Shown: in pieces, positions 1-42,645 of the stretch | Numbering within the stretch: the first letter of the stretch is position 1 | Layout of the letters: each line of letters opens with the position of its first letter | IMG/VR virus record: IMGVR_UViG_3300025097_000013 | Coordinates: 1-42,645 of that record | DNA from: a virus | Length of the DNA stretch: 42,645 bases | Reading direction: 5' to 3' (one strand) | Program-made: the position numbers and the translations under genes | The notes under the pieces: generated by a model | Database searches by the model: none | The model's input: only the letters and a program-made list of their open reading frames with translations | What the model was told of the DNA's origin: nothing

Positions 1-446
1 TATGTCAAGCTTTTTCCTTAAGTTTTTTCGTCATGAAATTAACCTTGACTTTTAACGGTAGAGTGTCACAGAATGACAGTTCAATGACATCAGGTGTCAC
101 AAGTACTAACCCTTTCAGACCCATGTGTGAGGGCATTTTGTATCTACTTTTGAGTAATGATGACACCCTATCTATTAAAGTAAAGGTATTTGTTTTTAAA
201 TTCTGTTGAGTTTTTGCTGTCACTAATGTCATTAGGTATATATAGGTCTAAAAACATAGGTAAAAGTGCTTCAGAATAGTGTGTGAGGGTAGTATTCTTT
301 ACTAAATCTTTAATGACAGCAGTGTGACAACTGTGTGACAACGATGACGGCTACTGTCATTATTGCAATCTTAACAATCTACACCTTTTGACGTGTCAAG
401 CACGCTGGATAGGGGGGCTACACGAGAAGAGGGATAGAAATAAAAG
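1..446. repeat. Non-coding left end with TGACA/TGTCA pentamer array
   Basis: I find no convincing gene here. The stretch holds 13 TGACA or TGTCA pentamers, where about one would be expected by chance. Several come in close pairs, and one forms a short inverted repeat, TTGACGTGTCAA, at 388-399. Positions 259-379 resemble 42352-42468 at the other end in the same orientation. Positions 71-92 match 42496-42517 at 20 of 22 bases. Likely roles are a replication origin, a terminase recognition region or a protein-binding array; this is inference. A 75-codon minus-strand frame lies here but has no ribosome binding site. Confidence 0.75.
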
Positions 447-884
447 TTATATATTAGCGCCTTTCTTTAAGTTATCCTCAGCCGAGAGGTGTTGAAGGTT
501 AGCGCAGCAGTGAAGACCTCCTTTAGATATAGGATAAATATGATCTACATGCCACCCATTTGGACAAGATTTGTAGATCTGTTTTATCTGTTCATCAGTA
601 CAGCATTTGCATCGTTGAGACTTCTTTAACGCTCTATACTTGGCCTGCGTGGCTGCCCTAGAATCTAAATTCGCCTTCCGCCATTTTTGGAAGTTCAATC
701 TGTGTTTTTCCTTATTGGCTTGTCTCCATCTCCTCGTTTGTACTTTACACGTTTTCGGGTCTCGTACTCTGCATTTCTTACAGGTAGGACGATATCCATC
801 TTTTTTGGTCTTATCTTTATGAAAACTCTCCAGAGACTTAATCTCATGACACTTACCGCAAGTCTTTATTTCTATATCTTCCAT
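447..884 (-). CDS. HNH endonuclease with N-terminal zinc finger
   Basis: The 145-residue product has two CxxC pairs near the N-terminus (C9/C12 and C35/C38), a basic middle, a Cys cluster near 92-95 and a C-terminal HNH core with HVDH, a SKGG turn and a downstream Asn. It probably nicks or cuts DNA with a metal ion. It points out toward the left end and mirrors the HNH gene at 41763-42167. The two share domain order but are well diverged. It lies beside the terminase genes on the opposite strand, so a packaging role is possible, as is a homing role. The ATG sits 6 nt after a TATAAT box with no Shine-Dalgarno site, so the message is probably leaderless. Confidence 0.85.
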   Translation of the reverse strand: MEDIEIKTCGKCHEIKSLESFHKDKTKKDGYRPTCKKCRVRDPKTCKVQTRRWRQANKEKHRLNFQKWRKANLDSRAATQAKYRALKKSQRCKCCTDEQIKQIYKSCPNGWHVDHIYPISKGGLHCCANLQHLSAEDNLKKGANI

Positions 885-890
885 ATCTTA

Positions 891-919
891 ATTATACACC
901 AGATGATGATTATCTGCAA
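891..919 (-). promoter_or_regulatory. Sigma70-type promoter for the left HNH gene
   Basis: On the minus strand, TTGCAG (914-919) and TATAAT (891-896) are separated by 17 bp. The predicted start falls on or next to the ATG at 884. The 99-bp gap between this HNH gene and the small terminase shows no matching promoter on the plus strand. Confidence 0.7.
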
Positions 920-983
920 CATTTATCTTATCCTAATCGTTTATATATTGCAAGGAAAAAACGTGAACCAGGAGGAGCGTACA

Positions 984-1442
984 ATGGTAGACCATAGCAA
1001 GAAATCACTGGCCAAAACTCTCTATCTGCATGAGAACATGACGTTAGCGGAGATAGCAGAGAAGACAGGCATTAAACTCAACACATTAAAGTACTACGTA
1101 GATAAAGGCTCTAAGACAGAACCAGCCTGGAAAGACGCAAAGTCAGCGGGAAAGGATAATGAGCTTCTTGAGGTCTTAAAGGACGACAAGGGTAATATTT
1201 CCGACATTTATAGCCTAGGATTGTCAGTAGTACAGCGTAGTTTAGCTAATATGGAGCTTAGAGGCGAAGAGTTGAGTGTTCAAGGTGTCGACAGGCTCCT
1301 ATCCGCACTAGATAAGATAGACCGTTGGAAGCGCTTAGAAGAGACCAAAAAAGAGGTAGACGCCGATAATCTAGAGCTAACACAGAGCGAAGCAGACATT
1401 ACAGAGCATATTTTCTTTAAGAAAGGTGAGGAAGCTTCATAA
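984..1442 (+). CDS. terS: Terminase small subunit (DNA recognition)
   Basis: This 152-residue protein has an N-terminal helix-turn-helix (about residues 15-40, around MTLAEIAEKTGIKLNTLKYY) of the kind used by small terminase subunits, followed by helical, charged sequence. It should bind the packaging site and recruit the large subunit. The open frame extends upstream to 687 across the HNH gene, but the start at 984 is preceded by AGGAGGAG at ideal spacing. Its stop overlaps the large-subunit ATG by one base, which implies translational coupling. The assignment rests on the HTH, size and position and not on strong family motifs. Confidence 0.75.
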   Translation: MVDHSKKSLAKTLYLHENMTLAEIAEKTGIKLNTLKYYVDKGSKTEPAWKDAKSAGKDNELLEVLKDDKGNISDIYSLGLSVVQRSLANMELRGEELSVQGVDRLLSALDKIDRWKRLEETKKEVDADNLELTQSEADITEHIFFKKGEEAS

Positions 1443-2989
1443 TGAATCAGGATCAAATCTTTGAACTGAGAGTTAAGAAAGCACTTGCCTATTTAGCAAC
1501 TATATGGAAGCCTCACGCAGGCCAAATCGAGGCAGGACAGGCTGTTTTCACAGAATTAGCTAAAATGATCTACATCGAGTGCGGTCGTAAGTTCGGTAAG
1601 TCCGAATGGGCAGTATTTCTATGCTGGATGTTTGCTATTCTTAACCCTAACTCAGAAGTATACTATCTAGCGCCCGCGGTTAAGCTGGCAAAGGAACTAG
1701 TCTGGTCGAATCAGCGTATGCAAACCTGTAATTCCTATGATCGTAGCTTTAAGAAGAATATGGAGCGAATTTTAGGTGGTGAAATATATATTTATAAGCA
1801 AGAAATGCGTATAGTTCTTCCTAATGGTTCCTTTATTAAGGTTGATGGCTCTGATAACATCGATTCTCAGCTCGGATTGAAGCCCGATTTGATCATTGCG
1901 GATGAAATGAGGACTTTTAAGGAAGATTGGCTGGAATTTATGACTCCTAACCTCGCGGCGAAGGATGGCACCCTAGTTTGTATTTCTACCCCTCCTTTAG
2001 GCCCAAATAGAGCATATGAGCATGCATTAGAGTGTAAAAATAAGATGAACGATGGTAATCCCCGGTATTTCTACTTAAATTTGCCTTCTGAAACGAATGA
2101 TGCGGTTCCTCACCTACAAAATTGGCTTAAAGAGGAAAAAGAGCGCCTAATCGCCTTAGGTAGAGAGAATGAGTGGAGACGAGAGTACATGGCCGAGTAC
2201 ATCTCTTCAAATGAACATGCTATTATACCTCAATTAAGCAGAAAAACGAAGACATTATCAAATGATCATCAAATAAAAGACAAAGTGCCCAAACGTCACT
2301 GTTTTGAAGCGTATATTTGCATAAATCCTGGAAATTCGACCATTGCAGGAGCTCTGTTAGTGCTTTTAAACAAGCTAAATGGAGAGATCATCATATTAGA
2401 TGAGTACAAAGAATGGGACTCTCAGAAGACATCGGCCATGGAAATGTGGCCTAAAATAGAGGATAAGTTCCTTGCTCACCTGGAAAACGTGGGACTAAAG
2501 GACTTCGTTCCCTCTGAAAACGTGGTAATCATCTGCCCTCCTAAGACACCATGGTTTAAGCGTGATATGCACGAAGCATATGACTTAGTAGTAGAGGACG
2601 CTGATAAGGTCTGCGATAAGCCTGAGTATAATATAGGTCTTATAAAAGATCTACTCATTTCAGGTAAATTGATAGTCCACGAGGACTGCAGAGAACTGAT
2701 CAAGGAGAGCGAGACGTACATTAGGAACCCGAAGACCTATACGATCCCCGGTGATCAATCCAAGCTCCTTATATACAGTCTGAGAGCAATCCTATGTGCT
2801 ACAGGATATACGTCTGACCTCATAGAATTGACAGAAGAGAAGCAAGATGACGAGAAATTCCTAGAAAAGATATTAAATGCCCAAACTTTCGAGCAGAAGA
2901 TGAGGGATATTCGTTTAGAGAAGTATGGGATATTACACGACGAGGATGCTTCAGTCTTTCCAGAGGATTTAGAACACGATATATTATAG
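1442..2989 (+). CDS. terL: Terminase large subunit; nuclease active site looks degenerate
   Basis: The 515-residue packaging motor has an ATPase domain with Walker A GRKFGKS (residues 48-54) and Walker B LIIADE (D154/E155), followed by a C/P motif region (ISTPP, about 181-185). The C-terminal half has the layout of the RNase H-like nuclease, but the expected acids are missing. The first motif reads INPGNS with N295 in place of Asp. The second reads IICPP (363-367) where DPA is usual. The last reads YSLR (445-448) where DALR is usual. If this alignment is right, the protein can translocate DNA but may not cut it alone. ATPase call is firm; the loss of nuclease function is inference. Confidence 0.9.
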   Translation: MNQDQIFELRVKKALAYLATIWKPHAGQIEAGQAVFTELAKMIYIECGRKFGKSEWAVFLCWMFAILNPNSEVYYLAPAVKLAKELVWSNQRMQTCNSYDRSFKKNMERILGGEIYIYKQEMRIVLPNGSFIKVDGSDNIDSQLGLKPDLIIADEMRTFKEDWLEFMTPNLAAKDGTLVCISTPPLGPNRAYEHALECKNKMNDGNPRYFYLNLPSETNDAVPHLQNWLKEEKERLIALGRENEWRREYMAEYISSNEHAIIPQLSRKTKTLSNDHQIKDKVPKRHCFEAYICINPGNSTIAGALLVLLNKLNGEIIILDEYKEWDSQKTSAMEMWPKIEDKFLAHLENVGLKDFVPSENVVIICPPKTPWFKRDMHEAYDLVVEDADKVCDKPEYNIGLIKDLLISGKLIVHEDCRELIKESETYIRNPKTYTIPGDQSKLLIYSLRAILCATGYTSDLIELTEEKQDDEKFLEKILNAQTFEQKMRDIRLEKYGILHDEDASVFPEDLEHDIL

Positions 2990-2997
2990 GGAAACCA

Positions 2998-3273
2998 ATG
3001 ACCAAAAAGCATACGAAGGATAAGTTATTTAATACCGGATGTGAGAACTGTCACGACAGAGCTCATTCACTAAACGAGAACTTTACATTTGTAGATCTTT
3101 CAATTAGAGAGGAACCTTTTAAAATAGTAGTTAGAAGTAAGGTATGCCTAAGATGCGGACCTGTCCTAATCTTTGAAGTGCATGAACAGCTAGCAGACAT
3201 GCTAGAAGAAGCTCTGCAGATAGCAGGATATGACTTGAATAACGAAAATCTAGAGATACAAAGGGTTAAATAA
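2998..3273 (+). CDS. Small protein with two Cys pairs, possible zinc ribbon
   Basis: This 91-residue protein of unknown function has CENCH near residue 15 and CLRCG near residue 51. The spacing suits a single zinc-binding ribbon. It begins 9 bp after the terminase gene and is co-oriented with the packaging and portal genes. The C-terminal 30 residues are acidic and probably helical. No signal peptide or membrane segment is visible. Confidence 0.75.
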   Translation: MTKKHTKDKLFNTGCENCHDRAHSLNENFTFVDLSIREEPFKIVVRSKVCLRCGPVLIFEVHEQLADMLEEALQIAGYDLNNENLEIQRVK

Positions 3274-3274
3274 C

Positions 3275-3454
3275 ATGTACAGAATTATTTCTGAATATAC
3301 AGCTACTTCAGGTGGTTACAACGGAATAACAAGAACATATAAAAAAATATCAATAGCTTATAACACGAAAGAAGAAGCAGAACGAGAAGCAAAATATATA
3401 AGAGAAGCATCATCAGCAAAAGTCGTAACAGTCGTGAAAGATGGAGAAGAATAA
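3275..3454 (+). CDS. Small hypothetical protein (59 residues)
   Basis: A 59-codon frame fills the gap between two co-directional genes with 1 bp upstream and 2 bp downstream. It encodes MYRIISEYTA at the N-terminus and a Lys/Glu-rich second half, and looks like a small alpha/beta protein. Its tight fit in the operon is the main argument that it is real. The ribosome binding site is weak (AAGGG about 11 nt upstream), so it may depend on coupling to the preceding gene. No family is recognised. Confidence 0.6.
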   Translation: MYRIISEYTATSGGYNGITRTYKKISIAYNTKEEAEREAKYIREASSAKVVTVVKDGEE

Positions 3455-3456
3455 AT

Positions 3457-3783
3457 ATGGAAATCTTATTAGTAATACTGACCTCTGTGGCATTTATCTC
3501 ATCAACAATTAGTATAGCGTTGTCATGTTATATCAAAAGCACTTTAGAGGCACAGCTGACTTCTAAAATAGCCGAAGATCTATATGCAGCGAAAGAGGAA
3601 CTTATCGGAGTGGAACATCGCCTTGAAGGCTTGATGGATAAGAAACTGAATAGTTCCGCGGCACAAATGAGAGAAATAGCGCAGAACGACGCCGTAGATC
3701 TTGTTGAAGCCACTATAAATAATCAAGGGAACTTACCTAGCGAGGGATTAGGTATTGGATCATTCAAAAATTTAGGAAGGTAG
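3457..3783 (+). CDS. Hypothetical protein with N-terminal membrane anchor and coiled coil
   Basis: The 108-residue product opens with a hydrophobic segment (residues 2-25) followed by a charged helical region (about 30-85) likely to form a coiled coil. The segment lacks a clear cleavage site, so it is probably a signal anchor. It lies just upstream of the portal gene. A spanin-like or virion-associated role could be imagined from the topology, but nothing in the sequence proves it. Confidence 0.65.
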   Translation: MEILLVILTSVAFISSTISIALSCYIKSTLEAQLTSKIAEDLYAAKEELIGVEHRLEGLMDKKLNSSAAQMREIAQNDAVDLVEATINNQGNLPSEGLGIGSFKNLGR

Positions 3784-3788
3784 TATAG

Positions 3789-5918
3789 ATGGCTTTATAT
3801 GGAAACAATTTTAATGATGGCTTTGGATCGCATACACCGATATCCATTAAGCCCTTGACCCCTAATGTGGTCTCAAATGAAGAGGACACATTAGAGTGGG
3901 TTAAAGAGACAGCAGACTTGCTGGGCGACTACTACAGTAACTATAGAGCGCTATATAGAGACAACATCTCTGCTTACGTGGGGGATAGATCATCTAACAA
4001 TAATTCTGACGGTAACGCCGCCATACTTAATAACGATTCACTAACACGAAATCCAACACCCGGTCGCAAAGACCTTAATGTAATTCAGCCTATCGTAGAA
4101 GCTCATCTTTCCAGGATAACATCTTCTAGAGCTTCGATATCGGTTCTTCCGGTAAATAGTAATGAATTTCACGATCTTTCGGCCGCTAAGACTTCAGAAA
4201 ACATGATAGACCAATCATTCTCCTCTCAAGGAGTACATGACAAATTTGAGTTCGCTGGTCGTACAATGTTGGTATGCGGACATAGTTATATGCTTATGGA
4301 ATGGGATAACTCCATAGGACCACCTCTATCACAGCTAGAAGAGCCTATTCTAATGTTAGACGAGCAAGGCGAGCCTATGGTAGATGAAGAAGGTAATGAC
4401 ATTATAGTACATCCTAATACTAAGATGGGTGACTTATCGTATAGACCTTTAAGACCTGACCAAGTATTAGAACAGCCTGGCAAACAGTGGGACAAGAAGC
4501 ATTGGGTAATCACATTAGAACTACGAGATGTATATGAAACACAATTAGAGTACCCCTCAGTAGCAGATGAAATTCGAGGAGGATCTCATAGTCCTACAGA
4601 CACAAGTTCTTGGTTACACAAACAGTCACATGAATTAGAGCATCAAGTTCTAGTTATGACATGTTACCACAAAGCGACTAGAGCATTCCCTCAAGGGTGG
4701 AAAGTTGTATGTACTCCAGATGTTCTACTTGAGAGCACAGAGTTAGATTTTCCTACTCTTAATGGTTACAGCTTATTACCTATCGCAAGACTTAGTGATA
4801 CTTTAGTTCCTGGTTATGAACTTCCACTACCTATGTCCGTTATGGAAGCAGGTAAAGGATATGCAGAAACATTTAATAGAGTAGACAAAGTCCTCCGTAA
4901 GGATCTTTCGCTCAGCGTGCCTAAGTGGATTACACATAAACTTTCAGGAGTTAATTATCAACAACTTAATACATCCTCTTCCGTAGTTTCTTTTAAAGGT
5001 AATATTGCGCCTCAGTTGGTTAGACCTTCCTCTACCAGCGGTGACTTCTTTGCTTATAGAAATGGACTACTCCAAGAGATGAAACAGAACACAGGAGCGA
5101 GTCACGTATTCAATGCTCCGCCAAGTAACACACGTGCTACCTCGATGTTAGAACATCAGGAAGAGCAAGAATTCATGAGAGCAGAGCCACTTATTAGACA
5201 CATGAACGATTTTATGGCCGAAGTTGCAAAGATAGGCTTAGCTATAATGGCCGATCGATACTCGGAACATGAAGAACGAGTACTTAAGCTTATGGGCAGT
5301 GCAGGGCCTTCAGCTTATATCAGACTACAAACAGCAGATCTTATGGGTCCATATGACATCAAGTTTGAACGTACCTCGGCTCTTCCTAACTCTAAGCAAG
5401 GTAGGATTAACGCTGCGTTAGGTATGTTCGAAGCAGGTATTATAGATCAGAACCAGTTCAAGGTATCCATAGGCTATGCCTCAGATCCTGACTTTCAAAC
5501 ATCAGAAACTAAAGCTTATGAGAAGCAGTTACTTGAAAATGACTTAATGTCTAGAGGACAACAAATCGAATCTCCACTTGAGCATGAAGATCACGTAGAA
5601 CACCTTAAAGCACTATATCCAGTAATTGACTCTATTGAGTTCGCTGAGATGCCCGATGAGATTAAAGGTCAGTTTGTTGCACACTGTATGGCGCATGAGA
5701 TGTTTGCATGGCGTAGAGCACAGATATCAATATCATATGCTATTAAGGTAGCAGATAAAGTGCAATGGAAATTCTTCTCAGCGCTCCCCGCAGCTGTCCC
5801 CGTTAGCGTGGATAACCCAGGAGCAGTACAAGGAGAGGAGATCTTACAGCAGAGAGCTATAACTCCGGGACTAAGTATCCCACAAGAGCCAGGACCTGAT
5901 AACCCCTCGGCAGTTTAA
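3789..5918 (+). CDS. Portal protein
   Basis: The 709-residue protein sits between the terminase and the scaffold/capsid genes, where the portal is expected. Its size fits podovirus portals of the P22-like group. The N-terminus (about 25-75) is helical and aromatic-rich (LGDYYSNYRALYRDN). A central alpha/beta wing follows, then a long helical region (about 440-560) with SNTRATSMLEHQEEQEFMR, typical of the portal stem and crown helices. Portals form a dodecameric ring at one capsid vertex, dock the terminase and later the tail adaptor. Identification is by position, length and overall composition. Confidence 0.85.
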   Translation: MALYGNNFNDGFGSHTPISIKPLTPNVVSNEEDTLEWVKETADLLGDYYSNYRALYRDNISAYVGDRSSNNNSDGNAAILNNDSLTRNPTPGRKDLNVIQPIVEAHLSRITSSRASISVLPVNSNEFHDLSAAKTSENMIDQSFSSQGVHDKFEFAGRTMLVCGHSYMLMEWDNSIGPPLSQLEEPILMLDEQGEPMVDEEGNDIIVHPNTKMGDLSYRPLRPDQVLEQPGKQWDKKHWVITLELRDVYETQLEYPSVADEIRGGSHSPTDTSSWLHKQSHELEHQVLVMTCYHKATRAFPQGWKVVCTPDVLLESTELDFPTLNGYSLLPIARLSDTLVPGYELPLPMSVMEAGKGYAETFNRVDKVLRKDLSLSVPKWITHKLSGVNYQQLNTSSSVVSFKGNIAPQLVRPSSTSGDFFAYRNGLLQEMKQNTGASHVFNAPPSNTRATSMLEHQEEQEFMRAEPLIRHMNDFMAEVAKIGLAIMADRYSEHEERVLKLMGSAGPSAYIRLQTADLMGPYDIKFERTSALPNSKQGRINAALGMFEAGIIDQNQFKVSIGYASDPDFQTSETKAYEKQLLENDLMSRGQQIESPLEHEDHVEHLKALYPVIDSIEFAEMPDEIKGQFVAHCMAHEMFAWRRAQISISYAIKVADKVQWKFFSALPAAVPVSVDNPGAVQGEEILQQRAITPGLSIPQEPGPDNPSAV

Positions 5919-5933
5919 ATTACTTCATATCAC

Positions 5934-5948
5934 GGTACTAATAGTACC
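5934..5948 (+). other. Hairpin upstream of the scaffold gene
   Basis: A perfect 6-bp inverted repeat, GGTACT and AGTACC, encloses a 3-nt loop. It lies in the 73-bp gap between the portal and scaffold genes and has no T-run. It could be an RNA-stability or processing site. Confidence 0.4.
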
Positions 5949-5991
5949 ACCACATTAACCAAGGTAAACCGTAATAACCAAGGAGCCTACG

Positions 5992-7488
5992 ATGACTGAC
6001 GAAACTAACATAGAAAGTAATGATGTAGCACCGACCGATAAGTCAGTAGACATAAGTGATTTCGGTCCGTCGCAATCAGAAAAATTTAGAGAACAAGCTG
6101 AGCGCGTTCACGCACGAAAAGAACGAACATCGAGTATTATCGACGACGTCTGGGATAATGCATCTGGAGATGCTAAGACGTTAAAAGAAGCTAACACTTC
6201 AATGCAAGATAAACTCGAGAGTGAGGAACGGAATGATGAGCAGCAGGCAAGTAAACGAAGTGACTCTAGAGAGTCTGATGAAGGAACTGAAGAGTCAGAA
6301 AGAACTTTTAAAGACGTTACTGACGAAGTTTGGGACTCTGCAACAGGAGAACCAGAAGCTGAAGAGAATGCAGAAGGAGACAGCGAGGAATCAGAGGAAT
6401 CTAACGAACTCCCTGAGGGAGAGGAATCTGAAGAGGGCCTTCAAGAATCTGGAGAAGATAGATCCGAATCACAACGAGATGATGTAATAACCGCCACCAT
6501 AGAAGGAGAGGATGGCCCGGAACAGATCGAAATACCAAAGGACGCAAAGATCACAGTTAAAGTCGATGGGGTCGAGCAGGAAGTCTCACTACAGGAATTT
6601 GCCAATGGCATTTCGGGACAGAAAGCAATCTCCCAGAAGTTTTCCGCTCTTAATGGAGAGCAGAAAGCCTTCGAAAGTCGTTTACAACATTGGAACGAAT
6701 CGTCAGCAAAAGCCGCAGAGCTGATGAATGACAACAACGCGGTAGAAGCAATTCAGCATGTAGCTGAGATGATGGGGCATGACCCTCAATTACTTTTTAC
6801 GAGTTTATTTGAGCAAATCACCCCAGTACTGAACCAATACGCTGACTTATCTCAAGAAGGTAGGGCAGAATGGGTTCAAAACATAAAGAATCAAAAGGCG
6901 GAATTTCAAGCCAAGTCTGCGCAAGATGAATTGAACAAGCTGCGAGCCGAACAGGAACAGCAAGGGAAAGTTCAAAATGTTCAGAAAACTTACGGACTGG
7001 ACGAAGCCACCTTTACTCATGCGTACCACGCACTTGAGGCCGAGATGGAAGCGGGAACTTTAACCAAGCAGCCAATAACTCCGGAGCTAGTAGGACAGTA
7101 TACCCAACTAGTACAAAGAGAACATTTTGCTACTGAAGCGTTAAAAGGAACAAGCCATGAAGGCGACTCACATGCGATAAGTCAGGTACTTCAAGCTGTA
7201 CACCAAATGGAGCAGCGAGGAGTCGAGATTTCGGAACAATCGATAAAGGACATGGTCGCTGATGCCTTAGGTAGAGAGCAACAGATCGAGAAATCGAAGA
7301 CCGTCAATAAGTCCCTAAAGAAGAAAGGCGTGAAGCCTAAAGCTAAAGGGAATAAAAAGCCTAAACAGGTTCAAAGGAAGAATCCTAGTGATTCCCAAAA
7401 GAGCTGGATGGACAGGGCTTTAGACGAACTCGATGGAGGAGCTAGCGCTGAAGACTTAGGACTTACGACCAGAAAAAAGCGAAAGTAA
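5992..7488 (+). CDS. Capsid scaffolding protein (probable)
   Basis: The 498-residue protein lies directly before the major capsid gene. It is very acidic from about residue 65 to 165, then becomes coiled-coil rich with many Gln and Glu, and ends with a highly basic tail (KKKGVKPKAKGNKKPK near 440-455, and KKRK at the end). This acid-middle, basic-tail pattern is typical of scaffolds, whose basic C-terminus binds the coat protein. Two imperfect repeats occur in the N-terminal part (DDVWDNASGD and DEVWDSATGE). A good Shine-Dalgarno site (AAGGAG) precedes the ATG. No protease for its removal is evident nearby. Confidence 0.75.
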   Translation: MTDETNIESNDVAPTDKSVDISDFGPSQSEKFREQAERVHARKERTSSIIDDVWDNASGDAKTLKEANTSMQDKLESEERNDEQQASKRSDSRESDEGTEESERTFKDVTDEVWDSATGEPEAEENAEGDSEESEESNELPEGEESEEGLQESGEDRSESQRDDVITATIEGEDGPEQIEIPKDAKITVKVDGVEQEVSLQEFANGISGQKAISQKFSALNGEQKAFESRLQHWNESSAKAAELMNDNNAVEAIQHVAEMMGHDPQLLFTSLFEQITPVLNQYADLSQEGRAEWVQNIKNQKAEFQAKSAQDELNKLRAEQEQQGKVQNVQKTYGLDEATFTHAYHALEAEMEAGTLTKQPITPELVGQYTQLVQREHFATEALKGTSHEGDSHAISQVLQAVHQMEQRGVEISEQSIKDMVADALGREQQIEKSKTVNKSLKKKGVKPKAKGNKKPKQVQRKNPSDSQKSWMDRALDELDGGASAEDLGLTTRKKRK

Positions 7489-7514
7489 TATTTCGCACCC
7501 GTAAGTAACAGTTG

Positions 7515-7529
7515 TCCGGAAATACCGGA
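7515..7529 (+). other. Hairpin upstream of the capsid gene
   Basis: TCCGG and CCGGA form a 5-bp stem around an AAATA loop, extendable by one G.T pair. It lies in the 84-bp leader of the major capsid gene, 43 bp before the ATG. It lacks a T-run, so it is not an intrinsic terminator. A role in protecting the abundant capsid message is possible. Confidence 0.4.
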
Positions 7530-7572
7530 TTACTACTGAACTAAAACGAACAAACAACAATAGGAGCTTATA

Positions 7573-8793
7573 ATGGCTACTTCAATTCCAGGAGACAATT
7601 ACAACCTGTCTTCAACATTTGCGAACTTGTTTAAGCAAGTTTTTAGAGATGATCCAATGGCCGAACAGGATCTCTTCTTCTTCGATAACGAGCTACTAAA
7701 GCGTATTCTTGTAGAGGAAGGCTTTACTGGTACAAACGAAGAAGTACTACGTACTACATCCTTAATGGGTGGTTACGGTTTCGGATCAACCATGCCTCGT
7801 GTTAACGAGTCTGGCAACATTCGTCCTAGACTAACAGCTAAAAAGTATCACGTCCGTGCATTACTTGACACTGAATCAATGGCGTCTGCAATGGATAGCA
7901 AGGGTGCTTTCCACAACCTCGTAGAGCGAGTCAAAGAAGATATCCGTCGTGGTATCGACCAAGGTCTTGCCCTTTCACTTTTCCTCGGCGGAGTTGACGG
8001 AGACCTTCAGCTAGGTACCATCGCTACATCAGGTGTTGCTGATTCCGACCCAATTTTCGTACTAACATTAACAGAAGCTCCTGGACATAAGTTCCACGTT
8101 AAGCAGATTGTTAATATCGGTACTGGCGACACAGACCCATTTGAAGTTACAGCAGTTGACGAAGCTAACCTAGCTATCACTGTAACACAAGTTGGAAGTA
8201 CTACTCAGGTCCCTGCGGACGCTGACGAGATCTATCTACAAGGTTCTGAGGACAATGCGTTCACAGGTCTTGCCGGTGCATCTGCTCAGTCTGGTACTCT
8301 TAACAACGTTGCTATTAGTGCAGCTAACTCTTGGATTATGCATCTTGCTACCAAGACAGGTGAGTCTCCTGATGAGAACATGCTATACGAGGAACTTATT
8401 AATGTTAAAGACAAGTGTGGTGACTATCCTAACTTGATCGTTACATCTAAGGTACAGTACCTCAAGATTGCTGAATTCCTTTCAGACAAGAGAGTTCTTA
8501 ATGATCTTTCTGACAAGATGGGACACGGCGCTCTAAGCATTTTAGGACCTAACGGCCCTATCGAAATCATCTGGGACAGACTTTGCCCAGCTGACCGTAT
8601 CTACCTTCTTAACACCAAACGTATAAAGTTGCGTAAGCGACCAATGAGCGGTCTTGTTGAGCATGGTGGAAGCGTACTTATCCCTAACTACGTCGTTGAC
8701 GATGATAGTTACTTGATCCAGTACCGCTGCTACGGTAACTTCTTCATTGAGCCTAGGTTCCATGGAGTAATTGACGCTTTAGCAACAAGCTAA
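7573..8793 (+). CDS. Major capsid protein
   Basis: The 406-residue product follows the scaffold gene and has its own leader with TAGGAG. The N-terminal half contains the helical and charged sequence expected for the spine helix of HK97-fold coats (about 110-145, MDSKGAFHNLVERVKEDIRRGIDQ in two stretches). Residues about 160-230 (beta-rich, Thr/Asp-rich) look like an inserted domain. The C-terminal part has several aromatic-rich strands (YLIQYRCYGNFFIEP). It forms the icosahedral shell. Called from position, size and fold-like features. Confidence 0.85.
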   Translation: MATSIPGDNYNLSSTFANLFKQVFRDDPMAEQDLFFFDNELLKRILVEEGFTGTNEEVLRTTSLMGGYGFGSTMPRVNESGNIRPRLTAKKYHVRALLDTESMASAMDSKGAFHNLVERVKEDIRRGIDQGLALSLFLGGVDGDLQLGTIATSGVADSDPIFVLTLTEAPGHKFHVKQIVNIGTGDTDPFEVTAVDEANLAITVTQVGSTTQVPADADEIYLQGSEDNAFTGLAGASAQSGTLNNVAISAANSWIMHLATKTGESPDENMLYEELINVKDKCGDYPNLIVTSKVQYLKIAEFLSDKRVLNDLSDKMGHGALSILGPNGPIEIIWDRLCPADRIYLLNTKRIKLRKRPMSGLVEHGGSVLIPNYVVDDDSYLIQYRCYGNFFIEPRFHGVIDALATS

Positions 8794-8843
8794 GAAACAG
8801 CCTGGGTAAGCTATAAAAACTGCCCACCTTTTTACAACAATTA

Positions 8844-8857
8844 GGGGCCCTAACCCC
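8844..8857 (+). other. GC-rich hairpin after the capsid gene
   Basis: GGGG and CCCC enclose a CCCTAA loop in the 88-bp gap after the capsid gene. There is no T-run, so it is at best a partial stop or a message 3'-end protector. Confidence 0.35.
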
Positions 8858-8881
8858 ATCAAATAATAGAGGAGGCCAACC

Positions 8882-9262
8882 ATGGCTATAAGAAGAAGTA
8901 TTAAAGGTTCACAACCAAAAGCAGTATTGCTTGGTGGACGTGTCGATGGTTCAGTTGTAACTACATCTGCTGCTAAGACAGGTTTATCGGAAGGTGAATT
9001 TGATATGACAATAGCAAAAGGTTCCGGTGGAGCTTCTAATGAAGTTACCGTAACATTTGATATTACTTTCAAAAGAATTCCAGTAGTAACAGCATCTCCT
9101 ATAACAACTAACTGTCATGTAGAAATCAAGTCAGTATCAACATCTACTATCGTATTCGAGACCTTTCAGGTAGCGGACGGTACAACTGGTGTCGATGACG
9201 CAGATTTCCACTTTCTAGTTCTAGGTTGGGATAGCGGAAGCAAGTACAATGACAGGAAATAA
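8882..9262 (+). CDS. Probable small virion protein (decoration or head-associated)
   Basis: A 126-residue protein rich in Thr, Val and Gly, predicted to be almost entirely beta. It follows the capsid gene and has a very strong ribosome binding site (GAGGAGG). The position and composition suit a capsid decoration or head-associated protein. No family was recognised, so the role is inferred from context only. It is followed by the gene-free structured region. Confidence 0.7.
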   Translation: MAIRRSIKGSQPKAVLLGGRVDGSVVTTSAAKTGLSEGEFDMTIAKGSGGASNEVTVTFDITFKRIPVVTASPITTNCHVEIKSVSTSTIVFETFQVADGTTGVDDADFHFLVLGWDSGSKYNDRK

Positions 9263-9643
9263 GATAGGACTTTAAATCCTTGAAAGCATTGACAGTTTGT
9301 GGGACAAGGCAACGAAAGTTGACCCGGTGTAGACTTAATCTAGCGAATGTCGAGGGGTACGCAAGGACTAGACCTCCGCGGTGCGTACGGTGTCAATGTA
9401 TAAAGGCTCGAAAGAGCTGTATTTGAATGCGGGCTCTTCCCTGCCTTTTAAGGTAGACGGCGGAGCGGGTTGACGGTGGGCGCTTTATTTACAATTTAAA
9501 GAAACATGGCTTAAAAAGTAGAACAAAAACGACCCCTAATTCGTTCATATATTAGGACATATTTAACCGTCTGTAAGGACAAACTCATATTGCGGAGCTT
9601 ATAAGAAGCCATTCTTAGCTTGCGGTGTATAAAGGAGGACAAA
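9263..9643 (+). ncRNA. Candidate structured RNA inside the late operon
   Basis: There is no plausible gene for 381 bp, although the flanking operon is densely packed. The sequence is rich in helices. An 8-bp stem (CATTGACA 9287-9294 with TGTCAATG 9391-9398) closes a domain holding four hairpins: 9297-9307 (TTGT/ACAA), 9308-9324 (GGCAAC, GAAA loop, GTTG plus bulged A plus CC), 9330-9342 (TAGA/TCTA) and 9357-9388 (GTACGCA/TGCGTAC). Next come 9406-9417 (GCTC, GAAA loop, GAGC), 9441-9456 (CTGCCT, TTTA, AGGTAG), 9535-9556 (CCTAAT/ATTAGG) and 9602-9617 (TAAGAA, GCCA, TTCTTA). Two GAAA tetraloops on the plus strand argue for a transcribed, folded RNA. The class is unknown. Confidence 0.6.
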
Positions 9644-10216
9644 ATGGCACAAGACAATTTTACTAGAAGGTGGAAGCCACATAGGCTCATAGACCTTAAT
9701 TTCTCATCTATTGGAGATAATTGGCATAAAGCTGGTTGGGAAGTAGGAACAGACGCTGCAGAAGCGGGCACTACAGATACAATCATCAACGCTACAGCCC
9801 ACTCGGCAGTCGCAGGAGACGTCATCGTAATGACATCCGGCGGGGAGGACGGTGAAGCTACAGAAGTAAGTTCAGTTACAGCTAACACAATTACCTTAAT
9901 ATCAGCTATGTCAGGCGCCCCATCGGCGACTGAGACATTTACAATTATACGACCCGTAGTTCTTAATAGAGCAGTTATCTGTAGGATAGACAGTTCTTTA
10001 GACGCTAAAGTACTTATAGCAGAATTAGACAGTATCCCAACATTTGCGCACACTTCAGTTAGAGCTAACGCCGATGCTTCATTTGACTTAAAATCAAATA
10101 ATAAGCACATGGGCGCTAGTAACGCATTTGACGCTACAGACGAATTTTATCTTTGGGTAAAAACAGATAGTTCTGCTCCTACATCAGGTGAACTAGATAT
10201 AACCATTATAGAGTAA
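9644..10216 (+). CDS. Probable structural protein, beta-rich
   Basis: The 190-residue protein has an N-terminal basic stretch (FTRRWKPHR) and beta-rich Thr/Ala/Ser sequence, including a segment (about 45-95) typical of small domains in phage virion proteins. The frame opens at 9620, but ATG 9644 has AAAGGAGG at ideal spacing, so I start it there. It lies between the candidate structured RNA and the fibre-like genes. Its function is unknown; a head-tail or fibre-attachment role is possible. Confidence 0.7.
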   Translation: MAQDNFTRRWKPHRLIDLNFSSIGDNWHKAGWEVGTDAAEAGTTDTIINATAHSAVAGDVIVMTSGGEDGEATEVSSVTANTITLISAMSGAPSATETFTIIRPVVLNRAVICRIDSSLDAKVLIAELDSIPTFAHTSVRANADASFDLKSNNKHMGASNAFDATDEFYLWVKTDSSAPTSGELDITIIE

Positions 10217-10227
10217 GGAGAGCTTAG

Positions 10228-11523
10228 ATGCCATCAACAACAACCACGGAGAACCACTCCATTACATATCCCGCTGAGGGAGCTGAAGGTTGGTATGCCA
10301 CCTGGGAAACTCTTATTCAAGATATCACTGATAACTTTGATGATATAGTCAATTTCAGAGCAGCTATCCTTAAAGATACTAATGGTAATGAGCTCATGGC
10401 CTTTACAGCCACGGGTTCCGCTGTGAATCACCTAGGTTTAGCTAACGCTGCTACAGGTAACGCTCCTGTCCTCGAGACCTTAGGAGACGATACTAATGTA
10501 GACGGCATTATCCAAGGTAAAGGGACAGGGAGTATCATAGTTGAGAACCTAGTAGTGGGACAAGTAACCAACCTGGGGATAACATATTCCTCTAGTACGC
10601 TTAGTGTGTCAGGAGCGAAGACAGCACTTTCGTCCACTAATCCTGCATTTTTATGCCTTCCTAGTAAAACTGCCGGACTAAACGTTACGGTTAAGGTCAC
10701 CGCGGATCAAGGATTTCTTGATGATACAGGAGCCTCTGAAATTATAGGTAATCTCTTCGGAATGACAACAAGCGTAGCAGTAACTGTAGACGTTCCATTT
10801 TACATATATGCAGTCTTGAATGACGCAGAAACAGGTGTTGCATTTATGTGTAGTCGTATTCCTCATAGAGCATTATCCCCCGCAGTAGCAGAAATAGGTG
10901 CTCCAGATGATGCGGTAGCGGATGCACAGTACAGTTTTTTCAGTTTTGACAATATAGATGAAACTCTATACGACGGAAATCCTTGTATATGTATAGGCGC
11001 CTTCCGTATGCAAATGAGTGCTTCCGATGACTGGACAGTTCAAGCTCTAAGTACAGAAGACGGAATAGGTCGATTTCATGAACATACACTATTTAGTATG
11101 CCTGAAGGACAATTCGGCGCAGATGCCTCCACAATAACTATTGCGAACGGCGGGACAGCAGCGACTTTCGGCGATAACACAGGTAATTATTATATACATA
11201 GATCAGGAAATGTAGAGTACGGATATAGTATGAGAAACGACGGAGGTACAGATGGATCAGGTTCTGTTGACGCTTTAGTAGCGATACCCTTCTATGCTGA
11301 CGGAAGCATAGTAGGAATTGGAGGACACATAGGCGTTTCCAACGTTCGAAATAGTACTTCGAACACATATAAAGCAGAAATAACCGGCGTTCGCGGCAGT
11401 GGAGCTCAGGGCTTATTCATATTTAAGGGAGGATCTCTGGCGTTCTGGCAATGGTCCGAATTCGGAAACGGGAACAGGGAAATCTGGGGAACCCAATATT
11501 ATAAAATTAAAGATGAAGCGTAA
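10228..11523 (+). CDS. Tail fibre-like protein, copy 1
   Basis: This 431-residue beta-rich protein shares a long core with the next gene. Residues about 155-275 (from NVTVKVTADQ to the DDWTVQ segment) are nearly identical in places, including FFSFDNIDETLYDGNPCICIG over 20 residues. The N-terminal head and C-terminal end differ. The head includes typical fibre-type sequence (NLVVGQVTNLG). The C-terminal domain is Gly-rich with alternating beta strands. It is probably part of the receptor-binding apparatus. Its counterpart starts 20 bp after its stop. Confidence 0.65.
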   Translation: MPSTTTTENHSITYPAEGAEGWYATWETLIQDITDNFDDIVNFRAAILKDTNGNELMAFTATGSAVNHLGLANAATGNAPVLETLGDDTNVDGIIQGKGTGSIIVENLVVGQVTNLGITYSSSTLSVSGAKTALSSTNPAFLCLPSKTAGLNVTVKVTADQGFLDDTGASEIIGNLFGMTTSVAVTVDVPFYIYAVLNDAETGVAFMCSRIPHRALSPAVAEIGAPDDAVADAQYSFFSFDNIDETLYDGNPCICIGAFRMQMSASDDWTVQALSTEDGIGRFHEHTLFSMPEGQFGADASTITIANGGTAATFGDNTGNYYIHRSGNVEYGYSMRNDGGTDGSGSVDALVAIPFYADGSIVGIGGHIGVSNVRNSTSNTYKAEITGVRGSGAQGLFIFKGGSLAFWQWSEFGNGNREIWGTQYYKIKDEA

Positions 11524-11542
11524 GCTATAGGAGAAATAAAAA

Positions 11543-12748
11543 ATGAGCTCAAGCGAAAAGAAACTCCCAGCCGACGGTACAGTCGACTCAGGGATGATAA
11601 CAGATGGAACAATAGTCAACGCGGATATAAATGCATCCGCAGCTATCGTACAATCGAAATTAAGTCTGGATGATGCTACAGACACAGCAAAGGGTATAGC
11701 AACCTTCGACGAGAATGATTTCTTAGTTACTTCTGGTGATGTGACTAGAGCAGTTAGAACACGCTATCAAGTTAGTGTTCCTGGAGGATCTGTTGAAAAT
11801 CTAGGAGTAACTTTATCTGGAGGTACATTCACAATTACCGGAGCGGATGGTACTGCGTTGAGCGCCACTAATCCTGCGTGGATAGTAATGCAAGATAAGT
11901 CCTCACCGGGCCTCTTAAAACAATTTGAGGTCACTGCCGATCAATCATTTATTGATGATGCAGGATCTAGTGAAATCATAGGTAATCTATTTGGAGTAAC
12001 TACTGGAGTAGCGTGGGGCAATGATTGTCCTTTCTACATCTACGCGGTATCTTCAGATGATGAGGCATCTATAGCATTTATGATATCTAGAATTCCACAT
12101 AGAACTACCGCACCAGCAGTAGGAGAAATTGGAGCACCCGATGATGCAGTAGCAGATGAGGAATATAGTTTCTTCTCCTTTGATAATATAGATGAAACGT
12201 TATATGATGGAAACCCTTGTATATGTATAGGTTCTATTAGAATGCAAATGAGCGCATCTGATGACTGGACAGTACAGACATTAGCAGTGACTGACGGGAT
12301 AGGACAATTCAATGAAAATACTGAGTTTTATTACCCTAAAGGACATCACGGGGCGGCGGCTTCCACTTATACGATTGCTAACGGAGGAACTTCTGCGGCG
12401 TTTGTGACAAATAACGTAAGGTACTACCTTGCTATGAACGGAGACATTTCAGTAAATTGGGAAACTATTAGCGACGCAGGAACCGACGGTTCTGGAGCAG
12501 TAGAGGCTCGATTCGCAGTTCCTATGCAACCTGACGCCACTGCGATAAATAATGCGGGTCATAATTTTATGATCGCATTTAGATTTGCTGGGGGCATATA
12601 TTTAAACGGTCGAGGAGAGATCCCTTCGGGACAGAATTACTTCAGAATTCGAGAGAGTAGCGCTAGCGCATTTAAAACCTGGGCAGACTTCTCAAATGGT
12701 AATAGGAACATACAAGGTTTCTTTACATATAAAGTTAACCAAGCATAA
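11543..12748 (+). CDS. Tail fibre-like protein, copy 2
   Basis: The 401-residue product has an N-terminus (KLPADGTVDSGMITDGTIVN, then ADINASAAIVQSKL) of a type common in phage fibre and collar proteins. Its core (about 130-255) is the duplicate of the core in the preceding gene. The C-terminus ends in a strand-rich domain with YFRIRESS and FFTYKVNQA; the copy 1 tail ends similarly (QYYKIKDEA). Both genes probably came from one tandem duplication with diverging ends. A role in host recognition is inferred. Confidence 0.7.
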   Translation: MSSSEKKLPADGTVDSGMITDGTIVNADINASAAIVQSKLSLDDATDTAKGIATFDENDFLVTSGDVTRAVRTRYQVSVPGGSVENLGVTLSGGTFTITGADGTALSATNPAWIVMQDKSSPGLLKQFEVTADQSFIDDAGSSEIIGNLFGVTTGVAWGNDCPFYIYAVSSDDEASIAFMISRIPHRTTAPAVGEIGAPDDAVADEEYSFFSFDNIDETLYDGNPCICIGSIRMQMSASDDWTVQTLAVTDGIGQFNENTEFYYPKGHHGAAASTYTIANGGTSAAFVTNNVRYYLAMNGDISVNWETISDAGTDGSGAVEARFAVPMQPDATAINNAGHNFMIAFRFAGGIYLNGRGEIPSGQNYFRIRESSASAFKTWADFSNGNRNIQGFFTYKVNQA

Positions 12749-12763
12749 TAGGAGAATTAAAAC

Positions 12764-13309
12764 ATGGACCCATTTACATTAGCTCTAATAGGAGCAGCTT
12801 TAGGCGGCGGTATAGGTGCAGCGAAAGGCGGAAAAGGTGGAGCACTTAAAGGTGCATTAGCCGGTGGAACTTTAGGTTTCGGCGGTGGTTCCCTATTGGG
12901 AGTAGGTGCGGCAGGCGGAGCGGCAGCCGGTGGAGCAGGCGCGGCAGGAGCAGCAGGTGCGGGAGCATCGACAGCGGCCGGAGGTGCAGCAGCGGCAGAA
13001 GGCGCAGCAGCCAGTGGAGGATTATCCTTCGGACAGCAGCTAGGACTCGGTGGACTGCAAGGTGGACTTGGAGTACTTCAAGGAAAACAACAAGCTAGCG
13101 CCCAAGCTAAACAACTGGACGCTCAGTTAGCGGCTCAACATCAAGGTAATCTACTTAACATAGCTAGTCAGCGGTTACAGACGGCCGACCAGATAAGAGC
13201 AAACTCAGAGCAAAATAGAATTAAGGCAGAAAGAGAAGCGAACGAAGCCCAGCAGCAAGCTTTCGGTAATATCGTTAGTGGTTTTAGACAGTCAATATTA
13301 GGGAGATAA
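12764..13309 (+). CDS. Gly/Ala-rich candidate ejection (internal virion) protein
   Basis: The 181-residue protein has a Gly/Ala-rich, low-complexity N-terminal half (about 8-90) with weakly hydrophobic stretches and a C-terminal helical half rich in Gln, Ala and Arg (about 100-175). Small virion proteins of this make-up are often carried inside the head and pushed into the cell envelope during DNA entry. This function is inferred from composition and from the neighbouring tail genes. It overlaps nothing and is followed after 3 bp by the adaptor gene. Confidence 0.65.
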   Translation: MDPFTLALIGAALGGGIGAAKGGKGGALKGALAGGTLGFGGGSLLGVGAAGGAAAGGAGAAGAAGAGASTAAGGAAAAEGAAASGGLSFGQQLGLGGLQGGLGVLQGKQQASAQAKQLDAQLAAQHQGNLLNIASQRLQTADQIRANSEQNRIKAEREANEAQQQAFGNIVSGFRQSILGR

Positions 13310-13312
13310 CAA

Positions 13313-14263
13313 ATGTCACAAAGAGTAGACAAAATGGTAGAGAGCATTAGACGCCTCACCCATACAAATTCTTATACAGATTCTCCTACTTCTACTGCTC
13401 AGCGTGGTCTTCAAACTCAAACGATTGTTGATTTACTAAATGAGGCACTGGAAGTAGTTCACGGCATTTTATATGATAATGGAACTCAAGCTCACATTAA
13501 GGAAGCATTATTAAATATTGCTGCCGATACTGAAGCTGTCACTATCTCTACAGATGCATTCTTAGGAGTCAACGTTTTAAACGTAGAATTCAAGTATGGA
13601 TCAGGAAGTAATGACTACCGCAAACTAAAAAAGATATCAGAACATGAGAGAGACACCAGAAGCTCTGGAGATCCCTTAAGTTACGTACACCGCAAAAATG
13701 AAATTCTGTTAAGCCCTATACGCGCATCGGCCCTAACCAGCGGACTTCGCGTCACTTATGAGCACCAATTACCCACAGTAGACGTACGTAGAGGCAAAGT
13801 CTCTGCAGTAGATGATGGGGACGATCCAACGAGTATTACAATAGCAGCCAATGGCTTAGCTACTGCAGCATTGTCTGATTCTGATTTAGTAGGAACTTAC
13901 ATCTCAGTAGTAGATAAAGATGGTAATATACAAATGCAAGACATACCGGTTACGGCTTATGATACTGGTACTGGAGTTATAACATTAGGAACTTTCACTT
14001 CGTCTTCTTCTGAAGTCGTAGCTGTAAATGATTATGTAGTTATAGGCTCTAATGCGAGTACACATCTCCCATTTCCTAGATCAGTAGAACCTTTCGTAAT
14101 TGAATATGTTAAACGAAATATATATGATCTTAATGGTGACCCAATGATTAATGCATCAGAGCGTAAACTTATAGCTTTACAATTTAGACTAGAATCCATG
14201 TTCGCCGAATGGAGTAGCGACATCAAGAGTATACCAGAACTAGACATAGATAGATTTATTTAA
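13313..14263 (+). CDS. Head-to-tail adaptor (tail tubular protein A-like)
   Basis: The 316-residue protein has an N-terminal helical part (about 1-60, with TIVDLLNEALEVVHGILY), a beta-rich middle insertion (about 160-250) and a C-terminal helical part with FVIEYVKRNIYDLNGDP and a final ELDIDRFI. The order and placement directly before the nozzle gene match podovirus adaptors, which sit under the portal and hold the tail. It is probably assembled as a dodecamer. The inserted domain (GTYISVVDKDGNIQMQDIPV) is of the Ig or beta-sandwich kind. Confidence 0.75.
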   Translation: MSQRVDKMVESIRRLTHTNSYTDSPTSTAQRGLQTQTIVDLLNEALEVVHGILYDNGTQAHIKEALLNIAADTEAVTISTDAFLGVNVLNVEFKYGSGSNDYRKLKKISEHERDTRSSGDPLSYVHRKNEILLSPIRASALTSGLRVTYEHQLPTVDVRRGKVSAVDDGDDPTSITIAANGLATAALSDSDLVGTYISVVDKDGNIQMQDIPVTAYDTGTGVITLGTFTSSSSEVVAVNDYVVIGSNASTHLPFPRSVEPFVIEYVKRNIYDLNGDPMINASERKLIALQFRLESMFAEWSSDIKSIPELDIDRFI

Positions 14264-14278
14264 TAATAAGGAGAAATA

Positions 14279-16870
14279 ATGGCACGCGGATATCAGATAC
14301 CGATCACATATGCTCCTGGCGGAATAGATCTAAGATTACCTGAAACACTTAAAAATGTACAGAACGCCAGAGACGGTCTCAATTGGAGACTTTCCCCCTC
14401 ATTTGACCTTGTCAAAAGGGAAGGCTACCAGTTGCGTGCGACTAGCGATGTAGGTTATGGTTTAGTCGTATATGAAAAGAGAACTGAAACTGCCGCCGTA
14501 GGTGTACAAGGTTTCGGTGATTTTGCGTTTGGTGTAGAACCTTTTGGCTCACCTACCACTCTTGGTTTTGGTGATATATCATTTGATCTAGTAGGACTAG
14601 ACGACGTTCCTAAGAAATGGACAACTTTTAATTTTGGAATAACTTATTCGGGATCCAACGCTGCCTCTGTCACGATCAAAGCGACCTCTACTACAGATGT
14701 TACTCTAACGCTCGTGGATAACGGAGTCACAGTGTTGACTAGTAACCTGGGAACAGGTACAGAAGTATCCCCTGTGGATCTTGATGCGCTTAAGGTCTTA
14801 GTAGACGCAGTCTCAGACTTCAGTTCCACTGTGGCTACGGGGTCAGGCGCAATCCCTGCTGCCTTTTTAGATTACAAAAATGCCGCCGCTTTTACTTCTT
14901 CTGTTGAATTAGAAATAGGAGGAGGATATTGGGCAGCCATAAACTCACCCATGACCACCCCATTACCTAAAGTAGCGGAGCGTATCTCATTAGATGACTT
15001 TGAAAACCCTGATTCCGTTTCAATTAATGGAGCTCTTTATATTGTAGATGGTTATGATGCAATGATTAAATATGATGGACAGAACCTCTACAGAGCTGGA
15101 GTTAAACAAGGAGCAGACCCTACAGGAGCAGTTGATACTGGTACTGGTGTGGGTGCGACCTTTACAGGGATATGGAACTACCGAGTTAGTTATGAACAAA
15201 CAGACGCAATATCTAATATGGTTGAAGGGGAAGTTTCTAGCGACTCGGCCGACATAGATAACTCCGCCGGGCCTTACGCTATTGACGTTACAGCTACTAA
15301 TATCTTAGCTAGTGAAGGATATAACACAAATGCAGGATTGGCAACAAGTACTCATACTTCTACTAATGTGGCAACTAACCAAGAGCGTATTAATCTTGAT
15401 GACGCTGCGGGTGGCGCCCACACACTTAAAGTCGGCGATAAAGCTTATTTCTACGACACTGAAACATCTACTTATATTACTAAAGAAGTATTGGCGGTTA
15501 CTTCTAGTACCGCTACTCTTTCTAGCACGGTTACTGTTGGCGTAACAGATAATGCACCTGTCTCTAACCAACTTAAAGTTAAGATCTGGAGAGCAGAAGT
15601 TGTGGGTGGTGTAGATCCTGTCCTAACAGATTACAAATTGGTCGTATCTTTACCTAATAATCCATTCGCATCAACTCAAGTATATAGCGACCAAGTTATC
15701 CCTGCGGATATAGGGGCAGAATTCGTACAATTCAATAAGACTAAAGGTCTTCCTCCTAACAACAAATATATAGTACAATGGAGAAACCAGTTAGTCATGG
15801 CAGGAGACCCTGCTAATCCTACTAAGCTTTACTATTCAGAGTTCGCGGATAGCGTCTCCCCAGAGAACTTCCCTGCGTTAAACACAAAGGAAGTACCTCA
15901 AGGTGGTGGAGGTAAAGTAACAGGACTAGGCGTACTAGATAGAAACTTATTTATATTTAATGAAGATAGAGTATGGATCGGTGAAGGTAACCTAGCTGAA
16001 GACTTTCTACGTATCGATATCCTCGCCGACAATATAGGCTGTGTGGCACATCACACCATTGCGACAATAGACAACAGTATTTATTTCCTTAGTAATAAAG
16101 GTGTAGCTAGAATAACCAGATCAGGTTCTACATATAAGGTAGAGAACGTATCTAGACCAATTGACCCTGTATTTAAACTCGGCGCGAATAACGATTTTAG
16201 ACCTTCATTCCGTAGAGCAGTAGCAACATCTTGGATAGCTGAGAATAAATATGTTCTTCATATGCCTTCAGAAACTACGGCGGGTGGATTCACCTACGCC
16301 GACTCAGATAGTAGAGTATATGTATTAGACATTGAAAGAAATGCATGGTTTGTTTGGTCCAATATAAACGCTCACGGAGGACTCGTTGAGTGGGATGATG
16401 GGAATAGTGATGATGTATTATGGTTCCATTCAAGAGAGGCCGCCGGATCACATCTATTGCACAGAACGAATTTAACTAAAACTGAAATTGATTACGTAGA
16501 TCATTCGTCCGCCATATCGGGTATTAGCTGGGAATACTGGCCTCAATGGGATTTCTTAAGATCTCCTAAAGACAGAAAGATGTACACAGAATTATCAATA
16601 GACTCTTTTGTAAAGGAATCCAATTTGGCGTTTACTCCTACTGGAGGAATTACTGTTGGTGTTTATCATGACTTTAACAAGAGCACTGAATTATATAACT
16701 TTACATCATCTTTACTTACTGATGATAGGTCGATTACAGAGGCCCTTGGGAATAACGTGGTTAGATCCCTAGGTTTAAAATTTAGTAACAATACAATCAA
16801 CGAGCAAGTACTTTTATCGGGGTGGGCGCTAGAAGCCCGATCTCTCGGAAATGGACTAAGGAGACCTTAA
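14279..16870 (+). CDS. Tail nozzle (tail tubular protein B / P22 gp10-like)
   Basis: The 863-residue protein is beta-rich throughout. The N-terminus (ITYAPGGIDLRLPETL) and the central part (residues about 490-610: NNKYIVQWRNQLVMAGDP, LYYSEFADSVSPENFP, LGVLDRNLFIFNEDRVW and IYFLSNKGVARI) match the beta-propeller platform of podovirus nozzle proteins. It forms the tube under the adaptor and the attachment point for fibres. A Shine-Dalgarno site (AAGGAG) precedes the ATG. It is long for the family, mostly because of extra Ser/Thr-rich insertions (about 115-200 and 300-430). Confidence 0.85.
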   Translation: MARGYQIPITYAPGGIDLRLPETLKNVQNARDGLNWRLSPSFDLVKREGYQLRATSDVGYGLVVYEKRTETAAVGVQGFGDFAFGVEPFGSPTTLGFGDISFDLVGLDDVPKKWTTFNFGITYSGSNAASVTIKATSTTDVTLTLVDNGVTVLTSNLGTGTEVSPVDLDALKVLVDAVSDFSSTVATGSGAIPAAFLDYKNAAAFTSSVELEIGGGYWAAINSPMTTPLPKVAERISLDDFENPDSVSINGALYIVDGYDAMIKYDGQNLYRAGVKQGADPTGAVDTGTGVGATFTGIWNYRVSYEQTDAISNMVEGEVSSDSADIDNSAGPYAIDVTATNILASEGYNTNAGLATSTHTSTNVATNQERINLDDAAGGAHTLKVGDKAYFYDTETSTYITKEVLAVTSSTATLSSTVTVGVTDNAPVSNQLKVKIWRAEVVGGVDPVLTDYKLVVSLPNNPFASTQVYSDQVIPADIGAEFVQFNKTKGLPPNNKYIVQWRNQLVMAGDPANPTKLYYSEFADSVSPENFPALNTKEVPQGGGGKVTGLGVLDRNLFIFNEDRVWIGEGNLAEDFLRIDILADNIGCVAHHTIATIDNSIYFLSNKGVARITRSGSTYKVENVSRPIDPVFKLGANNDFRPSFRRAVATSWIAENKYVLHMPSETTAGGFTYADSDSRVYVLDIERNAWFVWSNINAHGGLVEWDDGNSDDVLWFHSREAAGSHLLHRTNLTKTEIDYVDHSSAISGISWEYWPQWDFLRSPKDRKMYTELSIDSFVKESNLAFTPTGGITVGVYHDFNKSTELYNFTSSLLTDDRSITEALGNNVVRSLGLKFSNNTINEQVLLSGWALEARSLGNGLRRP

Positions 16871-16874
16871 AACG

Positions 16875-17171
16875 ATGAAATTCTCCTATAATCTAGATAA
16901 AAGAGAACTTTCCTTTGGACTTACTCGTTTAACATTTGACGACAACTTCCAGTCTTTCATATCAGAAGACGTGGTTATTGCGGCAGGTGCTGAGAAACAA
17001 ATACAATATCAACTACCAGAGGGTAAGATAGCTAAATACTACATATCTCTGGGACAGACCGGGAACGGCTTAGTTACGAAAGGTACCACCGCTTGGACGG
17101 CCAAGCATATATACCTTAAGAATAACGGTGCCGAAGCAGTCACAATAACTTTAGCAATATTAGGAGCATAA
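16875..17171 (+). CDS. Small beta-rich protein, probable virion component
   Basis: The 98-residue protein begins 4 bp after the nozzle gene and has mixed beta strands with no membrane segment. It ends in a Val/Thr/Ile/Leu-rich strand (AVTITLAILGA). Given its context it may be a minor virion protein. No known family was recognised. Confidence 0.65.
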   Translation: MKFSYNLDKRELSFGLTRLTFDDNFQSFISEDVVIAAGAEKQIQYQLPEGKIAKYYISLGQTGNGLVTKGTTAWTAKHIYLKNNGAEAVTITLAILGA

Positions 17172-17175
17172 CACA

Positions 17176-18432
17176 ATGGTAGAGAAATCAGCCGAAGAAA
17201 AGGCAAAGGAAGCTAAGCTGATCCTGAAAGAACAGTTGGCGCTCCTCACAGAGACAGAAGGCACTCGTATTGCCAAGACACGACAAGAGCGGGAAAAGGA
17301 CGAGGCATTAGGTAAAAGACGAGGGGAAGAACTTTTTGGAAAAGAAGCATTAGGTCGTGTGCGCACAGATCCTAGTGGTAAATCTTTACAATTACAGCGG
17401 GACAGAGAACAGTCATTAATTAGTCAGAGAGCTCAATCCGCCGAAGACGTAAAAGGTAGAGAAGCAGAGATCACACGAGGGACATCGGAACTAGATAAAC
17501 TCATAGCGGCTCGTACAGATCCAAATAGTGAATTAGCTAAGCTTCAGCGTTCGTCTGGACGTGAGCAGATTAACCGTGCTCTTCAAGGACAATTAGGTCA
17601 GATCAGAGCTGCAGGAAACGTAGCACAGTCTGGTGTTAGTCAAGCTTTAGTAGGAGACGCATTAGGCGGAGCTTTACAAGCTAGAGCAGGTTTAGAGAGA
17701 GACCTTCTATTGGGTGGCTTATCTGCTGCAGAGGACTTAACTCTCCAGAGAGAAGGATTAAGAGAAAGGGGCACATCAGCTAAGGAAGATTTACGTTCTA
17801 GAGGAAGAGCAGAAGAGACTGCATTAAGAGATCGTTTAGAAGGCCTTCAAGGACAAATACAAGATGATCAACTAAGACGTCAGCTTATCAACCTAGACCA
17901 ACGTAAGCAAGAGTTATTTGGTAAGTTAAGCACAGAGCAGAACATTGTTGCACAAGGTGTAGCAGAGCGTTCAGGTGTAAGACAGCAGATTCTTGCGGAA
18001 GTAGGAGCAGCCGAATCAACTAGAGCCCAGCGCGAAGCAGAAGAATTACAGAGAGCAGAGATTGCTAAACCGCCACCTAGCTCAGGCGGGGGCGGAGGTA
18101 AAGTCATATGTGGTGAACTCCACAGACAAGGCCTACTCGATGACGTAACATATCAAGGTGACTTAGCTTATGCAGTAGGAATGAATCCTGATGTAGTAGC
18201 AGGGTACCAAATCTGGGCTATTCAATATGTAGAACTAATGAAGGTGTCTAAAGTCGCTACTTATATGGCATATCCTATAGGTAAAGCATGGGCCACAGAA
18301 ATGGCATATCGTGCAGGTTACCTTAAGAAGGGAAGCATCGCAGGGAAGATCATAAGTTTCTTAGGAGAGCCTGTTTGTAACCTTATTGGTAAGGCAATGA
18401 GACTATTCAAATGCAACCGAGTGGAGGCATAA
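17176..18432 (+). CDS. Probable ejection protein with coiled coil and C-terminal helical domain
   Basis: The 418-residue protein is Arg/Glu/Gln-rich and coiled-coil over residues about 5-300, then has a Gly/Pro linker (PPPSSGGGGG) and a distinct C-terminal domain (about 312-418) with three Cys, VICGELHRQGLL, a Trp/Tyr-rich centre and PIGKAWATEMAYRAG. A similar C-terminal domain occurs in other phage proteins that I associate with DNA ejection; the link is from memory. Such proteins leave the capsid with the DNA and build a conduit across the envelope. No lysozyme domain is visible. Confidence 0.65.
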   Translation: MVEKSAEEKAKEAKLILKEQLALLTETEGTRIAKTRQEREKDEALGKRRGEELFGKEALGRVRTDPSGKSLQLQRDREQSLISQRAQSAEDVKGREAEITRGTSELDKLIAARTDPNSELAKLQRSSGREQINRALQGQLGQIRAAGNVAQSGVSQALVGDALGGALQARAGLERDLLLGGLSAAEDLTLQREGLRERGTSAKEDLRSRGRAEETALRDRLEGLQGQIQDDQLRRQLINLDQRKQELFGKLSTEQNIVAQGVAERSGVRQQILAEVGAAESTRAQREAEELQRAEIAKPPPSSGGGGGKVICGELHRQGLLDDVTYQGDLAYAVGMNPDVVAGYQIWAIQYVELMKVSKVATYMAYPIGKAWATEMAYRAGYLKKGSIAGKIISFLGEPVCNLIGKAMRLFKCNRVEA

Positions 18433-18433
18433 C

Positions 18434-20335
18434 ATGGTATTCGATCCACGTACACCAGGTATAGTACCTGACCCAGAAGATGAGCTATCTATTTCAGATA
18501 GAGTACTAAATATGATTTTTGGAGATCCTAACGACCCCAACGTACAGGCTGCAGTTCCTAATCCTAGACAACTTTTACCATTTCTTATAAAAGGAGCACG
18601 ATCTCTTAATTTAGGAGGAGGTCAAGCTCTATCAAAGATTCCAGGAATAGGAAACCTTTTTAAGGCTGGCGGGAAAGCGGTAAACAACCCTCTAACAGGG
18701 AAGTTCGTACCTAATGCATCAGTAACAGGAGGCGTCAATACTCTAGTTAAAGGTGCAGCTAACGTAGTAAGAAAAGGTGCAGGATCAATCAAATCAGGAG
18801 CAGGAAAAATTAAAGACGCTGCGAGCGGTAACGTAGTACCAGCGGCGATTATCGGAGGAGCTTTAAATCCTGGAGCTGTAGGTTCTGGAGCCAATATCCT
18901 TAGTACGGGAGTTACTGCAGCTAGAGGCGTCACAGGCCAGGCTATAGAAGGAATACAAAATTTAGTAGGGTTAGGCCCGAGCGAAGAAGAACTCGCTGCA
19001 AATCAAACTAGAGCTATAGCTAGCATACCAGGACTCCCTAGCCCAAGACAAGAAGTAATAAGCGAAGTATCCACTAGATCAGGGATGAATGTACAAGAAG
19101 GTCCCGCTGATAGAGAAGCTAAGAGATTACAAGGACTTGAGGATAGAAGGCAAGCTGCAGAGGATAGCGTTGTTCGACAGGCAGGACTCGGCGTGAGAGC
19201 TGAAGGCATTTCTAGTGAGATAACAGAACAGAGACAAAACATAGCAGAGCAGATTGCAGGATTAAGACAAGCACCGGCTGCAGGACGAGACGAATTTAGT
19301 CAGCGTTTGGCAGCATTATTAGGAACAGGACTTCCTTCTGCGATCACAGGACATGGAAATGGTATACAATTAGGTGCACAGATGAGTAATCAAATAGGTT
19401 CTCAGTTTGCTTCACAGAGAGCTCAAACAGCGGCTCAGATGAAAGCTTTACAAGGAAGAGCTGATAAGCTACTAGGCGTTCAGATAACCGCTCTAGGAAG
19501 AGAATCAGAAATAGAAGGAAAGGTAGGAACTCAGTTAGCGAAGGAATCTGCAGAATTTAGTAAAGTTATAGAAGAAACCAGAAAAGCTGAGGACGAAGGG
19601 AGACTAGACGCCACCAGAAGCTTAGACGTGGGAGGCTCACGATTTGATACACTTGATGTATCTATGCATGGAGATAAGTTATTCCGTCAAGCAGGAGCCA
19701 AAGAGTTAAAGTCCGCAGATCAAAAGATTCTATCTGGCTTAGTTAGAACTGCCCCTGTCATTCAAGGGAACCTAAGAACTCTACAGAGAATTATTGCTCA
19801 AGTAGGAGTAACAGGAGATGCAGCATTATCGGAGCCTGTAACTATCGTAGATCCTAGAACAGGAGAAGAGAAAGAGTTTACAAACGCGGCGGCAGCAATG
19901 GAAACATTGAGTACTTTGTTTAAAGCTAACGTTAAAGATATAGAGAACTTGGGAGCTTTAGGACAAGACGTCTTACAATTTACCTCTGCCTTGATGGATG
20001 ACCCTACGGGATATTTGACATCTATTAAAGATTGGGCTACTCAAGGCGGGCAGACAGGAAAGATTGTACAACAGGTTGACGTATTAGTAGACAATTACAC
20101 AGTACAAGCAGAAACCTTTTTCGATGCTAATGAGATCAAGTCTCTATCAAGACTAAATGCTGATAAATTAGATAACGGAGAAGTCCCAGGCTTTTCAAGA
20201 ATAGCCGAAGATCAACTATTTAAAGATCATCCAGAACGAACCGTTAAGATGGTAGATCCCGACGACGGAAAAGTCTTCTACCTTACTCCAGAAGAGTATA
20301 ATCAAGTAATGAAAAATAGCAGGAAGAGGAGATAA
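18434..20335 (+). CDS. Large internal virion/ejection protein candidate
   Basis: The 633-residue protein has a Gly/Ala-rich N-terminal part (about 55-160), a long Gln/Ala/Arg-rich helical middle (about 200-400) and a mixed C-terminal part. It begins 1 bp after the previous gene and shares its composition. The pattern fits an internal core protein ejected with DNA. No transglycosylase motif was found, so it does not obviously supply a cell-wall enzyme. The start has a usable site (GGAGG). Confidence 0.6.
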   Translation: MVFDPRTPGIVPDPEDELSISDRVLNMIFGDPNDPNVQAAVPNPRQLLPFLIKGARSLNLGGGQALSKIPGIGNLFKAGGKAVNNPLTGKFVPNASVTGGVNTLVKGAANVVRKGAGSIKSGAGKIKDAASGNVVPAAIIGGALNPGAVGSGANILSTGVTAARGVTGQAIEGIQNLVGLGPSEEELAANQTRAIASIPGLPSPRQEVISEVSTRSGMNVQEGPADREAKRLQGLEDRRQAAEDSVVRQAGLGVRAEGISSEITEQRQNIAEQIAGLRQAPAAGRDEFSQRLAALLGTGLPSAITGHGNGIQLGAQMSNQIGSQFASQRAQTAAQMKALQGRADKLLGVQITALGRESEIEGKVGTQLAKESAEFSKVIEETRKAEDEGRLDATRSLDVGGSRFDTLDVSMHGDKLFRQAGAKELKSADQKILSGLVRTAPVIQGNLRTLQRIIAQVGVTGDAALSEPVTIVDPRTGEEKEFTNAAAAMETLSTLFKANVKDIENLGALGQDVLQFTSALMDDPTGYLTSIKDWATQGGQTGKIVQQVDVLVDNYTVQAETFFDANEIKSLSRLNADKLDNGEVPGFSRIAEDQLFKDHPERTVKMVDPDDGKVFYLTPEEYNQVMKNSRKRR

Positions 20336-20339
20336 TCAT

Positions 20340-20999
20340 ATGCCATTGGAATTCGAATCAGAAGACGCTCTCCAGAATGCATTAACCGCGGAGCAAAGCC
20401 TACCAATAGAACAAGAATTGGTAGAGCCTGAACTACAACCTTTAGAGTTTGGGTCAGAACAAGAGTTACAAGACGCGCTCTCATCACAACAAGATGTTGT
20501 CTCACCACCACAAGATGTTGTACAAGATCAACAAGGACTTCCTCAACAAGCTCCTTCGGGATTAGATCCTGCAGGTTTAGCTTCAGCGGTGCTTGGACAA
20601 TCTATACCTCAGCCTCAGGAGGCGCCTCAGTTAGACAGAAAGACTATCATTGATAGTTATGGTCCGCAGAATAATACAATCGCTCAGAAGCTACCTGTAG
20701 GGATGGACCCTATACATCCTGCTGATATGGAGGCCGTTACAGATGTACTATCTAAATCTTTCTTCTCTATGAGTACTACAGGTATACTATTAGATCCTAC
20801 AGAGAGAGTGATGTATGTTACCTCTATCATGGAGAATACCGCGATCCGGGCTGATGTAAGAGCTCAATTGATCGACCAAGCGATGAGGGACGGTAAGATT
20901 GTTCCGGAAGCGCTACCTAAGGCCTGGTTCGAAGCGAGAGGCCTACTATTATTACCTCCTAATTTAAACCTAGACGATCTAGATGGGGAGTTGGTGTAA
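20340..20999 (+). CDS. Acidic late protein with internal repeats
   Basis: The 219-residue protein is rich in Glu, Gln, Leu and Pro. It holds two copies of an LEF-x-SE-x-x-LQ-x-AL motif (about residues 3-15 and 36-48), then a doubled PQDVV segment and a Pro/Gln-rich linker. The C-terminal 120 residues look folded, with a helical core. It follows the large ejection-protein candidate after 4 bp. The role is unknown; a virion assembly or ejection accessory is likely. Confidence 0.65.
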   Translation: MPLEFESEDALQNALTAEQSLPIEQELVEPELQPLEFGSEQELQDALSSQQDVVSPPQDVVQDQQGLPQQAPSGLDPAGLASAVLGQSIPQPQEAPQLDRKTIIDSYGPQNNTIAQKLPVGMDPIHPADMEAVTDVLSKSFFSMSTTGILLDPTERVMYVTSIMENTAIRADVRAQLIDQAMRDGKIVPEALPKAWFEARGLLLLPPNLNLDDLDGELV

Positions 21000-21000
21000 C

Positions 21001-21243
21001 ATGAATGATTGGCAAGCGATAGTAATTGATGAACTTAAATCATTAAACAGAAAATTAGAAAAAGTTTCAGATAAAATAGATAAAGATACTGAGAAGATCG
21101 AGCTCAAATTAGAGAATCTCGATGATAAAGTTGACAGGGAACTAGAGCCAATTAAGGCTCATATAACCAAAGTTAAATTCTCGGCGGTTGCTCTTGTGGT
21201 CATAGTACCTGTAGTCCTCGCTGTTATAAGAATATGGTTATAA
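21001..21243 (+). CDS. Coiled-coil protein with C-terminal membrane segment (holin accessory-like)
   Basis: The 80-residue product has a heptad-rich helix (about 10-50) and one hydrophobic segment (59-78) at the C-terminus. This is the layout of XhlA-type lysis accessory proteins, though it could also be a membrane anchor for another factor. I chose ATG 21001, 1 bp after the preceding stop. The frame also opens at 20983 with a poorer context. It is the last gene of the late block. Its final codons overlap the 3' end of the convergent sigma gene by 6 bp. Confidence 0.55.
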   Translation: MNDWQAIVIDELKSLNRKLEKVSDKIDKDTEKIELKLENLDDKVDRELEPIKAHITKVKFSAVALVVIVPVVLAVIRIWL

Positions 21244-21780
21244 TATATCCGTCGATAAGTTCAAATGCTTCAACCTCGTCTTGATCTTTGATACACTTGA
21301 AGTAGCAGTACCTAGCGGGATACTGAGAACATCGGCGATCTCAGAGTAAGAAAGACTTACAGTCCTAAGTAATAACACTTTATAGAAATTACCAGGTAGT
21401 AGCGGTTTAATAGCCGTTAAGATCTCTATGACATCTCTATTCTTTTTAGAAAGATTAGACTTAGCTGGGGTGTATTCCATTGTGTTATCTGTATATAACT
21501 CCAACCTGTTAGCGGCCGATTTAAACTTATCTTTCATACAGTTATCAATAAGGACACAGAACCATGTCTTACGGTTTGTCTCCGTTCCTTGGAATCTACT
21601 GTAAGGACATGTCATAGCTTTCCCTATCTTCATAGACTTCATATATGCATCATGTACATAATCTAAAGCTTCAGGATCTGTAGGAGCTACATAACGTCCG
21701 GCGTATTTACTTAATTTATTTGAGGCAAATGTGGCAAAGTATTTGTACCACTTATTGAAAAAATCATCGTGCGAGTTCAT
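21238..21780 (-). CDS. Sigma factor of the sigma-70 / ECF type
   Basis: The 180-residue protein has an N-terminal region 2-like part (about 10-85, with ALDYVHDAYMKSMK and TWFCVLIDNCMKD) and a C-terminal region 4-like helix-turn-helix (about 130-176: LPGNFYKVLLLRTV, LSYSEIADVLSIPLGTA, VSKIKTRLK). ECF sigmas hold just these two domains. It should redirect host RNA polymerase, most likely to the structural genes. It is the last gene of the minus block and sits next to the end of the late block. Its start overlaps the preceding gene by 17 bp. Its target promoters are not identified. Confidence 0.8.
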   Translation of the reverse strand: MNSHDDFFNKWYKYFATFASNKLSKYAGRYVAPTDPEALDYVHDAYMKSMKIGKAMTCPYSRFQGTETNRKTWFCVLIDNCMKDKFKSAANRLELYTDNTMEYTPAKSNLSKKNRDVIEILTAIKPLLPGNFYKVLLLRTVSLSYSEIADVLSIPLGTATSSVSKIKTRLKHLNLSTDIL

Positions 21781-21955
21781 TTTCTAATCTCTTCTGTAAT
21801 CGAAGAAAGGCATTGCTTATACCTTCTTCATTGAGTTCATCCATATTATAATTATCGTGGAATTCATTTATAAAGAGTGACGTACCTTCGGCTGTTACTT
21901 CTAGTATAATGCCGCCTATTTTTTGTCTTATGTTAAATACAAAGTTATGTTCCAT
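21764..21955 (-). CDS. Small hypothetical protein
   Basis: A 63-residue protein with a beta-rich N-terminus (FVFNIRQKIGGIILEVTAEG) and a helical, acidic C-terminus (LNEEGISNAFLRLQKRLE). It overlaps the sigma gene at its 3' end and follows the membrane protein gene closely, so all three are probably coupled. A regulator of the sigma factor is possible by position, but there is no direct evidence for it. Confidence 0.6.
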   Translation of the reverse strand: MEHNFVFNIRQKIGGIILEVTAEGTSLFINEFHDNYNMDELNEEGISNAFLRLQKRLENELAR

Positions 21956-21956
21956 A

Positions 21957-22394
21957 TTAGTCCCTACTCATTATAGATGCGCCAAAGTAACTACCTACTA
22001 TAGCGCTGAGCATATGATAGTCAAACGACGTAAACGGAACACCTGGTACTTCTGTGAATTTAAATACTGTCTCTGTCCAGCCGAAGATCCAAAACCCGTG
22101 GTGAACTTCTACAGGCTCTCCGTGTATAATAGGTAGAGCAGCTAGCCCTAGTAGAAGAGCTACCTTAGCTCCCCAATATACAGACCACGCTGACACTGCA
22201 AGAAACCTTTTAGTCCATTGAAATGATTTGTTGGTTATACTATTTCTAGCTTTCTGAGAATTCTCATTGTGTGTAGCTATATCTATCAGCCTACTATGTT
22301 GTTTCTCTCTGGCCTCACTTCTAGCATTGGCAAATTTAAAGTATGCCGATATTGCCGTAGATATTACGAATGTGATTACTGATGTAGGTATCAT
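21957..22394 (-). CDS. Three-segment membrane protein, holin candidate
   Basis: The 145-residue product has hydrophobic segments at about 4-21, 65-90 and 126-143. A polar, basic helical stretch (22-63) joins the first two. A His/Trp-rich loop (about 92-110) lies between the second and third. The size and topology allow a holin-like role, but I recognise no holin family. Together with the 21001 gene it is one of only a few lysis candidates in the genome. Confidence 0.55.
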   Translation of the reverse strand: MIPTSVITFVISTAISAYFKFANARSEAREKQHSRLIDIATHNENSQKARNSITNKSFQWTKRFLAVSAWSVYWGAKVALLLGLAALPIIHGEPVEVHHGFWIFGWTETVFKFTEVPGVPFTSFDYHMLSAIVGSYFGASIMSRD

Positions 22395-22398
22395 GATA

Positions 22399-22644
22399 TT
22401 ATTCCTCTGGTTCTTCGAACAGGATTTCTCTTAAATCACTATATATACTGTTCCGCTCTCTTTCCGTATCGAAGTAGTGTGTTCTACCTGACATATATAG
22501 AGTAAATTGTTTCTTATATTTATAAGTATCGCTAAAGAACATGCCGCCATCCTTAATATCTATTATTATCTGTTCCGTATCTAAGACGATAGGAGCGGAC
22601 ACTTCTGTTATACAATCATTAAATTCATAGTATTTATTATTCAT
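22399..22644 (-). CDS. Small acidic hypothetical protein
   Basis: An 81-residue protein rich in Tyr, Ile, Asp and Glu, probably alpha/beta. It overlaps the endonuclease I gene by 8 bp (ATGAATAA), which suggests translational coupling. No motif is recognised. Confidence 0.65.
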   Translation of the reverse strand: MNNKYYEFNDCITEVSAPIVLDTEQIIIDIKDGGMFFSDTYKYKKQFTLYMSGRTHYFDTERERNSIYSDLREILFEEPEE

Positions 22645-23071
22645 TTAACCACTCCTTAGGTATTTGTTTCTTTAGCGGGCTGTATGTATAACCCTTCTTC
22701 TCACAGAACATGGCGTATGTTGTTTTACTTCCTTTACGGATTTTAGCGTTAGGATTCTGGAAGACGAATCTGATATCGAGATCAGGATGACATAACTTAA
22801 TGTAGCTATGTTTCATACGATCGTCAGTTGTCCAGCGTCCCTTAGTTTCTATATACATCTTAGACCCATCCTTCTTTTTAAGAATAAAGTCCGGGGTATA
22901 CTTCCTAGGTTTCTCCGGTTGAGTATATTCTATCGTGTCTTCCTCGTAGCCAACCCAGCGATTAAGTGACTCAAGGAACTGCGATACTTCTAATTCAAAC
23001 CCGCTACGGAATCCTAATTTCTTAGCTACTTGTCTCTGCGTCGCTGTCTTGTACTTCTTTTCGCTTTTCAT
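22637..23071 (-). CDS. T7 endonuclease I-like Holliday junction resolvase
   Basis: The protein is about 144 residues (T7 gp3 is 149). It carries the characteristic active-site pattern: Glu in RSGFE, Asp in YTPDF, and Glu/Lys in IETKGRW. It cuts branched DNA, resolving packaging-blocking junctions and degrading host DNA. The frame opens at 23092; I prefer ATG 23071, preceded by GGAAAG sequence, but either is possible. It lies downstream of two overlapping coiled-coil genes in the replication block. Confidence 0.85.
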   Translation of the reverse strand: MKSEKKYKTATQRQVAKKLGFRSGFELEVSQFLESLNRWVGYEEDTIEYTQPEKPRKYTPDFILKKKDGSKMYIETKGRWTTDDRMKHSYIKLCHPDLDIRFVFQNPNAKIRKGSKTTYAMFCEKKGYTYSPLKKQIPKEWLNE

Positions 23072-23348
23072 CTTTCCACTCTTTCCTTGCATCTTCAGCT
23101 TCCTCTGGTAATTTTAATAGATCGGCTTTAGCTAGTATATCAAAGGCAAACGCCAAGTTTTCACTAATGTCTTTAAACCTATGAAGAAGGAAGTTCACAG
23201 CTTTCTCCAGTTCCTGGATCCGCTTTTTTAGACTTAGTTCCTTTTTTGCTCTTACTGCTTCCTTTTGAGGACTTAGCTTTTTCTTCTTCTTGTTCTTTTG
23301 CGTGGAACTCGTTAAGTTCTTTGATTCTTGTTTCGCGTCTTTGCTCAT
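23022..23348 (-). CDS. Lys-rich helical protein, overlapping gene
   Basis: A 108-residue frame with a Lys-rich N-terminus and a helical body (about 40-90, KRIQELEKAVNFLLHRFKD). Its ATG has AGAGAGGAAG just upstream. The first 170 bp overlap the end of the 23179-23508 gene in another frame. The strong site and the good heptad pattern past the overlap argue for a real gene. The unusually long overlap lowers confidence. Confidence 0.5.
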   Translation of the reverse strand: MSKDAKQESKNLTSSTQKNKKKKKLSPQKEAVRAKKELSLKKRIQELEKAVNFLLHRFKDISENLAFAFDILAKADLLKLPEEAEDARKEWKDEKRKEVQDSDAETSS

Positions 23349-23508
23349 TTAACTTCCTCTCTAAGATGTGTTGGTTTACTTTTTTAATCAATCTTAATTG
23401 CGTACCTCTAGGAGCCGCGTCTAATTGCATAATTGCTTGGAATAGCGCTCTGTTGTCTTTACCCATGCTATCCACAAATCCTAATAATTTCTTAACTTCA
23501 TTATCCAT
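23179..23508 (-). CDS. Helical protein with Lys/Ser-rich tail
   Basis: The 109-residue protein has an N-terminal helical part (about 1-70) and a low-complexity tail of Glu, Lys and Ser. I chose ATG 23508, which overlaps the preceding stop as ATGGATAA and follows GGGAG. Upstream ATGs at 23562 and 23535 are possible but have no good site. A sigma70-like promoter (23534-23562) lies just before it. Confidence 0.6.
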   Translation of the reverse strand: MDNEVKKLLGFVDSMGKDNRALFQAIMQLDAAPRGTQLRLIKKVNQHILERKLNEQRRETRIKELNEFHAKEQEEEKAKSSKGSSKSKKGTKSKKADPGTGESCELPSS

Positions 23509-23998
23509 TGTAATTATCTCCCTGTTTATATTCATTATACCAGTCTGTGCCTTCTTCGTCAAGCCTTTTCTTTAAGCATGGGCTATTAGCGTCGGGCGTC
23601 CCTGGGGGGTAGCAAGGATGGGTCTCGACTATAAATTCTGTATCCTCTGTAATCTCTAACTTTATAGGATCTTTATCCTCTTTATACCTATCGTCTATGA
23701 TCTTTCCATTTTCTACTAACTCCGCTAAGAACCCGATGTTAGCTGCTATGTGATCGACATGACTTAATCCACTTTCTTCGTCCTTATCTTGTCCTTCTAA
23801 TAAAGCTACTAAATGCCTATTTAAACTATCAGCAAGTCCGTGATAGCTCATATGTTTACCACCACCTCTCCAGTTGTGCATACCATATTTCATTTCTCCA
23901 TACATCATAGCTCTTGCACAAGCTCTCTGTAATGCACCAGGTACTAAAGATAGCCTGGGTTTCCCTTCATTAAAACGCTTAGCTTCACCCATCGCCAT
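23501..23998 (-). CDS. dATP/dGTP diphosphohydrolase-like protein (MazG-related superfamily)
   Basis: The 165-residue protein shows the family signature: an N-terminal NEGKPRLSLVP, then YGEMKYGMHNWRGGG and a helix pair with LNRHLVALLEGQDKDEESGL followed by SHVDHIAANIGFLAEL. The Glu/Asp pattern of the second half should bind metal. The family removes pyrophosphate from purine deoxynucleotides, and relatives take part in modified-base pathways in some phages. I see no PurZ or DpoZ partner here, so plain pool control is more likely. The start may be 23998 or 23992. Confidence 0.75.
   Translation of the reverse strand: MAMGEAKRFNEGKPRLSLVPGALQRACARAMMYGEMKYGMHNWRGGGKHMSYHGLADSLNRHLVALLEGQDKDEESGLSHVDHIAANIGFLAELVENGKIIDDRYKEDKDPIKLEITEDTEFIVETHPCYPPGTPDANSPCLKKRLDEEGTDWYNEYKQGDNYNG
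23534..23562 (-). promoter_or_regulatory. Sigma70-type promoter before the 23508 start
   Basis: TTGACG (23557-23562) and TATAAT (23534-23539) lie 17 bp apart on the minus strand, inside the end of the diphosphohydrolase gene. The predicted start is about 19 nt before the next ATG, leaving room for its ribosome binding site. Confidence 0.7.
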
Positions 23999-24182
23999 AC
24001 TCTCCTTGTTGTATACGTACTAGTTTTTTTCTGATCATCATTAAAGCTACTCTTATCTGTTCATAAGGATCCGGATCATCTTGTCCAGGTAAAGGTAATG
24101 CCATATTTGGTAAACGTAATAAGTGTAACATAAATTCTATTTCATTATTGATCCCTTCCGCAGGGCTACTTTCTCTATCCAT
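23985..24182 (-). CDS. Small hypothetical protein
   Basis: A 65-residue protein with a Pro-rich middle (LPNMALPLPGQDDPDPYEQ) and helical ends. Its final codons overlap the start of the diphosphohydrolase gene, suggesting coupling. It has an acceptable ribosome binding site. No family is recognised. Confidence 0.6.
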   Translation of the reverse strand: MDRESSPAEGINNEIEFMLHLLRLPNMALPLPGQDDPDPYEQIRVALMMIRKKLVRIQQGEYGDG

Positions 24183-24184
24183 TG

Positions 24185-24289
24185 TTATCCCCAGATATTA
24201 AGTATATGTTTTCCTACAACTAATACGCCTGACCCCGCTATTAATCTTCCTATGATATGGATTATCTCCAATAAGATTACCTGTTTCAC
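24185..24289 (-). CDS. Tiny membrane peptide (34 residues), GTG start
   Basis: In a gap of 118 bp, a 34-codon frame begins with GTG at 24289 behind AGGGAGCG and ends 2 bp before the next ATG. The product is mostly hydrophobic (ILLEIIHIIGRLIAGSGVLV near the N-terminus) and would span the membrane once. Tiny membrane peptides of this kind serve phage lysis or takeover, but here the function is unknown. Confidence 0.45.
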   Translation of the reverse strand: MKQVILLEIIHIIGRLIAGSGVLVVGKHILNIWG

Positions 24290-24300
24290 TGATCGCTCCC

Positions 24301-24858
24301 TTAGATTAAGATTAGAATTGCGGTTCGGACCCAATCGACTTCCTTGATGTCATAACCTTTAGCTTTTAATAGTTGTATAAATAAGGTAACAGTTTCGTCT
24401 ACTTTTTCGTTCACTAATTCGTGCTCTTCTTTGGTGAGAGGCGTTCTATCTAATCCATTAACCTTCCACGTTCTGCTAATAAGTCCAGGTATTTGGTACT
24501 TACTGACACCAGAGCTGATCCTTGCCACTTTACAGATCTTTATCGCAGCTTTAACTGCTATAGCTTCTTCAAGCTTATGCATCTTAGGATCGTCAAAACC
24601 TAAGGACACTCCTGCGTTACTTCTTATCTTATGTACCACTTCATGTAATATAAGGTATATCTGTTGCTTTCCTCTCTTAACATAAATCTTATCTTCCTCT
24701 TCTACATAGACTGCGTCTGCGTCAGGGTGATAAGGTATCTTCTTTGTGATCTCATACTTCACGCCAAGGTCATCCAGGATCCTAGTACTAGTCCCTTGAT
24801 ACCTAGTACATGATACGCTAAGTAAACATAACATTAATATGATGAATGATTTATACAT
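24301..24858 (-). CDS. Lipoprotein with HExxH metallopeptidase motif
   Basis: The 185-residue product begins with a lipoprotein-type signal (basic start, hydrophobic core, LLSVSC with Cys17 as the lipid attachment site). The mature part has HEVVH (72-76), the zinc-site motif, with Glu at 97/98 as a likely third ligand (LEEAIA). It should be an exported zinc peptidase attached to the envelope. I placed the start at 24858 because GGAGGG lies just upstream; the frame also opens at 24870. It has its own promoter (24884-24912). The substrate is unknown. Since no endolysin is evident, a lysis role is worth considering. Confidence 0.75.
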   Translation of the reverse strand: MYKSFIILMLCLLSVSCTRYQGTSTRILDDLGVKYEITKKIPYHPDADAVYVEEEDKIYVKRGKQQIYLILHEVVHKIRSNAGVSLGFDDPKMHKLEEAIAVKAAIKICKVARISSGVSKYQIPGLISRTWKVNGLDRTPLTKEEHELVNEKVDETVTLFIQLLKAKGYDIKEVDWVRTAILILI

Positions 24859-24883
24859 GTTACCCTCCATTCGATATACCTTT

Positions 24884-24912
24884 ATTATACCTCATCCACA
24901 TTTAATTGTCCA
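24884..24912 (-). promoter_or_regulatory. Sigma70-type promoter for the lipoprotein peptidase
   Basis: On the minus strand, TGGACA (24907-24912) and TATAAT (24884-24889) are 17 bp apart, at the end of the DNA polymerase gene. The predicted start lies about 20 nt before the peptidase ATG. Confidence 0.65.
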
Positions 24913-27026
24913 TCTTTAAATTTGTATGCTTCAAATACAGGGTATCCTTCTGTGCTTGTCTTGCCCCAATAGTCTTGTACTGTGGCCTCTACAGTGATTC
25001 TATTCTTAGGAGCTATCGTTAACATGGCGTCGCACATCGTACTGCATATCTCATCCAAGCATTCTTTCCATTTCGACCTAGGAACTGCGTTGAGGGCTTC
25101 ATCGTGTACATTAGCGTGGATCTTCGATCCGAATAATACATTATTCAACGTTGGGTCTTCCATCTTTTGATACAGCATAACGATCGCACGCTTCATACCG
25201 AGTGCCGCTGGGGTCTGCATAGTCTTACAATTAGACAGTTGATTCCTTGTTCTGTCAGCCAAGTAAACACCCATGATCTCTGTACAGTATTCAATCTTAA
25301 TCGACTTCTTAAGTCTAGGAATGAACCGGGTCTTTTTAGGGTTTACTCTATATTTCCATAGCCTGCCGTTCCATGGTACATCGGCGCCAAACCAATCTTT
25401 AAACTCTGGGAATCTATCCCTTGCATAGGATAGCCATTTGTCTACCATGTTCTTCGTAACATCTTTATATCCTTTAGCCTTTACTCCGCTGTGCGCAGTG
25501 TCTACCATAAGACCTCCGGCCACTCCTAAACTTATTTGTTTGGTAGCATCTTGTCTTACTTTCTTAAGTCGTTTGTGCCGACTATCTGTCTTATCTTTGA
25601 GAATTGCGAGTCCTTCAGCTTCAGTGAGTTCTTCATTGTAGATATCGTTATACTGTACTGTGCACAACGCATCATGAATGTTAAGCCCAGTGTTAAGTAA
25701 CTCACGCAAAGTAGAATGACCTGTTTCACGCTCAAGCACGGCGCTAGCCATAATAAACTCGAGGTTAGCGTAATCAACGTCAACGAATACATAATCTTCA
25801 TCTGGGACGAACCCTTTTCTAAAATCGCCATCTCTAGGTACCTGCTGAAAGTTCATGGACGGGGTTGAGTGTACGAAGACTTTCTTCGGCTTCCCTGTCG
25901 CGGTTAATGCATTGGCCTTATCTCCTTTGTAAAGGTGGTAGTTACTACTCTTACATGAAGTGCGCAATGTCTTTACTATATTGTTAAAGTCTGGATGGAT
26001 CCTATCGACGTCCATCTGTGGTATGAATGTAGTACAAGCCTTAAGGTTATTGCTGTACTCTAGTAGTGCATCGATGCGAGGATCATCAAAACCTGCCATG
26101 AATTCTAGCGTTTCTCTGTCTGTTGCTATCTCTCCAGTATCTGTCAGCTTTGGCACCTTAACCCCGTTTTCGGCGCATAATGTGTCAATTATGTCACGTT
26201 GTATCTTCTTAGATAGGACACCTTTCTCACTCATTATACCGTAGTCTTTGAGCTTCTCTTTGGCCTCTTCAAACTTAGGGATGTAGTAGTCCTTCAGGGT
26301 CTGTACTACTTCGGGATCTGTCCTGATTCCTTCAAGAGTCATACCACGTAGAGTATATGCCGATGCTACATTAAGCGGCTCCTGGTTGATAGAACCTGGA
26401 CCTCTCTCAGCTCTTGCTTCTTCTTGTGCAATGTATATACAAAGTGTATACGCCGTATCAGATATAGCATACCTTACAAAGTCTCTTTCCCATTCACTAA
26501 TTGGAGTACCGTCCACTTCTTCATATCTATAACGTACTGCGTCTTCATCCTTGTCGGCCGAAATATCAATACCTAACCAACGTTTAGTCAGAGCAGCTAA
26601 TGCCATAGGGCAGTTAAGATCTCCCTTAGTCGACAGCATATAAAGCTGTTCACGGATCATGGTATCTGATATTAGTCCATCTTTAAGGGCATCCCATATA
26701 CAAGGTATAATTCTAGGATCTACTTTCTTTGCAACGTGTAGGTCAAAGGCAGCGTTATGCGCGATCAATTTAATATTACCCGCCATGCTCATCAGAGCGA
26801 ATATGTTACCTACTATGGCTATACCCTTCTCCTCAAAACAAGGATACAAATAATTATGAATTTTCTTCCCGTTGACTTCCATCACTTCGTAGTGACTCGC
26901 ATCGCTGAACATATCTTCCTTCTCTAACGTACTAAAGGATATACAAACTGCTGGCGGGTTTACCTTATTCGGGTAAGCTATCAGATGAGTTTCGAAGTCG
27001 AAAGCAACCAATTTCATCTCTTGCAT
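24885..27026 (-). CDS. DNA polymerase, family A, with 3'-5' exonuclease
   Basis: The 713-residue replicative polymerase has proofreading motifs DFET (D10/E12), AHNAAFD (89-95) and YAISD (186-190). In the polymerase domain, motif A is VDVDYANLEF (D418, E423), motif C is VHDE (640-643) and motif B reads RQDATKQISLGVAGG (491-505). At the position equivalent to E. coli Phe762 there is Leu500, where T7 has Tyr. The Arg usually four residues before the motif B Lys is shifted by one. Its length fits T7-like polymerases. It should work with the separate primase and helicase at 36443 and 37650. A strong ribosome binding site (GGAGG) precedes the ATG. Confidence 0.93.
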   Translation of the reverse strand: MQEMKLVAFDFETHLIAYPNKVNPPAVCISFSTLEKEDMFSDASHYEVMEVNGKKIHNYLYPCFEEKGIAIVGNIFALMSMAGNIKLIAHNAAFDLHVAKKVDPRIIPCIWDALKDGLISDTMIREQLYMLSTKGDLNCPMALAALTKRWLGIDISADKDEDAVRYRYEEVDGTPISEWERDFVRYAISDTAYTLCIYIAQEEARAERGPGSINQEPLNVASAYTLRGMTLEGIRTDPEVVQTLKDYYIPKFEEAKEKLKDYGIMSEKGVLSKKIQRDIIDTLCAENGVKVPKLTDTGEIATDRETLEFMAGFDDPRIDALLEYSNNLKACTTFIPQMDVDRIHPDFNNIVKTLRTSCKSSNYHLYKGDKANALTATGKPKKVFVHSTPSMNFQQVPRDGDFRKGFVPDEDYVFVDVDYANLEFIMASAVLERETGHSTLRELLNTGLNIHDALCTVQYNDIYNEELTEAEGLAILKDKTDSRHKRLKKVRQDATKQISLGVAGGLMVDTAHSGVKAKGYKDVTKNMVDKWLSYARDRFPEFKDWFGADVPWNGRLWKYRVNPKKTRFIPRLKKSIKIEYCTEIMGVYLADRTRNQLSNCKTMQTPAALGMKRAIVMLYQKMEDPTLNNVLFGSKIHANVHDEALNAVPRSKWKECLDEICSTMCDAMLTIAPKNRITVEATVQDYWGKTSTEGYPVFEAYKFKDGQLNVDEV

Positions 27027-27186
27027 GTTTAATATCCTCCATTAGGAAATATAATTTCTCTACTTTGTTATTGGGAACTTCTAGGTTCCATAAGTCTTGG
27101 TGAATCTTCTCTAAGAAGTCCTCACACATTCCGACCATCTGGTCGCTATTTTTTACTTTTTGCCAAGCGCTTCTTGAGTCTTTCAT
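26965..27186 (-). CDS. Small helical protein overlapping the polymerase start
   Basis: A 73-residue frame with ATG behind GGAGAAGG. It overlaps the preceding gene by 41 bp and the polymerase by 62 bp. The product is acidic and helical (about 17-60) with two Cys. The strong ribosome binding site supports it, although both overlaps are long. Confidence 0.5.
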   Translation of the reverse strand: MKDSRSAWQKVKNSDQMVGMCEDFLEKIHQDLWNLEVPNNKVEKLYFLMEDIKHARDEIGCFRLRNSSDSLPE

Positions 27187-27550
27187 TGGCCTTCTCCAGT
27201 TTATGTATCTTTTCTCCAGCTAGTTCGATAGTTTTTAGTAGGCCTTCTTTTTCTTCCTGTACTTCATAGAACCGATCTCTGTGGTTGAACCTAGGTCCTT
27301 CCACAACCAAGGTCCCGTCGGCACCTCTATAGCCTAGCTCGTAGTTGTCGTGCTTCCTAAAATACTCTTTCTGTTTATCTAGTTTTTCCGTAGTTAAATC
27401 TCCGGTAATACAGGAGTCTATCTCATCCTCTAGGTTGGCGATTTCTAGGATCAGTTCCTCTTGGTCTTTATTACTTAGATTCACTAACCCTCTTAATAGA
27501 CTAAGGCGCTCTTGTATAAATCTTAAAAATAGTTTATCGCTGACTAACAT
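27146..27550 (-). CDS. Coiled-coil hypothetical protein
   Basis: The 134-residue protein has coiled-coil predicted stretches at about 5-50 and 95-132, with a short Gly/Tyr-rich part between (YELGYRGADGT). The C-terminus is very basic. No known family was recognised. It lies between the phosphoesterase and polymerase genes. Confidence 0.65.
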   Translation of the reverse strand: MLVSDKLFLRFIQERLSLLRGLVNLSNKDQEELILEIANLEDEIDSCITGDLTTEKLDKQKEYFRKHDNYELGYRGADGTLVVEGPRFNHRDRFYEVQEEKEGLLKTIELAGEKIHKLEKANERLKKRLAKSKK

Positions 27551-27558
27551 GCCTTCTC

Positions 27559-28743
27559 CTATTTAGGTAGTATAACAGGGAACACCTTATATAAGCTATT
27601 CTTTCTGTTAGGTGATTTACAATATGTTACAATCGTTTGGACAGGTTCTGCCGCATATCCACTACTATCACTGAAGTCATCACCGCAGACTAAGCCGCCG
27701 TTAATAATGATCTTCCTTCCAAATTGTCTGAAACTGTGAAAGTGTCCTATCCTTAAGCCGTGTAGGATCATTTGATACTGCTCGGATCTGTTATTAAGAT
27801 GTGTCCTTAGTATAGCTTCTGTAGATCCTTTAATCATATCTCCATGTTCGTACAGGATATTAGATCCTTGAATCTTCAGTACTGCACCGTACCCCTCTGG
27901 TATTATAAACTCAATGTTATCATACTTCAGTTTTTTAGTCAAGAGCTCTAATGTCTTATACACTGTCCACGTATATCCTTCCTTACCTTGTTGAAACATC
28001 GCTCTACTTTTACAAGATCTGTCATGATTTCCCGCTGTAGCTACTACCCTGATAGGCAATCCTACTAACGCTAGAGGTTCTATAACAGCTTCGAATAATA
28101 TCTCTGTCACGTTGTACAGCTGCCCAGGGGTGCTCTCTTCGCAGGCCTTAGAACTATCTTCATGGAGCTTATCGTTGTGGATCATATCTCCATTCAGTCC
28201 TATCACAAAGTCTTCAACGTTATGTGTCCTGCTATTCCTGTCATACTCTTCTAGGAATACATTGACTAATTTCTTTAATCTTAGTCGGATCTTTTTATAA
28301 TCATAGAACTTAGTTTTCAATCCTCCATGTATATCTGAGATATCTAGTGCCATGGTCATGTTAGCGTTTCCAACATTTAGGGTATTCGCTTTAGCCTTCT
28401 TGATGACTGTTCTATTTCCTGTCAACTTTGCAGCGATTCTAGTGAAGTCGTCTACTAAATGATCAGTAACATCCCATTCATCTAAGACCTTCTTTAACTT
28501 CTTATTGCTGGCCGTACGTCCTTTACGGGCCGTGGCAGCTTCTCTGATCATATCAATGGTCAATTTCTCGTTCTCACTCAGTTCGAATCTATCTTTATAA
28601 CGATGAAATAAATTTCTATAATGGCTCTGATCATTTTGAAAGTTATACTTCTTGTTTAACTGCTTGGTGATCTTCTTCCAACTCACTCCATTCTTCAGCT
28701 TATGGAATAGATCTAATATACACTCATCTGGGTACTTCGACAT
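27559..28743 (-). CDS. Metallophosphoesterase with N-terminal helical domain
   Basis: The 394-residue protein has a helical N-terminal part (1-120) that may bind DNA, then a calcineurin-like metal site: DIHGG (about 136), GLNGDMIH (about 185), AGNHD (about 237), EHGD (about 295) and GHFH (about 332). These are the five motifs for a two-metal phosphoesterase. SbcD/Mre11-type nucleases share them, and phage relatives are often called DNA exonucleases or SbcD-like. No SbcC partner is present. Start ATG 28743 has GAGGGAG upstream. Phosphoesterase fold is firm; nuclease role is inference. Confidence 0.8.
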   Translation of the reverse strand: MSKYPDECILDLFHKLKNGVSWKKITKQLNKKYNFQNDQSHYRNLFHRYKDRFELSENEKLTIDMIREAATARKGRTASNKKLKKVLDEWDVTDHLVDDFTRIAAKLTGNRTVIKKAKANTLNVGNANMTMALDISDIHGGLKTKFYDYKKIRLRLKKLVNVFLEEYDRNSRTHNVEDFVIGLNGDMIHNDKLHEDSSKACEESTPGQLYNVTEILFEAVIEPLALVGLPIRVVATAGNHDRSCKSRAMFQQGKEGYTWTVYKTLELLTKKLKYDNIEFIIPEGYGAVLKIQGSNILYEHGDMIKGSTEAILRTHLNNRSEQYQMILHGLRIGHFHSFRQFGRKIIINGGLVCGDDFSDSSGYAAEPVQTIVTYCKSPNRKNSLYKVFPVILPK

Positions 28744-29154
28744 CTATTTACTCCCTCGTTTGACTTCCACAATTTTGTCTTTATAGGCTTGATACTTCAG
28801 GAACCTAATCTTCTTACCTTTTCTCCGGGCCCAGTAGATTTCGTCTGTAACTCCTTTAGACTGCCGCCAGCCTTCGAGTATTAAGACCCATACTTCGTCC
28901 ATCTTCTCTACCATCTTACGGTCAGTCTTCTTCCATGTCTCGTAGTCACCTTTCATTAACCCTGTCTTCTCTTGTTCATGGGATTGAGTGATCGGAGAGA
29001 ACACTGTAATGCCTGCGACCGCTAATTTAGTTGAAACATATGTCAGCATTATGCGTCGCATAGCTTCTATATCTTTATGTGCGTGCGAGTAGGGCCCGGC
29101 TAAGTAAATAGCTTTATCTTGCCCTTCCTCTAAAAAATCTTGATTAGTAGACAT
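28744..29154 (-). CDS. DUF1937-type nucleoside deoxyribosyltransferase-like protein
   Basis: The 136-residue product has the family opening AIYLAGPYSH, an alternating helix/strand layout, VFSPITQSHEQ, and a late DEVWVLILEGWRQSKGV motif. Relatives resemble nucleoside 2-deoxyribosyltransferases and may remodel nucleotides. I chose ATG 29154 behind GAGGAGA. An ATG two codons upstream is too close to the ribosome site. It overlaps the preceding gene by 11 bp. Confidence 0.7.
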   Translation of the reverse strand: MSTNQDFLEEGQDKAIYLAGPYSHAHKDIEAMRRIMLTYVSTKLAVAGITVFSPITQSHEQEKTGLMKGDYETWKKTDRKMVEKMDEVWVLILEGWRQSKGVTDEIYWARRKGKKIRFLKYQAYKDKIVEVKRGSK

Positions 29155-29383
29155 CACCATTCTCCTCTATTTTCTTATCCTCATAAGGAGCGGTAACGCG
29201 TCTATAAAATTCTAGTTTACAGCCTTCGAGGGCTCCCATAATATCATTCATCGTGTTATAGCATTTACCGGTACGTTCCATATATTCTATAACGAGTTCT
29301 GTAAGAGCATAATTTAATTCTCCGGCATTTTTAGGACCGTCTCCTATTACTCGTTCTCTGTCATGGTCTTGTATATAAGGCAT
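29144..29383 (-). CDS. Conserved small phage protein (GELNY / NGDVY family)
   Basis: The 79-residue protein has a conserved pattern (MPYIQ, AGELNYA, NDIMGALEGCKLEFYRRV and PYEDKKIEENGDVY) found in many unrelated tailed phages. Its function is unknown. It lies between the serine protease and nucleotide-related genes. Confidence 0.75.
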   Translation of the reverse strand: MPYIQDHDRERVIGDGPKNAGELNYALTELVIEYMERTGKCYNTMNDIMGALEGCKLEFYRRVTAPYEDKKIEENGDVY

Positions 29384-29386
29384 ATA

Positions 29387-30112
29387 TTATACTCCCGGTT
29401 TCTTTGCAGCTTCTATAGCACTCTGACGTGCCTTCTGTTTTTCTACTCTCTGCATTATATGTAATTTTTTTAGAAATGTCAAGTAGTCTTTGTGAATCTT
29501 TACGATAAAGGATGCAGGGATAAACATAGTCTCTCCCCCGCCGCCTAAGGATACTATACCTATAACCTTTCCTTCACTATTAAAAATAGGAGATCCTGAA
29601 TGTCCAGGTATAGTAGCTAACTCGGCTCTGACATACATGGAGTGGATTCCATACCTAGGAATATCGACAAGATAATGATATAAAACTTTACCATATCTAG
29701 CGCTGTACCATGTACCTCGGCCGAAGCCTATAGTGTGAATCTCCTGTCCTCTCTTTACCTTTCCTAGATCTAATACCAAGGTCTCTCCTCTAGAGAACCC
29801 TACCTTGACTAAAGCTAGATCGTGAAGCTTATCAACGCCGACAACTAATCCATCTACTACCGTGTTGTTAACCAACTGAACTTTAACTTTATCTTTACCG
29901 TCTATTACATGTGCATTAGTTACTAAAAGGTTATGACTGATAAAGAATCCTGTACCGTGTCCTCGGCCGTTCATAATCATAGCTATATTGCCATTTTCAT
30001 GTTCAACGAAATTCTCCTTAACGTACTGCACCGCCGACGGAGTGTGAACGATACCTGCTCCTAGCATTAGTCCTACTATTATAGTAAGTAATATTTTATT
30101 CAGTCTGGTCAT
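29387..30112 (-). CDS. Exported trypsin-like serine protease (HtrA/Deg-type)
   Basis: The 241-residue product begins with an uncleaved or cleavable signal (residues 5-22 hydrophobic) and continues with a chymotrypsin-fold protease domain. The catalytic triad is His68 (VTNAHVI), Asp98 (HDLALV) and Ser172 (PGHSGSPIF). The oxyanion loop and strand order match DegS/HtrA proteases, but there is no PDZ domain. It should act in the periplasm or on the outer face of the inner membrane. Serine proteases of this type are uncommon in small phages. Substrates could be envelope or defence proteins. Confidence 0.85.
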   Translation of the reverse strand: MTRLNKILLTIIVGLMLGAGIVHTPSAVQYVKENFVEHENGNIAMIMNGRGHGTGFFISHNLLVTNAHVIDGKDKVKVQLVNNTVVDGLVVGVDKLHDLALVKVGFSRGETLVLDLGKVKRGQEIHTIGFGRGTWYSARYGKVLYHYLVDIPRYGIHSMYVRAELATIPGHSGSPIFNSEGKVIGIVSLGGGGETMFIPASFIVKIHKDYLTFLKKLHIMQRVEKQKARQSAIEAAKKPGV

Positions 30113-30392
30113 CTAAAAACTCTCCGTTGTTGTCTGCTTCTTCTAATTCGTCTTTTAAGTCTTGGGTTACTGCCCAAGGATCTAATAAATCTGGCATTGG
30201 TTCTACACATACTATAAGGTCTCCGTTATCTTGAGGCATCACCAGTTCAGGACAGCCGTAAATAAATCTATCTATGTACATGAAGTCTCCCGATTTAGAG
30301 GCTCTCTCTAATTCCTTTTTAAAGTCTTTGTCAGGATTCTCTACCTTAATAATAATGTTAAATATCGATACTACTTGGCTTCTACTCTTCAT
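30096..30392 (-). CDS. Acidic hypothetical protein
   Basis: A 98-residue product with acidic C-terminus (DDQTE). The frame opens at 30449, but ATG 30392 is preceded by GGGAGAAG and overlaps the preceding stop (ATGAAGAGTAG), so I start it there. It has a Pro/Asp-rich middle (MPDLLDPWAV). No motif is recognised. Confidence 0.65.
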   Translation of the reverse strand: MKSRSQVVSIFNIIIKVENPDKDFKKELERASKSGDFMYIDRFIYGCPELVMPQDNGDLIVCVEPMPDLLDPWAVTQDLKDELEEADNNGEFLDDQTE

Positions 30393-30852
30393 TCTGCTTC
30401 TCCCTTTTCTTTTTCTTCCCGCTACAACATCCGCAACATCCGTGAACACCCATCCACTTTCTATCTGACTCCTTACAGGATGCCATAAAATCTGCGTTGG
30501 GGTGTCCTACCCCGCATTCACATATATCTTCTATTAGTCCCGTGTCAAATCTTCGTATCTGATCCACTGCCCAGTCAGGCTTTCTAATCCCTGGGAACTT
30601 CTGGTTTGGTGCATATCGTTCTGTTCTATCTGTTAGTGATAGAGAAAAGTCTGTATTACTTAAGTACCCGTTCGGTAAGATTACGAGCTTACAGGCCGGA
30701 TAATGCTTCTTTATTACCGTTCGGGCACATACGATAAAAGGGTCGCTGGTCTCCATATAAAGAAAGTTCGGTCCTTTACCTAATCGCTTATTGTACCTAT
30801 CCATATTTCGTTTGATGCAAGCCATCGCATCTAACTTACCGGGGCTCTTCAT
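30382..30852 (-). CDS. Hypothetical protein with Cys-rich C-terminus
   Basis: The 156-residue protein has an alpha/beta N-terminal part (about 1-100) and a C-terminal Cys cluster (ICECGVGH, SCKESDRKW, GCCGCCSGK) that should bind metal, followed by a basic tail. The function is unknown. Its ATG follows GAGGAAG. Confidence 0.65.
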   Translation of the reverse strand: MKSPGKLDAMACIKRNMDRYNKRLGKGPNFLYMETSDPFIVCARTVIKKHYPACKLVILPNGYLSNTDFSLSLTDRTERYAPNQKFPGIRKPDWAVDQIRRFDTGLIEDICECGVGHPNADFMASCKESDRKWMGVHGCCGCCSGKKKKREKQNEE

Positions 30853-30862
30853 ATTATCTTCC

Positions 30863-31075
30863 TCACCATACAGGGTTATCTGATTTAGTATATCTACAAC
30901 AAGTATGCTTTTCCGCGCTGAGTGTAATGTGTGCGTCGGTTACGTCGGGATCCTTTGCCATGTCGCTGAACCAGTAAAAGTGTTCTAATGCTCTATCCCA
31001 ATCCTCTGTCTGGATAGTATCGTGATACCACTTTCCTATTGCTTTATTATATAATCTGTATCCTACTGTGTACAT
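30863..31075 (-). CDS. Small Tyr/Trp-rich hypothetical protein
   Basis: A 70-residue protein rich in aromatic residues (YRLYNKAIGKWYHDT, ALEHFYWFSD) with a CC pair near the C-terminus. Its start overlaps the end of the phosphoesterase gene by 13 bp. A sigma70-like promoter (31106-31134) lies about 24 nt ahead of the ATG. Confidence 0.6.
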   Translation of the reverse strand: MYTVGYRLYNKAIGKWYHDTIQTEDWDRALEHFYWFSDMAKDPDVTDAHITLSAEKHTCCRYTKSDNPVW

Positions 31076-31695
31076 ACGTCACCGTCCTCCGTCTTCTTAT
31101 CTATAAGTTTATCACACAGCTTAATTATTGTCAAGTCTTCTACGGGGTAAAAGTCCCAGGCGTCAACTCCTACATGAATCTTAGCGTCCTCAAAGTGTGT
31201 TTCGTCCTGCTCTGTTTGTACGTTCCATCTGGTGGCTGACCCAGCTTCATTATATTGTTCTTTAACATGTGTATGGCCGTGCACTATAATATCGGTCTTA
31301 GCTGCTTTAGCATTCACCCACGGGAACCTCGGATAGTGTTGTAGCATGAGACGATATCCTTGTAGATTAATACGCTTATGCCACGTAACGTCGTAGAAAC
31401 CCGCTTCCATATATCTCCTAGCCTCGTTCTGGTCATGGTTTCCGAGGATGAGTATGATTCTACCGTTGAGAGCGCTAACAAGACGCTTAAGAAGACCGGT
31501 GCAGCGACGAAAACTGAAATCGCCAAGATGATAAACAATATCATGTGGGCCAATCTTTTCATTCCATTTCTTAATAAGGTCTTCATGCATTTCCTCTAGG
31601 TTCTTATACTGGCGCTGATTGTTCAACTGTCTCTTACACATCCTTACAATATTGCCATGCCAAAAGTGGTGATCTGATGTGAACCATTTCTTCAT
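31063..31695 (-). CDS. Metallophosphoesterase (calcineurin-like), compact
   Basis: The 210-residue protein carries SDHHFWH (7-13), YHLGDFS (about 55), ILGNHD (about 84) and VHGHTH (about 137), followed by HVGVDAWDFYPV. These are the family's metal ligands. It is smaller than the 27559 enzyme and has no extra N-terminal domain. The family hydrolyses phosphodiesters or phosphomonoesters; the substrate here is unknown. The gene starts behind GAGGAAG. Confidence 0.8.
   Translation of the reverse strand: MKKWFTSDHHFWHGNIVRMCKRQLNNQRQYKNLEEMHEDLIKKWNEKIGPHDIVYHLGDFSFRRCTGLLKRLVSALNGRIILILGNHDQNEARRYMEAGFYDVTWHKRINLQGYRLMLQHYPRFPWVNAKAAKTDIIVHGHTHVKEQYNEAGSATRWNVQTEQDETHFEDAKIHVGVDAWDFYPVEDLTIIKLCDKLIDKKTEDGDVCTQ
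31106..31134 (-). promoter_or_regulatory. Sigma70-like promoter before the 31075 start
   Basis: TTGACA (31129-31134) and TAAACT (31106-31111) lie 17 bp apart on the minus strand. The -35 is perfect and the -10 is only 4 of 6. It sits in the 3' end of the phosphoesterase gene. Confidence 0.5.
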
Positions 31696-31856
31696 CTCTG
31701 CTTCCTCTTTAATCGTTTATATAGCAGTATCTTTTTATAGAGTAATGCAGATTCAGGAGTGTGATCAACATGACAACATAGGCCTAGGTCTGTCCAGTTC
31801 TTACGTAGTAATTCTATCTTTTCCCACATCAATATTACATAAGGTTTATTCTTCAT
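31692..31856 (-). CDS. Small basic hypothetical protein
   Basis: A 54-residue basic protein. The frame reaches 31919, but ATG 31856 has CGGAG just upstream and the upstream part lies in a structured RNA candidate. It overlaps the phosphoesterase start by 4 bp (ATGA). The product ends with an Arg/Lys-rich tail (LYKRLKRKQR) and may bind nucleic acid. Confidence 0.5.
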   Translation of the reverse strand: MKNKPYVILMWEKIELLRKNWTDLGLCCHVDHTPESALLYKKILLYKRLKRKQR

Positions 31857-32003
31857 GTTATCTCCGTTAAATTTAAAAGGGAGGGCCCATTTCCTGAGCT
31901 CCTCCCACGAGCCTGCCACAATATCTCTCCTCTTCCGAGGTGAAGATCGTCCTGGTGAATGGCCCTCCTTGCAGAGGCTAAGGCAGTCACGTTAACTTGT
32001 TGC
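31857..32003 (-). ncRNA. Candidate pseudoknotted leader or small RNA
   Basis: This gene-free stretch of about 150 nt has a folded pattern on the minus strand. A 13-bp stem with two single-base bulges pairs 31970-31958 with 31891-31877. Its loop holds a 9-bp hairpin with a GGAA tetraloop (31947-31923) and a small hairpin (31912-31898). A 5-bp helix, CTGCC 31986-31982 with GGCAG 31917-31913 (or AGCCT with AGGCT next to it), crosses the long stem and would form a pseudoknot. A TATAAT box lies upstream at 32008-32013. The long stem is followed by TTTT and then the ribosome site of the 31856 gene. It could be a riboswitch, ribozyme or attenuator; the class is unknown. Confidence 0.5.
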
Positions 32004-32008
32004 ATCTA

Positions 32009-32266
32009 TTATAGAAAAGATGCTGATTTAACTTCTGCTATCTTTGCGTCTCGTTCGTCTGTAGTATCAAATGCTTCTTGTACTTGTCTTCCATTACGAA
32101 GAATAGCTACTGCGAAGAACTTCAACTTTCTTTCATCTGATGTCGGCTGGCCTTGAGCGTCTACTTCTACGGGGATCTCATGTGAAGCTGCTACTACCAC
32201 GTCTACTGCTGAAGGGTTTACAAATACTGTGTCCCCTTGTATATCATTAAAGGTTAAAAAACTCAT
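32009..32266 (-). CDS. Small beta-rich hypothetical protein
   Basis: An 85-residue protein, mostly beta (FLTFNDIQGDTVFVNPSAV, LKFFAVAIL) with an acidic helical C-terminus. ATG 32266 follows GGAGAC. No family is recognised. Its stop overlaps a -10 box that may drive the downstream structured RNA. Confidence 0.65.
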   Translation of the reverse strand: MSFLTFNDIQGDTVFVNPSAVDVVVAASHEIPVEVDAQGQPTSDERKLKFFAVAILRNGRQVQEAFDTTDERDAKIAEVKSASFL

Positions 32267-32267
32267 G

Positions 32268-32483
32268 TTATTGTCTCCATTTGTTGTACATCCTGAAATA
32301 CATTCCTATCAGGCATATGTTCAAAACTAGGAGACCCCAATGTTGGTATGCGATGATCCATATGAACCATCCAGCCTCCGCTATCAATCCCATTACTGGG
32401 GCGTTCTTACTTTTATCACCTGCTAACCACATAGTGATAATTGTGAGTATCGAAATTGTAATCTCTGCTATTGTCTCTATCAT
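32268..32483 (-). CDS. Small membrane protein of the short PnuC-like type
   Basis: The 71-residue product has two or three hydrophobic segments (about 4-21, 29-45, 47-63) with a Trp-rich pattern (GWFIWIIAYQHWGLLVLN) and a final NKWRQ, resembling the two-segment piece of nicotinamide transporters that several phages encode. The frame can open upstream at TTG 32570, but ATG 32483 has AGAGAAG ahead of it, so I use that. The resemblance is partial and the function is unproved. Confidence 0.5.
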   Translation of the reverse strand: MIETIAEITISILTIITMWLAGDKSKNAPVMGLIAEAGWFIWIIAYQHWGLLVLNICLIGMYFRMYNKWRQ

Positions 32484-32605
32484 CACAACTTCTCTTAAAT
32501 CAAATGTAGGGTACGGACCGAAGTCCTTTAGTTTAATCTGGTCCCACAGGGTCAATTCCCTTAAGCACAACCCAAACCCCTACGATGCGTTCGGACCTAT
32601 TTAAA
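32484..32605 (-). other. Gap after the tmRNA-like gene with a UUCG hairpin
   Basis: The 122 bp between the tmRNA-like RNA and the next ATG hold no clear gene. A perfect 4-bp stem with a TTCG loop (GGAC, TTCG, GTCC) lies at 32526-32515 on the minus strand. UUCG hairpins often mark the 3' region of structured transcripts. No T-run follows. Confidence 0.45.
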
Positions 32606-32687
32606 TGGTGGAGACGGCCAGAATCGAACTGGCGTCCATGGCGGTTCCGCGTGCGGCATTACCCCATGTCGAACCCTTCACGTCCCC
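32606..32687 (-). ncRNA. tRNA-like domain of tmRNA without mRNA-like part (minimal tmRNA)
   Basis: The 82-nt RNA reads from 32687 down. The acceptor GGGGACG (32687-32681) pairs with CGTCTCC (32616-32610) with a G3.U70 wobble, the alanine identity pair. An A and encoded CCA follow at 32609-32606. The D-loop-like segment GGGTTCGACATGG matches the 5' end signature of tmRNA. The T-arm has stem GCCAG/CTGGC and loop TTCGATT, and the GGACGC before it also matches tmRNA 3' ends. The two halves are joined by a short hairpin (CATGG 32668-32664 with CCATG 32641-32637, extended by GGT/ACC and a CCG/CGG tip). In full tmRNA this stem continues to a tag-coding part of over 200 nt; here it is absent. It lies 5 bp after the ligase gene on the same strand. 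Confidence 0.85.
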
Positions 32688-32692
32688 ATAAC

Positions 32693-33355
32693 TTATTTAT
32701 CTACTCTCTCTCGTACAAATCTAGGATGTCTAAACTTACCGTTCGGAGTAAGGCTCATAGCCTCCACTTCAATGATTTTTCCTATAGGAGGGTTTTTAAA
32801 GTACTGATCTCGTTGTGCGTCTGTTAGTCCTGTCCCTACTTTTCCCATGGGTGTCACTAAGGCGCCTGCTTTTCCTAAGTTCTTTCCTTTGCCTTCTATC
32901 ATTTCTAATACTTCAACGTCGTGTGTCTCTACCGGCTTTACTTTGAATAGTCCTTCTGAGCTGCGTATAACTAATCCTTCATATCCCTTACGTACGGCGC
33001 TATCGAGTAAACCTTTTACTTCTTTCGGACGAAGTATAATACCGTCTGGATATCCTCCAAATAAGCGCATATCAAGTATAGGGTAGAGTTGGTATAGTGC
33101 TTCTTTACTTATCTCCTTTCCCTTGTGCGTCCGCACAGCAGATACTGAACTTTTCCAGTCTCCTAAATAGACTTCATATATTCCGTCGGGCATGTGTGGC
33201 AAATTATGTAAATCCTTTCCTGCACGGGACACCCACTGTCCGTTTTGTCTTATAGCTTGCACTCCGTCTATTTTATACGCCATGAAAGCTTTAGTAAGAT
33301 CCCTGTCAAACCTATAAGTTTTGAATTTCAGGATCGATCTTCTTAAGTCTGTCAT
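32693..33355 (-). CDS. Minimal ATP-dependent DNA ligase
   Basis: The 220-residue enzyme has the nucleotidyltransferase motif I KIDG with Lys28 as the expected AMP-carrying residue, SRAGK (about 43-47), YEVYLG (about 60-65), EGLVIR (motif IV) and FKVKP (motif V), followed by an OB-fold C-terminal part. It is far shorter than T7 ligase (359 residues). It lacks an N-terminal DNA-binding domain. It joins nicks during replication and recombination. The start overlaps the previous frame by 44 bp. Confidence 0.88.
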   Translation of the reverse strand: MTDLRRSILKFKTYRFDRDLTKAFMAYKIDGVQAIRQNGQWVSRAGKDLHNLPHMPDGIYEVYLGDWKSSVSAVRTHKGKEISKEALYQLYPILDMRLFGGYPDGIILRPKEVKGLLDSAVRKGYEGLVIRSSEGLFKVKPVETHDVEVLEMIEGKGKNLGKAGALVTPMGKVGTGLTDAQRDQYFKNPPIGKIIEVEAMSLTPNGKFRHPRFVRERVDK

Positions 33356-33503
33356 ATGCCTCTTGTCCTAGTTTATCATATTTGCGTAATATGGTAGTTC
33401 TTATTTCTTTTACTTCGTCGTCCCTTTGTTCATAAGGGATATCATTCATTTGTCTTAAACACGTTTTAAGTATTCTTCTTAACTCCAATTTCTTATGTAA
33501 CAC
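33312..33503 (-). CDS. Small basic helical protein
   Basis: The 63-residue product is helical and charged (LELRRILKTCLRQMND, RTTILRKYDKLGQEAYDRL). The start codon is GTG behind GAGGAACAGGAA. It overlaps the ligase start by 44 bp, so the two could be translationally coupled. No clear family. Confidence 0.5.
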   Translation of the reverse strand: MLHKKLELRRILKTCLRQMNDIPYEQRDDEVKEIRTTILRKYDKLGQEAYDRLKKIDPEIQNL

Positions 33504-33536
33504 TTCCTGTTCCTCGCATTTACCTCGATTATATGT

Positions 33537-33592
33537 ACTTGACCCACTTTAAGGATTCGAACCTTAATTTCTGCACCAGCCATGGGACAAGT
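33537..33592 (-). other. tRNA T-arm-like hairpin
   Basis: On the minus strand, stem TTAAGG/CCTTAA encloses the loop TTCGAAT, which fits the conserved T-loop pattern. Outside it, ACTTG-T-CCCA pairs with TGGG-T-CAAGT over nine base pairs and one mismatch, like a long acceptor stem. Only about 15 nt separate the two helices on the 5' side, too few for D and anticodon arms. No CCA is encoded. It may be a tRNA remnant or a tRNA mimic. Confidence 0.45.
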
Positions 33593-33598
33593 AGATAT

Positions 33599-33652
33599 AA
33601 AAATTCCCAACGTACGATCTTAAAGGGGGAGGGGAAAGGGACGTACGTCGGG
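33599..33652 (-). terminator. Terminator-like hairpin after the ssDNA-binding protein gene
   Basis: On the minus strand an 11-bp stem, CCC-G-ACGTACG (33652-33642) with CGTACGT-T-GGG (33616-33606), includes one G.T pair, surrounds a 25-nt pyrimidine-rich loop and is followed by AATTTTT. The stem and T-run suit an intrinsic terminator. The loop is long for one, so efficiency is uncertain. Confidence 0.5.
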
Positions 33653-33664
33653 AAAAGGAGGGCA

Positions 33665-34369
33665 TTATTCGATTCCAGTACTCTCGTCGAAAGTATCGGT
33701 AAAGGTTTCATTTGTATTTGTTGTTGGTGTATCTGATCCGAAGCTTAATACCTCCGCTGAGGTGTCTTCTTCGAAAACTTTCTTAACAGGTTTCTTCAAA
33801 AGTTTAACTGACTGTAGTTTAACTGAAGATCCTGCTACTGCTTTAGCTCCGCGTTTCTCATCCCCGTCTTGGAAGTATGAGATCAAAGCTAATTTAACTT
33901 TAACGATAGAACCCACCGGGAGTTCGTGGGTCATCACACCACTAAGGTCTGAATTACCGCCATCGCCGGCCGTTAGGCTTCCAAACAGGCCAGGTTTAAA
34001 GATACTCTTTGCTGTGACCTTGAGTCTTCCATCTGTAAATACATCAGGGTTGCGTTTTGTACCATTCGCTGTAGCATCTTTTAGATCGATAGTCTTTAGA
34101 GGAAGTCCATAATCAATAATTTCTTGGTCTGGACGTCTACCTCTTTCGTAAGCTAAATTAGCTTCATGAGCTTCTGTGATAGCTTCGATAGCTGCCTGGC
34201 CTTCATCTGTCTCTTGGTCAAACTCTAATTGTAAATTGTATTCAGGCTTCGTGCTGTTAAACTGTGTACCAGCTTTAACTACACGTGCAAATCCTGTGAG
34301 GGAAGGTCCCACCACGATGATTTCGCGGTTTGATTTATTCTTGGTTGTTTGTCTTGACGTACCTGTCAT
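33665..34369 (-). CDS. Single-stranded DNA-binding protein (T7 gp2.5-like role)
   Basis: The 234-residue protein is OB-fold-like and beta-rich over residues about 15-175 (IVVGPSLTGFARVVKAG, GRLKVTAKSIFKPGLFG, VKVKLALISYF). Its acidic C-terminal tail (TNTNETFTDTFDESTGIE) is the feature that binds polymerase and helicase in phage SSBs. It lies in the replication block next to the ligase and exonuclease. ATG 34369 follows TAGGAG. It has its own perfect sigma70 promoter at 34418-34446, which suggests high expression. Confidence 0.8.
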   Translation of the reverse strand: MTGTSRQTTKNKSNREIIVVGPSLTGFARVVKAGTQFNSTKPEYNLQLEFDQETDEGQAAIEAITEAHEANLAYERGRRPDQEIIDYGLPLKTIDLKDATANGTKRNPDVFTDGRLKVTAKSIFKPGLFGSLTAGDGGNSDLSGVMTHELPVGSIVKVKLALISYFQDGDEKRGAKAVAGSSVKLQSVKLLKKPVKKVFEEDTSAEVLSFGSDTPTTNTNETFTDTFDESTGIE

Positions 34370-34417
34370 GTCTTTACTCCTAAGGTTTATTGGGGGCTTC
34401 CCCTTGTTCTTGTCCTA

Positions 34418-34446
34418 ATTATAACTTATTTTGATTTAACTGTCAA
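34418..34446 (-). promoter_or_regulatory. Perfect consensus sigma70 promoter for the SSB gene
   Basis: TTGACA (34441-34446) and TATAAT (34418-34423) on the minus strand have exactly 17 bp between them. The box overlaps the end of the exonuclease gene. The predicted leader before the SSB start is about 42 nt. Confidence 0.85.
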
Positions 34447-35187
34447 CTCTTTCTGTAATCTTTCGTACTCTTCTTTGGTTGTGGGAGGTACGTATACATC
34501 ATATCGAGTTCGCAACATGCGAAGTAGTCGGCATTGTTCTAGGAAATACTGATAAGGGTGGCCTCTCTTAATATATTCTTTAACTACATGTCGACAAAGA
34601 GACTCATCTACAAAATCTATATGCATAGTACCCAGGTTGAATATAATCTGATTCGCTGTCTTGGGGCCTACCCCCTTTAGTCCTGGAATATTGTCTGTTG
34701 CATCTCCTGTTAGGACTTGGGTCCAGAAATGAGTATCGGATTGGTACTCCATCATAATAAACTGTTCGTCTTTGTTATAATTGTAGAACTCCGTCGGGAT
34801 TTGAAGCATATCTTTGTCAATACTGGCGATTATCACGTTTTCTAGGCCGTGCTCGTAGGCTCTGATAGCTACTTTATCCTCACTCTCGATATAGAACTGT
34901 ACTTTAGCTCCCCAGCATGCTACCATGTAGTTCTTTGCTGTTCGTAAATGAGTAGGACGCTGACAATCCTTTCGATTACCTTTGTAAGGCTTAGTTGTAG
35001 CTACGTGATTCCTGAAGATGTTCTTATTCTTATCGGCCTCGATATATAGTTCGTACCTACCGCTCCAAGTTTTACTTGTAATCCTGCGCATGTACTCGTC
35101 AACTATACGTCTTGCATCTTCTTCAGTCTCTCCTATGCCTGCCATGTATGCTATGGAATCGCCATCAATCAGGAGTGTCTTTTCCAT
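34426..35187 (-). CDS. 5'-3' exonuclease (FEN / T7 gp6-like)
   Basis: The 253-residue protein has metal-binding acids at the start (LLIDGDSIAYMAG, D8/D10), a central SIDKDMLQIP, and the helix-3-turn-helix GLKGVGPKTANQI (about 167-180). This is the flap nuclease fold that removes RNA primers and degrades host DNA from 5' ends. GDATDNI is another family signature. ATG 35187 follows GAGGAAG. It sits in a run of replication genes. Confidence 0.9.
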   Translation of the reverse strand: MEKTLLIDGDSIAYMAGIGETEEDARRIVDEYMRRITSKTWSGRYELYIEADKNKNIFRNHVATTKPYKGNRKDCQRPTHLRTAKNYMVACWGAKVQFYIESEDKVAIRAYEHGLENVIIASIDKDMLQIPTEFYNYNKDEQFIMMEYQSDTHFWTQVLTGDATDNIPGLKGVGPKTANQIIFNLGTMHIDFVDESLCRHVVKEYIKRGHPYQYFLEQCRLLRMLRTRYDVYVPPTTKEEYERLQKELTVKSK

Positions 35188-35674
35188 CTTCTTCCTCCTT
35201 CTTCTTCTTTTTTATGTTTAGTCCGTGCTCTTTCGCTATGATGCCGCCTACTAGCTCAATTAGACTATCTATAGCTTTTTTGGCGTCTTCGGTAGTAGCT
35301 TCTCTTTTCTTAGCGTCTAAGAGGTGGATCATTTCCAGCGTTCCATGCTCGTAGCTTGGACGCTGCTTAACTAATACGGGCTCCTTAGGGTGAACGCTGA
35401 TCATAGCTGTTAGGACATTATTCTTATATGCTTTATCTTTAGGGTCTACTATGCAGCATAGGACTTTATTCCCTGGGTTGGTAGTACAGTCGGCGGTGTG
35501 TAATACGTATAGATCACTAGCTTCTAGATTTAATATGGAGGATTCACCTATAATATCTTCTCGCTTGTATCTCTTAGACCAATTCTCGTTGACCATGTGA
35601 AACATGTCCCACCTAATGAGATTGTCTATGGTATCGCCTAGGTATTTACTATTATTCTTCGGAGTCTTCGCCAT
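35165..35674 (-). CDS. Hypothetical protein with Lys-rich tail
   Basis: The 169-residue protein has a mixed alpha/beta body (about 1-120) and a C-terminal helix ending in a Lys run (KKKKKEEEDG). It overlaps the exonuclease start by 23 bp. No motif is recognised. Confidence 0.6.
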   Translation of the reverse strand: MAKTPKNNSKYLGDTIDNLIRWDMFHMVNENWSKRYKREDIIGESSILNLEASDLYVLHTADCTTNPGNKVLCCIVDPKDKAYKNNVLTAMISVHPKEPVLVKQRPSYEHGTLEMIHLLDAKKREATTEDAKKAIDSLIELVGGIIAKEHGLNIKKKKKEEEDGKDTPD

Positions 35675-36008
35675 CCTCTTTACCCTCCATCTCTTTTAGT
35701 TTTTCCTCTGCTTTCTCGATCTTAGCTTCTAGCTTATCGAGCTTCTTCTCCGCTGCGCGTCGGGATTTCTTAACCTTGGTGCGCCTGTCTTGGTCCCAAT
35801 GCATATCCCATTTGTCTCCTAGGCTCGCTTCCATGCGATTAACATATGTTTGGATCTCTTCTATTAACCCTTCGATATGCAACTGTCTTCTTGACATGTG
35901 ATACTCTTCATTACTTGCTTCTGGTACTAACACGTCCACAAATGTGAAATGCTTTTCCAATTGGGTCCTTAGTTCTTCTAAGGCTGAGCATACATACCTG
36001 TTTGTCAT
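35652..36008 (-). CDS. Coiled-coil hypothetical protein
   Basis: The 118-residue protein is helical with an N-terminal part (about 5-65) and a Lys/Glu-rich coiled coil (about 75-110). The frame opens at 36050, but ATG 36008 has AGGAG at good spacing. It may be a DNA-binding or scaffold accessory; no family is recognised. Confidence 0.6.
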   Translation of the reverse strand: MTNRYVCSALEELRTQLEKHFTFVDVLVPEASNEEYHMSRRQLHIEGLIEEIQTYVNRMEASLGDKWDMHWDQDRRTKVKKSRRAAEKKLDKLEAKIEKAEEKLKEMEGKEDGEDSEE

Positions 36009-36042
36009 ATCACGTCTCCTGCGTCTGCGGGTTAATCTTAAG

Positions 36043-36441
36043 TTAGTCATTATTATCTTCTATCCTTTCGAGTAAATGAACTTTGTCTTCTTCTAATTCT
36101 TCAATAAACACTGGACCATACATAAGATTAACCATTCCAAATTCATACTCAAATCTGTGGAGGCGAATCTCTTTTTGTCGTCTCATCCATCCTATTAAAC
36201 GCTCGTTGAATTTCCTAGTAGTCTCTCGTCCTAGGCCTATCATAGATACATCTAATTCTTCCTTAGGAATATCAAAGACTGTGGCTACATAGTCATAAAA
36301 GGTGTGGATAGGATCTTCGTCTTTACCGATGGCGGGGTATCCTGTTAAAGGAGCAGACTTTACTATACGTCTACCTTCCAGAGAGATAGATTGTCCTGGG
36401 TCTGCCATTTTCTTGTAGTTGTTGCGGGTACGTTTCTTCAT
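36043..36441 (-). CDS. Hypothetical protein, replication block
   Basis: The 132-residue protein begins with a basic segment (MKKRTRNNYKK) and has a helical body (about 45-110). I placed the ATG at 36441, 1 bp after the primase stop and behind GGAGAG. Its context suggests a primase or helicase accessory, but nothing specific was recognised. Confidence 0.6.
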   Translation of the reverse strand: MKKRTRNNYKKMADPGQSISLEGRRIVKSAPLTGYPAIGKDEDPIHTFYDYVATVFDIPKEELDVSMIGLGRETTRKFNERLIGWMRRQKEIRLHRFEYEFGMVNLMYGPVFIEELEEDKVHLLERIEDNND

Positions 36442-36442
36442 T

Positions 36443-37264
36443 TTAATCTCTCCATTCACTTTGGTTCCACTCTTTTAACACCCAGTTTACAACCCTGGCT
36501 GTCTTTTCTACTGACTCCTCCCACGTTTCATCTGTGCGAGTGAGCTGTCTTGCCTGTGCTAGTGTGCTTATTATGTCTTCTTTACTATATCCTAATTCTT
36601 GTAGATTCTTCGCTGAGCTAATCGTCGCCCTGTGTGCGTCTTCTTTAGGGATTTGTCCTGCTATAAGATTCATCGTGGTTCTACTGAGCTTACCTTTCTG
36701 TGCTTCGTTGAAGGCTATCTGTTTCTTTTCTATTTCTTCATACTGTTCTTTACTACATCCTAATGACGCGAGCCAAGCTTCTAATTGTTCTGCTGTGATG
36801 ACTTCTCCTACCTCTTCTAAAGGCTGAGAGTCTGTAGCTAAACGTGAGAGACGTGCAGGCTCAAAACATGCTGCATCTGCCTCTGGTAAAACTCTCTTCA
36901 GTCTTCTCATTATACTTCTATAATAGCATTTTCCTAGATCTTTGTCAAGGGCTATGATTACATGGAGGGATTTATTACCACTGAACACTATCGTGCGGTA
37001 TGGTATCTTCCTGTCCCTTATAATGTTCCATTGTCTCTCTAATGAGTCTGCATCGAACTCTATGAGGATATTTCTACGTGCTGTAAGGTTCAGTTGCTTC
37101 CTGCTTGACCCTTCTTTAAGCGGATTAATACAGAAATACTTACCTTCAAGGAGATTCGCTGCGTCTTGTGCAGGTATAACATTCTTCGACTCTCTTGGAC
37201 TGTCTACACACACGTTAACGAACTCTTTAACATTGAACAGCTTGTCTATGATTCTCTTTTTCAT
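36443..37264 (-). CDS. Archaeo-eukaryotic-type primase
   Basis: The 273-residue protein has FDAD (70-73), FSGNKSLHVIIAL (about 94-106) and FEPARLSRLATD (about 128-139), the three parts of an AEP primase active site. The C-terminal half is helical. It lies in the same block as the helicase at 37650, one gene apart. T7 instead fuses a TOPRIM primase and helicase. It makes RNA or DNA primers. The start overlaps the 37261 gene by 4 bp. Confidence 0.8.
   Translation of the reverse strand: MKKRIIDKLFNVKEFVNVCVDSPRESKNVIPAQDAANLLEGKYFCINPLKEGSSRKQLNLTARRNILIEFDADSLERQWNIIRDRKIPYRTIVFSGNKSLHVIIALDKDLGKCYYRSIMRRLKRVLPEADAACFEPARLSRLATDSQPLEEVGEVITAEQLEAWLASLGCSKEQYEEIEKKQIAFNEAQKGKLSRTTMNLIAGQIPKEDAHRATISSAKNLQELGYSKEDIISTLAQARQLTRTDETWEESVEKTARVVNWVLKEWNQSEWRD
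36920..36948 (-). promoter_or_regulatory. Sigma70-like promoter inside the primase gene
   Basis: TTGACA (36943-36948) and TATTAT (36920-36925) are 17 bp apart on the minus strand, within the primase coding sequence. It could drive the downstream part of the block or be a coincidence of AT-rich coding sequence. Confidence 0.4.
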
Positions 37265-37650
37265 TGGTTAAGATTCTCCGGTACGAATAGTTTAGCTCCG
37301 TGATATCTGAGCGCACATAATACTTCTCCCATTTCTGTCCCCGCTTTAATACTTCTAGTGTGGTCGGCCCATTCTGCAGGTCTCAGCCACGCTATCTTCC
37401 CTTTGTTGATATCCTCTACATTGTGAGGTGAGTTATGATGATTATGATTAGGAAATACAAAATCTCCACCTTCAAAATATACTGCTACTACTTTATGGGT
37501 ATCATCTTCATAAGGACGTCCGGCGTTGCACTCATAAGGAGTGTCATTCCAGTCGTCTCCCCGCTGAGTTTCAAAATTATCAGTGAAGTATAGTTTACCT
37601 TCTCCCCACCCTCCTTCGGCGTAGCATAACTTATATTGATCATGTTTCAT
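37261..37650 (-). CDS. Conserved phage hypothetical protein (GDDWNDTPYECNAG type)
   Basis: The 129-residue protein carries YFTDNFETQRGDDWNDTPYE, AGRPY and a late VEDINKGKIAWLR pattern shared by many phages. It has no known function. It lies between the helicase and the primase. It is rich in Tyr, His and Trp. Confidence 0.7.
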   Translation of the reverse strand: MKHDQYKLCYAEGGWGEGKLYFTDNFETQRGDDWNDTPYECNAGRPYEDDTHKVVAVYFEGGDFVFPNHNHHNSPHNVEDINKGKIAWLRPAEWADHTRSIKAGTEMGEVLCALRYHGAKLFVPENLNQ

Positions 37651-39035
37651 TATTTGTCCTCCGGTTTGATCATATAGAATCCTCTGTACTTCCCATTGCG
37701 TCCGGCCTCGCAGCCATTCTCCACCAGTTTATTCCTGAAGGATTCAGCGTTAGGTATGTACGGCTGACGGTAACCGTTGGCGTTACCCCAGTCTAACATT
37801 GATTGATAAAGATCGCCACCCGGCATTAGTTCTCCTGTTGCTTTAACTCCTGGTGTGTAGCCCATGTCATTCATCCACAGTTCTATGATATGTCTTGGTC
37901 TGATCTCGTCTTCGTATGATGATAGTTCTGAAGGCGTGATAAATTTCGTAATCGGGCTCTTCTTTCTGTCCATAGGCACCAACCTAATAAGACGCTCGTG
38001 ATCAAAATTGTCGAGAAAATCAAGATCAATACCTCCGCCGGTGTCCACAGAGTCGGAGTTAACAAACACTTGATGAATCCTTCTAAGGCCTGTTGTATCA
38101 TTTAATAGCTCCCTTGCCGGCTTGTTCGACGTTCCTATTAATACTGACATTTTAGGCATCCTCATCTCTGACTGTGTATACATAGCCCTGAAGTTTACCT
38201 CATCGTCTGTCACGATCTGCTTAAATCGTGCCATATTCTTGACCGAAGAGCGGCCAGCGTCATCGAACCATGCTACATAGTTGTAGGCCAGGTTCATAAG
38301 GGAAAATTGGTCCTCCAAGCGATCGAAGTGTGTCTTCCATACGAAACCCATATCGTTGATGGTCTCTAGTAGTCGACGGACAGTTGTACTCTTTCCTGTC
38401 TTTTGGGTCTTGGATATAAATAGCAGCATCGCTTCATTTCCTTGGCGTAGTACTGCTTGGGGACCGTGGTGTAGTTTCATCTGGAGCTGCCAAAGAAAAT
38501 GTCCAATAAAGGCTTTGGATCTCCTGAAGTCAACAGAATCTTCATCCGGGTAGAGCTTACCACAGATGGCTCTCGTGAATTCCGTAAGCATTTTATCGAA
38601 TTCATCCTCGTTTTCAATAGGCGCAAACGTTTTACGAAGTTGCTGCTTTTTTTCGTCCCATTGTTTTTCCAGTACCGCTTCGAATTCAAGGGCGATGGTC
38701 TCTCTCGAAACGGATCCGGGTTTAAGTCCGTGAATCCTTGCATATTGTCTCCATGTTTCGTGCATCCTGTAGAAGAATGCCTTGTGATTTCTAACTAGGT
38801 CACCACGCTGGTAAATCCCATTGGGCTCAACCTTAACTTTATTTACTTCTGCGTACCCTTTAACAAACTCTTCACAACTAAGGTCTCGTCCTGCATTCAT
38901 CGCTGATTGTAACAGTGTGTCATAGAATCCGGGTACGCCAGTTTGGTCGCTTTGTGAGTCCATTTTTAATCCACTGATTGCTTGGATGACTTTAAGACGT
39001 TCCTTTTCTAGTTCATCTTTGTCAATCTTCTTCAT
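37650..39035 (-). CDS. Replicative helicase, SF3 / VapE-like P-loop ATPase
   Basis: The 461-residue protein has a helical N-terminal part (1-170) and an ATPase core with Walker A SKTQKTGKST (208-217), Walker B YVAWFDDA (253-260), sensor LIGTSN (299-304) and GLRR (316-319), the arginine-finger region. This combination is found in VapE and SF3 helicases of phages. It should unwind DNA for the family A polymerase, with the separate AEP primase. The ATG follows GGGGAG. It overlaps the preceding gene by 4 bp. Confidence 0.82.
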   Translation of the reverse strand: MKKIDKDELEKERLKVIQAISGLKMDSQSDQTGVPGFYDTLLQSAMNAGRDLSCEEFVKGYAEVNKVKVEPNGIYQRGDLVRNHKAFFYRMHETWRQYARIHGLKPGSVSRETIALEFEAVLEKQWDEKKQQLRKTFAPIENEDEFDKMLTEFTRAICGKLYPDEDSVDFRRSKAFIGHFLWQLQMKLHHGPQAVLRQGNEAMLLFISKTQKTGKSTTVRRLLETINDMGFVWKTHFDRLEDQFSLMNLAYNYVAWFDDAGRSSVKNMARFKQIVTDDEVNFRAMYTQSEMRMPKMSVLIGTSNKPARELLNDTTGLRRIHQVFVNSDSVDTGGGIDLDFLDNFDHERLIRLVPMDRKKSPITKFITPSELSSYEDEIRPRHIIELWMNDMGYTPGVKATGELMPGGDLYQSMLDWGNANGYRQPYIPNAESFRNKLVENGCEAGRNGKYRGFYMIKPEDK

Positions 39036-39421
39036 CTGATCTCCCCGATAATGTTAGGCTCTTGTGGTTTCTCTATGACTCTACCTCTTGACCAATGTCC
39101 CATACGCTCATCCCCCTCGGTTATACCTATAACTTCAAGCAAACTGCGTAAATCGTCAAGCTCAACTGCTGTAAGATTCAATTTTCGTCCAGGTAGTCGT
39201 AGTATATACTCAGATTCATCTGCCATAGTCAATGTGAGTCGCTCTGTCTTTGTATCTGTTGCTGAATATCCTTCGCCGTCCTTGGCGATCCATCTATAGT
39301 ACTGTGCGCCATTGGTAGGATGTTGATTAACTTTCTTACGTGTGATTTCAAGTCGGTGCGTAATCTCGTCATTGTCAAGATATCCCATCTCCTCATAAAC
39401 ATATTCTCTTTTGCTGCTCAT
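39032..39421 (-). CDS. Hypothetical protein
   Basis: The 129-residue protein has an alpha/beta body with a Thr/Glu-rich middle (TERLTLTMADESEYILRL). It ends with IIGEIR. Its stop overlaps the helicase start. No known family. Confidence 0.6.
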   Translation of the reverse strand: MSSKREYVYEEMGYLDNDEITHRLEITRKKVNQHPTNGAQYYRWIAKDGEGYSATDTKTERLTLTMADESEYILRLPGRKLNLTAVELDDLRSLLEVIGITEGDERMGHWSRGRVIEKPQEPNIIGEIR

Positions 39422-39422
39422 C

Positions 39423-39650
39423 CTATCCTCCTAGTATAAATAACTTTAAAACTGTGACTATAGGGTATACCACCCCGAAACCGATGATTAATGCGCCAAA
39501 TATGTACACACCGACCAGTACTCCCTTCTCTAAGTTGCTCTTGACTTTCTTATGTCGATTAGGTAGTCCTCGTGACGCTATGATAATTCTCTCGTTTTCA
39601 TTCATCATTTCCTGTAAAGTTCTCTCTTTACGTTCAGTCATTTTACTCAT
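39423..39650 (-). CDS. Small membrane protein with C-terminal hydrophobic segment
   Basis: The 75-residue protein has a basic cytoplasmic N-terminal half and a hydrophobic stretch (about 43-72, enough for one long or two short segments). It belongs to the early block, so lysis is unlikely. A role in membrane attachment of replication is one possibility, with no direct support. Confidence 0.6.
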   Translation of the reverse strand: MSKMTERKERTLQEMMNENERIIIASRGLPNRHKKVKSNLEKGVLVGVYIFGALIIGFGVVYPIVTVLKLFILGG

Positions 39651-39850
39651 GAGTAATCTCCTAGTCTTTGCGCACGTAAATACGAGCGAAGTGCTTCTAA
39701 TTCATCAACAACATCTTCTAATTCGTAGAATTCGGTGACATCTCCGTACTCGGCTTGGAGCCACTGTCGCGTATTTCCTACTCTATCTATGATTATCGCG
39801 ACATGTTCATCGGGATGAAGGGTCATTACCCTGTTATTATCCTTAGCCAT
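39647..39850 (-). CDS. Small acidic hypothetical protein
   Basis: The 67-residue protein is acidic and helical at its C-terminus (YELEDVVDELEALRSYLRAQ). It overlaps its neighbours by 4-8 bp, as is typical of this compact operon. No motif is recognised. Confidence 0.6.
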   Translation of the reverse strand: MAKDNNRVMTLHPDEHVAIIIDRVGNTRQWLQAEYGDVTEFYELEDVVDELEALRSYLRAQRLGDYS

Positions 39851-40073
39851 TGAGTTTCTCCCCGTTTACCTTGCCTGTTTTCTTGATTTCTTCTAACATG
39901 AAGCGTTTCGTCGCCATTAACTCTTGTATCAGGCAGTCTACATCCTCAAAGTTGAGCTCAATGCAGTTAGAAATGTTGTGTCCTACAGAATGGATACTTA
40001 GTTCTACTCCTAGTTCCCCTATACGCTCAATGAGTAATTGCTTTCTCTCTACTTTAAAGGTTATTTTCTTCAT
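39843..40073 (-). CDS. Small hypothetical protein
   Basis: The 76-residue protein begins MKKITFKVERKQLLIERIG and has a helical middle. It has GAGGGAC upstream of its ATG. It overlaps the preceding gene by 20 bp. No known family. Confidence 0.6.
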   Translation of the reverse strand: MKKITFKVERKQLLIERIGELGVELSIHSVGHNISNCIELNFEDVDCLIQELMATKRFMLEEIKKTGKVNGEKLNG

Positions 40074-40314
40074 TATGTCCCTCCAAACCGAAACTTTTAG
40101 TTAATTCTTTTGTTATAGTTAGCGAAAACTCGTATTTTGGACCCTTTTCCGCTAAGTTTAAGCTCAACCAGTCTTTCCAGAGGTCGGGCCGGTCTAATTT
40201 GTTAAAATGCTCACATAAGTCGATTATGAGCGAGTAAGAGGTATCGATCTCGTCCAAATTAAGTCGAGGAAATATCAATATCAGCGTTGTCCACTCTATT
40301 TCTCTGTTGTCCAT
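40054..40314 (-). CDS. Acidic hypothetical protein, probably leaderless
   Basis: The 86-residue product is acidic with a helical middle (SYSLIIDLCEHFNKLDRPDLW). A sigma70 promoter (40322-40350) ends 7 bp before ATG 40314 and there is no ribosome binding site, so the transcript should begin at or next to the AUG. A longer frame from TTG 40350 would start within the -35 box, so I reject it. Confidence 0.6.
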   Translation of the reverse strand: MDNREIEWTTLILIFPRLNLDEIDTSYSLIIDLCEHFNKLDRPDLWKDWLSLNLAEKGPKYEFSLTITKELTKSFGLEGHNEENNL

Positions 40315-40321
40315 ATTCACA

Positions 40322-40350
40322 ATTGTATCATCTTTTTGTGATTTTGTCAA
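40322..40350 (-). promoter_or_regulatory. Sigma70-type promoter for a leaderless gene
   Basis: TTGACA (40345-40350) and TACAAT (40322-40327) on the minus strand have a 17-bp spacer. The next ATG is 7 bp downstream of the -10. Confidence 0.75.
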
Positions 40351-40561
40351 CTATTCTTCTAAATGCCTCTTTAATTAGGTCGAAAGGTGTTAAACTCTTC
40401 CATGCTTTTTTTATATCCCGTAACTGTCTATCATTTCGGTTTAATGCTCTGTCATATTCTCTTATCCATCCTGAATTGCCGTTCATAGGATCTTTAAGGT
40501 AATATGGGGCTCTAGGCCTATTCATAAAGTTAGTTTTAGGAATAAATATACTATCCTTCAT
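40328..40561 (-). CDS. Small basic hypothetical protein
   Basis: The 77-residue protein is basic and has Pro/Tyr-rich N-terminal sequence (RPRAPYYLKDPMNG). Its 3' end overlaps the next promoter. No family is recognised. Confidence 0.55.
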   Translation of the reverse strand: MKDSIFIPKTNFMNRPRAPYYLKDPMNGNSGWIREYDRALNRNDRQLRDIKKAWKSLTPFDLIKEAFRRIVDKITKR

Positions 40562-40751
40562 GTATCACACTCCTTAAGGCCTCTATCGCCGCCCTGGCTG
40601 CCTTTAAATGAACTCCTGATGTTAGAACACTATCTTCATTGCGTTCTCTTATCTCTTCGTCTAGCAGCGCTTCTACGGCTACTCCTATGTTGTCTAGTCT
40701 GTCTATCTCAGACCCTGCGAGATCTCTAAGTCTTACGATCTTTTTACTCAT
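40551..40751 (-). CDS. Small helical hypothetical protein
   Basis: The 66-residue product is helical and charged (SEIDRLDNIGVAVEALLDEE). It overlaps both neighbours by 8-11 bp. Unknown function. Confidence 0.6.
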   Translation of the reverse strand: MSKKIVRLRDLAGSEIDRLDNIGVAVEALLDEEIRERNEDSVLTSGVHLKAARAAIEALRSVIHEG

Positions 40752-41022
40752 TTTCTCCTCCCTTAACTAGATCCTTCATAAGCTCTTCTAACGTGTTGAA
40801 ATGGTTAATATAGTCCTCTTTAAGGCCTAAGTATTTGATTACTTGCTTACAGACCTTACGTTCCTTCTTATCCATCTTTGCGTAACGTGCCTTCTGGTCG
40901 TGTCTAATCTTTGTCGCGATCTTCTTGTTCTGGCGCACTTTATATAATGCTATCAACGATGCGCTCATGCCTATAAATGTTCCTAAGTGGTTGCCCCACT
41001 CTGCTATCAGTGAGATGTCCAT
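40744..41022 (-). CDS. Small membrane-anchored basic protein
   Basis: The 92-residue product has one hydrophobic segment (about 9-27) and then a very basic stretch (KVRQNKKIATKIRHDQ) and a helical tail. Its ATG follows GGGGAGG. Early position suggests a host-takeover or anchoring function, with no direct support. Confidence 0.6.
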   Translation of the reverse strand: MDISLIAEWGNHLGTFIGMSASLIALYKVRQNKKIATKIRHDQKARYAKMDKKERKVCKQVIKYLGLKEDYINHFNTLEELMKDLVKGGENE

Positions 41023-41033
41023 AATGTCCTCCC

Positions 41034-41102
41034 CTAGACCATAAACATAAAAAAATATACAAATGATAATGTACAGGCTATACCTGCTATGAAGTTAAAC
41101 AT
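41034..41102 (-). CDS. Tiny membrane peptide (22 residues)
   Basis: A 22-codon frame begins 1 bp after the previous stop, behind GGAGG at good spacing. The product (MFNFIAGIACTLSFVYFFMF, then MV) is entirely hydrophobic. It fills the 81-bp gap between two genes. It is probably expressed, with unknown function. Confidence 0.5.
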   Translation of the reverse strand: MFNFIAGIACTLSFVYFFMFMV

Positions 41103-41103
41103 G

Positions 41104-41340
41104 TTAGGCCTCCAATGAGTTGTAATGACCTGAAGTAAGGAGCGTACGCATTGTATTCTCTATCTGTTCCTTCGTAAGTATAGAACCTATGCTCTTGTTC
41201 TGTATTAGAGGGTCTAATCCTTCGTGTAACGCTGTAACGTAGACGACTAAGGCCTTACGTATAGGTAAATCCTTAACTACTGATACTGTGCCATTGCTGG
41301 TCTGATATGATACTTGGTAATCGTCCCATGAATTGTTCAT
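41104..41340 (-). CDS. Small hypothetical protein
   Basis: The 78-residue protein has a beta-rich N-terminus (YQVSYQTSNGTVSVV) and a helical C-terminus (TKEQIENTMRTLLTSGH). It overlaps the upstream gene by 1 bp and is co-transcribed from the strong promoter at 41684. No family is recognised. Confidence 0.6.
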   Translation of the reverse strand: MNNSWDDYQVSYQTSNGTVSVVKDLPIRKALVVYVTALHEGLDPLIQNKSIGSILTKEQIENTMRTLLTSGHYNSLEA

Positions 41341-41651
41341 TATACTACCTCAATTGTTACAGTCGCTAGAAAATTCTTAGAATCTACCTTAATGATATCA
41401 GTTTCAGTGTCAAGGTAGAATATAACACAAGGGACCTTCGCGCGAGGGCCCCATTGATTAACCGTGAAAGGGTCGATAGCTTTGAACGTTTCTGTTTTTA
41501 TCATAGAGTTTGCTAATTCGCCATAGTTATAAGCTTTATGCTCTCTCCAAGCATCGTCCTTTATTACGTCTGAAGTAGATAGATTTTTCTTTATAGCTAT
41601 ATATTTACGTCCATCTATCTCTTTTATTTTTGTTTTGAATTGTACTAACAT
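41340..41651 (-). CDS. First gene of the minus block, hypothetical
   Basis: The 103-residue protein is alpha/beta (KYIAIKKNLSTSDVIKDD, VPCVIFYLDTETDIIKV). It is the first gene after the strongest promoter, so it is among the first made after infection. Its ATG has GGGAGG upstream. Unknown function; takeover proteins are often found in this position. Confidence 0.65.
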   Translation of the reverse strand: MLVQFKTKIKEIDGRKYIAIKKNLSTSDVIKDDAWREHKAYNYGELANSMIKTETFKAIDPFTVNQWGPRAKVPCVIFYLDTETDIIKVDSKNFLATVTIEVV

Positions 41652-41683
41652 TCGAGCCTCCCTTTGTTTCCCTTTATGACTTA

Positions 41684-41713
41684 ATTATAGCACACCTCGT
41701 ATTTATTTGTCAA
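41684..41713 (-). promoter_or_regulatory. Strong sigma70 promoter at the head of the minus block
   Basis: TTGACA (41708-41713) and TATAAT (41684-41689) on the minus strand have an 18-bp spacer. A second TTGACA lies 17 bp further upstream (41725-41730) and may be a binding site for a regulator. It is the likely early promoter of the replication block. Confidence 0.8.
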
Positions 41714-41762
41714 CATTTTCACAGTGTCAATCGTTATATATTTATAACCAGGAGTCTACACT

Positions 41763-42167
41763 ATGAAACAATGCTCAAAATGTAAAAAATCAAAGGAATT
41801 ATCTGAATTTTATGCGCAAAAAGGAGGAAAGTTAGGCAAACGAGGTGCATGTAAACAATGTGTTAAAGAGTATGCTTCTCTTCCGTCCACTAGAAAACGT
41901 AACAACGCTGCCTGTAGAGCCTATTATCAAGAAAATAAGGATAAGAATAGGGTTAAGCGTGCAAAGCGTAGAGCGGCTCTTAAAAGGGCTCTGTGTGATT
42001 GTTGTAGTTCTAAGGATTATACATCTTTCGAAGCTACTCGACCTGAAGGTGATTATCACTTAGATCACATTATTCCTCTATCTAAAGGCGGGAAACATTG
42101 TCTTAAGAATTTCCAATGGCTTACTGCATTTGATAATAGGTCGAAGAAGGATAAAATTGTTTCTTAA
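41763..42167 (+). CDS. HNH endonuclease with N-terminal zinc finger (right end)
   Basis: The 134-residue protein has CSKCKKSK and CKQCVK pairs at the N-terminus, a basic middle, CDCC near residue 78, and a C-terminal HNH core (HLDHIIPLSKGGKHCLKN). It shares its layout with the left-end HNH but is diverged. It points out toward the right end. ATG 41763 follows CAGGAG. Homing or packaging roles are both possible. Confidence 0.85.
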   Translation: MKQCSKCKKSKELSEFYAQKGGKLGKRGACKQCVKEYASLPSTRKRNNAACRAYYQENKDKNRVKRAKRRAALKRALCDCCSSKDYTSFEATRPEGDYHLDHIIPLSKGGKHCLKNFQWLTAFDNRSKKDKIVS

Positions 42168-42645
42168 TAAAGTTTTTACTTTTAGTTGGCGTGCGTAAAT
42201 GAGCGCGCTTGACGCAGCATACTTTTAATCCCTCTCTTTCGGAATGACATCTGTGACACTGATAAGGTCTAATTTTATACTTTTTATATTTTTTCTATTC
42301 AACTTTTAACTGTCACTTGTCATAATGTAGAGAAATAGGGTTAGATTTAGGGGTAAAAGGTGTCCAGAGTATAGTGTGAGAGGGGTAGTCTTTACAATGT
42401 CTTTAATGACACCTGTGTGACACCTAGTGACGCTTATGTAAAGATTAGGGCGTTTTCTCTTAACAATAGCACTGATAAGGTCCAACATTAAGTAAGAATG
42501 ACAGGTCAATGACAGCATAATGACACCCTACTGTCACACTTTAGGGATAAAATAAGGATAGAAAGTCAAACAAAAAAGAGGGGGAGGGTAAAAAATCCTT
42601 GACACTTATTGTTTAATATGGGAGGACTGATTTCCTTACAGGCTT
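42168..42645. repeat. Non-coding right end with TGACA array
   Basis: No convincing gene is present. Eleven TGACA or TGTCA pentamers occur. The part 42352-42468 aligns with 259-379 of the left end, including the identical TCTTTAATGACA (42400-42411 and 307-318). A hairpin with a GCGTGC/GCGCGC stem lies at 42189-42208 just after the HNH gene. If the genome circularises, this and the left end would form one non-coding region of about 0.92 kb. Confidence 0.75.

Follow-up and report, generated by a model that had tools for sequence, protein, structure and literature searches.

The 42,645-base IMG/VR record analysed here, referred to throughout as the window, encodes a tmRNA reduced to its tRNA-like domain (TLD), in which the alanine determinant of the acceptor stem is intact and the message is absent; two scans combined yielded at least 98 distinct TLD-only RNAs, mainly from IMG/VR and nearly all in viral contigs. 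The TLD-only kind has precedents in phage DS6A and in organelles; the novelty lies in how numerous and widespread the class is, in a charging determinant that never varies and in the conserved cap, AAAGCCGCAYGCGG, that takes the place of the message in many members. No paper on a wider phage class of TLD-only tmRNAs was found in the open-access literature, DS6A being the one named phage example so far, and with about 100 distinct RNAs, all with the alanine determinant, what had been a curiosity becomes a recurrent strategy among phages. Tentatively, these RNAs may form a large overlooked class of charged, message-less tmRNAs which would seize stalled ribosomes through host SmpB, AlaRS and EF-Tu, serving an anti-rescue or a tagless, alanine-tailing pathway, with a cap that would have its own function. 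Phage manipulation of ribosome rescue becomes directly testable, and knockout is feasible because cultured phages of laboratory Streptomyces hosts carry unannotated copies.

Anatomy and genomic setting of the RNA

The window belongs to a tailed phage, with a terminase, a P22-like portal, an SU10-type capsid protein and a family A DNA polymerase; further genes encode an ATP-dependent ligase, a VapE-like protein and a trypsin-like serine protease (29387–30112, Pfam Trypsin_2, 8e-24), the last of these located in the replication half of the genome. An Rfam search of the entire record returned a single match, the TLD-only RNA, which fits the one-piece tmRNA model RF00023 from end to end (model positions 1–374, E 3.2e-25). 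The first-pass annotation had placed the RNA at exactly these coordinates; its 5' end is at 32687 and its 3' CCA at 32606, hence it lies on the minus strand. The features are as follows, together with the two flanking genes.

32606–32687, minus strand: TLD-only tmRNA, mature 82 nt including the encoded CCA (RF00023, 65.1 bits, cut-off 47)
32681–32687, minus strand: acceptor stem, 5' strand GGGGACG, G3 at 32685 (7/7 pairs with 32610–32616, including G3.U70)
32668–32680, minus strand: D-loop region UGAAGGGUUCGAC without a D-stem, the SmpB-binding signature of tmRNA (sequence and Rfam alignment)
32638–32667, minus strand: connector helix P2 (AUGG/CCAU, then GGU/ACC), purine internal loop AAUG/A and cap hairpin CCG-CACG-CGG (P2 covariation, alignment counts)
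32634–32637, minus strand: GGAC before the T-arm, GGACGC with the next letters (Rfam alignment)
32617–32633, minus strand: T-arm GCCAG-UUCGAUU-CUGGC, T-loop UUCGAUU (Rfam alignment and parser)
32610–32616, minus strand: acceptor stem, 3' strand CGUCUCC, U70 equivalent at 32612 (pairing parser)
32606–32609, minus strand: discriminator A and encoded CCA (sequence)
32693–33355, minus strand: ATP-dependent DNA ligase gene (Pfam DNA_ligase_OB_2, 8.7e-14)
32268–32570, minus strand: next downstream ORF, 100 aa, no assigned function (PHROG 2421, 8.6e-6)

The RNA thus has the 7-bp acceptor, the D-loop signature (GGGUUCGAC) without a D-stem, the T-arm, the 3' CCA and the G3.U70 alanine determinant of a tmRNA, and every part of the domain named at first pass (GGGGACG, the D-loop signature, GGACGC, TTCGATT, CCA and G3.U70) was found again. 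The mRNA-like domain with its tag frame and pseudoknots is absent, and a hairpin of roughly 20–30 nt occupies its place: at the message site, 20 nt of the window RNA align with 312 model positions, in keeping with the earlier description of a TLD without its message. The replacement consists of P2, whose stem has one bulge, the AAUG/A loop and the CCG-CACG-CGG hairpin. Together with the phage genes around it, the RNA is a phage gene of little more than a TLD, the kind described for DS6A.

Several other identities were rejected. The tmRNA model outscores the ordinary tRNA family (RF00005) within the clan, settling in favour of tmRNA a comparison that the first-pass annotation had left to be made, and ARAGORN called neither a tRNA nor a tmRNA in the window. 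The permuted, two-piece tmRNA model (RF04321) reached 16.9 bits against a cut-off of 47; the 5' and 3' halves stand in normal order and are joined covalently by the hairpin, in contrast to the permuted arrangement, and the Rfam search of the whole 42,645-base record found no second tmRNA piece, so that the earlier claim of a missing tag-coding part holds for the entire record. A relic of an ssrA attachment site was rejected for the window, which has no tyrosine integrase and in which the 5' half and P2 are intact. As for folding, the TLD fold can be computed (-29.5 kcal/mol) but is not the optimum, as the minimum free energy of -32.2 kcal/mol belongs to another fold and is itself no better than that of shuffled sequences (z -1.0). 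Single-sequence folding being uninformative, homology and covariation carry the structural argument.

The RNA begins 5 nt past the stop codon of the ligase gene, has the same orientation and fills nearly the whole gap between the ligase and the next ORF. No minus-strand promoter-like site was found between the ligase and the RNA, and in this gap promoter-like sites did not exceed chance. Since the RNA adjoins the ligase in the same direction and such sites are not above chance, it is probably cut from a longer transcript shared with that gene. Neither SmpB nor, by ARAGORN, any tRNA gene was detected in the window. The 6 kb around the RNA had no DNA match among 50,697 phage records, and the terminase has only distant likeness to those of Pelagibacter, Vibrio and Pseudomonas phages.

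Relatives and sequence constraint

Relatives were collected by a broad scan of IMG/VR for TTCGAC, a gap of 6 to 36 nt and GGACGNNNGTTCRANTC, leaving the acceptor unconstrained, followed by a parser that demanded acceptor and T-stem pairing but accepted any standard pair. Among the matches listed, at least 72 distinct TLD-only RNAs in at least 104 loci were recovered; four of these were found in cultured phages or in contigs of bacterial genomes, all others in IMG/VR. A second scan on the cap and T-arm only (AAAGCCGCAYGCGG...GGANNNNNGTTCRANTC), with acceptor and D-loop free, gave 29 distinct sequences, all 29 with a 7/7 acceptor. A stricter pattern, GGGGNNG...TTCGAC...GGACG, was found in 87 viral stretches (three sub-patterns) and had three matches, two of them convincing, in 84,980 bacterial and archaeal species represented by one genome each, figures that form a contrast and not a rate since the two collections are of unequal size and prophages are part of the bacterial one. 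A match in an Acidobacteria MAG looks like chance; six first-scan candidates (L003, L009, L013, L015, L024 and L025) were set aside for an unpaired acceptor or as pieces of full or permuted tmRNAs, and matches in Pseudomonas, Alcaligenes, Xanthomonas and S-CAM1 are permuted tmRNAs.

Unannotated copies occur within tRNA clusters in the cultured Streptomyces phages BRock, LuckySocke, GiJojo, pSt2308 and Shaeky, and between gp008 and the capsid gene in Pontimonas phage phiPsal1. The LuckySocke copy is 77 nt long and occupies 17977–18053. In GiJojo, the hypothetical protein gp44 (699–941 of locus L143) is annotated across the RNA and is probably a false gene. The end of a Cellulosimicrobium cellulans contig (L127, 568–649) holds another copy in a tRNA cluster surrounded by phage-like ORFs, and is probably a resident phage.

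Constraint on the acceptor stem is uneven. Pairs 1-72, 2-71 and 3-70 are G-C, G-C and G.U in 72/72 RNAs of the first set, and pair 3-70 is G.U in 29/29 of the second, so that G3.U70 is present in all of the at least 98 distinct RNAs, neither scan having constrained the acceptor; pairs 4-69, 5-68 and 6-67 each take four or five pair types in the 72 RNAs, with compensatory changes. P2, which played no part in selecting sequences, is paired in 93% of cells in the 53 long-class RNAs, compared with 44% (maximum 52%) after shuffling, and its covariation score is 0.719 against 0.185 for shuffled partners, every slid register being far worse (alignment A1). ACCA is encoded in only 35/72, and many relatives would therefore require CCA addition by the host.

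The gap that replaces the message is bimodal in length, with 19 RNAs at 12–22 nt and 53 at 25–35 nt. The former are short hairpins without the cap, some closed by UUCG, and the latter are mostly P2, purine loop and cap. In about two thirds of the long class, a U-R-R triplet (UAA, UAG or UGA) was seen by eye just 5' of the cap hairpin (alignment A1); it may represent a loop motif instead of a stop codon. A hidden mini-frame or stop codon in the cap region was considered, but the triplets are indistinguishable from the purine internal loop. Several cap hairpins (L044, L091, L109, L082, L077 and others) include exact palindromes (CCGCATGCGG, CCCATATGGG, CCGCTAGCGG, CCTTGCAAGG, CCCACGTGGG), a property that would permit dimerization of the RNA.

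No SmpB was found in 49 carrier records, many of which are fragments whose absences are not proof, whereas the control search found it in 10/14 known genomes; with none in the window either, the phage RNA must use host SmpB. A full-length tmRNA accompanies the TLD-only RNA in 2/50 records, Streptomyces phages Tomas (TLD-only copy L138, NC_070781 88030–88106) and Riptide (L137, PV654398 83298–83373); both copies keep acceptor, T-arm, P2 and cap intact, have lost the D-loop signature and have a degenerate GGAC, and are possibly repurposed paralogues. Neighbouring gene families are hardly shared, the largest occurring at 6/72 loci, so that no conserved partner gene emerged and the ligase linkage highlighted at first pass is a local accident. 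At most loci, no tRNA gene is close by.

Proposed function and competing explanations

The explanation favoured here, with slightly better than even confidence, is that the RNA would act as an alanine-chargeable competitor which uses host SmpB, EF-Tu and AlaRS to enter stalled ribosomes and block or divert trans-translation. Its release from a polycistronic phage transcript would fall to RNase P and 3' processing enzymes of the host; host AlaRS would charge it via G3.U70, host SmpB would bind it, and EF-Tu would deliver it to stalled ribosomes whose A site holds no mRNA. Carrying neither a resume codon nor a tag frame, it would compete with host tmRNA for SmpB and stalled ribosomes and would accept the peptide without tagging. 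Trans-translation would thus be blocked or diverted during the takeover of the cell, to the presumed benefit of the phage.

Such competition should follow from the tRNA mimicry of TLD and SmpB, the AlaRS determinant and the inhibition reported for a DS6A-like molecule. Together, the TLD and SmpB imitate a complete tRNA (PMC3929946), and G3-U70 is a potent AlaRS determinant that is completely conserved in tmRNAs (PMC3985003). According to PMC4131195 and PMC11915505, which cite Mao et al. 2009, a DS6A-like TLD molecule strongly inhibits tmRNA in E. coli whether or not it can be charged, perhaps through SmpB titration. The SmpB decoy or inhibitor suggested at first pass agrees with this work insofar as the molecule described there is similar. 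As G3.U70 is kept in all of the at least 98 RNAs and a pure sponge would not need it, the RNA probably acts in its charged form on the ribosome. The rarity of carriers with a full-length tmRNA (2/50 records) also favours the competitor. Against it, the inhibition in the cited work is independent of charging, the TLD fold of the window RNA is not the thermodynamic optimum, a full tmRNA beside a D-loop-less copy in Tomas and Riptide is not predicted by a simple anti-rescue role, and plain competition leaves the conserved cap unexplained.

Sequence alone cannot separate blocked rescue from a tagless rescue in which the charged RNA with SmpB would free ribosomes by adding one or more untemplated alanines, leaving phage proteins without the ssrA tag. 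This pathway is considered unlikely. To our knowledge, no termination step is known for a tagless TLD-only RNA, which counts against it, as does the inhibition reported in vivo for a similar molecule (PMC4131195); it would fit the invariance of G3.U70, the untemplated polyalanine synthesis obtained in vitro from a TLD fragment with SmpB (PMC3929946) and the persistence of tagless mitochondrial tmRNAs together with SmpB (PMC11915505). Titration of SmpB by a passive sponge, for which charging would be irrelevant, agrees with the inhibition reported for chargeable and unchargeable forms alike (PMC4131195), but it is judged quite improbable as G3.U70 is fixed while acceptor pairs 4 to 6 drift with compensation.

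A similarly low probability is given to another use of the tRNA-like fold with the cap as its active part, for instance in binding a host ribosomal or RNA-processing protein. The conservation of the cap across many phages and its retention with acceptor, T-arm and P2 in the Tomas and Riptide copies, where the D-loop signature is lost, speak for such a role, whereas the SmpB-binding D-loop is kept in nearly all RNAs and the AlaRS determinant in all, and 19/72 have a short hairpin only, without such a cap. Integrases often use ssrA, and the RNA could in principle be an integration-site relic or attP derived from the host gene. A tyrosine integrase is present in 10/49 carrier records, and at L017, L090, L122, L123 and L096 no more than about 2 kb separates the RNA from the integrase gene, a position expected of an attachment site; the integrase is absent from the window and from 39/49 records, including four complete Streptomyces phage genomes, and neither the 5' half nor P2 covariation nor a conserved cap would be required of an attP. 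An attachment-site relic is therefore very improbable for the class, and possible for a minority of RNAs near integrases.

Relation to known message-less tmRNAs

The first-pass annotation had placed reduced tmRNAs in mitochondria only, which is too narrow, as examples are on record from phage DS6A, from two plastid genes and possibly from a few bacteria; of the 97,179 sequences in the 2025 tmRNA database, only nine are classed as 'standard, no CDS' (PMC11915505). The tmRNA of mycobacteriophage DS6A (tmID 11587) carries the label 'TLD only' (Mao et al. 2009, via PMC4131195 and PMC11915505) and, like the window RNA, is phage-encoded with little beyond the TLD and no tag frame; DS6A is a different phage, and the two RNAs are likened by description. 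The CDS-less mitochondrial tmRNA (RF02544) and the approximately 65-bp plastid tmRNAs of Mallomonadaceae likewise have no tag reading frame, but these are organellar, the mitochondrial gene usually being permuted, whereas the phage RNAs are one-piece, uninterrupted TLDs.

In comparison with the standard one-piece tmRNA (RF00023), the window RNA shares the acceptor with G3.U70, D-loop signature, T-arm, CCA and P2 connector, and differs in having no mRNA-like domain, tag frame or pseudoknots, its 82 nt standing against a model of 374 positions. The full-length phage tmRNAs of Streptomyces phage Tomas (tag DNSNVAFALAA) and Mycobacterium phage Kumao are also phage-borne and share the TLD, but unlike the TLD-only RNAs they retain the message. 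The short natural class, at about 60–66 nt without CCA and in some members with a UUCG loop, shares its design with the UUCG-closed Thermus thermophilus TLD solved with SmpB (2CZJ; PMC3929946), which is a man-made fragment.
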